From a virus: DNA of 40,993 nucleotides. The stretch covers positions 1 to 40,993 of the IMG/VR virus record IMGVR_UViG_3300005582_000027, one strand, 5' to 3'. The stretch's first letter is position 1, and every line of letters begins with the position of its first letter. Shown here piece by piece: positions 1-40,993 of this stretch. Under the pieces are notes generated by a model. It made no database searches. It worked only from the letters and a program-made list of their open reading frames with translations, and was not told where the DNA came from. The translations under genes were made by a program, and so were the position numbers.

Positions 1-97
1 TAAGATATACGGCAAGTCGCCATCGAGAGGAGATAGTGCTGGTCGTATTGTGGTCACTGATAGTGTACCATCGCAAGCAATCATTGTAAATCTATAG
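1..97 (+). CDS. 3' end of an upstream gene (partial)
   Basis: The frame starting at base 2 is open and ends at TAG 95-97, giving a 31-residue C-terminal tail that ends VPSQAIIVNL. The body of the gene lies outside the window, so no family can be assigned. It sits just upstream of late/structural genes and is read in the same direction. Being open to the window edge over a short length is weak evidence by itself; the tidy stop followed by a promoter-like region and the next gene supports it being real. Confidence 0.5.
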   Translation, partial: KIYGKSPSRGDSAGRIVVTDSVPSQAIIVNL

Positions 98-132
98 TAT
101 CTGCTTGAAAAATAAGACCAATAAAGTTTTAT

Positions 133-140
133 CATAAATA
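133..140 (+). promoter_or_regulatory. T4-late-like promoter box (near match)
   Basis: CATAAATA differs by one base from the T4 late promoter consensus TATAAATA and sits 5 bp upstream of the ATG at 146. Exact matches precede the starts at 1670 and 5669, which supports a shared late-promoter type for the structural genes. A role is inferred. Confidence 0.4.
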
Positions 141-145
141 GAAAC

Positions 146-1393
146 ATGAACACACATATGTTAAATTACAAATCTTTTATTATAGAATCTGAAGACAAGA
201 ATCTTCATATGGAGCATATTGACGATCTTATTTTCAATAAAGGAATTACTGGCGCCCGAGAAATATTTGCATTTATGGCCTCGTTGCGCGATATGCTTTC
301 TGGAAAGACAAAGACAAAGATTACAACCACAGTAAAGTATGACGGCGCGCCCGCCATGTTTGCTGGTATTGACCCAAGCGACGGTAAATTCTTCGTGGCC
401 AAAAAAGGCCTATTCAATGTCAAGCCAAAGCTATACAAAACTCAGAAAGATATCAATGCTGACTTGTCTGGTGATCTAGCTAAAAACTTTTCTATTGCAC
501 TTAAAGAGTTCGCCAAGCTTGGCATAACTTCTGGTGTATATCAGGGCGATTTGATGTTCGTTCATTCGACTCTTAAGAAGACGACGATAGATGGCGAGAC
601 ATATCTAACTTTTCATCCCAATACAATCATGTACGCTATTCCATATGCAAGCTCATTGGCTCAGCGTATTCGGGATGCTCAAATTGGCATAGTTTGGCAC
701 ACGACATATACCGGCAAAACGATTGCTGGTATGAAAGCTTCTTTTGGTAAACCTATCATAACCAAGATGAATAGAGTCAAATCAGTTTGGATGGACGACG
801 CTACATTCAAGGATGTATCTGGTACAGCCACGATGACTGCTCAAGAAACAGCAGCATTAAATACCATATTATCAAAAGCCGAAACTATACTAAAAAAAAT
901 ACCCACCGACATACTGAGTGCTATTTCTTCGAATGAAGAACTTCTTATGCGTATCAAGACATATAACAATACAAAGATACGTGAGGGAGTGGCTATAACA
1001 AATACGAAGACACATGTGGCTGGGTTATTGAATTATCTTAACGATTATTTCGCCGCAGAAGAAAGTGCAAGAAAAACGGATAAGGGCAAGCTTGCTGTTC
1101 GTGACCGCCGTAAGCTTACATTAGGCCCAATCGTAAACAATGTCGGTGACATGCATAAGATATATGACTTCTATAATGCTATTGTTGACGCAAAGAATAT
1201 CATTGTGGCTAAGATGAATCAGGCCTCAGCTATTGGAACATTCATTCGTACAGCCAATGGATATAAGGTAACCACTCCAGAAGGGTATGTGGCTATCGAT
1301 CATCTTACCGGAGGAGCAGTAAAGCTAGTCGATAGATTAGAATTCAGTAAGGCTAACTTCTCAAAAGATGTAATTAAGGGGTGGACTAAATGA
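146..1393 (+). CDS. Conserved T4-like phage protein (DUF6267-like) with ligase-type nucleotidyltransferase motifs
   Basis: A 415-residue protein resembling a family conserved in T4-like phages of marine and soil bacteria that I recall as DUF6267 (from memory). Residues 64-67 read K-Y-D-G followed by APA, like motif I (KxDG) of ATP-dependent ligases and capping enzymes, where the Lys carries AMP. REGVA at 279-283, and PEGYV (378-382) followed 11 residues later by KLVDR (393-397), resemble motifs IV and V. A ligase-like adenylyltransferase fold is therefore my inference, not an established function. The ATG at 146 has no strong ribosome-binding site; the ATG at 158 is the alternative. The stop overlaps the next start (ATGA), implying translational coupling. 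It lies among late genes. Confidence 0.75.
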   Translation: MNTHMLNYKSFIIESEDKNLHMEHIDDLIFNKGITGAREIFAFMASLRDMLSGKTKTKITTTVKYDGAPAMFAGIDPSDGKFFVAKKGLFNVKPKLYKTQKDINADLSGDLAKNFSIALKEFAKLGITSGVYQGDLMFVHSTLKKTTIDGETYLTFHPNTIMYAIPYASSLAQRIRDAQIGIVWHTTYTGKTIAGMKASFGKPIITKMNRVKSVWMDDATFKDVSGTATMTAQETAALNTILSKAETILKKIPTDILSAISSNEELLMRIKTYNNTKIREGVAITNTKTHVAGLLNYLNDYFAAEESARKTDKGKLAVRDRRKLTLGPIVNNVGDMHKIYDFYNAIVDAKNIIVAKMNQASAIGTFIRTANGYKVTTPEGYVAIDHLTGGAVKLVDRLEFSKANFSKDVIKGWTK

Positions 1394-1479
1394 TTGATGC
1401 GTTTATTACAGGATTCATATTAGGCTTCATACTAGCATTGCTATTGTATAAATTAATGATTAATTATACATCTAAGTAG
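1390..1479 (+). CDS. Small single-span membrane protein
   Basis: A 29-residue ORF whose ATG overlaps the stop of the preceding gene (ATGA at 1390-1393), the coupling used repeatedly in this genome. Residues 5-21 form one very hydrophobic segment (FITGFILGFILALLLY), followed by a short polar tail ending in SK. It is too short to place in a family. Overlap geometry and the clean transmembrane segment are the support. A chance ORF remains possible. Confidence 0.5.
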   Translation: MIDAFITGFILGFILALLLYKLMINYTSK

Positions 1480-1502
1480 TATTTCATTATTCATTACTTA
1501 TT

Positions 1503-1550
1503 CTATATCTACTTTACCTTGTATCTACTCTATATCTACTCTATATGTAA
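1503..1550 (+). repeat. Short direct repeats in an AT-rich intergenic region
   Basis: CTATATCTACT occurs at 1503-1513 and 1530-1540, with degenerate copies between and after (GTATCTACT, CTATATGTAA). The surrounding gap 1480-1669 holds no other gene and ends in a late-promoter-like box. It may be a protein binding region or a terminator zone; function unknown. Confidence 0.4.
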
Positions 1551-1631
1551 CCTTCTCTAAATCGTTACACTCTATTATACCATAATAAACGCATATGTCA
1601 AGAACTATTTTGATATGAGAATATCAAAAAT

Positions 1632-1639
1632 TATAAATA
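1632..1639 (+). promoter_or_regulatory. T4-late-like promoter TATAAATA
   Basis: Exact match to the T4 late promoter consensus TATAAATA, 30 bp upstream of the ATG at 1670, at the end of an intergenic region. This spacing leaves room for a short leader with the ribosome-binding site AAGGGA (1657-1662). Confidence 0.55.
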
Positions 1640-1669
1640 ACATTACCTGTGTACCTAAGGGAAACCAGA

Positions 1670-4576
1670 ATGGCTAAGAGAGTTGTATTTTCATTTGGGC
1701 GTCTTAACCCTATCACTATTGGGCATGAAGTTCTGGTGAATAAGGTCGCATCTGTAGCCAGAAGTCAGAATGCAATTGCGCGAATCTATCTATCCCATAC
1801 CCAAAATAGCAATAAAGATCCTCTATCATACTCCGACAAAATGTCATTTGCTCGGGCCGCATTTGGTAATATTGTTATCAAATCGAATGCCAGAACAGTC
1901 ATAGAGATTATGCAATCCCTCGATAAGGAAAAGTTTACCGATGTAACGATGATTGTGGGCTCGGATCGCGTAAAGGAATTTGAAGTATTATTGAATAAAT
2001 ATAATGATAAAGAGTATAAGATGAATACCATCGCCATTGTATCAGCCGGCGAGCGTGACCCAGATGCAGAAGGGGTTGCTGGTATGAGCGCAAGTAAAAT
2101 GCGACAATTGGCTAAAGAGAAAAAGGAAAAAGAATTTATTGCAGGCGCAGCGTCAAAAATGCCTCTGCTGGTAAGGAAGAAAATGTATAAAGCAGTAATA
2201 TCTGGATTAAATGAATCCGTGGAGAATGTCATGACCCTAGACGAAATGTTTGAGCAGCTAGTCGAAGCCGATGAAGAAGGTGATGCTGAGCTTATGCTGT
2301 CGATTGCTGACGCCAAGAAGATGCTAGATGATCTTGATCTTACGAATCTGGATCCGCATAAGGACGATGCGTATTTTCTACATGTGATTGGTCGAGAACA
2401 TCTTGACGCCGACGATCCGGATGCGGTTGAACCACAAGACAATGTGGAAGAATCGGCTGATCCAGTTGACGAATCTGAGCAGATAGATGAGGCTGGAGTG
2501 TTTTCGGCCTCTCGGCGCATGAAGCTAAGTATGCGTATGCGTCGTATGGCCAAGAGATACGCAAGAATTCGGCAGCTAAAGGCCAAGAGAATGGCCCCAG
2601 CCGACAGACTGAAATATAGAGCGCGTAAGGCCGCGTTGATGTCTATTCGTAAAAGAATAATAGGCAAGAATAAGAAATATGAGGATCTACCCAGGACACA
2701 GAAAATATCAATCGATCAGCAGATTGCGCGTCGATTTGGTAAGAAGCTAGGTGCGCGAGTCACAATGCTATCTACTCGACTATTACCTATGATTCGAAAG
2801 AAGGAGATGGAGCGTCTTGCTGCGGCTCGTTCTGCGCCTACGTCTCAGCCCAAGACCGAAGGGGATATGAATAAAGATAACTTGAATTTATCTCCTGTCG
2901 ATAACTCAGCAAAGAAAACGCGAATGTTCGAGGAACTATTTCTCGAAGCTCGAAAATCAGCCGCGGCTGATCAAGGTGCCGAAGGTGATCTTAATATAAT
3001 ATATCAGCTTCGCAAGGTTCAACGCCTCGGCGCGGCATTTAAGGTTACATGGGCTGATGGGACAAAGACACCCGTTAGCATTCAGCACGCAGTGAAAGCG
3101 CAAGACATGTACAAAAAGATGATGAATTCGCCTGGCGTTTCTGGCGCTCAGAAGCAAAGATTTGTGCGTAAGCTAGGAAAAGACGAAAAGTCATTTATGT
3201 CGGCCATCAAGGAAGATATGTACTATAGTGAGGATGGTAAGAATGGTAAATGCGATTACTGTGATAATACCGAGGCCCATTCACATAAGATCGACGACGC
3301 CGACTTTGCTGGCGGCAAATATCGTAAGCCTAACATGAAAGAAGCCCTAGTTGGTAAGCAGGTAAAGCTAGACAAGAACTACAACGGCAAGCTCGATGCT
3401 CAAGATTTCAAGTTGATCAGAAAGGATAAAACTGTCGCCGAGGTCGCGGTATCAAAGGCTCAGCAACACGCCGCCGGAGCAGCACTTGCCGCGCGGCGCG
3501 GCGAGTATGATGGTAGCAAGAAGGGTGGCGCAATCGCATCGATGGCGTCCATGAAGACTTCAGAGCTTCGCAAGCTTGCTGGTACAAGTACAAAGAATCT
3601 TCCTATGCACAAGGAAGAAGTAGAGCAGGTCGATGAAGCACCAGTATCGCCCGCTATGCGTAGAGCGCAGCTTATAGCTAAAATGGCCAAGCATTCTCCT
3701 AAGTTTGCTGCGGCTATGGCAAAACCTAAGCCTGCCGAAGACAAGAAAGTTGAAGAAGCAACTTCCGATAATACCGATAGCCGTCTTACACCCAAGATCG
3801 ATATGCTATTGCGGTTAGGCCTGGTTAGTGCAGATTCGATCAATAGATATCGTGCTGCTCTTAGAGGCGGCGAAAAGTCTCTTGCAAATCCAGAACTGCG
3901 TCGTAGGCTTTCTGATCTATTAGATCGGCTACTCGATCTATCAACACAGGACCCGCAAACATTTAATCGTATGCGTACAACAATTCGCGATACGAATCCT
4001 ATGCGTGAAGCCGTGCGAAGCGCACTGGATACTAAACACGACTCTGAACAAGATGCTATGGCTATTCGCCAAGCTCGCGAGAAGGCAAACGCAGTAGCCC
4101 GAAATACCGTTAGCAAAGCGGTTAAGAAGGAACTTAAGGACGAAGTTCAGCTAAGTGATAGTGCGCTAAACAATCTGAATGAGAAAGCCATTAAGCATAA
4201 TATCGATATCGACATCATTCTAGAAGTATATGCTCGCGGAATAAATGCGTGGAGCGATTCATCGCGAAAGCTAACGCGCGAACAGTGGGCATTCAATCGC
4301 GTAAATAGTTTTCTTTCTGGCGGCCAAACCCAAGCTGTAGCCGACGCTGATTTATGGGAAAGAGCGTCGGGTGGTGGTGAATTTGGATCGGATGAGCTTC
4401 GTAGAAATTATTCTAACGCTACTCCAGGTCAAAAAGAAGAAGTAATACTAGCTTCGTTTTCTGCGCGCAAGCCCTGGGTGGGTCCCAACGAAGAAAATAC
4501 GATAGATACAGGAAAGACTCCAAAAACATATCAAGATATTAGAAAAGCAATTTCTGGTATTCGGGAAGAAGGATAA
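1670..4576 (+). CDS. Nucleotidyltransferase-fold protein with long modular C-terminal extension
   Basis: A 968-residue protein starting at ATG 1670, chosen for AAGGGA 7 nt upstream and because homologous domains begin at this position. Residues 1-170 look like a cytidylyl/adenylyltransferase: FGRLNPITIGH carries the (T/H)xGH motif and GMSASKMR resembles the ISSTxxR motif. The remainder is low-complexity and modular: acidic linkers, a basic Arg/Lys-rich block, an EF-hand/dockerin-like loop (DKNYNGKLDAQD), a CxxC with HSH (CDYCDNTEAHSH), and linker motifs EQIDEA and EEVEQVDEA that reappear in the next gene. It sits between late genes. Some modules may be virion or prohead-core components; that is inference. 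Confidence 0.75.
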   Translation: MAKRVVFSFGRLNPITIGHEVLVNKVASVARSQNAIARIYLSHTQNSNKDPLSYSDKMSFARAAFGNIVIKSNARTVIEIMQSLDKEKFTDVTMIVGSDRVKEFEVLLNKYNDKEYKMNTIAIVSAGERDPDAEGVAGMSASKMRQLAKEKKEKEFIAGAASKMPLLVRKKMYKAVISGLNESVENVMTLDEMFEQLVEADEEGDAELMLSIADAKKMLDDLDLTNLDPHKDDAYFLHVIGREHLDADDPDAVEPQDNVEESADPVDESEQIDEAGVFSASRRMKLSMRMRRMAKRYARIRQLKAKRMAPADRLKYRARKAALMSIRKRIIGKNKKYEDLPRTQKISIDQQIARRFGKKLGARVTMLSTRLLPMIRKKEMERLAAARSAPTSQPKTEGDMNKDNLNLSPVDNSAKKTRMFEELFLEARKSAAADQGAEGDLNIIYQLRKVQRLGAAFKVTWADGTKTPVSIQHAVKAQDMYKKMMNSPGVSGAQKQRFVRKLGKDEKSFMSAIKEDMYYSEDGKNGKCDYCDNTEAHSHKIDDADFAGGKYRKPNMKEALVGKQVKLDKNYNGKLDAQDFKLIRKDKTVAEVAVSKAQQHAAGAALAARRGEYDGSKKGGAIASMASMKTSELRKLAGTSTKNLPMHKEEVEQVDEAPVSPAMRRAQLIAKMAKHSPKFAAAMAKPKPAEDKKVEEATSDNTDSRLTPKIDMLLRLGLVSADSINRYRAALRGGEKSLANPELRRRLSDLLDRLLDLSTQDPQTFNRMRTTIRDTNPMREAVRSALDTKHDSEQDAMAIRQAREKANAVARNTVSKAVKKELKDEVQLSDSALNNLNEKAIKHNIDIDIILEVYARGINAWSDSSRKLTREQWAFNRVNSFLSGGQTQAVADADLWERASGGGEFGSDELRRNYSNATPGQKEEVILASFSARKPWVGPNEENTIDTGKTPKTYQDIRKAISGIREEG

Positions 4577-4581
4577 TAGTC

Positions 4582-5592
4582 ATGAAGCCTAATAATAATT
4601 TCAATTTAACTCATTCTCTACTACAGACGGTTCGCGAAGTAGTTGCTCAAGAAGCCACTATGACAGGCAAGAAGGCTATGCCGAAGAAGAAAGAGCCGAC
4701 TGTCATGATCTCTCATGGCAAGGGGGGCGGAGTAAAGGTTATTCCTAAGAGTCAATATAATCCAAAGATACATGATCTGGCAGACGAAAAGGAACCCATG
4801 GCAGCTCCAGTCGCTAAGGTTGATGCTAAAAAGATGGATCGCCGCAAGGTTATCGCAAAGACTATAGAGAAGAAAAAGAATGGCATCAAATTGAGCGGTA
4901 AGGCTGAATTCGTCGATGTCCGCCCAAAGATGAATGAGACGATTGACGGCCCGGCCGAAGTCGAACAGGTTGATGAAATTTCGCGTGGCCTAGCATCGCG
5001 TTATATAGATAAAACAAAAGACTCAAGCTCACGTAAGGCTGGTAGAGCATTAGCTCTTAAAAAGAAGTGGGGCGACAAAAATTATGGCACATCTGAGCCG
5101 AGAGTAAAAGCTACTGAGGAAGTCAGCGAGGGTTATGGCAATGATCTATCACGTGGTCTATCTACAAGTTCGCATATTAAAAAGAACACGGGACACAAGG
5201 TGCATTTCAATACCAAAGGCCAGATGATCCATACTGATTCCAACAAGGTAATTACTCACAATGCTGATAACCACTCTGTTCCAGAGCTAATTCAGCACGC
5301 CAAAAACTTTAAGGAAGAAGTCGAACAGGTTGACGAGATTTCAAAGGCTACACTTGGTTCGTATGTAAAGAAAGCTTCGCACGATGTGGCAACAAAGTCT
5401 GCTGCAACAGGCAGATATGGTGAAAGATCAAGAGAACATACTAAAAATGCCAAGAGTGGTCCTGCCCATGCTTATTGGGGAGACACAATGGCTGCCCGAG
5501 ACGCTGATAAATTAGCTGATAAGTTTTTCAAAAAGTCTTGGGCGCGCCGTCAGGGAATCGCTAAGGCAACCGATAAGCTAACTAAAACGTAA
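4582..5592 (+). CDS. Modular phage protein with EVEQVDEIS repeats
   Basis: A 336-residue, Lys-rich protein that follows the previous gene by 5 bp and shares its linker motif. EVEQVDEIS occurs twice, each time introducing a basic helical module of the type SRGLASRYIDK or KATLGSYVKKASHD. The final module (KSAATGRYGERS ... ADKFFKKSWARRQGIAKA) resembles modules I recall in unrelated-length proteins of T4-like phages. No catalytic motif is visible. Position and composition fit a structural, scaffold or DNA-associated late protein. A late-promoter-like box follows at 5602. Confidence 0.65.
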   Translation: MKPNNNFNLTHSLLQTVREVVAQEATMTGKKAMPKKKEPTVMISHGKGGGVKVIPKSQYNPKIHDLADEKEPMAAPVAKVDAKKMDRRKVIAKTIEKKKNGIKLSGKAEFVDVRPKMNETIDGPAEVEQVDEISRGLASRYIDKTKDSSSRKAGRALALKKKWGDKNYGTSEPRVKATEEVSEGYGNDLSRGLSTSSHIKKNTGHKVHFNTKGQMIHTDSNKVITHNADNHSVPELIQHAKNFKEEVEQVDEISKATLGSYVKKASHDVATKSAATGRYGERSREHTKNAKSGPAHAYWGDTMAARDADKLADKFFKKSWARRQGIAKATDKLTKT

Positions 5593-5601
5593 ATAATAAA
5601 G

Positions 5602-5609
5602 TATAAATA
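5602..5609 (+). promoter_or_regulatory. T4-late-like promoter TATAAATA
   Basis: Exact TATAAATA about 60 bp upstream of the virion protein start at 5669. It is the second exact match in front of late genes in this window. Confidence 0.55.
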
Positions 5610-5668
5610 CAAAAGTATATTATGCCGAGTAGTCGGGCAATTTGACGAAATGCGAAAGGGAACTAAAA

Positions 5669-6382
5669 ATGCCATTATGGGGTTTTAATAAAGATTCATC
5701 CAAGACTGTTTCTGGTGCAAACACCACTGCGGGTTTGGTTGCAGGTCAACAGCCACGCGGGGGTTCTCATGCCGGCACAGGAAAGCGTAATATAATCGCT
5801 ACCAGTGCTGGTTGGGTTCGTCGGCAAAATAAGACAGACTTGAATTCAAATAGTCGCCAGATGGACGAAACTCTGGTAGCTGCTAATCCGGGTACCGAAA
5901 GCGTATCCGATGGTTATGCAAATAGCGCATATCTAGGGTTCCCTGACATTGTGGAAATGTATACATCTTCCAATTCTACAGGTGGTAATGCTCTGGCGAG
6001 ATCGGCCACAGCTAATCTCTATGTCGTATTTAATGAGCCCATACGCCATAAGGGCGGCCTCGGATATATGAGAGTTCGGATAGCAAACACTGTCACTGGT
6101 AATACTGTGATTGCGACAGGCACTGCTCAAACTACAGCTCCAGGCAATATCATCAATGCCAATAATACTCTTGTATTGTCATTCAAGCCTGGCGTGGCCG
6201 GTACTTATAAGGTCAATTCGAATACCATCGCGTTCAGCAGCGCATCTGGCGGCGCATTTGCGGCCAATCTCGTTAGCTTGAATATTTCTACCAATGGCGC
6301 TGAATCCGCCAATCTAATGATTAGCGGTGCGGTATCGAACAATATGGGTACGTTCACTGTTCGCTCCGCAACCTCAGATTAA
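5669..6382 (+). CDS. Virion structural protein, MPLWG type
   Basis: A 237-residue protein starting at ATG 5669, selected because AAAGGGA lies 7 nt upstream and the N-terminus MPLWGFNKDSSK matches a common start of T4-like virion proteins. Around residue 50 the segment IIATSAGWVRR resembles the conserved A-T-x-x-G-W-V motif of that family. The C-terminal half is rich in Thr, Asn, Ala and Ser with alternating beta-strand character, as in fibrous or decoration proteins. It precedes another fibre-like gene. Its exact location in the particle cannot be told from sequence. Confidence 0.7.
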   Translation: MPLWGFNKDSSKTVSGANTTAGLVAGQQPRGGSHAGTGKRNIIATSAGWVRRQNKTDLNSNSRQMDETLVAANPGTESVSDGYANSAYLGFPDIVEMYTSSNSTGGNALARSATANLYVVFNEPIRHKGGLGYMRVRIANTVTGNTVIATGTAQTTAPGNIINANNTLVLSFKPGVAGTYKVNSNTIAFSSASGGAFAANLVSLNISTNGAESANLMISGAVSNNMGTFTVRSATSD

Positions 6383-6399
6383 TATTCGGAGAATTTAAT

Positions 6400-6804
6400 A
6401 TGGCCGATAAAAAGGTATCTGCACTTACGGCCGCGACATCAACGACCAGCGAAGATTTATTGCTGGTCATTGATGATCCGAACGGCACGCCTGCGTCGAA
6501 GAGAATCACAGTAAAGAATTTCTTTGGTACAATTCCATCTAATACAGTATTTAATGGCCGCGTAAATGTTAAGGCCAATACGACAATTCTATGTAGCAAT
6601 ACTCTCATAACAAGTAATGTTAATATAACTACGAGTGGCTTATTTAAGGCCAATAACGTAATCATAACTGTTCGCTCGACTCCCGGATCGAATAATGCGC
6701 TAAGTGCCGGATATAAAGTTGGGCAAATATTCTTTAGCAACACACATCTATATGTTGCAGTCAACACTACGACATTAAAGCGTGTGGCGCTGGGTGTGTT
6801 CTAA
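6400..6804 (+). CDS. Virion/tail-fibre-associated protein
   Basis: A 134-residue protein with N-terminus MADKKVSALTAATSTTSEDL and a V-x-D-D-P-N-G-T-P-x-S-K-R-I-T-V segment, a recognisable beginning of T4-like virion and tail-fibre proteins. The rest is Thr/Asn-rich beta sequence ending in GYKVGQIFFSNTHLYVAV, typical of a trimeric fibre end. GGAGAA lies about 8 nt upstream of the ATG. It is short for a fibre, so it may be an attachment or whisker-like component. Confidence 0.7.
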   Translation: MADKKVSALTAATSTTSEDLLLVIDDPNGTPASKRITVKNFFGTIPSNTVFNGRVNVKANTTILCSNTLITSNVNITTSGLFKANNVIITVRSTPGSNNALSAGYKVGQIFFSNTHLYVAVNTTTLKRVALGVF

Positions 6805-6827
6805 TGAAGTAGAGTAGAGTTTATATT

Positions 6828-7217
6828 ATGAATTATGTTTCGAATGAAAATTTTATGCTATATGCGGCTCGTCATTATGATAATCCATTCTGTACTACAG
6901 AAAAGGAATTTCATGAAGATGTAAATCGCATAAAGCTCATACATAAGATGTTTAGGCGATACGACAACGATAAAGTAATAAATGACCGATTGATACTAAA
7001 TCATCTACGATTATTATATAATGTTTTTGATGCTACGCACCTAACGAGAATGTTGGTATTTCGATTTAGTGATCATCTACATTATCTAAAACCTTTTTTG
7101 ATATTACTTGGGTACTGGCCTGAAAGAATAACAAACGTAGGCAGTCTTGGTATTAATATAATCGGAAGTGATATAGTAATGGATATGAAATTAGTAGAGT
7201 CCCTTAGGAGAATTTAA
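6828..7217 (+). CDS. Conserved T4-like phage protein of unknown function
   Basis: A 129-residue protein with aromatic and basic residues (MNYVSNENFMLYAARHYDNP) and a helical segment LILNHLRLLYNVFDATHLTRML. It resembles a small conserved gene found near structural genes in T4-like phages. No catalytic motif or membrane span is evident. Its stop overlaps the next start by one base (TAATG), so the two are probably co-translated. Confidence 0.6.
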   Translation: MNYVSNENFMLYAARHYDNPFCTTEKEFHEDVNRIKLIHKMFRRYDNDKVINDRLILNHLRLLYNVFDATHLTRMLVFRFSDHLHYLKPFLILLGYWPERITNVGSLGINIIGSDIVMDMKLVESLRRI

Positions 7218-7840
7218 TGTCTGGGTTTGTCGTAGATATCTTTATGGTGTATCAGTTCATAAAACGACTGGTAACACCATTTGATCAGACACCCGCATAT
7301 AGACTCGGATTGATCGACTCCGAAGGTAAGAAGCTTCGCAAGGCGCAGACACCCGAAGAAAAACGAGCTTTGGGGTATTTTGATAGACTAGTATTTAATC
7401 TCAAACGACTGCTGGGTGTTTTACCGGGAGGCAAAACTGTTTTGGCCTCATACGCGGCCGCGCTTCTTCTTCTCCGCGAAGAAGATGAGCGCCTAATTAC
7501 CGATGATGAATATCTACTAGAGGAATTTCGTAAGGTCATTGACAATATCGATATGACCACGTATAATAAGCTTATGGAAGATGCTCCTGCAAATATGACT
7601 GGCGCAAGTGTGGTCGGCACTGGTGATAATATAGTTCATTGGTCTAAGCGACAGCCTAAGCTTGGCGACAAGGGCAAATTAAAGAAATACGGGCAGGCCA
7701 TGGATGGTATATTGTATTTGCGCCGCAGAAAGAATGAGCAGATTCGTCTTGAAAAGAAAAATATGGTATTCTATAAGATGCTTGGGCGAAAGGTTTTAGC
7801 CAGCAAGAGTTCATCTTCAGCAGGCGATGATGGAGAATGA
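7217..7840 (+). CDS. Conserved T4-like phage protein of unknown function
   Basis: A 207-residue protein starting at ATG 7217 with AGGAG upstream. The segments VYQFIKRLVTPFDQTPAYRLGLID and LVFNLKRLLGVLPGGKTVLASYAAAL resemble a conserved late-region protein of cyanophage-type T4-like viruses. The middle is acidic (REEDERLITDDEYLLEEF) and the C-terminus basic then Ser-rich. PGGKT looks like part of a P-loop but lacks a full Walker A. Function unknown; probably virion-associated from context. Confidence 0.6.
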   Translation: MSGFVVDIFMVYQFIKRLVTPFDQTPAYRLGLIDSEGKKLRKAQTPEEKRALGYFDRLVFNLKRLLGVLPGGKTVLASYAAALLLLREEDERLITDDEYLLEEFRKVIDNIDMTTYNKLMEDAPANMTGASVVGTGDNIVHWSKRQPKLGDKGKLKKYGQAMDGILYLRRRKNEQIRLEKKNMVFYKMLGRKVLASKSSSSAGDDGE

Positions 7841-7842
7841 AT

Positions 7843-8283
7843 ATGCCCGTTGATATCCAAACAGATGTTGCAATTCTTAAGAGAGATATAGATCGTATGA
7901 GTGAGTTGTTCGACAAGATAGACATTACCATCGAAAAATTGTCTGATGTGTCGATAAGCTTAAATCGTATGATAGCAGTTCAGGAAACTCGATTAGTTCA
8001 GCAAGAAGACACAACACGTAGGATATTTACCATAATAGAAGAACACCGCAAACAAACGGAAGATAGATACGATGCCTTAAACACTAGGCTTAATCGAATT
8101 CGTGACGAAGTGAAAGACGATATGCTGGCGGTAACAAATAAGATGGCAGATAAAATAGACAAACTAACCACGTGGATTACACATATAGATCGTTGGAAAT
8201 TTTCCATAGTTGGCGGGGCCTTAGTAATTGGATTTTTGATATCTCGCCTGCCCATTATCGAAAATCTAACTACTAAGCTATAA
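7843..8283 (+). CDS. Coiled-coil protein with C-terminal membrane anchor
   Basis: A 146-residue protein. The start at ATG 7843 is preferred over ATG 7837 because GGAG (7832-7835) is then 7 nt away. Residues 1-115 are heptad-like coiled coil (DRMSELFDKIDITIEKLSD onward), followed by one hydrophobic span near the end (FSIVGGALVIGFLIS) and a short tail. This layout fits a membrane-anchored trimeric or dimeric coiled coil such as a spanin- or holin-associated protein, but no specific family is recognised. Confidence 0.6.
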   Translation: MPVDIQTDVAILKRDIDRMSELFDKIDITIEKLSDVSISLNRMIAVQETRLVQQEDTTRRIFTIIEEHRKQTEDRYDALNTRLNRIRDEVKDDMLAVTNKMADKIDKLTTWITHIDRWKFSIVGGALVIGFLISRLPIIENLTTKL

Positions 8284-8290
8284 TTACTTA

Positions 8291-8319
8291 TTGACATTCA
8301 GCTAACGTCATGATATTAT
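8291..8319 (+). promoter_or_regulatory. Strong sigma70-type promoter, leaderless geometry
   Basis: TTGACA (8291-8296), 17-bp spacer, TATTAT (8314-8319). Only 5 nt separate the -10 box from the primase ATG at 8325, so transcription should start at or beside the start codon. No ribosome-binding site is present in that gap. Confidence 0.75.
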
Positions 8320-8324
8320 GACGT

Positions 8325-9341
8325 ATGCTCTGGATTGATCACAAATACGTAGGCCTGGCGTCTAATAGGCTCCCTAAATTTAAAAGAAAAAGCGATAAAT
8401 TATATAGTTTTCGCTGCGTCTTTTGTGGCGATTCCCAGAAAGACAAGAACAAGACTCGCGGCTATTTGTATGTGCATAAAGATCGAATCTCGTACAAATG
8501 CCACAATTGCAATCTATCCACTTCTCTCTACAAGTTATTGAATCACCTTGACTCATCTCTGGGTAATGCATATAAGCTTGAGCAGTTCTCAAACAATCAT
8601 TCAACTTTCGCGCATAAGGTGCCGGCGATACTGGAGAAGAAACCAAAAATAGAGCCATCCGAAAGCAACATACTAATTGATCTTGGTCTAATACCTGCTC
8701 ATCAACTTCCAGAGAATCATCGAATAGTCAATTATTTGCAATCTCGTAAAATACCACGATCTCGCTGGGTCGATTTGTATTATGCTCGCGATATGCGCGT
8801 TCTTGAGAAGCTTAATAAAAGTTATCAAAATCGGTTAATATCGGAAGAGCGTATGGTAATTCCATTTCGTGATATGGCAGGTAATATCACCGGCGTAACT
8901 GGTCGCGCCATGGGAAATAACAAGTTACGATATGTTACGGTGCGTGTGACCGATGACGCCATGATCTATGGCTTAAATCTTCTTGATTTATCTCAGACGA
9001 TCTATGTGACCGAGGGTCCAATAGATAGCATGTTCGTAGATAATGCGATTGCAGCCGGCGGATCTGACTTCAAGCGTGTTGTGGCGCAGTTCGATAGAAA
9101 TAAAATCATTCTCGTATTTGATAATCAGCCAAGAAATAAACAACTTGTCGATATCATGAATCAGATGATAACCCAGAATTATAAACTGGTCATATGGCCT
9201 TCGAATTGGCGGTATAAAGATATTAATGAAGCGATTATTGACGGAATAACTTCCTCGGCATTAATGCAGACACTACATACACATAGTCATCAACATCTTA
9301 CCCTAAAACTCGCAATGAGGGAGTGGAATAAATGTCAGTAA
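8325..9341 (+). CDS. DNA primase (T4 gp61-like)
   Basis: A 338-residue replicative primase that would make RNA primers for lagging-strand synthesis with a gp41-type helicase. The N-terminus has a zinc-binding domain with two Cys pairs (CVFCGDS near residue 28 and CHNCN near 55). The TOPRIM core is visible as VTEGPIDSMF (Glu) and ILVFDNQPRN (Asp), ending with KDINEAI. Length matches gp61. The ATG at 8325 agrees with the family N-terminus, although it leaves no leader after the promoter, which suggests leaderless translation. Its 3' end overlaps thyX by 10 bp. Confidence 0.93.
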   Translation: MLWIDHKYVGLASNRLPKFKRKSDKLYSFRCVFCGDSQKDKNKTRGYLYVHKDRISYKCHNCNLSTSLYKLLNHLDSSLGNAYKLEQFSNNHSTFAHKVPAILEKKPKIEPSESNILIDLGLIPAHQLPENHRIVNYLQSRKIPRSRWVDLYYARDMRVLEKLNKSYQNRLISEERMVIPFRDMAGNITGVTGRAMGNNKLRYVTVRVTDDAMIYGLNLLDLSQTIYVTEGPIDSMFVDNAIAAGGSDFKRVVAQFDRNKIILVFDNQPRNKQLVDIMNQMITQNYKLVIWPSNWRYKDINEAIIDGITSSALMQTLHTHSHQHLTLKLAMREWNKCQ

Positions 9342-10003
9342 AACTTATATCGTATTCGCAGAGTGCTAATATTATCGATAGTGATATTCTTCCCGGTCCG
9401 CAGGAACTTATCGCATTTTGTGCCCGGGTATCAAATCCAAGCAATCAAATTAATACTGAAACATCCGAAAAGCTTATCAAGTATCTCATCAAACATAAGC
9501 ATTGGAGCCCACTGGAAATGGTATCGGTTTGCTGCGAAATTACTACAACGAGAGACATCGCACGACAAATCCTTAGGCATAGAAGCTTTAGCTTTCAGGA
9601 ATTCAGTCAGCGATATGCCAATCCACAGGAATCGTTAGGATTCACTCTTAGACAAGCCCGATTACAGGATCCCAAAAATCGACAAAATAGTATCGATGAA
9701 GTGGATCATGATACCCAGATGATTTGGCAAGAGCAGCAGCAGATAGTTATCGACGCCGCGACTAAAGCGTATGAGTGGGCGATTGCGCGCGGCATTGCAA
9801 AGGAACAAGCCCGCGCGGTATTACCTGAGGGATTGACGATGAGTCGCATGTATATAAATGGAACACTGAGAAGTTTTATTCACTATATACAGTTACGCTC
9901 TGGTCCCGAGACTCAAAAAGAACATAGAGAAATTGCAGTAGATTGTGCAAGAGAGATCGCTAAAATATTTCCATTAATTTCGCAAATTAATCATGGAGAA
10001 TAA
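9332..10003 (+). CDS. thyX: Flavin-dependent thymidylate synthase ThyX
   Basis: A 223-residue enzyme that methylates dUMP to dTMP using FAD, NADPH and methylenetetrahydrofolate. The signature RHRxxSxxxxSxR appears as RHRSFSFQEFSQR around residue 83, and the C-terminal LRSFIHYIQLRSGPETQKEHREIA is typical. Start ATG 9332 follows GAGGGAG. It overlaps both the primase and nrdA, forming a nucleotide-supply operon. The last codons GGA GAA TAA also form the ribosome-binding site for a possible TTG start of nrdA. Confidence 0.97.
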   Translation: MSVKLISYSQSANIIDSDILPGPQELIAFCARVSNPSNQINTETSEKLIKYLIKHKHWSPLEMVSVCCEITTTRDIARQILRHRSFSFQEFSQRYANPQESLGFTLRQARLQDPKNRQNSIDEVDHDTQMIWQEQQQIVIDAATKAYEWAIARGIAKEQARAVLPEGLTMSRMYINGTLRSFIHYIQLRSGPETQKEHREIAVDCAREIAKIFPLISQINHGE

Positions 10004-11789
10004 ATTGAATTCAGGCCTACTTGTCGATATTACTCGCGATTCGCTTTTTGATGTGTTAGGAATTAAACGTCTAAAAGAATCGTATATGAGAGACGATGAG
10101 GTATCTCCTCAAGAGCGATTTGCGTATGTAAGTAAGGCCTTCGGCAGCAATCCTGAACATGCTCAGCGGCTATATGATTATTCATCGAAGCATTGGTTAT
10201 CGTATTCGACACCAATTTTATCGTATGGGCGTAGCAAGCGTGGGCTACCTATTTCGTGTTTTCTTCCTTATTTGCCCGATACAGCCGAAGGGTTGGTCGA
10301 ATGCATGTCAGAAGTAAATTGGCTTTCGATGCTTGGGGGTGGAATTGGTATTGGTGTTGGTATTCGTGCAGCCGACGACAAATCGGTTGGTGTGATGCCT
10401 CATCTTCGTACATATGACGCAGCGTCTTTGGCCTACCGTCAGGGAAGAACTCGGCGTGGTTCGTATGCAGCGTATCTGGATATTTCGCATCCAGACATTG
10501 CGATGTTTCTTGAGATGCGTAAGCCGACGGGCGATCCCAATATGCGCTGTATGAATATGCACCACGGCATTAATGTGCCGAATGCATTTATGCAGATCAT
10601 TGAAAAATGCATGATCGATCCTAAGGCCGAAGATAAGTGGGAACTTAAGAATCCTAACGACGGTGCAGTAGTCGATACAGTATCAGCCAAGGAATTATGG
10701 CAACGCATTCTGGAGATACGTATGCAGACGGGCGAACCCTATCTGCATTTCATCGATACGTCTAATGCCGATATGAATGAGCACCAGAAGAAGCTGGGGC
10801 TATCAATTAAGCAGTCAAATCTTTGCAGCGAAATTATACTTCCCACAGATGAAAATCGTACAGCCGTATGTTGTCTATCGTCCGTAAATATTGAATACTA
10901 TGACGAATGGAAGAACAATAAGAAATTTCTTCGAGATGTAGCTGAGATGCTCGATAATGTTCTTCAAGTATTCATCGACAATGCTCCCAAGCAAACAAAA
11001 CGCGCGAAGTATTCGGCCATGCGCGAGAGGTCTATTGGTATAGGTGCGCTGGGCTTTCATGCATATCTACAGAAGAATAATATTGCATGGGAGGGAGCCA
11101 TGGCCAAATCAGCCAACATGCGTATATTCAAGCATATTCGGGCTGGGCTGGACAAGGCTAATTTAGAGCTTGGTGAAGAACGCGGCGAAGCTCCTGATGC
11201 TGTTGGATCAGGAATGCGTTTTTGTCACATGACTGCAATTGCGCCAAATGCATCATCTTCTATTATCATGGGAAACACATCTCCCTCCATCGAACCGTAT
11301 AGAGCCAATGCCTATCGTCAAGATACTCTATCGGGCTCACATCTAAACAAAAACAAATATCTAGACAATATCATCATAGCCGCGTGTGAAAAGAATAAGA
11401 GTCTGAATTATGACGACATATGGTCTTCTATCATTGCGACAGATGGATCAGTTCAGCATCTATCTATGCTCGATGATTACACGAAGGACGTATTCAAGAC
11501 TGCCATGGAGATCGATCAACGATGGCTTATCGAACACGCAGCAGATAGACAAGAGTATATTGATCAGGCGCAAAGCCTGAATGTATTCTTTCGACCGACG
11601 ACCAACATCAAGTATCTGCACGCAGTTCATTTTCTGGCCTGGAAGCGAGGCCTAAAGACACTCTATTATTGTCGAAGCGAAAAGATTGCGCGAGCCGATA
11701 AAGTATCTAAGCGCATTGAGCGCGAGATTATTCAAGAGATCGATTTAAAACAAATAGTCGAGGGTGAAACATGTCTGGCGTGCGAGTAG
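9993..11789 (+). CDS. nrdA: Class I ribonucleotide reductase, large subunit
   Basis: A 598-residue catalytic subunit reducing ribonucleotides to deoxyribonucleotides. Visible are PISCF and CCLSSVN (the redox Cys pair), NLCSEI (thiyl radical Cys) and PNASSSIIMGNTSPSIEP (substrate/phosphate loop). The C-terminus ends CLACE, a CxxC shuttle pair at 594 and 597. There is no N-terminal ATP-cone, so dATP inhibition through that domain is absent, as in many phage enzymes. ATG 9993 lacks a ribosome-binding site; TTG 10005, 6 nt after GGAG, is a plausible alternative start. It partners with NrdB encoded at 12014. Confidence 0.97.
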   Translation: MENKLNSGLLVDITRDSLFDVLGIKRLKESYMRDDEVSPQERFAYVSKAFGSNPEHAQRLYDYSSKHWLSYSTPILSYGRSKRGLPISCFLPYLPDTAEGLVECMSEVNWLSMLGGGIGIGVGIRAADDKSVGVMPHLRTYDAASLAYRQGRTRRGSYAAYLDISHPDIAMFLEMRKPTGDPNMRCMNMHHGINVPNAFMQIIEKCMIDPKAEDKWELKNPNDGAVVDTVSAKELWQRILEIRMQTGEPYLHFIDTSNADMNEHQKKLGLSIKQSNLCSEIILPTDENRTAVCCLSSVNIEYYDEWKNNKKFLRDVAEMLDNVLQVFIDNAPKQTKRAKYSAMRERSIGIGALGFHAYLQKNNIAWEGAMAKSANMRIFKHIRAGLDKANLELGEERGEAPDAVGSGMRFCHMTAIAPNASSSIIMGNTSPSIEPYRANAYRQDTLSGSHLNKNKYLDNIIIAACEKNKSLNYDDIWSSIIATDGSVQHLSMLDDYTKDVFKTAMEIDQRWLIEHAADRQEYIDQAQSLNVFFRPTTNIKYLHAVHFLAWKRGLKTLYYCRSEKIARADKVSKRIEREIIQEIDLKQIVEGETCLACE

Positions 11790-11792
11790 CTT

Positions 11793-12017
11793 ATGACAGT
11801 GCCGTGTGAGCGATACCGTGCCCTAGTTGAAGGAATGCGGCTTATCGAGAATCTTTTACGCCCTCAGATAACGCCTAGGGTATCTAAATCTATTAGAGAA
11901 CAGGCCCGTAGGATTATGCGCCATTACCCAACCGCATCTGACTTTGAGCGTATTGCTCAAACATCACCAGATCAACTTTCAACAACGTCGCAAACGAACG
12001 GAAACAAAATAAAATGA
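11793..12017 (+). CDS. Small helical protein, BPSL0761-like
   Basis: A 74-residue protein with the pattern MTVPCERYRALVEGMRLIENLL ... REQARRIMRHYPTASD. This resembles a small family common in bacteria and phages (BPSL0761-type, from memory) of unknown function. It lies between nrdA and nrdB: 3 bp after the first, overlapping the second by ATGA. No catalytic residues are visible. The polar tail SDQLSTTSQTNGNKIK-type end is probably disordered. Confidence 0.6.
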   Translation: MTVPCERYRALVEGMRLIENLLRPQITPRVSKSIREQARRIMRHYPTASDFERIAQTSPDQLSTTSQTNGNKIK

Positions 12018-13003
12018 ATAAGAAAGAATTTAGTGATCTGCGGATAACAGACACAAGATCCTATTATAAGCCATTTAAATATGCTTGGTGTTTCGATGAT
12101 TGGCTGAGGCATGAACAGAGTCATTGGATTCACACAGAAGTTCCCATGCTTGATGATGTGAAGGATTGGAAGACCCATCTATCGAAGGAACAGAAACATT
12201 TTCTGACTCACATCTTTCGATTCTTCACTCAGGGCGATCTTGATGTAGCCGGCGGCTATGTGCATAATTATCTACCGTATTTTCCTCAGCCCGAAGTACG
12301 CATGATGCTTTTGGGTTTTGCGGCTCGCGAGGCCTTACATGTGGCCGCGTATTCACATTTGATTGAAACTCTTGGTATGCCAGAATCTACGTATAGTGAA
12401 TTTCTCGAATATAGCGAAATGCGAGAAAAGCACGAATACGTTATGAATATATCGAACAAGAATGGCGATCTGCCATCCACAGCCAGGCATATTGCGGTAT
12501 TCTCGGCCTTTACCGAGGGTATGCAGCTATTCAGTTCATTCATCATGCTTCTTAATTTCCCTAGGCATGGGCATATGAAGGGTATGGGGCAGATAATTAC
12601 TTGGTCGATTGTTGATGAAACACAACATAGCGAATCCATGATCAAGCTATTTCGTGTCTACATCGAAGAGAATCGAGAAATCTGGAATGATAAGTTAAAA
12701 GAGAATATATACACTATTGCAACGAAGATGGTTGAGCTAGAAGATAAATTTATCGACTTGGCGTTTTCTATGGGCCCGATGGAAAATCTAACGGCCGATG
12801 ATGTAAAGCATTATATTCGATACATCGCAGATAGACGGCTCATATCCATGGGCATGAAGGGCATCTTCAAAATCAAAAAGAATCCTCTGCCGTGGGTAGA
12901 GTCGATGATCAATGCTCCCTCGCATACCTCGTTCTTCGAGAATCGCTCGACAGATTATGCGAAGGGCGCACTACTTGGAGATTGGAAAGAAGTGTGGGCA
13001 TGA
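12014..13003 (+). CDS. nrdB: Class Ia ribonucleotide reductase, small (radical) subunit
   Basis: A 329-residue diiron protein that generates the tyrosyl radical used by NrdA. Ligands appear in order: QGDLD (Asp), REALHVAAYSHL (Glu, His and the likely radical Tyr), FTEGMQLF (Glu), and DETQHSES (Glu, His). Retention of the Tyr in the ExxHxxxY arrangement indicates a standard class Ia enzyme. It begins inside the preceding small gene (ATGA) and its own stop overlaps the next start in the same way. Confidence 0.96.
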   Translation: MNKKEFSDLRITDTRSYYKPFKYAWCFDDWLRHEQSHWIHTEVPMLDDVKDWKTHLSKEQKHFLTHIFRFFTQGDLDVAGGYVHNYLPYFPQPEVRMMLLGFAAREALHVAAYSHLIETLGMPESTYSEFLEYSEMREKHEYVMNISNKNGDLPSTARHIAVFSAFTEGMQLFSSFIMLLNFPRHGHMKGMGQIITWSIVDETQHSESMIKLFRVYIEENREIWNDKLKENIYTIATKMVELEDKFIDLAFSMGPMENLTADDVKHYIRYIADRRLISMGMKGIFKIKKNPLPWVESMINAPSHTSFFENRSTDYAKGALLGDWKEVWA

Positions 13004-13167
13004 CGATAAACTACGAAGAAGAAATAATGTGTAAATTTTGCGAATCTCAATATCGCATTATCTACAAAGAAGACACAGTGAGCAATAAGTTATTGTTCTG
13101 CGCGTTCTGCGGAGAAGAGTTAGACGATGACTATATAGAAGAGGACAGTGAATCAGATGAGCAATGA
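13000..13167 (+). CDS. Small zinc-ribbon protein
   Basis: A 55-residue ORF starting within the nrdB stop (ATGA). It contains two Cys pairs, CKFC and CAFC, about 25 residues apart, followed by a strongly acidic tail (EELDDDYIEEDSESDEQ). The pattern fits a zinc ribbon. Its stop overlaps the next start, so it belongs to the nrd operon. Specific function unknown. Confidence 0.7.
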   Translation: MTINYEEEIMCKFCESQYRIIYKEDTVSNKLLFCAFCGEELDDDYIEEDSESDEQ

Positions 13168-13595
13168 CATACGACAACCCATGGACATTCGACGGAATAG
13201 AATTCACCGATAAGGATATCGGGGATTCGATTGGCTTTGTCTATGTTATCACCAATTTAACAACGCATAAGAAGTATATTGGAAGAAAATATTTTTATTC
13301 TACTCGAAAGCAAAAACGTACCGACACACGACGCAAAACAAAATTTAGTGATTGGAAAACATACTACTCATCGTCTGACGATGTATTGGCCGAAGTAGAA
13401 AAATATGGTACCAAGAATTTTCGAAGAGAAATATTATCGTTACATAAGACAAAGGGCGATACGAATATAAATGAAGTTAAAGAGCAATTTAGTAGAAACG
13501 TATTGGAAGACGATATATATCTAAACGCGAACATAAACGGAAAGTGGAGACGACCTCCTAGCCATATTATAAATGCGAGACGATATCATAGATAG
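13164..13595 (+). CDS. GIY-YIG family endonuclease
   Basis: A 143-residue protein whose N-terminal half holds the fold signature: GFVYVITNLTTHKKYIGRKYF corresponds to GIY...YIG with the following Arg/Lys, and EVKEQFSRNVL near residue 105 supplies the likely catalytic Glu. WKTYYSSSDDVLAEVEKYGTKNFRREIL is typical of phage GIY-YIG nucleases. It could be a free-standing homing enzyme or a host-DNA degrading enzyme; no target can be deduced. Overlaps the zinc-ribbon gene by 4 bp. Confidence 0.85.
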   Translation: MTYDNPWTFDGIEFTDKDIGDSIGFVYVITNLTTHKKYIGRKYFYSTRKQKRTDTRRKTKFSDWKTYYSSSDDVLAEVEKYGTKNFRREILSLHKTKGDTNINEVKEQFSRNVLEDDIYLNANINGKWRRPPSHIINARRYHR

Positions 13596-13603
13596 GATTG
13601 ATT

Positions 13604-14167
13604 ATGAATGAATTATCTGAACATCTGGGCGGGCACTTAGATAGAACCCATGTCGATAGAGGGGTTCTCAACTTAATTACTACAAAATACTCCATTGCAT
13701 CAATGATCGATATTGGCTGCGGCCCAGGCGGCATGTATTCTATTGCCAAAGATTGCGGCATTGACTGGCGCGGAATAGATGGCGATTACACTCTGAACTA
13801 TTCGGAAGAAATGAAGCCTCTTGTTACCATTCATGATTTTGTCGAACCATATATTCCACAACATATTACCGATAGTCAATTCGATTTAGCTTTTTCCGTA
13901 GAATTTCTTGAGCATGTCGAGGAACGATACGTACCTAACTTCATGAAAGTATTCAAGAGGGCCCGATATGCTGTGGTCACTGCTGCTCCTCCTGGCGCCG
14001 GTGGCCATCATCATGTAAACTGTCGTCTGGAAGATTATTGGATTGGGGTATTTGCCGCCAATGGGTTTAAGTACAATCATAAAATGTCTATAGAAATGAG
14101 AAAGTGTTCAACTATGGCTAAGGGGTTTATGGCGCGAACTGGCATGTTCTTTGAGAGGCACTCATGA
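13604..14167 (+). CDS. SAM-dependent methyltransferase (class I)
   Basis: A 187-residue protein starting at ATG 13604 (AGGA 6 nt upstream; an in-frame TTG at 13598 is less likely). IDIGCGPGGM is the glycine-rich SAM-binding motif I, WRGIDGD supplies the acidic residue after beta2, and FDLAFSVEFLEHV is motif post-IV. The substrate is unknown. Three sugar-transfer genes follow, each overlapping the last, so it may act on a glycan or a small metabolite. Confidence 0.85.
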   Translation: MNELSEHLGGHLDRTHVDRGVLNLITTKYSIASMIDIGCGPGGMYSIAKDCGIDWRGIDGDYTLNYSEEMKPLVTIHDFVEPYIPQHITDSQFDLAFSVEFLEHVEERYVPNFMKVFKRARYAVVTAAPPGAGGHHHVNCRLEDYWIGVFAANGFKYNHKMSIEMRKCSTMAKGFMARTGMFFERHS

Positions 14168-14889
14168 CAATAAGAATGTTCATTGGTACGTCGTCTAATG
14201 GTGAAGACGCCGAGGCCGAAATGGTGTATGAGTATAGCATTCGGAAGAACACTTCGGAGGATGTGAATATTACATGGATGAGACAGACGCACGATGTCGA
14301 AAGTGTATGGGGTGGATGGAATACGCATAGATGGTCCACACCATTTAGTGGATATCGCTGGGGTATTCCTGCTGCGTGTAATTTTGAAGGTAGAGCCATT
14401 TATACAGACCCAGACATGATTAATTTTCGCGATATCGCCGATCTATGGAATACCGATCTGAAGAATAAGCCAATTGCTGCTCGGCGAGGTAAACGCTTCG
14501 ATGGGCATGAATTTTGTGTAATGGTCATTGACTGTGCTATGATAGCATCGCATCTTATTCCTCTTAGTCGAATGAAGAGTATTGAGGAACATCATCATAG
14601 AATGATTCATAAGTTTAGCGGGAATGATGATCTAGTATGTGACTTGGATCCGCGATGGAATTGCCTCGATGGAGAAGATCGCGCCGTGGACGATATGTGG
14701 ATTTTGCACTATACAAATATGGCTACGCAGCCATGGAGACCCGCTTGGTATACAGGTAAGCATGAGACACATCCGCGGCAAGACATGATCGATCTATGGT
14801 ATTCGATGAAAAGTGAAGCATTGAATTCTAATTACGTTCCTAACATTCCAAATGTTGCTTTTGGACCCTATGACATTATAGGCCGATGA
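14164..14889 (+). CDS. Glycosyltransferase, GT-A type
   Basis: A 241-residue protein. RWGIPAACNFEGRAIYTDPD followed by MINFRDIADLW looks like the DxD metal/nucleotide-sugar motif and following strand of GT-A (GT8-like) transferases. The His-rich segment EEHHHRMIH and WILHYTNMATQPW near the end also fit GT8 layouts. It overlaps its neighbours by 4 bp on both sides in a glycan-modification cluster. Acceptor may be phage DNA, virion protein or host surface sugar; unknown. Confidence 0.7.
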   Translation: MTIRMFIGTSSNGEDAEAEMVYEYSIRKNTSEDVNITWMRQTHDVESVWGGWNTHRWSTPFSGYRWGIPAACNFEGRAIYTDPDMINFRDIADLWNTDLKNKPIAARRGKRFDGHEFCVMVIDCAMIASHLIPLSRMKSIEEHHHRMIHKFSGNDDLVCDLDPRWNCLDGEDRAVDDMWILHYTNMATQPWRPAWYTGKHETHPRQDMIDLWYSMKSEALNSNYVPNIPNVAFGPYDIIGR

Positions 14890-15614
14890 TGCCCGAGACT
14901 TCATTCACTACGCTTGTCTCCTGTGATTCTGTATATCTACACGATCATGCTCCAGCTTTTGCGGCCTCGGCTGCGGTATACGATAATAAATCACATATAC
15001 ACATTATTAATCCCACGACCGGTGATCTAGATTTTGCATATAAGATTAGAGACAACATGAAACGTATAACTAAGAATGAACTTCTTACGATAACGTATGA
15101 AAGCACCGACCTATCTACTCTATCGCAGGAAGAACGCCGAACGTATTATGCATGTAATAGATTTCTATTCGCGGATAATCTATTCGATTCGAATTCAGGT
15201 TCGTTGTTCATCACAGACATAGATTCAATATTCATGGATCATATCGATGAACCAAATGCTCAACTGGGATTATTTCTGCGCGAATCACTAGACAATACGA
15301 TTGGCTGGGAACAGGAAGGCACTAAGGTTGCAGCCGGCGCGGTGTACTACAATAAGTCTATTGCCTGGTTTGCTAAGAAAGTAGCGAATGTCATTCGTAC
15401 TAATGAGCTTAGATGGTTTCTAGATCAGATGGCGATTAATAGCATTTATCAGAAGCATAAGCATGAGATTACGGAATTTCATCAATTTACGCCGCAATTT
15501 CTGGACTGGGAATTCAATCAAGGAACAAGTATATGGACAGGCAAGGGCCCTCGTAAGTTTGATAATCCACGCTATATTTCGCAAAAGAATTCATTCGGAA
15601 AGTTGGTATCATGA
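14886..15614 (+). CDS. Putative glycosyltransferase, GT-A type
   Basis: A 242-residue protein with an opening beta-alpha unit (FTTLVSCDSVYLHDHAPAFAASAAV) and a DxD-like motif in SLFITDIDSIFMDH. AAGAVYYNKS and RWFLDQMAINSIY fit the acceptor part of GT-A enzymes. It overlaps the genes before and after by 4 bp. Assignment rests on motif pattern and context. Confidence 0.65.
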   Translation: MMPETSFTTLVSCDSVYLHDHAPAFAASAAVYDNKSHIHIINPTTGDLDFAYKIRDNMKRITKNELLTITYESTDLSTLSQEERRTYYACNRFLFADNLFDSNSGSLFITDIDSIFMDHIDEPNAQLGLFLRESLDNTIGWEQEGTKVAAGAVYYNKSIAWFAKKVANVIRTNELRWFLDQMAINSIYQKHKHEITEFHQFTPQFLDWEFNQGTSIWTGKGPRKFDNPRYISQKNSFGKLVS

Positions 15615-16576
15615 ATATTTTGATTTTGCAGCCTCGAATGGACGTGGCTTTCAAGGAAGGAATAGTGCCTGATGCGCGCGGACCCATTCCTCCGATTCGG
15701 CAGCACTGGCTCAAGTTTGTAGAATTGTGCGCGTCTGAACATCGGCGCCGTAAGGATAATGTCACGATTCTGGAATTACCTCTATGGCAATTTACGCCTG
15801 AGATGGTAGTAAAGCTTAATCCAGATGTGGTGTATGTTCCTCATCGTGAAAAGCATAGCTTTACCGTGCCATCGAAAAAGATTCGCGTTTTGTACTATAT
15901 GCAATCAATCTTTCCATGGATATTCTATGTCGACCCTCTAGGATTTGCCGGCGGCGCCAGTATTTACCCCATGGATATAAAGAGTGGTAATAGTCGATCT
16001 TCTAGATTTGATGTCTTACAGAAGTATGTACATACCGGAGCCAGTAAATTCGAACAGCCTCCGACTAGGGGATTTGATGAAACCGATTATGTTCTATTTC
16101 TATGTCAATTACCTCACGATCAGACTATTCTGTATCATTCGGACGTAACCGTCGAACAGGCCCTACAAGAAACATGTGAAGTTACAAAAAAACTCAACGT
16201 GCGTTTGATCGTGAAGGGGCATCCTGTTAATCCGAGTAGCATGATGGGGTTGAAATCATTATGTGCTAAATACACTCATTCGGAATGGTACGACAATATA
16301 TCAATACACGATCTAATACCTAATGCGCGAGTGGTTGTTGTAGTAAACTCCGGAACAGGTATGGAGAGTCTATTACATCTAAGACCTGTTGTGACTTATG
16401 GGCGATGTGAATATGATGCAGTTACTATGAAAGTAAAATTGAACGATAATTTAGAGCAATGCATTACTAATCCTACAATAAATGAGAAAAATGTTAGAAA
16501 ATTCTTCGATAAATGGAGTTCTCTAACTTACGATACGACGAATGCTATAGGATTTAAACAATTGGGAGTACAGTAA
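15611..16576 (+). CDS. Capsule polysaccharide/GT-B type glycosyltransferase-like protein
   Basis: A 321-residue protein. The C-terminal domain has LIVKGHPVNPSS and VVNSGTGMESLLHLRPVVTYGRCEYD, the pattern of capsule-polysaccharide transferases and related GT-B enzymes, where the His and the SGTGMES loop contact the nucleotide sugar. The N-terminus has a Rossmann-like start (MNILILQPRMD). It ends the three-gene sugar cluster. Probable role: virion or host-surface glycan modification. Confidence 0.7.
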   Translation: MNILILQPRMDVAFKEGIVPDARGPIPPIRQHWLKFVELCASEHRRRKDNVTILELPLWQFTPEMVVKLNPDVVYVPHREKHSFTVPSKKIRVLYYMQSIFPWIFYVDPLGFAGGASIYPMDIKSGNSRSSRFDVLQKYVHTGASKFEQPPTRGFDETDYVLFLCQLPHDQTILYHSDVTVEQALQETCEVTKKLNVRLIVKGHPVNPSSMMGLKSLCAKYTHSEWYDNISIHDLIPNARVVVVVNSGTGMESLLHLRPVVTYGRCEYDAVTMKVKLNDNLEQCITNPTINEKNVRKFFDKWSSLTYDTTNAIGFKQLGVQ

Positions 16577-16577
16577 A

Positions 16578-16934
16578 ATGGCGCAGCACTGGGGCTATCA
16601 TCTAATCGTTGACGCGGCTAGCTGCAATATATCGAAAATTACGAATGCTGAACATGTCGCTAATTTTGCGCGTGAGTTAGTCAAACGTATCGATATGGTA
16701 GCTTATGGCGAACCCCAGGTTATCAATTTCGGTTCAGGCAACAAGGCCGGCTTTACGTTGGTACAGCTAATCGAAACCAGTAATATTGTGGCTCATTTCT
16801 GTAATGATTCGGGCGATGTATATCTGGACGTATTCTCCTGTAAGAGTTTTAGCATGAGCACCGTGCTGGATGTATTTGCCGAATACTTTGATCCCATGAC
16901 AATGCGCCCAAATTACATGACAAGGCAGGCCTAA
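16578..16934 (+). CDS. speD: SpeD-like pyruvoyl decarboxylase (AdoMet decarboxylase family)
   Basis: A 118-residue proenzyme. Ser68 (in ETSNIVAHF) is the expected self-cleavage and pyruvoyl site, with His73 and Cys88 (DVFSCKSF) at the 5- and 20-residue spacings of bacterial AdoMet decarboxylase. The C-terminus ends NYMTRQA. It would convert AdoMet to decarboxylated AdoMet for spermidine synthesis. Some SpeD relatives decarboxylate ornithine or arginine, so the substrate is not certain. It lies just upstream of the first repeat cassette. Confidence 0.85.
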   Translation: MAQHWGYHLIVDAASCNISKITNAEHVANFARELVKRIDMVAYGEPQVINFGSGNKAGFTLVQLIETSNIVAHFCNDSGDVYLDVFSCKSFSMSTVLDVFAEYFDPMTMRPNYMTRQA

Positions 16935-16942
16935 ATCATCAC

Positions 16943-17033
16943 GTAATATTATTGCTTACAGCACTTCAACAACGCAATAATATTACCGTCGATTTCACTA
17001 GACAAACGCCATCAAGTACGCTATAATGATAAT
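16943..17033 (+). promoter_or_regulatory. Stem-loop/promoter cassette C1
   Basis: Perfect 13-bp stem GTAATATTATTGC (16943-16955) and GCAATAATATTAC (16974-16986) around an 18-nt loop, then TAGACA (16999-17004), 17 bp, TATAAT (17022-17027), and the ATG at 17034 exactly 6 nt later. No ribosome-binding site. First of nine related copies. Confidence 0.85.
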
Positions 17034-17330
17034 ATGATGAACAACACAAAGACTTATGATTTTGTAGTTTACAACAAAAAGACCACCCAGCTTGTGGGCT
17101 CAAAGAACCGCAAGTGGTTCCGAGGCCTTGCAGCGGCCAAGGCGCATCTGACCCGCATGGGCAAGATGGGCTATCGCATGTCGGACTATGCTATTTCCGA
17201 TTTGGAGTCTTTTTACGCCATTGAGAAGACCGAAGAAAAGGTCAATTTGATGACGGGTAAGAAATTTACTCAGAGTGTGAACACGCCGCGAAGCTGTGAC
17301 CCGTCCACCGAACTTTATTGGACCATGTAA
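17034..17330 (+). CDS. Accessory protein of unknown function (cassette C1)
   Basis: A 98-residue basic protein starting MMNNTKTYDF, the same leading residues as other cassette genes. The middle contains KWFRGLAAAKAHLTRMGKMGYRMSDYAISDLESFY, an alpha/beta pattern with no recognised motif. Its start lies 6 nt after the C1 -10 box, so it should be leaderless. Its stop TAA is the second to fourth base of the next stem-loop. No family recognised. Confidence 0.65.
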   Translation: MMNNTKTYDFVVYNKKTTQLVGSKNRKWFRGLAAAKAHLTRMGKMGYRMSDYAISDLESFYAIEKTEEKVNLMTGKKFTQSVNTPRSCDPSTELYWTM

Positions 17331-17418
17331 TATTATTGCTTACAGCACTTCAACAACGCAATAATATTACCGTCGATTTCACTAGACAAACGTACCTAAA
17401 ATGCGCTATAATGATAAT
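17327..17418 (+). promoter_or_regulatory. Stem-loop/promoter cassette C2
   Basis: Perfect stem 17327-17339 and 17358-17370, TAGACA 17383-17388, 18-bp spacer, TATAAT 17407-17412, ATG 17419 six nt later. The stop codon of the upstream gene (17328-17330) lies inside the left stem arm. Confidence 0.85.
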
Positions 17419-17748
17419 ATGATGAACAACACAAAGACACCGATGAGCCACCCGAACGCAAACGATTTTTACATTGATGAAACCGCTGGGTCAGTGGTGC
17501 GCTGGGTCAGCAACGACCGTGTTCCTTTTTCTGATATGCTTCAGGAATTCTTAAAGGCAGGTTTGATTGATAGTCAGACTGTTACCAATAGCAATGAGGC
17601 TCGCGAGCAAGATATCTGCAAGTTTTTGGACGCATACCGCGCCAACTATCGAGGCCCGACCGCCGAAGAAAAGTTTGAAGCTCGCGCCGCTTTTGGTGCA
17701 GGCGCAACAGTCGTGAATGTGATTACTGGTACATCATATGTTGTGTAA
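17419..17748 (+). CDS. Accessory protein of unknown function (cassette C2)
   Basis: A 109-residue protein beginning MMNNTKTPMS. An in-frame ATG at 17401 lies upstream of the -10 box and cannot be the start of the cassette transcript. The sequence is mixed alpha/beta (VPFSDMLQEFLKAGLIDSQ; AREQDICKFLDAYRANY) with no known motif. Leaderless start predicted. It is followed directly by the next gene through a TAATATG junction. Confidence 0.6.
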   Translation: MMNNTKTPMSHPNANDFYIDETAGSVVRWVSNDRVPFSDMLQEFLKAGLIDSQTVTNSNEAREQDICKFLDAYRANYRGPTAEEKFEARAAFGAGATVVNVITGTSYVV

Positions 17749-17749
17749 T

Positions 17750-17950
17750 ATGAATTGGTATCGTGAAGATCAGACCGTGACGGGTATATACCTTGGCCAG
17801 TTTAAGGTCAGCGGTAAAGTCACCAATAGCCGCGTCAAGTATGGTCGCGGTGATGTGCAGCACACGGTACTTCTTGCTCAGCCTATTACCATCTTCGGCA
17901 CAGAGCGCACCACTATTCTTCTAAATGAACAGGACTTGCTCGGAGAATAA
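17750..17950 (+). CDS. Small conserved phage protein of unknown function
   Basis: A 66-residue, beta-rich protein (TVTGIYLGQFKVSGKVTNSRVKYGRGDVQHTVLL) that resembles a small phage SH3-like or OB-like family. The start is taken at ATG 17750, just after the preceding TAA; ATG 17738 is an in-frame alternative. Neither has a clear ribosome-binding site, so reinitiation is likely. It ends GGA GAA TAA, where the stop belongs to the ribosome-binding module of the next gene. Confidence 0.6.
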   Translation: MNWYREDQTVTGIYLGQFKVSGKVTNSRVKYGRGDVQHTVLLAQPITIFGTERTTILLNEQDLLGE

Positions 17951-17952
17951 TA

Positions 17953-18426
17953 ATGACCACCAGCGCCCTCCATGTTCCCGCCGCCCTCGCCGCTCGCGTC
18001 CGCGCCCTCCGGTTCGCGCTGGAGACGGACCTCGTCGTGAGCTTCGCCCACCCCAAGGGCGAGCCGGTCACCGTTCTGGTCACCCCGTGGGGTCGCGACA
18101 CCCACTTCGACCTAGGCACGCTGGAGAGCTTTGTGGCGGGATGCGAGGCGGGCTCGCGCTTGGAGAATAATAATGACGAAAACACAATGACTTATGGTTT
18201 TAATATCCAAGAACAAGAAGAGCGTGACTTTCACGTTTCCAGCGACAGCGAGTGGGATCGGGCCGCGGCCTGCGAGACAGGAGCGGCGGAACCGGATCGC
18301 GCTTGGATATTGACCGACCGCGATGTGTGGCACGCCAACCCCTTCTACACTGGCCCCGCGGTGCCCCACCCAGAAGACGACTACGACGGGTACGACGACA
18401 CTAAGGTCTGTGACGCGGCCGAGTAA
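17953..18426 (+). CDS. Fused accessory protein: GC-rich module plus MTYGF module
   Basis: A 157-residue ORF that looks like two genes joined in frame. Residues 1-70 (MTTSALHVPAALAARVRALR ... FVAGCEAGS) are encoded by markedly GC-rich DNA, unlike the flanks, and probably came from elsewhere. At 18162-18176 the ribosome-binding module GGAGAATAATAATGA appears but is read out of frame as LENNN. The second part starts MTYGFNIQEQEE, like the MTYDF start of cassette genes, and ends DAAE with its stop in the C3 stem. A one-base indel would restore a normal GE-stop ending to the first module. Confidence 0.6.
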   Translation: MTTSALHVPAALAARVRALRFALETDLVVSFAHPKGEPVTVLVTPWGRDTHFDLGTLESFVAGCEAGSRLENNNDENTMTYGFNIQEQEERDFHVSSDSEWDRAAACETGAAEPDRAWILTDRDVWHANPFYTGPAVPHPEDDYDGYDDTKVCDAAE

Positions 18427-18513
18427 TATTATTGCTTACAGCACTTCAACAACGCAATAATATTACCGTCGATTTCACTAGACAAATGCGCTAAAATGCG
18501 CTATAATGGTAAT
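18423..18513 (+). promoter_or_regulatory. Stem-loop/promoter cassette C3
   Basis: Perfect stem 18423-18435 and 18454-18466, TAGACA 18479-18484, 17-bp spacer, TATAAT 18502-18507, ATG 18514 six nt later. The upstream gene's TAA (18424-18426) is within the stem. Confidence 0.85.
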
Positions 18514-18894
18514 ATGATGAACAACACAATGACTTATGATTTTGAAGATGGCGTCGGCCCAGTACCGGCGCATCAGCACTCTAACGGCGGCGGCTGGGTA
18601 GCCGATAGTGCCTACGCACTGGCCAGTGCCTTCGTCGGCCCGGATGCTAAGGTCTATGGCACCGCTAGGGTCTATGACAACGCTGTGGTCTATGCCAACG
18701 CTAGGGTCTATGGCACCGCTAGGGTCTATGGCAACGCTGTGGTCTTCGGCAATGCTGTGGTCTTCGACGGCGCTGAGGTCTATGACGACGCTGTGGTCTA
18801 TGGCAATGCTAAGGTCCGTGGAAACGCTATGGTCTTCGGCAACGCTGTGGCCGACGGTTCCTCTCTTGGCAGCCTGCACAGTATTGGAGAATAA
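18514..18894 (+). CDS. Hexapeptide-repeat beta-helix protein B1
   Basis: A 126-residue protein. The constant N-terminus (MMNNTMTYDFEDGVGPVPAH ... GGGWVADS) is followed by about 12 six-residue units of the form A-x-V-(Y/F)-(G/D)-(N/T/D). Val and Ala at i and i+4 match the left-handed parallel beta-helix hexapeptide pattern; the GGWV segment recalls E. coli YdcK. No catalytic His is visible. The in-frame ATG at 18496 is upstream of the -10 box, so ATG 18514 (leaderless) is chosen. The end IGE-stop comes from the next gene's ribosome-binding module. Shortest of five paralogues. Confidence 0.75.
   Translation: MMNNTMTYDFEDGVGPVPAHQHSNGGGWVADSAYALASAFVGPDAKVYGTARVYDNAVVYANARVYGTARVYGNAVVFGNAVVFDGAEVYDDAVVYGNAKVRGNAMVFGNAVADGSSLGSLHSIGE
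18640..18850 (+). repeat. 18-bp tandem repeat array in B1
   Basis: About 12 in-frame units resembling GGTCTATGGCAACGCTAR, each encoding one hexapeptide. Units vary mainly at the codons for positions 2, 4 and 6. Confidence 0.85.
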
Positions 18895-18896
18895 TA

Positions 18897-19292
18897 ATGA
18901 ACCTTGTAGCTAATCGCATTAAGACGCCCGACGGCACGATTTTACAATCGTTTCATCGTCATGATTATAAGACGTATACCGATGCAAATGGGTATACCTA
19001 TATAGTCGATGGTGGAATTGATTATCTTCGGCGTGGAGGGTCAGGACTGGTCGTCGCACCCGCCGAAGAAATGTCGGTATATGAGGACGCACCTCATGAC
19101 ATTATTCGAACCGCACTTGCCTGGGGCACTCTCGGAAAAGACGGTAAGGGCCCGCGAGAGTGGCGGGTTATTGCCGATTTAGATACGGATCATATTCAAG
19201 CCATTCTAGATACGCAACAAAATATACGGGCTACGATTCGGTCTATTATGCAAAATGAATTGAATTATAGGTTAGCTCAATATGTGGATTAA
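18897..19292 (+). CDS. Conserved phage protein of unknown function
   Basis: A 131-residue protein with GGAGA 8 nt upstream of ATG 18897. The features HDYKTYTDANGYTYIVDGGIDYLRR, EDAPHDIIRTALAWGTLGKDG and ADLDTDHIQAIL are shared, as I recall, by a family present in many unrelated phages. No catalytic site is recognised. It overlaps the next gene by 11 bp. Confidence 0.65.
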   Translation: MNLVANRIKTPDGTILQSFHRHDYKTYTDANGYTYIVDGGIDYLRRGGSGLVVAPAEEMSVYEDAPHDIIRTALAWGTLGKDGKGPREWRVIADLDTDHIQAILDTQQNIRATIRSIMQNELNYRLAQYVD

Positions 19293-19782
19293 GGATACTG
19301 TCTATAGGCTATTGCGAGTGGAATCTGGCCGTTACGTAACGGCCGATACCGATCTGGAACACGATCTGGGTATGGATTCCCTTGATATCACGAATCTTCT
19401 TATGGAAATAGAAGAGACATATAATATCACCATTTCGCTAAATTCTTTGTCGAAAGTCAAGACGGCGAATGATTTGGTAACAGCTATTGTGAATTCGCAG
19501 GGGGAACAATTCTGTTATCAGGGGCTAACTCTTAGGGGTGGTGGCGCTTGTCCCGAGCAATATGAGGCATATGATAGCACATGGAATATAGTCGGTTATC
19601 TACGACTTCGACATGGGAACTTTACCGTAGAATGTCCAGATGTCGGCGGCGAAGAAGTTCTTTGCGGTACGCCTATAGGTTACGGTGGCTTCGAGGAGAA
19701 TGAACGCGCCGAATGGCTACGTAAGGCCATTACTGCCATTAACGCCTGGCGAGATCGTCAGGCGCAATATAAATTACTATAG
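19282..19782 (+). CDS. Acyl carrier protein domain fused to a phage domain
   Basis: A 166-residue protein. Residues 1-72 match acyl carrier protein: a long first helix, then LEHDLGMDSLDITNLLMEIEE with Ser33 in DSLD as the 4'-phosphopantetheine attachment site. From about residue 75 a different domain begins (QGLTLRGGGACPEQYEAYD, YLRLRHGNFTVECPDVGGEEV), a sequence type I associate with stand-alone phage proteins. The joint encodes SQGEQF from DNA that looks like an old ribosome-binding site (CAGGGGGAA). It would need a host or phage Sfp/AcpS enzyme for activation. Purpose unknown. Confidence 0.8.
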   Translation: MWIKDTVYRLLRVESGRYVTADTDLEHDLGMDSLDITNLLMEIEETYNITISLNSLSKVKTANDLVTAIVNSQGEQFCYQGLTLRGGGACPEQYEAYDSTWNIVGYLRLRHGNFTVECPDVGGEEVLCGTPIGYGGFEENERAEWLRKAITAINAWRDRQAQYKLL

Positions 19783-19798
19783 AACCCTAGCCAGGGTT
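19783..19798 (+). terminator. Possible weak terminator hairpin
   Basis: AACCCT (19783-19788) and AGGGTT (19793-19798) form a 6-bp hairpin right after the ACP-fusion gene. The following T-stretch is poor, so termination would be weak. Confidence 0.35.
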
Positions 19799-19830
19799 TC
19801 ATCATAACATCAACATATCGAGACTGTACT

Positions 19831-20172
19831 ATGCCCCGCCGACAAAAAAAGACTGAGACCGAAACCCAATTGGTTCTGGTAGAATGCGTTTCAACTTATC
19901 GCATTCGATATATGGTTGAAGTACCTAAAGGAATTGACACGGAGGGCAATGACAAAGCTTTGTGGGCCCTCGATACCGTAACCATGGGCGAAGCTCGCGA
20001 ATTCAGCCAGAAACATATTGGCGAACAGATTATCAGCCACCGTATTGTTAGCCGTACTGAAGCACTAGCTATGTGCGTTCAGGAGAACAAGTATGGTCAT
20101 ACTTGGGATGATGAACTGAAGGCTTCGGCATTCTTTACTCTATGGGATGATCGAAGTGAGAAGTGGAAGTAA
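19831..20172 (+). CDS. Conserved phage protein of unknown function
   Basis: A 113-residue protein with a basic N-terminus (MPRRQKKTETE) followed by a beta strand pattern TQLVLVECVSTYRIRYMVEV and a helix ALDTVTMGEAREFSQKHIGEQIISHRIVS. It resembles a small family common in T4-like phages. No motif indicating catalysis. The start has no clear ribosome-binding site. Confidence 0.6.
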   Translation: MPRRQKKTETETQLVLVECVSTYRIRYMVEVPKGIDTEGNDKALWALDTVTMGEAREFSQKHIGEQIISHRIVSRTEALAMCVQENKYGHTWDDELKASAFFTLWDDRSEKWK

Positions 20173-20178
20173 AATAGC

Positions 20179-20562
20179 ATGACAATGCATCTTGTTGGCC
20201 CACATATGACCACGACTAATTATAAGAAGCGTCGAACTATCAAGTTCAAGAGCGCAGCCCAAAAAGCTAGATATATGGTCGAGCAGAAAGCATTGGCCCA
20301 GCTACATATAAAGTACAATGTAGGGAAGACGGTATCGTTTCGACCTGTAAAATATAGCTCCGACTTTTCTGCGAACCATAACCCGTCTGCTCAAATTCCC
20401 TCACATTCAAAATATGGCATTGCATCGGGCGCGTGTGTCAAACCAGAGCCTAAGGTGTACACTGGAAATAAGTTGATCGGCATTGCTACGATGCACAAGA
20501 GTAACATGGTTCCCGTATTTAATCATGATGACGCCAAAGAAATTGCAAAAATGCGTCGATGA
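20179..20562 (+). CDS. Conserved phage protein of unknown function
   Basis: A 127-residue basic protein starting MTMHLVGPHMTTTNYKKRR and ending KLIGIATMHKSNMVPVFNHD plus DAKEIAKMRR. Both ends match a family I recall as widespread in phages of diverse hosts, with a variable middle. GGAAG lies upstream of the ATG. Function unknown; the basic composition may reflect nucleic-acid binding. Confidence 0.65.
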   Translation: MTMHLVGPHMTTTNYKKRRTIKFKSAAQKARYMVEQKALAQLHIKYNVGKTVSFRPVKYSSDFSANHNPSAQIPSHSKYGIASGACVKPEPKVYTGNKLIGIATMHKSNMVPVFNHDDAKEIAKMRR

Positions 20563-20618
20563 TACCGTCATAGCTTGCGATATATACAAGTTGATGGCAC
20601 TAACAGAATAGGAATGTA

Positions 20619-21308
20619 ATGATGTATACACACTCTCAATTTCCAACGGTCGATGACATTAATAGTAGCATGGTGCGCGTGTATAACCACATGGCATCAG
20701 GCGTGGCTATATCTGGTGCTGTTTCGTGGATAATCTCGCAGAATTTAGAGCTAATGGCGATATTATTCAAGACATGGTTAATGTGGCCAGTGATGCTATT
20801 GCCTCTGGGTTTTGTTCTCGTTATGAGTTTTGGTGCAGAAAAACTAAGTGCGAAGACTCTCGGAGTATTGTTCTATTTGTATTCAGTAGCCAGTGGTGCT
20901 AGTCTCGCGACTATCTTTGCGATATATACCACCGATTCGGTCATCACTGCTTTTTTTGTAAGTTCCGCACTATTTCTTTCGATGAGTGCATATGGGTATT
21001 TCACTAAACGAAGCCTAGAAAGTTTCGGACAATTTTTAATCGTCGGTCTTATTGGTATTTGTTTGGCCGGTATTGTGAATATATTTCTACAAAATAGCAT
21101 GATGCAAATGCTTATTAGCATACTGGCGGTGATCATTTTCACAGGCCTTACGGCCTATGACACACAACGTATCCGTACACAGATTCATTCGGGCGAGGGA
21201 GATTACGGCAAAGTTGAGATTATGGGTGCGCTAACGCTATATCTAGACTTTATTAACATCTTCATTCATCTTCTACAGATATTCGGTGACCGTAAAACCG
21301 ACGACTAA
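20619..21308 (+). CDS. Bax inhibitor-1/YccA family membrane protein
   Basis: A 229-residue integral membrane protein with about seven hydrophobic spans. The last part, FTGLTAYDTQRIR then MGALTLYLDFINIFIHLLQIFG, is characteristic of the BI-1/TMBIM family, where conserved Asp residues line a Ca2+ leak path. Family members act in the inner membrane; bacterial YccA also inhibits FtsH. In a phage it could slow host-membrane collapse or protect phage proteins from FtsH. AGGAA precedes the ATG. Confidence 0.88.
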   Translation: MMYTHSQFPTVDDINSSMVRVYNHMASGVAISGAVSWIISQNLELMAILFKTWLMWPVMLLPLGFVLVMSFGAEKLSAKTLGVLFYLYSVASGASLATIFAIYTTDSVITAFFVSSALFLSMSAYGYFTKRSLESFGQFLIVGLIGICLAGIVNIFLQNSMMQMLISILAVIIFTGLTAYDTQRIRTQIHSGEGDYGKVEIMGALTLYLDFINIFIHLLQIFGDRKTDD

Positions 21309-21317
21309 ATTAATAAC

Positions 21318-21346
21318 TTGACAACGGAGTAAAAATTATGTAATAT
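21318..21346 (+). promoter_or_regulatory. Sigma70-type promoter for the outer-membrane barrel gene
   Basis: TTGACA (21318-21323), 17-bp spacer, TAATAT (21341-21346), followed by a leader of about 50 nt with AAAGGAA before ATG 21403. Unlike the cassette promoters this one has a normal leader. Confidence 0.7.
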
Positions 21347-21402
21347 ACATATACGTGACTTATCTACCGACACTCAATCGAAACAATCAAAGGAATACTA
21401 AT

Positions 21403-21882
21403 ATGAAGAATATTTTTACACTCGCCGCCACTTCTCTCGTCATGATGACAACTTTCGATGCTATGGCACAGGACGCACGCTCGCCATCATATGTGTATGC
21501 TGGACCGACGGTTGGCGCTGCGCTCAATCAGGGCGCTCTTGATGTTGGCGCTCTTGTTGGCTATCAGTTCAATCGATATGTGCGTGGCGAAGCGGACTTC
21601 GATCACGTAGTTAGTACACAGCCATACTCGTCCAATTACCTTACTGGTAACGCAATTGTTCAGTATCCTATTTCGGGCCTTAGGTTGACACCCTATGCGC
21701 TGGCTGGTCTAGGTTATCAGTGGCAGAATGGCCTTAATCAGGGCGTCTGGAATGTTGGCGGAGGTGCGCGAACTGCGCTTACTCCAAATGCAGACCTTGA
21801 TCTTCGCTATCGTTACATTCAGGGTATGACTAATCAGACAAACGAGAATGTCGTAACCATGGGTACTACAATCAGGTTCTAA
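21403..21882 (+). CDS. Secreted outer-membrane beta-barrel protein
   Basis: A 159-residue protein starting at ATG 21403 (AAAGGAA 7 nt upstream). MKNIFTLAATSLVMMTTFDAMA is a Sec signal peptide with cleavage before QDAR. The mature part has alternating strands with Gly and aromatic residues (YVYAGPTVGAAL, LTPYALAGLGYQW, VWNVGGGARTAL, LDLRYRYIQG) and ends in Phe (TMGTTIRF), as in OmpA/OmpW-like small barrels. It has its own promoter and terminator, so is a self-contained unit. In a phage it might mask or alter a host receptor. Confidence 0.8.
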   Translation: MKNIFTLAATSLVMMTTFDAMAQDARSPSYVYAGPTVGAALNQGALDVGALVGYQFNRYVRGEADFDHVVSTQPYSSNYLTGNAIVQYPISGLRLTPYALAGLGYQWQNGLNQGVWNVGGGARTALTPNADLDLRYRYIQGMTNQTNENVVTMGTTIRF

Positions 21883-21889
21883 TCTATGG

Positions 21890-21925
21890 ACTGTCAGATA
21901 GGTTTATGATCTATCTGACAGTTTT
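21890..21925 (+). terminator. Rho-independent terminator
   Basis: A perfect 12-bp hairpin, ACTGTCAGATAG and CTATCTGACAGT, with a 9-nt loop and TTTT at 21922-21925, directly after the barrel gene. Confidence 0.85.
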
Positions 21926-21975
21926 CATGTGGTGTATGAAATATAAGGCGACAGCTTACATACTAAGAACTATAT

Positions 21976-22052
21976 GGGCCCGTAGTTCAGTTGGTCAGAA
22001 CGAGCCGCTCATAACGGTTATGTCGCAGGTTCGAGTCCTGCCGGGCCTACCA
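21976..22052 (+). tRNA. tRNA with CAT anticodon (elongator Met or Ile2)
   Basis: A 77-nt cloverleaf with encoded CCA. The acceptor stem GGGCCCG pairs with CGGGCCT (G1-U72 wobble), the anticodon stem AGCCG/CGGTT encloses CTCATAA, and the T arm GCAGG/CCTGC is perfect. CAT (22010-22012) reads AUG, or AUA if C34 is modified to lysidine; sequence alone does not decide. Confidence 0.93.
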
Positions 22053-22102
22053 ATACGGTAAGATGTGAAGATGATAGTTTATATGGGACTCTGTAGGAAT
22101 CA

Positions 22103-22258
22103 ATGAAGAGCATTATTAAAGAATCTACCGTGTACGATAATTGCATGGATCTCAAGGCGGCAGAATCTATGCCGACTGTAGCCAATTTCATTGATGATCC
22201 AACTTTTGCTAGTCAGACACCGAAGTACAAAATAAATATTTGTCATGCGGACTGGTAA
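22103..22258 (+). CDS. Small protein of unknown function
   Basis: A 51-residue ORF with AGGAA 4 nt before ATG 22103. The sequence (MKSIIKESTVYDNCMDLKAA, ending KINICHADW) has no recognised motif. It sits between the tRNA and the secreted-protein gene, all in the same direction. The ribosome-binding site spacing and absence of overlap with any longer gene support it moderately. Confidence 0.45.
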   Translation: MKSIIKESTVYDNCMDLKAAESMPTVANFIDDPTFASQTPKYKINICHADW

Positions 22259-22289
22259 TAGCTCCCGCGTTATTACAATGAGGCTAAAG

Positions 22290-22676
22290 ATGCGGATTAT
22301 TGTTCTCCTGCTTGCGCTTCTGTTTCCATGCGTGGCCCTAGCGCAGAGCGGGAACCATAACAATGGTCACCTTGAACTTCATGAGTATTATAAGAATCTA
22401 TATATTCCAAATGCAGAACGAATTATACCGGGATCATGCTGTCGCGAGAGAATAGAGTTTCCCAACGGCGAAGTCGTTGGCGATTGCAGGCCAGTCCGAG
22501 CCTGGATGGACGACAACGGAGTCTGGCACGCGCTCGCCGATGGTATGGAAGTATTAATACCAGACGACAAGATAATTAGAAGAGATCAACCTATGGCTCC
22601 TGATGGTAACTCTCACCTCTGCATATCTCCGTTTGGCGTTATATTCTGTTTCGTGCCAGGGCAGGCTAAAATATGA
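22290..22676 (+). CDS. Small secreted Cys-containing protein
   Basis: A 128-residue protein. ATG 22290 is chosen because GAGG is 6 nt upstream and the signal peptide MRIIVLLLALLFPCVALAQS then starts the protein; ATGs at 22278 and 22245 are in frame. The mature part contains GSCCRERIEFPNGEVVGDCR, VRAWMDDNGVWHALADG and a CxxxPFGVIFCF end. I recall similar short secreted proteins in Rhizobiales genomes, which suggests host-derived cargo. Periplasmic location is likely; function unknown. Confidence 0.65.
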   Translation: MRIIVLLLALLFPCVALAQSGNHNNGHLELHEYYKNLYIPNAERIIPGSCCRERIEFPNGEVVGDCRPVRAWMDDNGVWHALADGMEVLIPDDKIIRRDQPMAPDGNSHLCISPFGVIFCFVPGQAKI

Positions 22677-22798
22677 TGTTCTCGGCCCATTTTCTTATGC
22701 TGCTTTACTATCTCGCACACCCGATGAAGACGGACTATGATGATTTTTACATAAAGCAGCTATGTGCTTGTATAAGCAGAGAGTATAAACTGGGCTAA
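22673..22798 (+). CDS. Small protein of unknown function
   Basis: A 41-residue ORF whose ATG overlaps the stop of the secreted-protein gene (ATGA). It starts with a hydrophobic stretch (MMFSAHFLMLLYYLAH) and has two Cys (LCACIS) near the end. Short, no family; the overlap geometry typical of this genome is the main support. Confidence 0.45.
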   Translation: MMFSAHFLMLLYYLAHPMKTDYDDFYIKQLCACISREYKLG

Positions 22799-22843
22799 GC
22801 CTGGCAGAGCTACCAACATTACGAAAGACAAAGAAGTGAAATT

Positions 22844-23410
22844 ATGAAAATTTATATGGGTCCTTATAGGAGTTGGTATATTAGCCCGTACATGTTGACT
22901 GAGCGTCTAAAAATATTTGGCGTATCGGAAGAACGTCGAGAAGCAATCGCAGAATATTTACACGGTACTTGGGTGAACACTTTCTGTGAGTGGGCCATGG
23001 CCCATCCTCTACTTAAGCGAAAGATTAAGATTAGAATCGATCATTATGATATTTGGAGTATGGACGAGACTATTTATAGTATCGTTCATCCCATGCTGGT
23101 TAAACTAAAGTTAAAAAAGCATGGAGCTCCTTATGTAGAAGATTCGGATGTTCCTGAGCATCTTCGTTCGACAGCAGCCCCAGCTAAAAAGAATGAATGG
23201 GATATTGACGATTATCATTTCGATAGATTCGATTGGGTATTGGATGAAATGATCTGGGCGTTCGATACTGACGCACGAAATAAAGAGGAAGATATTTATT
23301 ATTCTACTCGCCCGAGAAAGCGCGGAACAGAGTTACTCAAAATCATGCAGGATCGTAAACAGAATGCTAATCGCCTATTCGGAGTATATCTATCTTCTTT
23401 ATGGGATTGA
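22844..23410 (+). CDS. Conserved phage protein of unknown function
   Basis: A 188-residue protein starting MKIYMGPYRSWYISPYML. GTWVNTFCEWAMAH, DHYDIWSMDETIYSIVHPML and FDRFDWVLDEMIWAF resemble a family I recall in many T4-like and other large phages. Rich in Trp and Asp; no catalytic motif assigned. AAAGAAG precedes the ATG. The gene ends before a separate promoter. Confidence 0.7.
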   Translation: MKIYMGPYRSWYISPYMLTERLKIFGVSEERREAIAEYLHGTWVNTFCEWAMAHPLLKRKIKIRIDHYDIWSMDETIYSIVHPMLVKLKLKKHGAPYVEDSDVPEHLRSTAAPAKKNEWDIDDYHFDRFDWVLDEMIWAFDTDARNKEEDIYYSTRPRKRGTELLKIMQDRKQNANRLFGVYLSSLWD

Positions 23411-23444
23411 TAGCTTACAATTTTAGCGATAAGTCAACCATAGC

Positions 23445-23473
23445 TTGACAATATGAATATGATAGTGTATAAT
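23445..23473 (+). promoter_or_regulatory. Consensus sigma70 promoter, leaderless geometry
   Basis: TTGACA (23445-23450), 17-bp spacer and TATAAT (23468-23473): a perfect consensus. The ATG of the deaminase is at 23480, exactly 6 nt on, with no ribosome-binding site. Confidence 0.85.
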
Positions 23474-23479
23474 AATAAT

Positions 23480-23869
23480 ATGAACTACCATCAAGACTAT
23501 GTAATTTCTATTGCTAAATCAGCTAATGCTTCTGGATATCATTTTGGAGCCGTTATATTTGATCGGCGTAATGTGGTGTCTACCGGATGGTGTCAGGAAA
23601 AGACTCATCCACGGCAAGCCCGCTATATGCGCTGGGCTCATTCATACAAGCGTAACAATACTTGGCTACACGCCGAAATGCACTCTCTTATTTGTGCGCG
23701 GACGGATGTTACGGGTTGCGATATGATCGTGGCTCGGTGGGCTATCAATAAGATCAGAACCAGTCATCCATGTATGGCGTGCTGGCAGGCCATAACCGTA
23801 GCCGGTATTCGTAGAGTGTGGTATTGGTCAGAATATGATGATGCCTGGGTGTATCGCAACGTAAATTAG
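23480..23869 (+). CDS. Cytidine/deoxycytidylate deaminase-family protein
   Basis: A 129-residue protein with the zinc-dependent deaminase signature: HAEMHSL (His ligand and catalytic Glu, near residue 68) and SHPCMACWQAI (PCxxC ligands). FGAVIFDRRNVVSTGWC forms the preceding beta hairpin. In this context dCMP or a related nucleotide is a plausible substrate. The longer frame from 23453 would start upstream of the -10 box, so ATG 23480 is chosen. It runs up to cassette C4. Confidence 0.85.
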   Translation: MNYHQDYVISIAKSANASGYHFGAVIFDRRNVVSTGWCQEKTHPRQARYMRWAHSYKRNNTWLHAEMHSLICARTDVTGCDMIVARWAINKIRTSHPCMACWQAITVAGIRRVWYWSEYDDAWVYRNVN

Positions 23870-23873
23870 TAGA

Positions 23874-23965
23874 GTAATATTATTGCTTACAGCATCTCAA
23901 CAACGCAATAATATTATCGTCGATTTCACTAGACAAACGTACCTAAAATGCGCTATAATGGTAAC
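23874..23965 (+). promoter_or_regulatory. Stem-loop/promoter cassette C4
   Basis: Stem 23874-23886 and 23905-23917 with one terminal mismatch (T for C), loop variant AGCATCTCAACAAC, TAGACA 23930-23935, 18-bp spacer, TATAAT 23954-23959, ATG 23966 six nt later. Confidence 0.85.
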
Positions 23966-24466
23966 ATGATGAAAAACACAATGACTTATGATTTTGAAGA
24001 TGGCGTCGGCCCAGTACCGGCTCACCGGCATTCCAATGGCGGCGGCTGGGTAGCAGATAGTACCCGCGTAGTTGATAGTGCCTACATCGGCCCGAATGCT
24101 AAGGTCTATGACAACGCTAAGGTCTATGACAACGCTAAGGTCTATGGCAACGCTAGGATCTTCGACAACGCTTGGATCTATGACAACGCTAAGGTCCGTG
24201 GCAACGCTGTGGTCTGTGACACCGCTAGCGTCTATGACAACGCTATGGTCTATGGCAACGCTGTGGTCTGTGGCAACGCTGCGGTCTTCGGCAACGCTCA
24301 GGTCTTTGACAACGCTTGGATCTATGACAACGCTGTGGTCTGTGGCACCGCTTGTGACACCGCTAGCGTCTATGGCAACGCTAAGGTCTTCGGCAACGCT
24401 AAGGTCTTCGGCAACGCTAAGGTCTGTGGCACCGCTAGGGTCTATCCGTATGACACGGCCGAGTAA
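23966..24466 (+). CDS. Hexapeptide-repeat beta-helix protein B2
   Basis: A 166-residue paralogue of B1 with about 20 hexapeptide units after the constant N-terminus (MTYDFEDGVGPVPAH, GGGWVADS). Units alternate G-N-A, D-N-A, G-T-A and D-T-A cores with K, R, W, V or S at the variable position. One stretch (CGTACDTASVYG) breaks the period, indicating a deletion between units. The end PYDTAE-stop lies in the C5 stem, like the DAAE end at 18426. ATG 23948 is upstream of the -10 box and rejected. Confidence 0.75.
   Translation: MMKNTMTYDFEDGVGPVPAHRHSNGGGWVADSTRVVDSAYIGPNAKVYDNAKVYDNAKVYGNARIFDNAWIYDNAKVRGNAVVCDTASVYDNAMVYGNAVVCGNAAVFGNAQVFDNAWIYDNAVVCGTACDTASVYGNAKVFGNAKVFGNAKVCGTARVYPYDTAE
24090..24445 (+). 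repeat. 18-bp tandem repeat array in B2
   Basis: About 20 units of the GGTCTATGGCAACGCTAR type. Segment 24140-24214 is identical over 75 bp to 35889-35963 in B5. Confidence 0.88.
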
Positions 24467-24553
24467 TATTATTGCTTACCGCATCTCAACAACGCAATAA
24501 TATTACCGTCGATTTCACTAGACAAATGCGCTAAAATGCGCTATAATGGTAAC
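24463..24553 (+). promoter_or_regulatory. Stem-loop/promoter cassette C5
   Basis: Perfect stem 24463-24475 and 24494-24506, TAGACA 24519-24524, 17-bp spacer, TATAAT 24542-24547, ATG 24554 six nt later. Upstream gene's TAA (24464-24466) is in the stem. Confidence 0.85.
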
Positions 24554-25198
24554 ATGAAGAACACAAAGACTTATGATTTTCTCGATGGCGTCGGCCCAGT
24601 ACCGGCGCATCAGCATCCCAATGGCGGCGGCTGGGTAGCTGATAGCACCCGCGTAGTTGATAGTGCCTTCGTCGGCCCGAATGCTAAGGTCTATGGCAAC
24701 GCTTGGGTATTTGATCACGCTAGGGTCTTAGACAATGCTAAGGTTTTCGGCAATGCAGTGGTCAGTGACGCCGCTGAGGTCACCGGTGTCGCTTCGGTCA
24801 GTGACAACGCTTCGGTCTATGGCTACGCTTTAGTCACCGGTACCGCTTCGGTCTATGACAACGCTTCGGTCTGTGGCAACGCTAGAGTCTTCGGCAACGC
24901 TAGAGTCTTCGGCACCGCTGAGGTCCGTGGCAACGCTTGGATCTATGGCAACGCTGTGGTCTGTGGCACAGCTAGGGTCTATGACAACGCTTCGGTCTAT
25001 GGCAACGCTGTGGTCTGTGGCACCGCTAGGGTCTATGACAACGCTAGGGTCTATGACAACGCTTGGGTCTTCGGCAACGCTGAGGTCTATGACAATGCTT
25101 GGGTCTTCGGCAACGCTGAGGTCTATGACAATGCTAAGGTCTGTGGTTCTGTGGTGATGCTCAGGTCTATGACCCGGCCGAGCAATATTAATGACTAG
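24554..25198 (+). CDS. Hexapeptide-repeat beta-helix protein B3 (3' frameshift)
   Basis: A 214-residue paralogue with about 28 hexapeptide units after MKNTKTYDFLDGVGPVPAH. Near the end the repeat frame is lost: the encoded tail is VVMLRSMTRPSNIND, whereas the next frame reads GDAQVYDPAEQY then stop, matching the family ending. An indel around 25145-25157 is the likely cause. The following sequence GAGCAATATTAATG looks like a decayed remnant of the cassette stem. Its stop overlaps the metallopeptidase start. Confidence 0.7.
   Translation: MKNTKTYDFLDGVGPVPAHQHPNGGGWVADSTRVVDSAFVGPNAKVYGNAWVFDHARVLDNAKVFGNAVVSDAAEVTGVASVSDNASVYGYALVTGTASVYDNASVCGNARVFGNARVFGTAEVRGNAWIYGNAVVCGTARVYDNASVYGNAVVCGTARVYDNARVYDNAWVFGNAEVYDNAWVFGNAEVYDNAKVCGSVVMLRSMTRPSNIND
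24690..25145 (+). repeat. 18-bp tandem repeat array in B3
   Basis: About 25 units of the same 18-bp type, with identical unit pairs (for example the GGTCTTCGGCAACGCTRR units near 24885 and 25070), consistent with local duplication. Confidence 0.85.
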
Positions 25199-25604
25199 TT
25201 CTGGATGGGATACGCGCCGAGTATATCTATTCGAGGCCCAATATTTTCGTGGGCATTCTCTGAGTAGAAGTATACCGATGGCTAAGCTACGCCGCATAGC
25301 CACGAAAATATGGCGCGATTTATTCTCCACATCTGGTCGAGATTACTACCCACTGCCTAATATTCGCGCAGGTCGCGGTGTAAAGTATAATGGATTTCTA
25401 TATAGCTATTATCTTTCTAATGATAGTATTACGCTTGCGAGAAATCAGCGCAATATTGTGGTTCTAATTCATGAACTGACTCATGCTCTTGGATACGATG
25501 ACCATGATAAGGCTTTCGTAAATCAATATTTTAAGCTGTTGCGTAAATTTACGAATATAGATAGTAGCGCATTAAATCGTGCGCGGGCCAAGTACAAAAT
25601 TTAG
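25191..25604 (+). CDS. Putative zinc metallopeptidase (HExxH)
   Basis: A 137-residue protein containing LIHELTHALGYDDHDKAF near residue 95: HExxH followed by Gly and a third His/Asp, the zincin signature with a likely third ligand. It is preceded by strands typical of small phage or SprT/WLM-like metallopeptidases. The ATG 25191 overlaps the end of B3. No secretion signal, so cytoplasmic. Substrate unknown. Confidence 0.7.
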   Translation: MTSSGWDTRRVYLFEAQYFRGHSLSRSIPMAKLRRIATKIWRDLFSTSGRDYYPLPNIRAGRGVKYNGFLYSYYLSNDSITLARNQRNIVVLIHELTHALGYDDHDKAFVNQYFKLLRKFTNIDSSALNRARAKYKI

Positions 25605-25617
25605 ATACCTATGAAAT

Positions 25618-25692
25618 GCCGGGTTAGCACAGTGGTAGTGCAGTGGTTTTGTAAACCACAGGTCGGGGGTTCGAATCCCTCACCCGGCACCA
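25618..25692 (+). tRNA. tRNA-Thr (TGT)
   Basis: A 75-nt cloverleaf: acceptor GCCGGGT/ACCCGGC, anticodon stem GTGGT/ACCAC around TTTGTAA (anticodon TGT), T arm GGGGG-type paired with CCCTC-type strand, A73 and encoded CCA. It reads ACA (and by wobble other ACN) codons. Confidence 0.94.
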
Positions 25693-25701
25693 CAATAGCG
25701 G

Positions 25702-25730
25702 TTGACATTGTAATTAACATGATATATAAT
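25702..25730 (+). promoter_or_regulatory. Consensus sigma70 promoter
   Basis: TTGACA (25702-25707), 17-bp spacer, TATAAT (25725-25730). The ATG at 25741 is 10 nt downstream, leaving a leader of only about 4 nt. Confidence 0.8.
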
Positions 25731-25740
25731 GAAATAACAA

Positions 25741-25947
25741 ATGATCAATATGACCACACCACAAGCTAAAACTACATTAAATCTAATGACTCAGTTTAGA
25801 GCTATGGGTCGCCCATGGCGCATGGATGAATGGGACTATATCATAACTAGGCAGTCGTTTCTTAATTACGATGATGCTATTGATTATCTCAATCGGTTTA
25901 TTGCCATGAACAACAATCATGATGAGGATATTATATATGACGTATGA
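25741..25947 (+). CDS. Small protein of unknown function
   Basis: A 68-residue protein (MINMTTPQAKTTLNLMTQF ... DAIDYLNRFIAMNNNHDEDI) that looks all-helical. The promoter lies so close that translation must be nearly leaderless; ATG 25750 is an alternative. Its 3' end overlaps the next gene by 11 bp and contains that gene's GAGGA ribosome-binding site. No family recognised. Confidence 0.55.
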   Translation: MINMTTPQAKTTLNLMTQFRAMGRPWRMDEWDYIITRQSFLNYDDAIDYLNRFIAMNNNHDEDIIYDV

Positions 25948-26212
25948 TAAGATTGGACTGCTTGAAGCAGCCCGCAATAATGTAATTACCGTTCGATTTA
26001 CCAAGGTGAATGGCGAAGAACGTAATATGAAATGTACGCTACTTAGTGAATACCTCCCTCCTCAGAAAGATGTCGAGGAAATAACTACGAAGGAAAACCC
26101 GAATGTTCTCGCGGTATGGGATATCGAGGCCAAGGGTTGGCGAAGCTTCCGTGTCGATTCGGTATTGAATGTAACCCTACCCGCGGTCTATACTCCGTCG
26201 AAAGAAATATAA
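25937..26212 (+). CDS. SH3-like/Sm-like small protein (DUF2693-type)
   Basis: A 91-residue protein starting at ATG 25937 (GAGGA 8 nt upstream; ATG 25919 in frame). ITVRFTKVNGEERNMKCTLL and VLAVWDIEAKGWRSFRVDSV match a phage family with an SH3/Sm-like barrel that I recall as DUF2693. It may bind nucleic acid or a protein partner. Immediately followed by a glycosyltransferase. Confidence 0.75.
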   Translation: MTYDKIGLLEAARNNVITVRFTKVNGEERNMKCTLLSEYLPPQKDVEEITTKENPNVLAVWDIEAKGWRSFRVDSVLNVTLPAVYTPSKEI

Positions 26213-26214
26213 CA

Positions 26215-27207
26215 ATGACAAAACTTAATATTACTGGGCTCAAAAATGAGTCAAAGAACATCGACCCGAATAGCGACGGCACGTATTCGCATATCGGTGC
26301 GCGTGGCGGTACCGAAATGATAGCCGAGCAGATTCGCAACCGTCTATCTCCGGAACTTCTTGCTAAGTTCAATCTTATTCATTCGCGCGTGCGGGAAGAA
26401 AATATCTCTAAGGATAAGAGTAACATTCTTGTTCTACATGATACATGGGACGATCCCGAAAGTCAGCATCTTAAAGATGAAAAGAGCTTAGATCGGTTTT
26501 CTAAGTTGGTCTTTGTATCGCACTATCAGCAGGCCACATTCAATATCGGGCTGGGCGTTCCCTTCAATAAGGGAGTGGTTATTCAAAATGCAATTGAGCC
26601 GATTGCGCTTACCCCCGATGATAAGAAGTCCTCGATTATTCGATTTATCTATCATACCACACCACACCGAGGGCTGGAGCTTCTTGTTCCTGTCTTTGAA
26701 AAGCTGGCCGAGAGCGTGCCTAATATTCATCTTGACGTATATTCGTCGTTCAAGATTTATGGATGGGATGCTCGCGATGATCAATATCAGAGTACCTTCC
26801 AGCGAATTATAGACCATCCCAATATGACCTATCACGGCTATCAGCCCAATGAAGTCGTGCGTGAGGCACTAAAAAAAGCTCATATCTATGCATACCCCAA
26901 TATCTGGCCAGAGACATCATGCATCTCGGTGATCGAAGCCATGAGTGCGGGGTGTAATGTGATATGCCCAAATTTCGCGGCTCTACCCGAAACATGCGCC
27001 AACTTTGCTACGATGTATGGATTCAATGAAGATTACAATGCACATGCCAATATGTTTGCGGTTATCGCTAATATGATGATCCGCGAATATTGGCATGAGA
27101 ACAATCAGAATAAGCTAAGGTTTCAAAAGATGTATTTTGACAATTTCTACAACTGGGATATACGGGCACAACAATGGAATGCTTTTTTAAGCTCTATGGT
27201 GAATTGA
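26215..27207 (+). CDS. Glycosyltransferase, GT-B fold (GT4-like)
   Basis: A 330-residue protein; ATG 26215 is chosen because the longer frame from 26116 runs through the preceding gene. GARGGTEMIAEQI is an acceptor-binding N-terminal segment and IWPETSCISVIEAMSAGCNVI with two Glu (ExxxxxxxE) is the nucleotide-sugar motif of GT4 enzymes. HDTWDDPES and FVSHYQQATF lie in the first Rossmann domain. Sugar and acceptor unknown; likely modifies virion or cell-surface glycan. Confidence 0.85.
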   Translation: MTKLNITGLKNESKNIDPNSDGTYSHIGARGGTEMIAEQIRNRLSPELLAKFNLIHSRVREENISKDKSNILVLHDTWDDPESQHLKDEKSLDRFSKLVFVSHYQQATFNIGLGVPFNKGVVIQNAIEPIALTPDDKKSSIIRFIYHTTPHRGLELLVPVFEKLAESVPNIHLDVYSSFKIYGWDARDDQYQSTFQRIIDHPNMTYHGYQPNEVVREALKKAHIYAYPNIWPETSCISVIEAMSAGCNVICPNFAALPETCANFATMYGFNEDYNAHANMFAVIANMMIREYWHENNQNKLRFQKMYFDNFYNWDIRAQQWNAFLSSMVN

Positions 27208-27208
27208 T

Positions 27209-28324
27209 ATGAAAGATATTAAAATTGGCGTCGAGCAGAAATATATCGGCGTAGAACCTAGCTGGGCTGACTTCGACCCAACTAAGGTTGATGATAACGA
27301 GCGCCGTATTGTGAGCGCGTATAATTGGTACAATTATGCAGTGGCCGATAAGGATAAGAATAAGCTCGTAACGGACTATATTAGTAGAGATGCGGGCGCG
27401 GCCGATGATGTTCGTGCTATCAATGCGCTAAATCATTGGCAAATTCCCAATTGGTTTCTATCCCTATGTCGAATGCAATTACGCGGACTAATTTTGTCGG
27501 ATGACCGTAAGAAGTCATTCGATACTAAGCTGCAAGATATGATTCGTCTTGGAATGACGACACTTGAAATGAATAAGATCAAGACGCCGACAGCGGCCGT
27601 CGTTTCAGTGCAAGACAATATTCGTTTGTCTGCGCTTGATAAGTCGGCCGATATCGATGACCAACTCGATAAGGTGTTCATAGATCCGAAGCATACATTC
27701 AATTGCTATGAATGGCTATCGACCAAGAAGGTCGGGCCTATGATTGCAATGAAGCTGGGCGATATCTATCGTAATGATCTAAACGAGATTGAGCAGGCGC
27801 TAAGTAAAAGCGATATACAGGTCGTCGAAGGTTATTCGTCGTATAGTAAAAAGCATCTAATCGCTATTCGGGATTTCTATCGAGGAATAATTACGGACTG
27901 TGAAACTTGGGGACGAAATCAGAAGAAGAAGCCTAAGGCGAGAAAGAAGACTACCAAAAGTGCGGATCAGCATGTTCGCAGGCTTAAGTATATGAAGGAA
28001 TTCCCAGAATTGAAGCTGGTTAGTATCGATCCGTCCAAGATCGTCGGCGCAAATGAATTGTGGGTATTCAATACTAAATACAGAAAGCTACAGCATTATG
28101 TGGCGCTTGATCGTGGCGGGCTGCAAGTCAAGGGAACTTCCTTGCAGAATTTTCACGATATTAATTCTGTTGCCAAGACGCTAAGAAAGCCTGCGGAGGT
28201 ATTGCCCAATATCATGACTGGCGGAACTAAAGTAGTTACTCGCGTATTTGACGCCATACGATCCGCGGCCACCAAGTGTAATGGGCGTATGGGTGAATCG
28301 TCTATCATTCTTCGCGTCATTTAA
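27209..28324 (+). CDS. Conserved T4-like phage protein of unknown function
   Basis: A 371-residue protein with a Trp-rich N-terminal region (ADFDPTKVDDNERRIVSAYNWYNYA), a basic middle (NQKKKPKARKKTTKSADQHV) and a C-terminus VLPNIMTGGTKVVTRVFDAI, ending ILRVI. I recall equivalents in cyanophage-type T4-like genomes, always annotated hypothetical. The basic stretch suggests nucleic-acid contact. The next gene begins at the stop codon with no gap. Confidence 0.65.
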   Translation: MKDIKIGVEQKYIGVEPSWADFDPTKVDDNERRIVSAYNWYNYAVADKDKNKLVTDYISRDAGAADDVRAINALNHWQIPNWFLSLCRMQLRGLILSDDRKKSFDTKLQDMIRLGMTTLEMNKIKTPTAAVVSVQDNIRLSALDKSADIDDQLDKVFIDPKHTFNCYEWLSTKKVGPMIAMKLGDIYRNDLNEIEQALSKSDIQVVEGYSSYSKKHLIAIRDFYRGIITDCETWGRNQKKKPKARKKTTKSADQHVRRLKYMKEFPELKLVSIDPSKIVGANELWVFNTKYRKLQHYVALDRGGLQVKGTSLQNFHDINSVAKTLRKPAEVLPNIMTGGTKVVTRVFDAIRSAATKCNGRMGESSIILRVI

Positions 28325-28636
28325 ATGCGCGATACGTCAAATGTAGTTCATTCTTTTCCTGTCGATAGGATAGTGCGCCGCTTATCATCCCTACAGGATT
28401 CTTCTGAGCGATTTAAGAAGCATCGCATAAATCAGATTCTAGATGACAATGCAACGATTCTAGCTATGCAATTACTATTCAATGGCATCAATATTCATGA
28501 TGGTGAATTTGAAAAGGGCTTCTCGCTAGCTATAGAATTTCTTCGTGCAGCACTATATAAGACGCATGATATTCATCACCCTCTACAGCTAACCGCGACT
28601 GAAATAATCAATCATTTAACGAAGAAACCGACATAG
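28325..28636 (+). CDS. Small conserved phage protein of unknown function
   Basis: A 103-residue, mainly helical protein (VDRIVRRLSSLQDSSERFKKHRINQIL; FEKGFSLAIEFLRAALYKTH). Its ATG follows the preceding stop directly, indicating coupling. No motif recognised. It precedes the RNase H gene by about 40 bp of non-coding sequence. Confidence 0.6.
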   Translation: MRDTSNVVHSFPVDRIVRRLSSLQDSSERFKKHRINQILDDNATILAMQLLFNGINIHDGEFEKGFSLAIEFLRAALYKTHDIHHPLQLTATEIINHLTKKPT

Positions 28637-28677
28637 TAAATTCGTTCTTAACTTCTATAACATGAAATAACCATATT

Positions 28678-29547
28678 ATGATTCTTCTAGACCTCTCACA
28701 AGTTATGATTGCCAATGTCATGGTATATCTGACTCGCCTCAGTGGCGCATCCCAAAATATAGATGAGAATGCAATACGTTATATGGTATTGAATAGCATT
28801 CGGTTACTTCGCAGTAAATTCAAAGAATCATATGGCGAGATGATAATCTGCTGCGATTCCAATGATGTATGGCGAAAAGATATTTTTCCGCACTATAAGG
28901 CCAATCGTAAGAAGATGAGAGAAACTTCTACCGTCGATTGGACTTGGTTATTCAATGTTCTGGGAACAATACGCGATGAACTTGGTGAGCATATGCCGTA
29001 TAAGATTTTGCAAATTCCTAGGGCCGAAGCTGACGATGTTATAGCTTCGCTGTGCCATGAATATGGTAAGACCATGCGAAACGTCGGAGAAAATATTATG
29101 ATTGTGTCGGGCGATAAGGACTTTGCCCAGCTTCAAAAATATGCCAACGTATATCAATATGCGCCGGTACAGAAAAAGAATATCAGCGTAGATAATCCCG
29201 AAAGATTTTTACGCGAGCATATCATGCTTGGCGACCGTGGCGATGGCGTACCTAATTTTCTATCTGACGATGATACTTTCATTTCTGATAAGCGCCAGAA
29301 GCCCGTGATGCGTAAGAAGCTGGACGAATGGTCTATTCTCGATCCTACTCTCTTTTGCGATGACGAAATGCTACGCAACTATAAGAGAAATGAGGAACTA
29401 ATCAATCTCGATAAGATCCCGAAGGCCATCCAACAAGAAGTGATCACTCAGTTTGCTACGCAGACACCATCACCTCGATCAAAGATATTAAATTATTTTA
29501 TTCGCTATCGTCTAGGCAATCTAACTGAACATATTGGAGAATTCTAA
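28678..29547 (+). CDS. rnh: T4-type RNase H (5'-3' flap exonuclease)
   Basis: A 289-residue FEN-family nuclease that removes RNA primers from Okazaki fragments. Metal-binding clusters are visible: MILLDLSQVMIANV (first Asp), ICCDSNDVWRKDIFPHYKANRK (Asp and basic helix), IPRAEADDVIA (Glu, Asp, Asp), SGDKDFAQL (Asp, Asp) and GDRGDGVPNFLS (helix-hairpin-helix entrance with Asp). Length matches T4 RNase H. No strong ribosome-binding site precedes ATG 28678. It works with the primase at 8325 and the PhoH/exonuclease genes downstream. Confidence 0.93.
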   Translation: MILLDLSQVMIANVMVYLTRLSGASQNIDENAIRYMVLNSIRLLRSKFKESYGEMIICCDSNDVWRKDIFPHYKANRKKMRETSTVDWTWLFNVLGTIRDELGEHMPYKILQIPRAEADDVIASLCHEYGKTMRNVGENIMIVSGDKDFAQLQKYANVYQYAPVQKKNISVDNPERFLREHIMLGDRGDGVPNFLSDDDTFISDKRQKPVMRKKLDEWSILDPTLFCDDEMLRNYKRNEELINLDKIPKAIQQEVITQFATQTPSPRSKILNYFIRYRLGNLTEHIGEF

Positions 29548-29972
29548 TGATTAGAACACTATCGAGTATTATTCTCGAAATAGAAAAGCAGACTACAGAC
29601 GAAGCTCAGGCTGACGTTATGAGAAAGAATAGTAGTGCTGCACTAAAGACTATTATTGGCTATGCTCTCGATCCTGGCGTCAAGTGGATGATTCCGCCCG
29701 GCGCGCCGCCCTATAAGCAGCTACATGAAGCTGCGGATCAAGAGGGTAAGCTATATTCCGAATGCGTTCGTATGTTCATATATTTTGTCGATAGCCCAGA
29801 GAATCGAAATATTACACAGATTAAACGCGAGCAGCTATTCATTCAGGTACTTGAATCTGTTGATCGCGATGATGCTAAACTGGTATTGCGGGTAAAAGAT
29901 AAGGCCCTTAATATTTCTCGTAAGGCCGTGACGTTGGCTTTTCCTAATATGACTAAAGATTGGCCGGAATGA
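29547..29972 (+). CDS. Conserved T4-like phage protein (DUF6433-like)
   Basis: A 141-residue protein: LKTIIGYALDPGVKWMIPPGAPPYKQL, KREQLFIQVLESVDRDDAKLVLRVKDKAL and AFPN near the end match a small family I recall as DUF6433, common in T4-like phages. It starts within the RNase H stop (TAATG) and overlaps the next gene by ATGA. Possibly a replication-associated factor by context; not demonstrated. Confidence 0.7.
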   Translation: MIRTLSSIILEIEKQTTDEAQADVMRKNSSAALKTIIGYALDPGVKWMIPPGAPPYKQLHEAADQEGKLYSECVRMFIYFVDSPENRNITQIKREQLFIQVLESVDRDDAKLVLRVKDKALNISRKAVTLAFPNMTKDWPE

Positions 29973-30604
29973 TTGCGTTTGTAATTGCCAATGGAACAAG
30001 TCGATTAGGGTTTAATCTTCGCCAACTCATTGGTCTCGGTCCAATATACGGATGCAATGCGCTATATCGAGAATATGCACCAAATTATGACCTGCCGAAT
30101 TATCTAATTGCGATAGATGACGGAATGATAGAAGAGATTCGAAATAGTGATTTTCCCAAGAATAGATTCATTGTTCCTCCACTTAGTGAACGATGGGAAC
30201 CAAAAGAATGCAACCCAAATCAGCCTCGTAGTAATGCGGGCATGAATGCAATGATTGAAGCTATTCGGCACGGAGCGACTACCGTAATTGGGCTAGGGTT
30301 TGATTTCATGCTGAATGATGTTGGTCAATCTGTTAGTAATGTATACGATGGAACTATCAATTATGGCCCAAACACTCGTGCGCGCCATGAAGATAATTTC
30401 GGGCGTGCGCGATATCTGAATTGGCTAGTGTCTAATAATCCCACTGTCGATTTTTTACTATGCTATGAGTATGAAGCAGATATTGCGCTACGTCGTATGC
30501 CCTCATCCAATAGTAATATTTCCACGATTACGTATAAGCAGCTATTGAACAATATCAGCGACGAACATCCAGATTCTCGTCTATCATGTGAGGCAAATCA
30601 ATGA
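29969..30604 (+). CDS. Sialyltransferase-like/DUF115-like sugar enzyme
   Basis: A 211-residue protein beginning at ATG 29969 (ATGA overlap; the TTG at 29960 is rejected). AFVIANGTSRLGFNLRQL followed by GCNALYREYAPNYL-type residues resembles the N-G-x-S-R nucleotide-binding start and the GCNALY motif of a phage domain related to GT29/DUF115 proteins. GLGFDFM in the middle is also typical. It leads a three-gene overlapping set of surface-modification-type enzymes. Confidence 0.65.
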   Translation: MIAFVIANGTSRLGFNLRQLIGLGPIYGCNALYREYAPNYDLPNYLIAIDDGMIEEIRNSDFPKNRFIVPPLSERWEPKECNPNQPRSNAGMNAMIEAIRHGATTVIGLGFDFMLNDVGQSVSNVYDGTINYGPNTRARHEDNFGRARYLNWLVSNNPTVDFLLCYEYEADIALRRMPSSNSNISTITYKQLLNNISDEHPDSRLSCEANQ

Positions 30605-31320
30605 ATACTATTCGTCTTCATATCCGCGGACAAATGGGAGTCCAGATTCTTCAGGCCGCGACCGCAATTTCGGTTATCAATAGCGACGAAGAACCAATTC
30701 TCTGCGTAAATACAGGTGGCGACTTATCATATGATTCGACAAACAAGCTACAGGATGTCTTTGATGTGAACTGTCGAATAATTGAAATTGACACGATTCG
30801 CAAGACACCATATTGGGTAGAGGGATCTGCTAAGTACATCTTCAAAAATAGAGACAAAATTTTTCGCTGGCTTACACCTAAGGCCAACATCTCACCCAAT
30901 CCCGATATTATTGGTCGTCTTGGTATTCATATTCGTGGTAAGGATAAACACGTTGCTTCAATTGAATCATATAAGCATCTTCTGACTATAGCCCGCGCTG
31001 ACCGCGTCACTCATGCTGATGGTCCCGATTCGCTAGTCATCTATTCGGACGACACAGAGCTAGCAGCAAAAACATATCCAGAGCATACGATATCAAATCA
31101 ATCAAGTATTGCCGATTGGATTGATCTATATAATTCCGATATTGTATATGCTGCGCCAAGTGCTTTCATAATGAGTATGCTGATTTTCAATCCTAATAAG
31201 CGCATTGTATTTCTGGGAGATAAATATTGCGACGGACCTTATATTGGGTATCGTCATGATATGCTGTTTCTTCGCGAATGCCAGGCCTATTGTAAGAATG
31301 TGACAATATTAGATGTTTGA
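30601..31320 (+). CDS. Putative glycosyltransferase, fucosyltransferase-like
   Basis: A 239-residue protein. GQMGVQILQAATAISV at the start recalls the G-N-Q-L/M-F region of GT11-like fucosyltransferases, LGIHIRGKDK recalls the H-x-R-x-G-D motif, and SSIADWIDLYNSDIVYAAPSAF the acceptor loop before the C-terminal strand. The match is by pattern only. It overlaps both neighbours, consistent with a shared glycan pathway. Confidence 0.5.
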   Translation: MNTIRLHIRGQMGVQILQAATAISVINSDEEPILCVNTGGDLSYDSTNKLQDVFDVNCRIIEIDTIRKTPYWVEGSAKYIFKNRDKIFRWLTPKANISPNPDIIGRLGIHIRGKDKHVASIESYKHLLTIARADRVTHADGPDSLVIYSDDTELAAKTYPEHTISNQSSIADWIDLYNSDIVYAAPSAFIMSMLIFNPNKRIVFLGDKYCDGPYIGYRHDMLFLRECQAYCKNVTILDV

Positions 31321-32299
31321 TAATGTTCTAGAATTCTGTGATGTCTCGGGCGTCATTCGCGCGCGGCTGGAAGACATCATCTTCAATGCGAAAGGTAGTC
31401 GCACTAGAGATGATGTGCGCGATTACGCTCGGCAAGCATTTGAGCTTCTAGCTCCAAAAGCAAGTGCCGATGTTCTACTGAGTTCAACAAAGGATTTTAC
31501 TCGACTCAATTGCGATGAGCATACTTGCCGAGCAGGAATACATGTGGTAAGATCGTATTTCGCTCACCTCATTAGAAATATGCATAGGGCTGAAACCAAA
31601 TATCGCACTGAATATTCGAAAGAGTATGATGAGCATGGTATTGTGGTCGTTCATGATTTCCTGGAAGATACACTACGTAATAGAGTGACTGATGAAATCC
31701 AAAAAATGCCAGAAGCTATGATGAAGATTTCGTCTAACATCATATCATTCAATACGGAGTCAATCGCACTCAATATCATGCTCAATGAGAGCTACATGAA
31801 ACCAATAATATTCGATTGTCTGGCCTATGCTAGCCCAGAAGTATATGACTTGTATGCGAAGAATACATTTGTTCAGCGATTGATAACTGTGCCCAAAGAT
31901 GGTGATGTACAGAAGATTTTACATTCTGATACATTCTTCCCATGCATCAAGTGGTGGTATTTTCCAGACGAGGTGAAAATGGAGAATGGACCTTTCGTAT
32001 ACGTGCCTGGATCGCATATATTCACGCGCGACCGCGCGAAGTTTATATATGAACAATCTATTGCAGTAGCAACATATAAATTGGAGGCCGCAAGAACCTA
32101 CGGGCATGCCGAGGGATCTCTTCGAATATTCGAGAATGAGCTAAGTGAGATGGGTCTTACCGAAAAGCCGTATATCGTTCCCGCAAATTCATTGATTGTC
32201 GCAAATGTGTATGGATTCCATCGGCGCAGTGAAGTGGTAACCGTGGGTCATAGGGATTCCGTACATGGCTCAATTCGCGTGAATACACCTTTTGTCTGA
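31313..32299 (+). CDS. Fe(II)/2-oxoglutarate dioxygenase, PhyH-like
   Basis: A 328-residue protein. LHSDTFFPCIKWWYFPDEV provides the HxD iron ligands, GPFVYVPGSH the conserved turn after them, and FHRRSEVVTVGHRDSVHGSIR the distal His and 2-oxoglutarate-binding Arg. These fit phytanoyl-CoA dioxygenase-type enzymes, which occur in several large phages. The N-terminal 100 residues are helical. It ends the sugar gene set; it could hydroxylate a glycan or nucleotide base. Stop codon lies in a hairpin. Confidence 0.8.
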   Translation: MFDNVLEFCDVSGVIRARLEDIIFNAKGSRTRDDVRDYARQAFELLAPKASADVLLSSTKDFTRLNCDEHTCRAGIHVVRSYFAHLIRNMHRAETKYRTEYSKEYDEHGIVVVHDFLEDTLRNRVTDEIQKMPEAMMKISSNIISFNTESIALNIMLNESYMKPIIFDCLAYASPEVYDLYAKNTFVQRLITVPKDGDVQKILHSDTFFPCIKWWYFPDEVKMENGPFVYVPGSHIFTRDRAKFIYEQSIAVATYKLEAARTYGHAEGSLRIFENELSEMGLTEKPYIVPANSLIVANVYGFHRRSEVVTVGHRDSVHGSIRVNTPFV

Positions 32300-32324
32300 T
32301 AAATGAAATGTATACATTTATCAG
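32296..32324 (+). terminator. Hairpin at the end of the dioxygenase gene
   Basis: Perfect 10-bp inverted repeat CTGATAAATG and CATTTATCAG, with the gene's TGA inside the left arm. No T-tract follows, so it may be an mRNA 3' stabiliser rather than an intrinsic terminator. Confidence 0.45.
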
Positions 32325-32348
32325 TCAACTACCTTAAAATTTCGTGAG

Positions 32349-32485
32349 GTAATATTATTGCTTACAGCACTTCAGCGGCGTAATAATATTACGGTAATAT
32401 TGTTACTTATTGGCATGCCAACAAAGCAATAAAATTACTCACGATTTCACTAGACAAATGCCCTAAAATGCGCTATTATGATAAT
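32349..32485 (+). promoter_or_regulatory. Stem-loop/promoter cassette C6, with two stem-loops in tandem
   Basis: First stem GTAATATTATT (32349-32359) with AATAATATTAC (32382-32392); a second, imperfect stem-loop 32394-32438 has the palindrome TTGGCATGCCAA (32410-32421) in its loop. Then TAGACA 32451-32456, 17-bp spacer, TATTAT 32474-32479 and ATG 32486 six nt later. Confidence 0.8.
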
Positions 32486-32890
32486 ATGATGATCGATACA
32501 AAGCAGACTATGAGTGAGTTTAGAAGCTGGGAAGAGCTGTCTGAGCTAGAACAAGCTCAAGGCACCTATTGCGACATGTATAAGGATGCCTACGGATTCC
32601 GTCCTCGCGAGGACACCAGCTCCTGGACCGTCGAGGACTTCGACGCCGAGTTTGTGCGCTTGGGCAAAATAATTTCGCGCGAAATGGCAGCCGAAGCCGT
32701 TGCCGAAGCCAAAGCCGTGAAGAGGTTTGAACAGCGTGTCACCGACACCATCAGCCTGGGCGCGCGTGACCGCGAGACTGCCCTGCGCTGGCTCATGGAG
32801 GCCAGCGAAGCCGACGGCGATTGGGAGCACTTTTGCTACCTCAACGGCCTGCCGTTCGGCTGGTTTGAGCCCAGCCGGGTGCGCCAGTAA
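32486..32890 (+). CDS. Conserved phage protein of unknown function (cassette C6)
   Basis: A 134-residue protein with DMYKDAYGFRPREDTSSWTVEDFDAEF and DRETALRWLMEASEADGDWEHFCYLNGLPFG, a domain I recall from many phages of varied hosts. It is GC-rich compared with core genes, suggesting recent acquisition. Leaderless start; the 32468 ATG is upstream of the -10 box. Its TAA stop (32888-32890) lies in the C7 stem. Confidence 0.7.
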   Translation: MMIDTKQTMSEFRSWEELSELEQAQGTYCDMYKDAYGFRPREDTSSWTVEDFDAEFVRLGKIISREMAAEAVAEAKAVKRFEQRVTDTISLGARDRETALRWLMEASEADGDWEHFCYLNGLPFGWFEPSRVRQ

Positions 32891-32977
32891 TATTATTGCT
32901 TACCCCATCTCAACAAAGCAATAAAATTACCGTCGATTTCACTAGACAAATGCGCCAACATGCGATATAATGGTAAT
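32887..32977 (+). promoter_or_regulatory. Stem-loop/promoter cassette C7
   Basis: Stem 32887-32899 and 32918-32930 with one mismatch, TAGACA 32943-32948, 17-bp spacer, TATAAT 32966-32971, ATG 32978 six nt later. Supplies the stop of the gene before it. Confidence 0.85.
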
Positions 32978-33103
32978 ATGATGAAAAAGAAATCTAAAAA
33001 TCAATTCAATTATCTTGCCGCACTCGTTGACGGCGCGGTATTTCTATTCTTCTTTTCCACGATAGTTGGAGTATTGATTATGCTTGATTGCATTATCAAT
33101 TAA
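32978..33103 (+). CDS. Small single-span membrane protein (cassette C7)
   Basis: A 41-residue ORF starting MMKKKSKNQ with a basic N-terminus and one hydrophobic span (AVFLFFFSTIVGVLIML). It begins exactly where the C7 cassette predicts a leaderless start, which is the main evidence that it is real. Probably inserted in the inner membrane with the N-terminus inside. Confidence 0.65.
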   Translation: MMKKKSKNQFNYLAALVDGAVFLFFFSTIVGVLIMLDCIIN

Positions 33104-33108
33104 CCCAA

Positions 33109-33510
33109 ATGAAAACTTACACACGCAACGGCATCACGGTTTTGATCGGGCTGGGCCTCGCGGCTTTCACAATCGACGGTCGCACTGTCGCCTCGGCTCG
33201 GTTCCGCCGTCATGAGTGGGGCCTCACAATCAAGGGCCACTTGTGGGCGGTGACGCCCAATATGGCGATTGCCCGCTTCAACGTAATTCCCGGCGACAAG
33301 ATCACCCGAACGCCGGTTAAAAGGTTCAAATCTTGGCAGGCCTGCTGCGACGAGATCGTGGCGATTCTCGCTTCTCGCGAGACTGTCGAGCCGACGAATA
33401 CGCCCATGTTTTTTTCAGCGGCGAAGAAAACATTGTTACTTATTTTGGACCAACAACGCAATAATATTACCGACGATTTTGTTAGACAACCGCGCCAAAA
33501 TGCGCTATAA
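33109..33510 (+). CDS. Accessory protein with cassette-derived C-terminus
   Basis: A 133-residue ORF starting at ATG 33109, five bases after the preceding stop. Residues 1-105 (MKTYTRNGITVLIGLGLAAF ... ETVEPTNTP) are encoded by GC-richer DNA; no family recognised. The C-terminal 30 residues are simply the translation of cassette C8, so the gene's own stop seems to have been lost when the cassette joined it. Probably coupled to the membrane protein gene. Confidence 0.5.
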   Translation: MKTYTRNGITVLIGLGLAAFTIDGRTVASARFRRHEWGLTIKGHLWAVTPNMAIARFNVIPGDKITRTPVKRFKSWQACCDEIVAILASRETVEPTNTPMFFSAAKKTLLLILDQQRNNITDDFVRQPRQNAL

Positions 33511-33517
33511 TGATAAT
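33432..33517 (+). promoter_or_regulatory. Stem-loop/promoter cassette C8 (left arm eroded)
   Basis: The left arm is shortened to a variant like the second stem of C6 (TTGTTACTTATT), the right arm GCAATAATATTAC (33458-33470) is intact. TAGACA 33483-33488, 17-bp spacer, TATAAT 33506-33511, ATG 33518 six nt later. Confidence 0.75.
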
Positions 33518-33535
33518 ATGATGAAAGGAACGTAG
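33518..33535 (+). CDS. Five-residue leader ORF MMKGT
   Basis: The C8 leaderless ATG opens only ATG ATG AAA GGA ACG TAG. It may be a vestige of a lost cassette gene or a leader ORF for the gene at 33574. Very short; reported because its start matches the cassette geometry exactly. Confidence 0.3.
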   Translation: MMKGT

Positions 33536-33573
33536 TGTTCTTTTCGAGCAGAACACAAGAGGAAGTTAAGAGA

Positions 33574-34035
33574 ATGAGTAACGTAGTTAAGATGAACGCT
33601 AAAGATAAGGTGGCCGTGCTGAATAGCCTTTTGGCGAAGAGTGGCAGGGTTATGATGGCTGAGCTTATTACGATGGTCGGCACTGCGCGCCGGGCACGTA
33701 GCGCCGTATTCAAGGCTCGGCGAAGTGGGCTTCTACTAGAGGCGGTTCGTGGGCCCTCCGGTAAGGTGGAGTCATATGTATCCGTTGGTACCGGGTCCGT
33801 TGGCACCGGGCACGTATCCTTTGGGTTGCCGACTAAGACGGTAGCGCCTGTAGTGGCGCCGACTAAGACGGTAGCGCCCGCAGTGAAGCCCGTGGTGAAG
33901 CCCGTGGTGAAGCCGACTGATGCGGCAGCGCCTGTAGTGAAGCCTGCGGCGCACGCGCCCTCGATTTCCGATGATGATCTCACCATCCCTGACTTTTTGA
34001 GGCGTGTCAAGACTTCTTCGGCTGTGGCCGTGTAG
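33574..34035 (+). CDS. Winged-helix-like protein with disordered linker and FtsZ-tail-like motif
   Basis: A 153-residue protein; ATG 33574 is chosen for AGAGGAAG 8 nt upstream. Residues 5-60 resemble a winged helix (VLNSLLAKSGRVMMAELITM, then ARSAVFKARRSGLLLEAVRG). Residues 70-130 are a Pro/Val/Lys/Thr-rich repetitive linker (TKTVAPVV, KPVVKPVVKP). Residues 135-144 read DLTIPDFLRR, closely resembling the conserved FtsZ C-terminal peptide (D-I-P-A-F-L-R-R in alphaproteobacteria). Mimicry of FtsZ is an inference; the motif also could be coincidental. Confidence 0.65.
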   Translation: MSNVVKMNAKDKVAVLNSLLAKSGRVMMAELITMVGTARRARSAVFKARRSGLLLEAVRGPSGKVESYVSVGTGSVGTGHVSFGLPTKTVAPVVAPTKTVAPAVKPVVKPVVKPTDAAAPVVKPAAHAPSISDDDLTIPDFLRRVKTSSAVAV

Positions 34036-34043
34036 CAAACAAT

Positions 34044-34133
34044 CGGCGTGACCCATGGATGGGGGGAGGCCCTTATAAAGCCTTTGCGGTGGATTACCGT
34101 TTCTACTAAGTTCGATCCTTAGCGCGCCGACCA
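34044..34133 (+). tRNA. Unusual class II tRNA-like element, anticodon TAT
   Basis: A 90-nt element ending in CCA. Acceptor CGGCGTG/CGCGCCG pairs over 7 bp, the T arm CTAAG/CTTAG with loop TTCGATC is perfect, and a long variable arm GCGGT/ACCGT is present as in Leu/Ser tRNAs. The anticodon stem AGGCC/AGCCT has one C-A mismatch around CTTATAA, giving TAT. U8 is replaced by A, and C1 is rare. It may be a decayed tRNA-Leu(TAA) one base away, or a special tRNA. Confidence 0.55.
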
Positions 34134-34142
34134 ATTTAACTC

Positions 34143-34198
34143 AGTCGATTATCAGAAAGCAGTCATAATGTTTGACACGATGATAATCGACTTTTTTT
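34143..34198 (+). terminator. Rho-independent terminator with long loop
   Basis: AGTCGATTATCA (34143-34154) and TGATAATCGACT (34181-34192) form a perfect 12-bp stem with a 26-nt loop, followed directly by a run of seven Ts. It follows the tRNA-like element. Confidence 0.75.
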
Positions 34199-34219
34199 AT
34201 TTCACGTAAGAGAACCCAA

Positions 34220-34630
34220 ATGACATCCTTTCAGCCCGGCGAAACTTTGTCGGTCAAGTGCAAAAATTCTATTTTTTCTATGAGAAATGGTTATTGCACA
34301 TTCGTTCCTGAATTCGAAACTTTCACGGGAGCGTATATGACTTCACCCGGCTGGCAAAAAATTCAGGCCATCAATCTTGCTACAGGCGATGCGTTTTTTC
34401 CGATGCGTGCATTGGCGATGACGGATGTAGTTGAGATTAGGCGAGGATCTGAAATTGTTCCTGTTCCGCTGCCAATGGCATCCGATCATTCGGTTAAAAC
34501 TTGGACGATCAGCGGCTCCAAGAATCAGGTCTATACAATTACTGAAGAGAATGGGCGACGGACATGCACCTGCCTCGGGTTTAATTTCCGACGAGCATGT
34601 AAGCACATTGACGCTCGGCCAATTCAGTAA
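34220..34630 (+). CDS. SWIM zinc-finger protein
   Basis: A 136-residue protein. The C-terminal segment YTITEENGRRTCTCLGFNFRRACKHIDA contains CxC...CxH, the SWIM zinc-finger signature, which binds DNA or protein. The N-terminal 100 residues are beta-rich (KCKNSIFSMRNGYCTFVPEF) with no known domain. The gene is 14 bp upstream of tRNA-Arg. Partner unknown. Confidence 0.75.
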   Translation: MTSFQPGETLSVKCKNSIFSMRNGYCTFVPEFETFTGAYMTSPGWQKIQAINLATGDAFFPMRALAMTDVVEIRRGSEIVPVPLPMASDHSVKTWTISGSKNQVYTITEENGRRTCTCLGFNFRRACKHIDARPIQ

Positions 34631-34644
34631 TCGGCTACCTTCAA

Positions 34645-34721
34645 GTACCCGTAGCTCAGCCGAATAGAGCAACTGCCTTCTAAGCAGTAGGTCGCTGGTT
34701 TGAGTCCAGCCGGGTACGCCA
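34645..34721 (+). tRNA. tRNA-Arg (TCT)
   Basis: A 77-nt cloverleaf: acceptor GTACCCG/CGGGTAC, anticodon stem ACTGC/GCAGT around CTTCTAA (TCT), T arm GCTGG/CCAGC, G73 and encoded CCA. It reads AGA/AGG. The CCA is directly followed by the left arm of cassette C9. Confidence 0.95.
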
Positions 34722-34812
34722 GTAATATTATTGCTTACCGCATCTCAACAAAGCAATAAAATTACCGTCGATTTTGATAGACAAATGCTCTAAAATGCGC
34801 TATAATGATAAT
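34722..34812 (+). promoter_or_regulatory. Stem-loop/promoter cassette C9
   Basis: Stem 34722-34734 and 34753-34765 with one mismatch, TAGACA 34778-34783, 17-bp spacer, TATAAT 34801-34806, ATG 34813 six nt later. The stem starts on the base after the tRNA-Arg CCA. Confidence 0.85.
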
Positions 34813-35679
34813 ATGATGAACAACACAATGACTTATGATTTTCTCGATGGCGCCGGCCCAGTACCGGCGCATCAGCATCCCAATGGCGGCGGCTGGGTGG
34901 CTGATAGTGCCCGCGTAGTTGATAGTGCCTACATCGGCCGGAAAGCTAAGGTTTCCGGCACCGCTTGGGTCCTTCATAACGCTAGGGTCTTCGGCAACGC
35001 TAGGGTCTTCGATAACGCTGTGATCTATGACAACGCTCAGGTCTGGGGCACCGCCCAGGTCTCCGGCACCGCTAGGATCGATGACAATGCTAGGGTCTTC
35101 GGCAATGCTAGGGTCTATGGCAACGCTAGGGTCTTCGACAATGCTAAGGTCTATAACGACGCTAAGGTCTGGGGCAACTCTTCGGTCTATGGCAACACTA
35201 GGCTCTATGGTGATGCTCAGGTCTCCGATGATGCTAAGGTCTTCGGCGAGGCCGTGGTCTATGGCGCCGCTAAGGTCTGGGACAACGCTTCGGTCTGTGA
35301 TACCGCTAAGGTTTCCGGCGCCGCTAAGGTCTTCGGCAACGCTGAGGTCTATGACAACGCTAGGGTCTATGGCAACGCTCAGGTCTGTGGTAACGCTAAG
35401 GTCTATAACGACGCTAAGGTCTGTGGCAAGGCTGTGGTTTATGACGCCGCTTGGATCTTCGGCAACGCTCAGGTCTTCGGCCGTTCTAAGGTCTATGACA
35501 CCGCTTGGGTCTTCGACAATGCTAAGGTCTATGGCACCGGCCCCAAGTACATTGCTGAAATCTATGACAACGCCAGGATCTATGGCAACGCTCAGGTCTA
35601 TGGTAACGCTAAGGTGCATGGCAACGCTAAGGTCTATTATGGTCTATTAAGCCGGCCGGCTTTGCTCGATCCGAATTGA
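34813..35679 (+). CDS. Hexapeptide-repeat beta-helix protein B4
   Basis: A 288-residue paralogue with roughly 38 hexapeptide units after MMNNTMTYDFLDGAGPVPAH and GGGWVADS. It has the most varied units (SGTAWVLHNA, WGTAQVSGTA, YNDAKVWGNS, FGEAVVYGAA). One insertion, GTGPKYIAEIYDNA, interrupts the period and could be a loop. It ends YYGLLSRPALLDPN outside the repeat. The ATG at 34774 is upstream of the promoter -10 and is rejected. A long helix of about 12 turns is predicted. Confidence 0.75.
   Translation: MMNNTMTYDFLDGAGPVPAHQHPNGGGWVADSARVVDSAYIGRKAKVSGTAWVLHNARVFGNARVFDNAVIYDNAQVWGTAQVSGTARIDDNARVFGNARVYGNARVFDNAKVYNDAKVWGNSSVYGNTRLYGDAQVSDDAKVFGEAVVYGAAKVWDNASVCDTAKVSGAAKVFGNAEVYDNARVYGNAQVCGNAKVYNDAKVCGKAVVYDAAWIFGNAQVFGRSKVYDTAWVFDNAKVYGTGPKYIAEIYDNARIYGNAQVYGNAKVHGNAKVYYGLLSRPALLDPN
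34945..35640 (+). repeat. 18-bp tandem repeat array in B4
   Basis: About 38 units of the GGTCTATGGCAACGCTAR type, one interruption near 35540-35570. Units are more diverged from each other than in B2, B3 or B5. Confidence 0.87.
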
Positions 35680-35690
35680 AAGGGTACACT

Positions 35691-36620
35691 ATGACGACTT
35701 ATGATTTTGAAGATGGCCGCGGCCCAGTACCGGCCCATCAGCATTCCAATGGCGGCGGCTGGGTAGCAGATAGTGCCCAAGTAGCAGCCAGTGCCTTCGT
35801 CGGCCCGGATGCTAGGGTCTATGGCACCGCTAAGGTCTATGGTACCGCTGAGGTCTATATCAATGCTAGGATCTATGACAACGCTAGGGTCTATGGCAAC
35901 GCTAGGATCTTCGACAACGCTTGGATCTATGACAACGCTAAGGTCCGTGGCAACGCTGTGGTCAATGACGGCGCTGAGGTCTATGACGACGCTGTGGTCT
36001 ATGGCAATGCTGAGGTCTGTGGAAACGCTAAGGTCTATGGTACCGCTGAGGTCTATATCAATGCTAGGATCTATGACCACGCTAGGGTCTATGGCAACGC
36101 TAGGATCTTCGACAACGCTATGGTCTATGGCACCGCTAGGGTCTTCGACGGCGCTAATGTCTATGGCAACGCTGTGGTCTATGACGGCGCTGAGGTCTAT
36201 GACGACGCTGTGGTCTATGGTAATGCTAAGGTCTGTGGAAACGCTAAGGTCTTGGGCAACGCCGTTATCGGAATGCGTCTCGACGGCTTCGACGCAGCGA
36301 TCAAGGAGAACACAATGAGCGATGACCTTGTGGGATGGTTGCGCCAAGAGGCAGCCGACTGGGAAGTCTTGGACAACGTAAAGGCAAGCACAAAGCTACG
36401 GTGCGCCGCCGACGAGATCGAGCGGCTGCGGGCAGAGCGCGATGCAGGGATAGAGGCGCTGCGGGATCAGTTGACTGCACGCTGGGAGGCTGAAGAGAAG
36501 ATCAAGAGCCTGCGGGCTGCGCTGGAAGGATTGCTGGAAGGCGTACACGGCGATGGATATGTCGTGCCAGCCGGGGCAGTCGCCACTCAACGCGCACGCG
36601 CAGCACTGGAGAACACATGA
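35691..36620 (+). CDS. Hexapeptide-repeat protein B5 fused to a coiled-coil domain
   Basis: A 309-residue ORF. ATG 35691 follows GAAAGGG with 7-nt spacing, so this paralogue uses ordinary initiation rather than a cassette. Residues 1-195 are the constant N-terminus (MTTYDFEDGRGPVPAH) and about 26 hexapeptide units with an internal 11-unit duplication. Residue 209 is a Met that is the start of what looks like a separate gene (MSDDLVGWLRQEAADW, CAADEIERLRAERDAG), with its own AAGGAG at 36303-36308. That domain is a coiled coil common in alphaproteobacterial phages. Both the fusion and an internal-start product are possible. The stop overlaps the next start. Confidence 0.7.
   Translation: MTTYDFEDGRGPVPAHQHSNGGGWVADSAQVAASAFVGPDARVYGTAKVYGTAEVYINARIYDNARVYGNARIFDNAWIYDNAKVRGNAVVNDGAEVYDDAVVYGNAEVCGNAKVYGTAEVYINARIYDHARVYGNARIFDNAMVYGTARVFDGANVYGNAVVYDGAEVYDDAVVYGNAKVCGNAKVLGNAVIGMRLDGFDAAIKENTMSDDLVGWLRQEAADWEVLDNVKASTKLRCAADEIERLRAERDAGIEALRDQLTARWEAEEKIKSLRAALEGLLEGVHGDGYVVPAGAVATQRARAALENT
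35841..36236 (+). repeat. 198-bp in-register direct duplication in B5
   Basis: Sequence from 35841 recurs from 36039, an offset of 198 bp, exactly eleven 18-bp units, with only a few substitutions in the first 80 bases (for example GACAAC to GACCAC). Confidence 0.85.
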
Positions 36621-36811
36621 GCAATATCACGATGAAAATGAAGGATGGGACCGCTCGGGAGTTCAAGCACGAAGGGCGCCCAGGCGGCGGCTACACCAAG
36701 AGACTGAAGGCTGAAGGAGCGTTTGCCGTCGTCACCGATGAGTACGATTGCAAGACCTATGTGCCCGCCGCCGATATTGCCGAAATCATCGAAACCCCGA
36801 CCCGTTGGTAG
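36617..36811 (+). CDS. Small basic protein of unknown function
   Basis: A 64-residue protein (MSNITMKMKDGTAREFKHEG, FAVVTDEYDCKTYVPAADIAEI) overlapping the B5 stop by ATGA, with GGAGAAC upstream. It is beta-rich and resembles small phage proteins with an SH3-like pattern, but is not firmly assignable. GC-rich codon use like its neighbours, unlike core genes. Confidence 0.6.
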   Translation: MSNITMKMKDGTAREFKHEGRPGGGYTKRLKAEGAFAVVTDEYDCKTYVPAADIAEIIETPTRW

Positions 36812-36813
36812 CC

Positions 36814-36843
36814 ATGAGCGACCCCACCAAGGAGAACACATGA
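36814..36843 (+). CDS. Nine-residue minigene MSDPTKENT
   Basis: ATG 36814 opens nine codons ending TGA, and overlaps the next ATG (36840) by ATGA. The minigene contains that gene's ribosome-binding site AAGGAG. It may be a remnant of a deleted gene or serve to couple translation. Low confidence that the peptide matters. Confidence 0.3.
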   Translation: MSDPTKENT

Positions 36844-37025
36844 GCGATGAAGCACTGAAGCCGTGTCCGTTTTGCGGCTCTCGCGTTGCCACCTATCGCG
36901 ACGAGATCGGCGGGTACGAAGTCTATTGCGATGGCGAGCTAGGTTGCGCGGGCGACGGCGACTCTCGTTACTCGACCGAAGCCGAAGCCATCGCCGCATG
37001 GAACCGCCGCGCCATGTACCCCTGA
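36840..37025 (+). CDS. Lar-like restriction-alleviation zinc-finger protein
   Basis: A 61-residue protein: LKPCPFCGSRVATYRDEIGG, YEVYCDGELGC, and EAEAIAAWNRR match the Lar-type pattern (CPFCG ... C ... C ... EA-x-x-A-W-N-x-R). E. coli Rac Lar modulates type I restriction. Zinc binding by the four Cys is likely. AAGGAG lies 5 nt upstream of ATG 36840. Members are very common in phages, and actual anti-restriction activity is not guaranteed. Confidence 0.8.
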   Translation: MSDEALKPCPFCGSRVATYRDEIGGYEVYCDGELGCAGDGDSRYSTEAEAIAAWNRRAMYP

Positions 37026-37089
37026 CGACAAGATCGAGCGACTGCGGGAGGCGTTGCGAGGCGAGAAAGATAGTACCCCGATGAACTAA
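37024..37089 (+). pseudogene. Start-less remnant of a coiled-coil gene
   Basis: The frame at 37024 reads DDKIERLREALRGEKDSTPMN then stop. It resembles the IERLR coiled-coil segments of the domain fused to B5, but has no start codon or ribosome-binding site, so it is probably a deletion remnant. Confidence 0.45.
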
Positions 37090-37141
37090 CAGTACAATAC
37101 TACTAACTATTTTAATATCAATCAAACCACAGGATAACACA

Positions 37142-37495
37142 ATGACTACTAAGTACACTAATAATAAACTTTTGGCGTTTAAGAAATTCGTAAACGCGGG
37201 AATACGACAAGTTTCTATCGGGCGCGTCAAATATTCGCAGGTCGATAAGGAAACAAATATGTTTCGATATCATGTCGGCAATCTTGCGCTCGATAGAACA
37301 AAAAGCAGAGATAACCCCAATTGGGCCACTGTCGATGCGCTAGCCGAATATGCATTGGAGCAATATATGAATGGCGCAATTGAGCTAATTCAGAAGAAGA
37401 GTTCCGATGAATCGGGCACACAGTATTATGCTGTTCAGCGACAATTCACAATTAAGCAAAACTTTGTCGGATGTTATAGGACTGATCGCGTATGA
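37142..37495 (+). CDS. Conserved phage-type protein of unknown function
   Basis: A 117-residue protein (FKKFVNAGIRQVSIGRVKYSQVDKE, ALAEYALEQYMNGAIELIQKK) with AGGA upstream of the ATG. Mixed alpha/beta, no recognised motif. Return to the AT-richer codon use of the core genome marks the end of the accessory island. Stop overlaps the kinase start (ATGA). Confidence 0.6.
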   Translation: MTTKYTNNKLLAFKKFVNAGIRQVSIGRVKYSQVDKETNMFRYHVGNLALDRTKSRDNPNWATVDALAEYALEQYMNGAIELIQKKSSDESGTQYYAVQRQFTIKQNFVGCYRTDRV

Positions 37496-38121
37496 TCGTC
37501 GGTATCTGCGGCGCTATTGGATCTGGTAAAGATACAATAGCTCAATATATCTGCGACAGTAGAGGATTCGTTAGAGTATCGATGGCGGCTGCGCTTAAAG
37601 ACGCAGCCGCTATCATATTTGGATGGGACCGAGATATGCTAGAAGGAATAACGCGAGACCATCGTGCGCGGCGCGAGGAGGTCGATTCCTTCTGGGCGGA
37701 ACGATTAGGGCGCCCAGATTTTTCACCGCGCGCGGCCCTACAGATATTAGGAACCGAGCTATTTAGAAATAACTTTCATTCAGAAACGTGGGTGATTGCA
37801 GCCGAGCGAAAAATCATGCAGTCTAAAAATGTCGTTATTTCGGACATCAGATTCCCTAATGAAGTTGAAATGATTAGACGCCACAATGGCCAGATATGGC
37901 ATGTCCGAAAAGGTGAGGACCCTGTATGGTGGCAATGTGCAAAGGATCATATTGTTGGTACCGATTCTATGCATGTGCATTACCCCAATGTTCATAATTC
38001 AGAATGGGCTTGGGCCAATACGGACTTCGATATTGTGATTGACAACAACGATACACTTGCTGCACTATACAGTAAAGTCGAATTGATTCTACATGATATC
38101 AATCAGAGGATTGAAATATGA
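37492..38121 (+). CDS. Deoxynucleoside monophosphate kinase (T4 gp1-like)
   Basis: A 209-residue kinase phosphorylating dNMPs for phage DNA synthesis. GICGAIGSGKDT is the P-loop; ISDIRFPNEVEMIRRHNG is the conserved D-x-R-x-x-x-E region of phage dNMP kinases, and ILGTELFRNNF fits the substrate-binding part. It acts after ThyX and the reductase. Its 3' end (ALYSKVELIL) is duplicated 521 bp downstream beyond the next gene. ATGA overlaps on both sides. Confidence 0.92.
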   Translation: MIVGICGAIGSGKDTIAQYICDSRGFVRVSMAAALKDAAAIIFGWDRDMLEGITRDHRARREEVDSFWAERLGRPDFSPRAALQILGTELFRNNFHSETWVIAAERKIMQSKNVVISDIRFPNEVEMIRRHNGQIWHVRKGEDPVWWQCAKDHIVGTDSMHVHYPNVHNSEWAWANTDFDIVIDNNDTLAALYSKVELILHDINQRIEI

Positions 38122-38614
38122 GTGATGTTGACAACAAGACTCGAATGGGTCAGATTGGCGAAACTATATTCTCCAATTTCTGTTCGGCAAACGGGTATAA
38201 AATTGAAATGGCCATCGATCCCTATGATTCGAAAAAGGATATGATGGTTGATGGCCTGACCACAGAAGTCAAGACCCAAGTGCCATATGTCTATAAGAAT
38301 GCATTCACATTCAAGCCCAATCAACTCAAAAAGTGCTTGACTGTAGAAAGGCTCATTTTCGTATCTGTTCCTAATCATAAGACTCCTCATTACAGTGAGG
38401 GTAAGATATATGAAATCGATCCTAAGAAGATGCAATACTATTCATATACCTCTAGAGACGGCCGAAATATGATTGCAATTCCTATTGATCAGTCTGATAT
38501 GACAGAACTCTTTACAATGTCGAAAGAACATGCTAAACTACTTCAGAAATATTCCTCAAGTACATGGAACTAATATATGACCACACTATATAATACAGTC
38601 GAATTGATTCTACA
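38063..38614 (+). repeat. 31-bp imperfect direct repeat flanking the nuclease gene
   Basis: 38063-38093 (3' end of the kinase gene) and 38584-38614 align over 31 bp without gaps, with an identical 18-bp core AGTCGAATTGATTCTACA. The nuclease gene lies between them. Confidence 0.8.
38118..38573 (+). CDS. Putative PD-(D/E)XK endonuclease
   Basis: A 151-residue protein. GQIGETIFSNFCSANGYKIE gives an N-terminal Glu, and DMMVDGLTTEVKTQVPYVY supplies D...ExK, the PD-(D/E)XK catalytic core. Later strands (RLIFVSVP, GKIYEID) fit the fold. The gene is flanked by a duplication of the kinase 3' end, suggesting it was inserted there. It may be a free-standing homing or DNA-processing nuclease. Confidence 0.7.
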   Translation: MSDVDNKTRMGQIGETIFSNFCSANGYKIEMAIDPYDSKKDMMVDGLTTEVKTQVPYVYKNAFTFKPNQLKKCLTVERLIFVSVPNHKTPHYSEGKIYEIDPKKMQYYSYTSRDGRNMIAIPIDQSDMTELFTMSKEHAKLLQKYSSSTWN

Positions 38615-38633
38615 ATCAGCAAATACTAAATAA
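38577..38633 (+). pseudogene. Duplicated kinase tail, 18-residue mini-ORF
   Basis: ATG 38577 opens MTTLYNTVELILQSANTK then stop. TLYNTVELIL parallels ALYSKVELIL at the kinase C-terminus. It is best read as the displaced original end of the kinase gene or a duplication by-product. Confidence 0.55.
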
Positions 38634-38653
38634 ATCATGTTCTAGGAGATTGT

Positions 38654-38884
38654 ATGCCCACATATACGATTAAAGATAATGACACTGAACATCTAGAAGA
38701 AGTTAGCATGACTTACTCTGCTCTGGAACAGTTTCTCAAACGTAACCCAAATAAAACTCATGTTCTATCTGCTCCGCGCATCGTGAGTGGCGTAGCCGGG
38801 CAACGAAAGCCCGACGAAGGCTTTAGGGATATTTTGAGAAATATTAAGAAAACAAATAGACGGAGTACGATGAATATACTTTAG
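38654..38884 (+). CDS. Small conserved T4-like protein (FmdB-related, Cys-less)
   Basis: A 76-residue protein with AGGAG before ATG 38654. MPTYTIKDNDTEHLEEVSMTY then EQFLKRNPN, APRIVSGVAGQRKPDEGFRDIL resembles the phage branch of the FmdB-type family, without the CxxC zinc-ribbon. Sits just before phoH in the T4-like core. Function unknown. Confidence 0.7.
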   Translation: MPTYTIKDNDTEHLEEVSMTYSALEQFLKRNPNKTHVLSAPRIVSGVAGQRKPDEGFRDILRNIKKTNRRSTMNIL

Positions 38885-38895
38885 TAGGAGAAGCG

Positions 38896-39675
38896 ATGTA
38901 CACTAATTCACTTCAATACGCCGATTCTAGTGCCACATATCTTACACGACGGGAAAAGAAGTTACAGAAAAGAATAAAAAAGACACAATACAACGTCGAG
39001 GCTAGAAATCAGCTTGCTAAAGTGACATTGAAGCGAATAGTACCCATCACAGATAATCAATCGCGAACATTCGAATCATTCGCAAACGATAGAAACATTC
39101 TTCTACATGGTTCGGCAGGAACAGGCAAGACATTTCTTGCTTTGTATTTGGCCTTAAATTCAGTCATCATGGGAACATCACCAAAACCAATCGTAATTCT
39201 TCGAAGTGTCGTACCCTCTCGCGACATGGGGTTTCTACCCGGTAATGTCGAGGAGAAGATTGCGGTATATGAAGCTCCGTATGATGGGCTATGCAGTGAG
39301 CTAACAGGCCATGCTACGGCATACGATTATTTCAAGAAAAATCATTATATTGAATTCAGCACCACATCGTTTCTTCGAGGCATTACGTTTCGCGACAATA
39401 TAATTATCATCGATGAAGCCCAGAATTGTAGCGGGCATGAATTGAATACCATCATGACCAGAATTGGTGAAGGCTGCCGCGTAATCATATGTGCAGACTT
39501 CACGCAGACCGATCTGATCAAGTCAGAGGACAAGCTGGGCTTTCGGAAGTTCATGCAAATTATCAAGGCCATGAATAGCTTTGATCATATTGAATTCACT
39601 CACGACGATATCGTCCGAAGTGCATTAGTGAAAGACTATATTATTACTAAAGACAGGATGAACATAGATTTATGA
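38896..39675 (+). CDS. phoH: PhoH-like ATPase
   Basis: A 259-residue P-loop ATPase. HGSAGTGKTFLALYLAL is Walker A and IIIIDEAQNCSGHELNTIM Walker B with the following helix; RSVVPSRDMGFLPG and IICADFTQTDL are conserved PhoH elements. PhoH proteins are related to helicase domains and are frequent in T4-like phages, with a likely RNA/DNA-remodelling role. AGGAG precedes the ATG. It overlaps the exonuclease gene by ATGA. Confidence 0.95.
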   Translation: MYTNSLQYADSSATYLTRREKKLQKRIKKTQYNVEARNQLAKVTLKRIVPITDNQSRTFESFANDRNILLHGSAGTGKTFLALYLALNSVIMGTSPKPIVILRSVVPSRDMGFLPGNVEEKIAVYEAPYDGLCSELTGHATAYDYFKKNHYIEFSTTSFLRGITFRDNIIIIDEAQNCSGHELNTIMTRIGEGCRVIICADFTQTDLIKSEDKLGFRKFMQIIKAMNSFDHIEFTHDDIVRSALVKDYIITKDRMNIDL

Positions 39676-40328
39676 AATTTACACATGAGATTATATCATT
39701 TGAGGAACTGACAGCAACTTCTACACCCTCGGGAAGACTATATGAAACTCCCCGAGGATCATATCCCTCTATTACGACGATACTTGGTAAGCAGCCCGAC
39801 AAACAGAAGGGTCTACAAAAGTGGCGTGATCGTATTGGTCATGAGAAGGCTGATCGAATTGCCAATACCGCAGCACGCCGCGGCACGAACATTCATGAAC
39901 ATTTGGAATTGTATCTCATGACTGAGAAGATGCCGCTCAATGAAATGCCAACTACCATGGCTATGTTCTCGCAGATGAAACAGGTTATAGACAAGAATCT
40001 GGAAATCATCAATGCATCTGAAGCTCCCATGTATTCCGATACTCTTCGTGTTGCTGGGCGATGCGATCTAATTGGTATATGGAAAGGCGAACGCGCCATC
40101 ATAGACTTCAAGACTTCTTCTCGCGAGAAGCAGCGTAAATATATCACGGATTATTTTTTACAATGCACGGCCTATAGCATGATGTTCGAAGAGAGAACAC
40201 AACTGCCCTGTAAAAATATTGTCGTCATCATTGGATGCGATGAAACGCCAATGGCTCAAGTATTTGAAGCCAAACGCGATGACTATGTTGATGATGTCAA
40301 ACGAATTATAAACGACTATCATGCATAA
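39672..40328 (+). CDS. PD-(D/E)XK exonuclease (MGME1/Cas4-like)
   Basis: A 218-residue nuclease. GTNIHEHLELYL provides the early His/Glu, VAGRCDLIGIWKGERAIIDFKTS the Asp...Asp-x-Lys core, and YFLQCTAYSMMFEE the QxxxY motif. This layout matches single-strand exonucleases common in T4-like cyanophages. It is probably involved in recombination or replication with PhoH. Followed by the tmRNA promoter. Confidence 0.9.
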   Translation: MKFTHEIISFEELTATSTPSGRLYETPRGSYPSITTILGKQPDKQKGLQKWRDRIGHEKADRIANTAARRGTNIHEHLELYLMTEKMPLNEMPTTMAMFSQMKQVIDKNLEIINASEAPMYSDTLRVAGRCDLIGIWKGERAIIDFKTSSREKQRKYITDYFLQCTAYSMMFEERTQLPCKNIVVIIGCDETPMAQVFEAKRDDYVDDVKRIINDYHA

Positions 40329-40333
40329 AAAGC

Positions 40334-40362
40334 TTGCTAATGAATGTCAATTAGTCTATACT
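40334..40362 (+). promoter_or_regulatory. Sigma70-type promoter of the tmRNA gene
   Basis: TTGCTA (40334-40339), 17-bp spacer, TATACT (40357-40362). The 12-mer ATACTAAATAAA here (40358-40369) also occurs at 38623-38634 upstream of another gene. Confidence 0.6.
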
Positions 40363-40374
40363 AAATAAAGATAT

Positions 40375-40615
40375 TCGATGAAGCTATTCATAGGTATTCA
40401 GGACTCGGGGGCAGTACCCGACACTTCCACCAATGGGAGTGAAATAGGATCGACTGGTGCTAAAAGGTAGTGGAGAATCGGCAACGCGGAAGCCGGATAG
40501 TTAAAGAAGCACTCGTAAGAGCCAACGATAATGTCTCATTTGAGGAATATCGCCTAGCGGCGTAATCTCATTGGGTTTCGGCCGGTTTCCTAGAAACAGA
40601 ATAACCGTCCACCCC
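40375..40615 (+). ncRNA. ssrA: Circularly permuted (two-piece type) tmRNA
   Basis: tmRNA rescues stalled ribosomes and tags proteins for proteolysis. The acceptor piece comes first: T arm TCGGG/CCCGA around GGCAGTA, then CACTTCC-A-CCA ending at 40432. Two bases later (40435-40441) GGGAGTG begins the coding piece and pairs with CACTTCC over 7 bp, including a G3-U70 wobble, the alanine identity element. The tag frame GCC (40521) to TAA (40565) encodes ANDNVSFEEYRLAA, an alphaproteobacterial-type tag with the LAA degron. The outer ends are approximate. Confidence 0.92.
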
Positions 40616-40637
40616 GAAACAACAAGGATGCAATGAT

Positions 40638-40993
40638 ATGCGAATTATCATAGTATGCGTAATTGCGTTAATTGTGGTATTGTTTACTGTCACCAGCGCG
40701 TATGCACAGACACAAGTTGGTCACGCCAATCTAAGGCGCGGCACCGATCTTCATAAGATCATTGTCGAGCAATCTCAAAACCATAATGTTTCAGTCGATC
40801 TGGCCCTCGCAGTAATAGCTCAGGAATCAGCCGGAAGATGTTCTGTCACATCATATTCTGGTGCTATCGGGCTTATGCAAATCAAATACGCTACGGCCAG
40901 AGATATCGGCTATCGAGGGTCGCCTCATGGGCTATATGATTGTCGAACCAATATACAATATGGCATGAAATATTTAGCTATGGCGTCGGAAAA
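40638..40993 (+). CDS. Secreted lytic transglycosylase (SLT family), partial
   Basis: The first 118 residues of a gene running off the window. AAGGA is 9 nt before ATG 40638. The N-terminus MRIIIVCVIALIVVLFTVTSAYA is a signal peptide. VDLALAVIAQESAGR holds the catalytic Glu (ES motif), followed by SGAIGLMQI (GLMQI motif) and NIQYGMKYLA, the standard order in Slt-type enzymes that cleave peptidoglycan. It could act in lysis or release; a signal peptide makes a virion role less likely. Confidence 0.9.
   Translation, partial: MRIIIVCVIALIVVLFTVTSAYAQTQVGHANLRRGTDLHKIIVEQSQNHNVSVDLALAVIAQESAGRCSVTSYSGAIGLMQIKYATARDIGYRGSPHGLYDCRTNIQYGMKYLAMASE

Follow-up and report, generated by a model that had tools for sequence, protein, structure and literature searches.

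How would RNase P and a 3′-end enzyme process an acceptor stem that is closed by a loop of six nucleotides? The question is raised by a tmRNA locus near the end of the window, the whole stretch of DNA analysed here, which is a linear 40,993-base IMG/VR metagenomic fragment (positions are those of the window, and all features given lie on its + strand).

Identity of the locus and its phage context

The initial annotation had read the locus as a phage-encoded permuted tmRNA and had proposed a covariance search with the alphaproteobacterial model. That search upheld the reading: RF04321 matched 40370–40565 (95.7 bits, E 1.7e-17, model positions 1–213 of 213, cut-off 47) and RF01849 matched 40330–40611 (86.4 bits, E 3.4e-22, model positions 1–355 of 355, cut-off 50). 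Both Rfam matches span the full model length above the cut-off, and their E values exclude a chance match; as the two models contain no pseudoknots, the scores speak only to the remaining structure. ARAGORN likewise called a permuted tmRNA, with the tag ANDNVSFEEYRLAA, and 40370–40611 is identified by these tools as a circularly permuted (two-piece) tmRNA of alphaproteobacterial type. The permuted order is present, CCA preceding the coding piece: the sequence reads GACACTTCCACCA, in which CCA occupies 40430–40432, AT 40433–40434 and GGGAGTG 40435–40441, so that the acceptor piece ends at 40432 and the coding piece starts at 40435, as had been annotated. The acceptor piece (40370–40432; ARAGORN and Rfam) comprises the T arm, the 3′ half of the acceptor stem and the encoded CCA, and its 5′ end, placed at the start of the RF04321 match, is approximate, as is the 3′ end of the coding piece (40435–40611), placed at the end of the RF01849 match.

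An assembly error that deleted a longer intervening segment (ITS) can be conceived of, the window being a metagenomic fragment, but its probability is negligible. A pattern scan of viral contigs, which found 92 stretches, returned the AT segment together with an identical tag in four other viral contigs from other metagenomes (L016, L022, L060 and L068), which argues that the segment is not an assembly error, and the same ITS occurs in unrelated phage and bacterial genes. Their identity to the window across the aligned stretch is 94–99%, with L060, whose downstream gene has diverged, as the exception; L016 is almost the same as the window, and L022, L060 and L068 are further diverged. No isolate phage gave a DNA-similarity match to the window tmRNA. 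In a tmRNA tree the clade of the window was well supported (98/99) and its relation to other phages was without good support, and the split between phages and bacteria was weak (59/100) and biased, the bacterial set having been chosen for short ITSs. Judged by its sequence, the gene is real and intact-looking, and ordinary in kind.

Genes for ribonucleotide reductase, primase, PhoH and a PDDEXK exonuclease, together with best protein matches to Melnitz, DLP_6, HTVC008M and cyanomyoviruses, indicate that the window virus is most likely a T4-like phage, and it is of freshwater type. Melnitz shows that a phage with an alpha-type tmRNA does not necessarily infect an alphaproteobacterium (PMC9004378). 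No SmpB gene was found in the 40,993-base fragment. The locus is flanked by genes for a PDDEXK/Cas4-like exonuclease (39672–40328; phrog_298, 2e-65) and, from its protein match, a lytic transglycosylase-like protein (40638–40993) that runs off the window. A weak promoter-like site, TTGCTA-17-TATACT (40334–40362; 9 of 12 matches, where chance alone would give about four sites of this quality in the region), has a predicted start at about 40369–40370, where the acceptor piece begins; all four siblings keep its hexamers and the 17-nt spacing, and the spacer sequence varies. The transglycosylase gene of L060 seems to be without its middle, the sequence from about 1580 onward jumping from the start of the gene to the equivalent of about 40961 in the window. 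ARAGORN also placed three tRNA genes in the window, for Met(CAT) at 21976–22052, Thr(TGT) at 25618–25692 and Arg(TCT) at 34645–34721.

Acceptor stem, helices and tag

The 5′ strand (GGGAGUG, 40435–40441) and the 3′ strand (CACUUCC, 40422–40428) of the acceptor stem are paired at 7 of 7 positions, the third pair being the wobble G40437–U40426 (G3–U70), and the 3′ strand is followed by the discriminator A73 and CCA (40429–40432). A G-U at the third pair is a determinant recognised by AlaRS. The 7-bp stem with a G-U third pair described previously is thus confirmed, and G3–U70 is consistent with the alanine identity predicted from it. Across the 41 distinct tRNA-like ends that were compared, pair 3 was always G-U; U70 was fixed by the search pattern and G3 was free, albeit within a required 7/7 stem. 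Pair 4 is A-U in the window versus G-C in most phage genes, both sides having changed. The T arm (40405–40421; Rfam and sibling comparison) consists of a 5-bp stem and a 7-nt loop (UCGGG GGCAGUA CCCGA). As a separate observation, phage tmRNAs with an unusual T arm of 16 rather than 17 nt (e.g. GCGGCTTCGAAGCCGC) were seen in L004, L018, L023, L026, L045, L066, L070, L073, L077 and L085.

The acceptor-piece strand of P2a (GUAUUCA with one bulged U, 40394–40400) pairs completely with UGGUGC at 40455–40460 in the RF01849 alignment, and these pairs are invariant in the siblings. P2b (CUAUUC, 40384–40389, with partner 40465–40470) has weak support and keeps 5–6 pairs in the siblings by means of one-sided U-G/U-A changes, which are the sole informative signal there, as no two-sided changes were found within the siblings. 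RNA folding alone did not recover the known P2 helices, and variation among the siblings was too small to bear on a pseudoknot upstream of the tag.

The tag reading frame (40521–40565; ARAGORN and Rfam), ANDNVSFEEYRLAA with its stop TAA, begins at the resume codon and ends in a hydrophobic AA tail before the stop; the same tag is encoded in the four siblings, with one synonymous codon change in L060. The proposal that this is a new tag, which would give stalled proteins a different fate or evade a host adaptor, draws on the residues after ANDN, which are Val-Ser-Phe in the window and Phe-Ala in most phage tags. However, the window tag keeps the ANDN start and LAA end; in its 14 residues and its terminal Tyr-Arg-Leu-Ala-Ala it matches other phage tags, which have a like frame (ANDNFADEGYRLAA, ANDNFAIEDYRLAA and ANDNFAPVDYALAA), and middle residues vary widely across phage and bacterial tags. 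The proposal is accordingly without support and we regard it as very improbable; as far as its residues can tell, the tag falls within the variation usual for phage tags. A literature search on phage tag function found nothing.

Length of the intervening segment

The two-nucleotide segment had been flagged as unexpectedly short, and it is indeed rare, yet it is not singular, since it represents the short extreme of a continuum of ITS lengths (2, 3, 4, 5, 6 ... about 60 nt) found in phages and bacteria. Among 385 alphaproteobacterial genomes, only about a quarter of which were recovered by the pattern used, 52 pattern-matched genes had an ITS of up to 30 nt, one of them with 2 nt, and about 45 had an ITS of 31–61 nt, a few of these perhaps by chance; the 2-nt form thus accounts for 1 of about 97 pattern-matched genes. 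A scan of all genome contigs for an ITS of 0–6 nt matched 107 contigs, of which 56 with a 7/7 stem were kept and the remainder, with 5 or fewer stem pairs, were dropped. Within this full-stem set the ITS was 2 nt in six contigs (L119, L136, L148, L160, L176 and L193), 3 nt in six, 4 nt in six, 5 nt in 12 and 6 nt in 26. A second, looser viral scan gave more cases of 3–5 nt as well as L247, a phage gene that differs in sequence and has the ITS AT (RF04321, 102.7 bits), which is a second phage lineage with a 2-nt ITS. Apparent 3-nt segments in L003 and L059 were rejected as chance matches because the acceptor stem is absent. An ITS of 0 or 1 nt with an intact stem was found in neither of the two viral scans nor in the genome scan, all of which permitted them, and the ITS of the window is the shortest length met in these scans. 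In the tree the bacterial 2-nt genes fall on several branches, apart from the clade of the window (L247 lies outside the tree), so that shortening of the ITS probably occurred more than once, with weak support for the deep tree.

Two further observations were made during the scans. A Xanthobacteraceae MAG, JOPF139, holds a contig with a 4-nt ITS (L098) and one with a 2-nt ITS (L176), representing two copies or a strain mixture. Many phage permuted tmRNAs with an ITS of 5–8 nt, e.g. L006, L011, L028 and L055, were found by pattern and missed by ARAGORN; L055 was accepted by Rfam.

The bacterial genes also bear on whether the precursor is opened at all. If it stayed uncut at the ITS, it would remain a closed hairpin that could not be charged, and the locus would be a decoy or a decayed gene. 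The loop is just 6 nt, and a phage tmRNA lacking the CDS (DS6A) has been reported to inhibit the endogenous tmRNA (PMC11915505). Such a role is nevertheless unlikely for the window gene, in which the tag frame, stop, CCA and G3–U70 are intact and conserved in the siblings, the change in the tag codons being synonymous. Moreover, a 2-nt ITS is also found in bacterial genes, and in 5 of 5 searched bacterial genomes with such a gene it was the single RF04321 match and hence probably the working copy.

RNase P, processing and known systems

The intervening AT (40433–40434) would, from the sequence, its siblings and the ITS comparison, be the leader, A(-2)U(-1), that RNase P removes from the coding piece. 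Related bacterial genes have ITS endings in common (at in L119 and tat in L155; at in L148 and ttat in L098; ac in L136 and tctac in L165), and the short segments look trimmed from the CCA side. A terminal AU was present in 24 of 46 (52%) distinct ITSs of at least 6 nt, against a frequency of AU of 4–17% at other steps, and among distinct ITSs no longer than 5 nt it was present in 14 of 23; the sample is non-independent, as ITSs are related by descent, which inflates the count. For E. coli RNase P the optimal N(-2)N(-1) is AU, and a two-nucleotide leader is still cleaved with a 5.2-fold lower kcat/Km (PMC9433436). From the AU excess and this published optimum we infer that the ITS shrank to a minimal RNase P leader, RNase P holding the leader side of the segment and the CCA side being free to erode.

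A more far-reaching version, which we advance tentatively, is that in permuted tmRNA genes of phages and bacteria the ITS repeatedly contracts until precisely two bases, most often AU, are left, since a 2-nt leader is required by RNase P even where a 6-nt loop ties that leader to CCA. If true, genes with a 2-nt ITS would be natural minimal substrates for the opening of a closed acceptor loop by RNase P. Of the observations made, the recurrent limit of two nucleotides to which the scans point most deserves to be followed up. It is also possible, though we think it doubtful, that in a real tmRNA the 2-nt ITS is neutral, reached by random drift in length with an AU that is ancestral beside G1 and no floor set by RNase P. 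Both the length continuum among the about 97 matched alphaproteobacterial genes and the letters that related ITSs have in common by descent are what drift would produce, but whatever the ITS length, AU recurs beside G1, and does so in phage and bacterial genes whose ITSs are otherwise different, and the scans gave no ITS of 0 or 1 nt.

Pairing between the leader and RCCA slows RNase P. In a single-strand fold of the window RNA an extra A73–U(-1) pair extends the stem to 8 bp with a CCAA loop, which could have this effect. In addition, RCCA and the 5′ leader occupy different sites in RNase P complexes (PMC9433436), so a 2-nt tether between A76 and position -1 may block normal docking, and a prior cut may be needed before RNase P can dock.

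Taken as a whole, the locus is in our judgement quite probably a functional-looking phage copy of alphaproteobacterial permuted ssrA. A single transcript would fold such that the acceptor stem closes the 6-nt loop ACCA-AU, and host tRNA-processing enzymes would open this loop, RNase P cleaving 5′ of G1 (40435) and the CCA end being freed by an endonuclease or by a 2-nt exonucleolytic trim. The two pieces would remain base-paired and be charged on CCA by AlaRS via G3–U70; with host SmpB the molecule would then rescue stalled ribosomes during infection, presumably to the benefit of the phage, and add ANDNVSFEEYRLAA for degradation. The ITS would have been worn away from the CCA side to the dinucleotide favoured by RNase P at -2/-1.

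Permuted tmRNAs of phages are already published, and the window adds another phage lineage. A survey of 402 phage genomes with a tmRNA counted 53 two-piece forms, most of them aquatic (PMC9004378). Permuted genes have been collected in a database with 11,946 of them (PMC11915505), and the main text of the paper on it does not state the shortest ITS; a 2-nt case may already be recorded in older papers on two-piece tmRNA. With the alphaproteobacterial permuted tmRNA (RF01849/RF04321) the window gene shares the order acceptor piece–ITS–coding piece, the CCA, G3–U70, the T arm, the P2 pairing, an ANDN...LAA tag and a similar 3′ region, and it differs in the 2-nt ITS, in A-U for the usual G-C at acceptor pair 4 and in a shortened P2b. 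Melnitz (PMC9004378) and the Pelagibacter phage HTVC008M likewise carry an alpha-type permuted tmRNA in a T4-like phage, and in Melnitz, as in the window, PhoH, a PDDEXK nuclease and the tmRNA follow one another in this order, interspersed with small genes; however, their ITSs are about 140 nt (Melnitz) and about 50 nt (HTVC008M) versus 2 nt in the window, and their tags differ. A glutamine riboswitch lies downstream of the tmRNA in Melnitz, whereas Rfam found none in the window. In Melnitz this RF01739 match (L206:1886–1934) is downstream rather than upstream of the tmRNA, so the riboswitch may control the next gene and not the tmRNA. Within the roughly 140-nt ITS of Melnitz (MZ577097, L206; record about 46,060–46,240) there is also an ATG frame (MFKWLSKTRLVVITRDYF...) that follows a GGAG, is about 50 codons long, runs into the coding piece and is unannotated in MZ577097.

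The phage gene L247 and the tmRNA of a Candidatus Odyssella MAG (L119) share the AT ITS and an intact 7-bp stem with the window and differ in stem and T-arm sequences and in branch. The question of processing also bears on permuted tRNAs with a 1-nt spacer: in the permuted tRNA-Tyr of Thermofilum pendens, removal of the 1-nt ITS is an acknowledged open question (PMC3978253). That tRNA has in common with the window gene an extremely short ITS in the acceptor loop and an encoded CCA, but it is an archaeal tRNA whose halves are ligated, whereas the pieces of the window tmRNA would remain separate.
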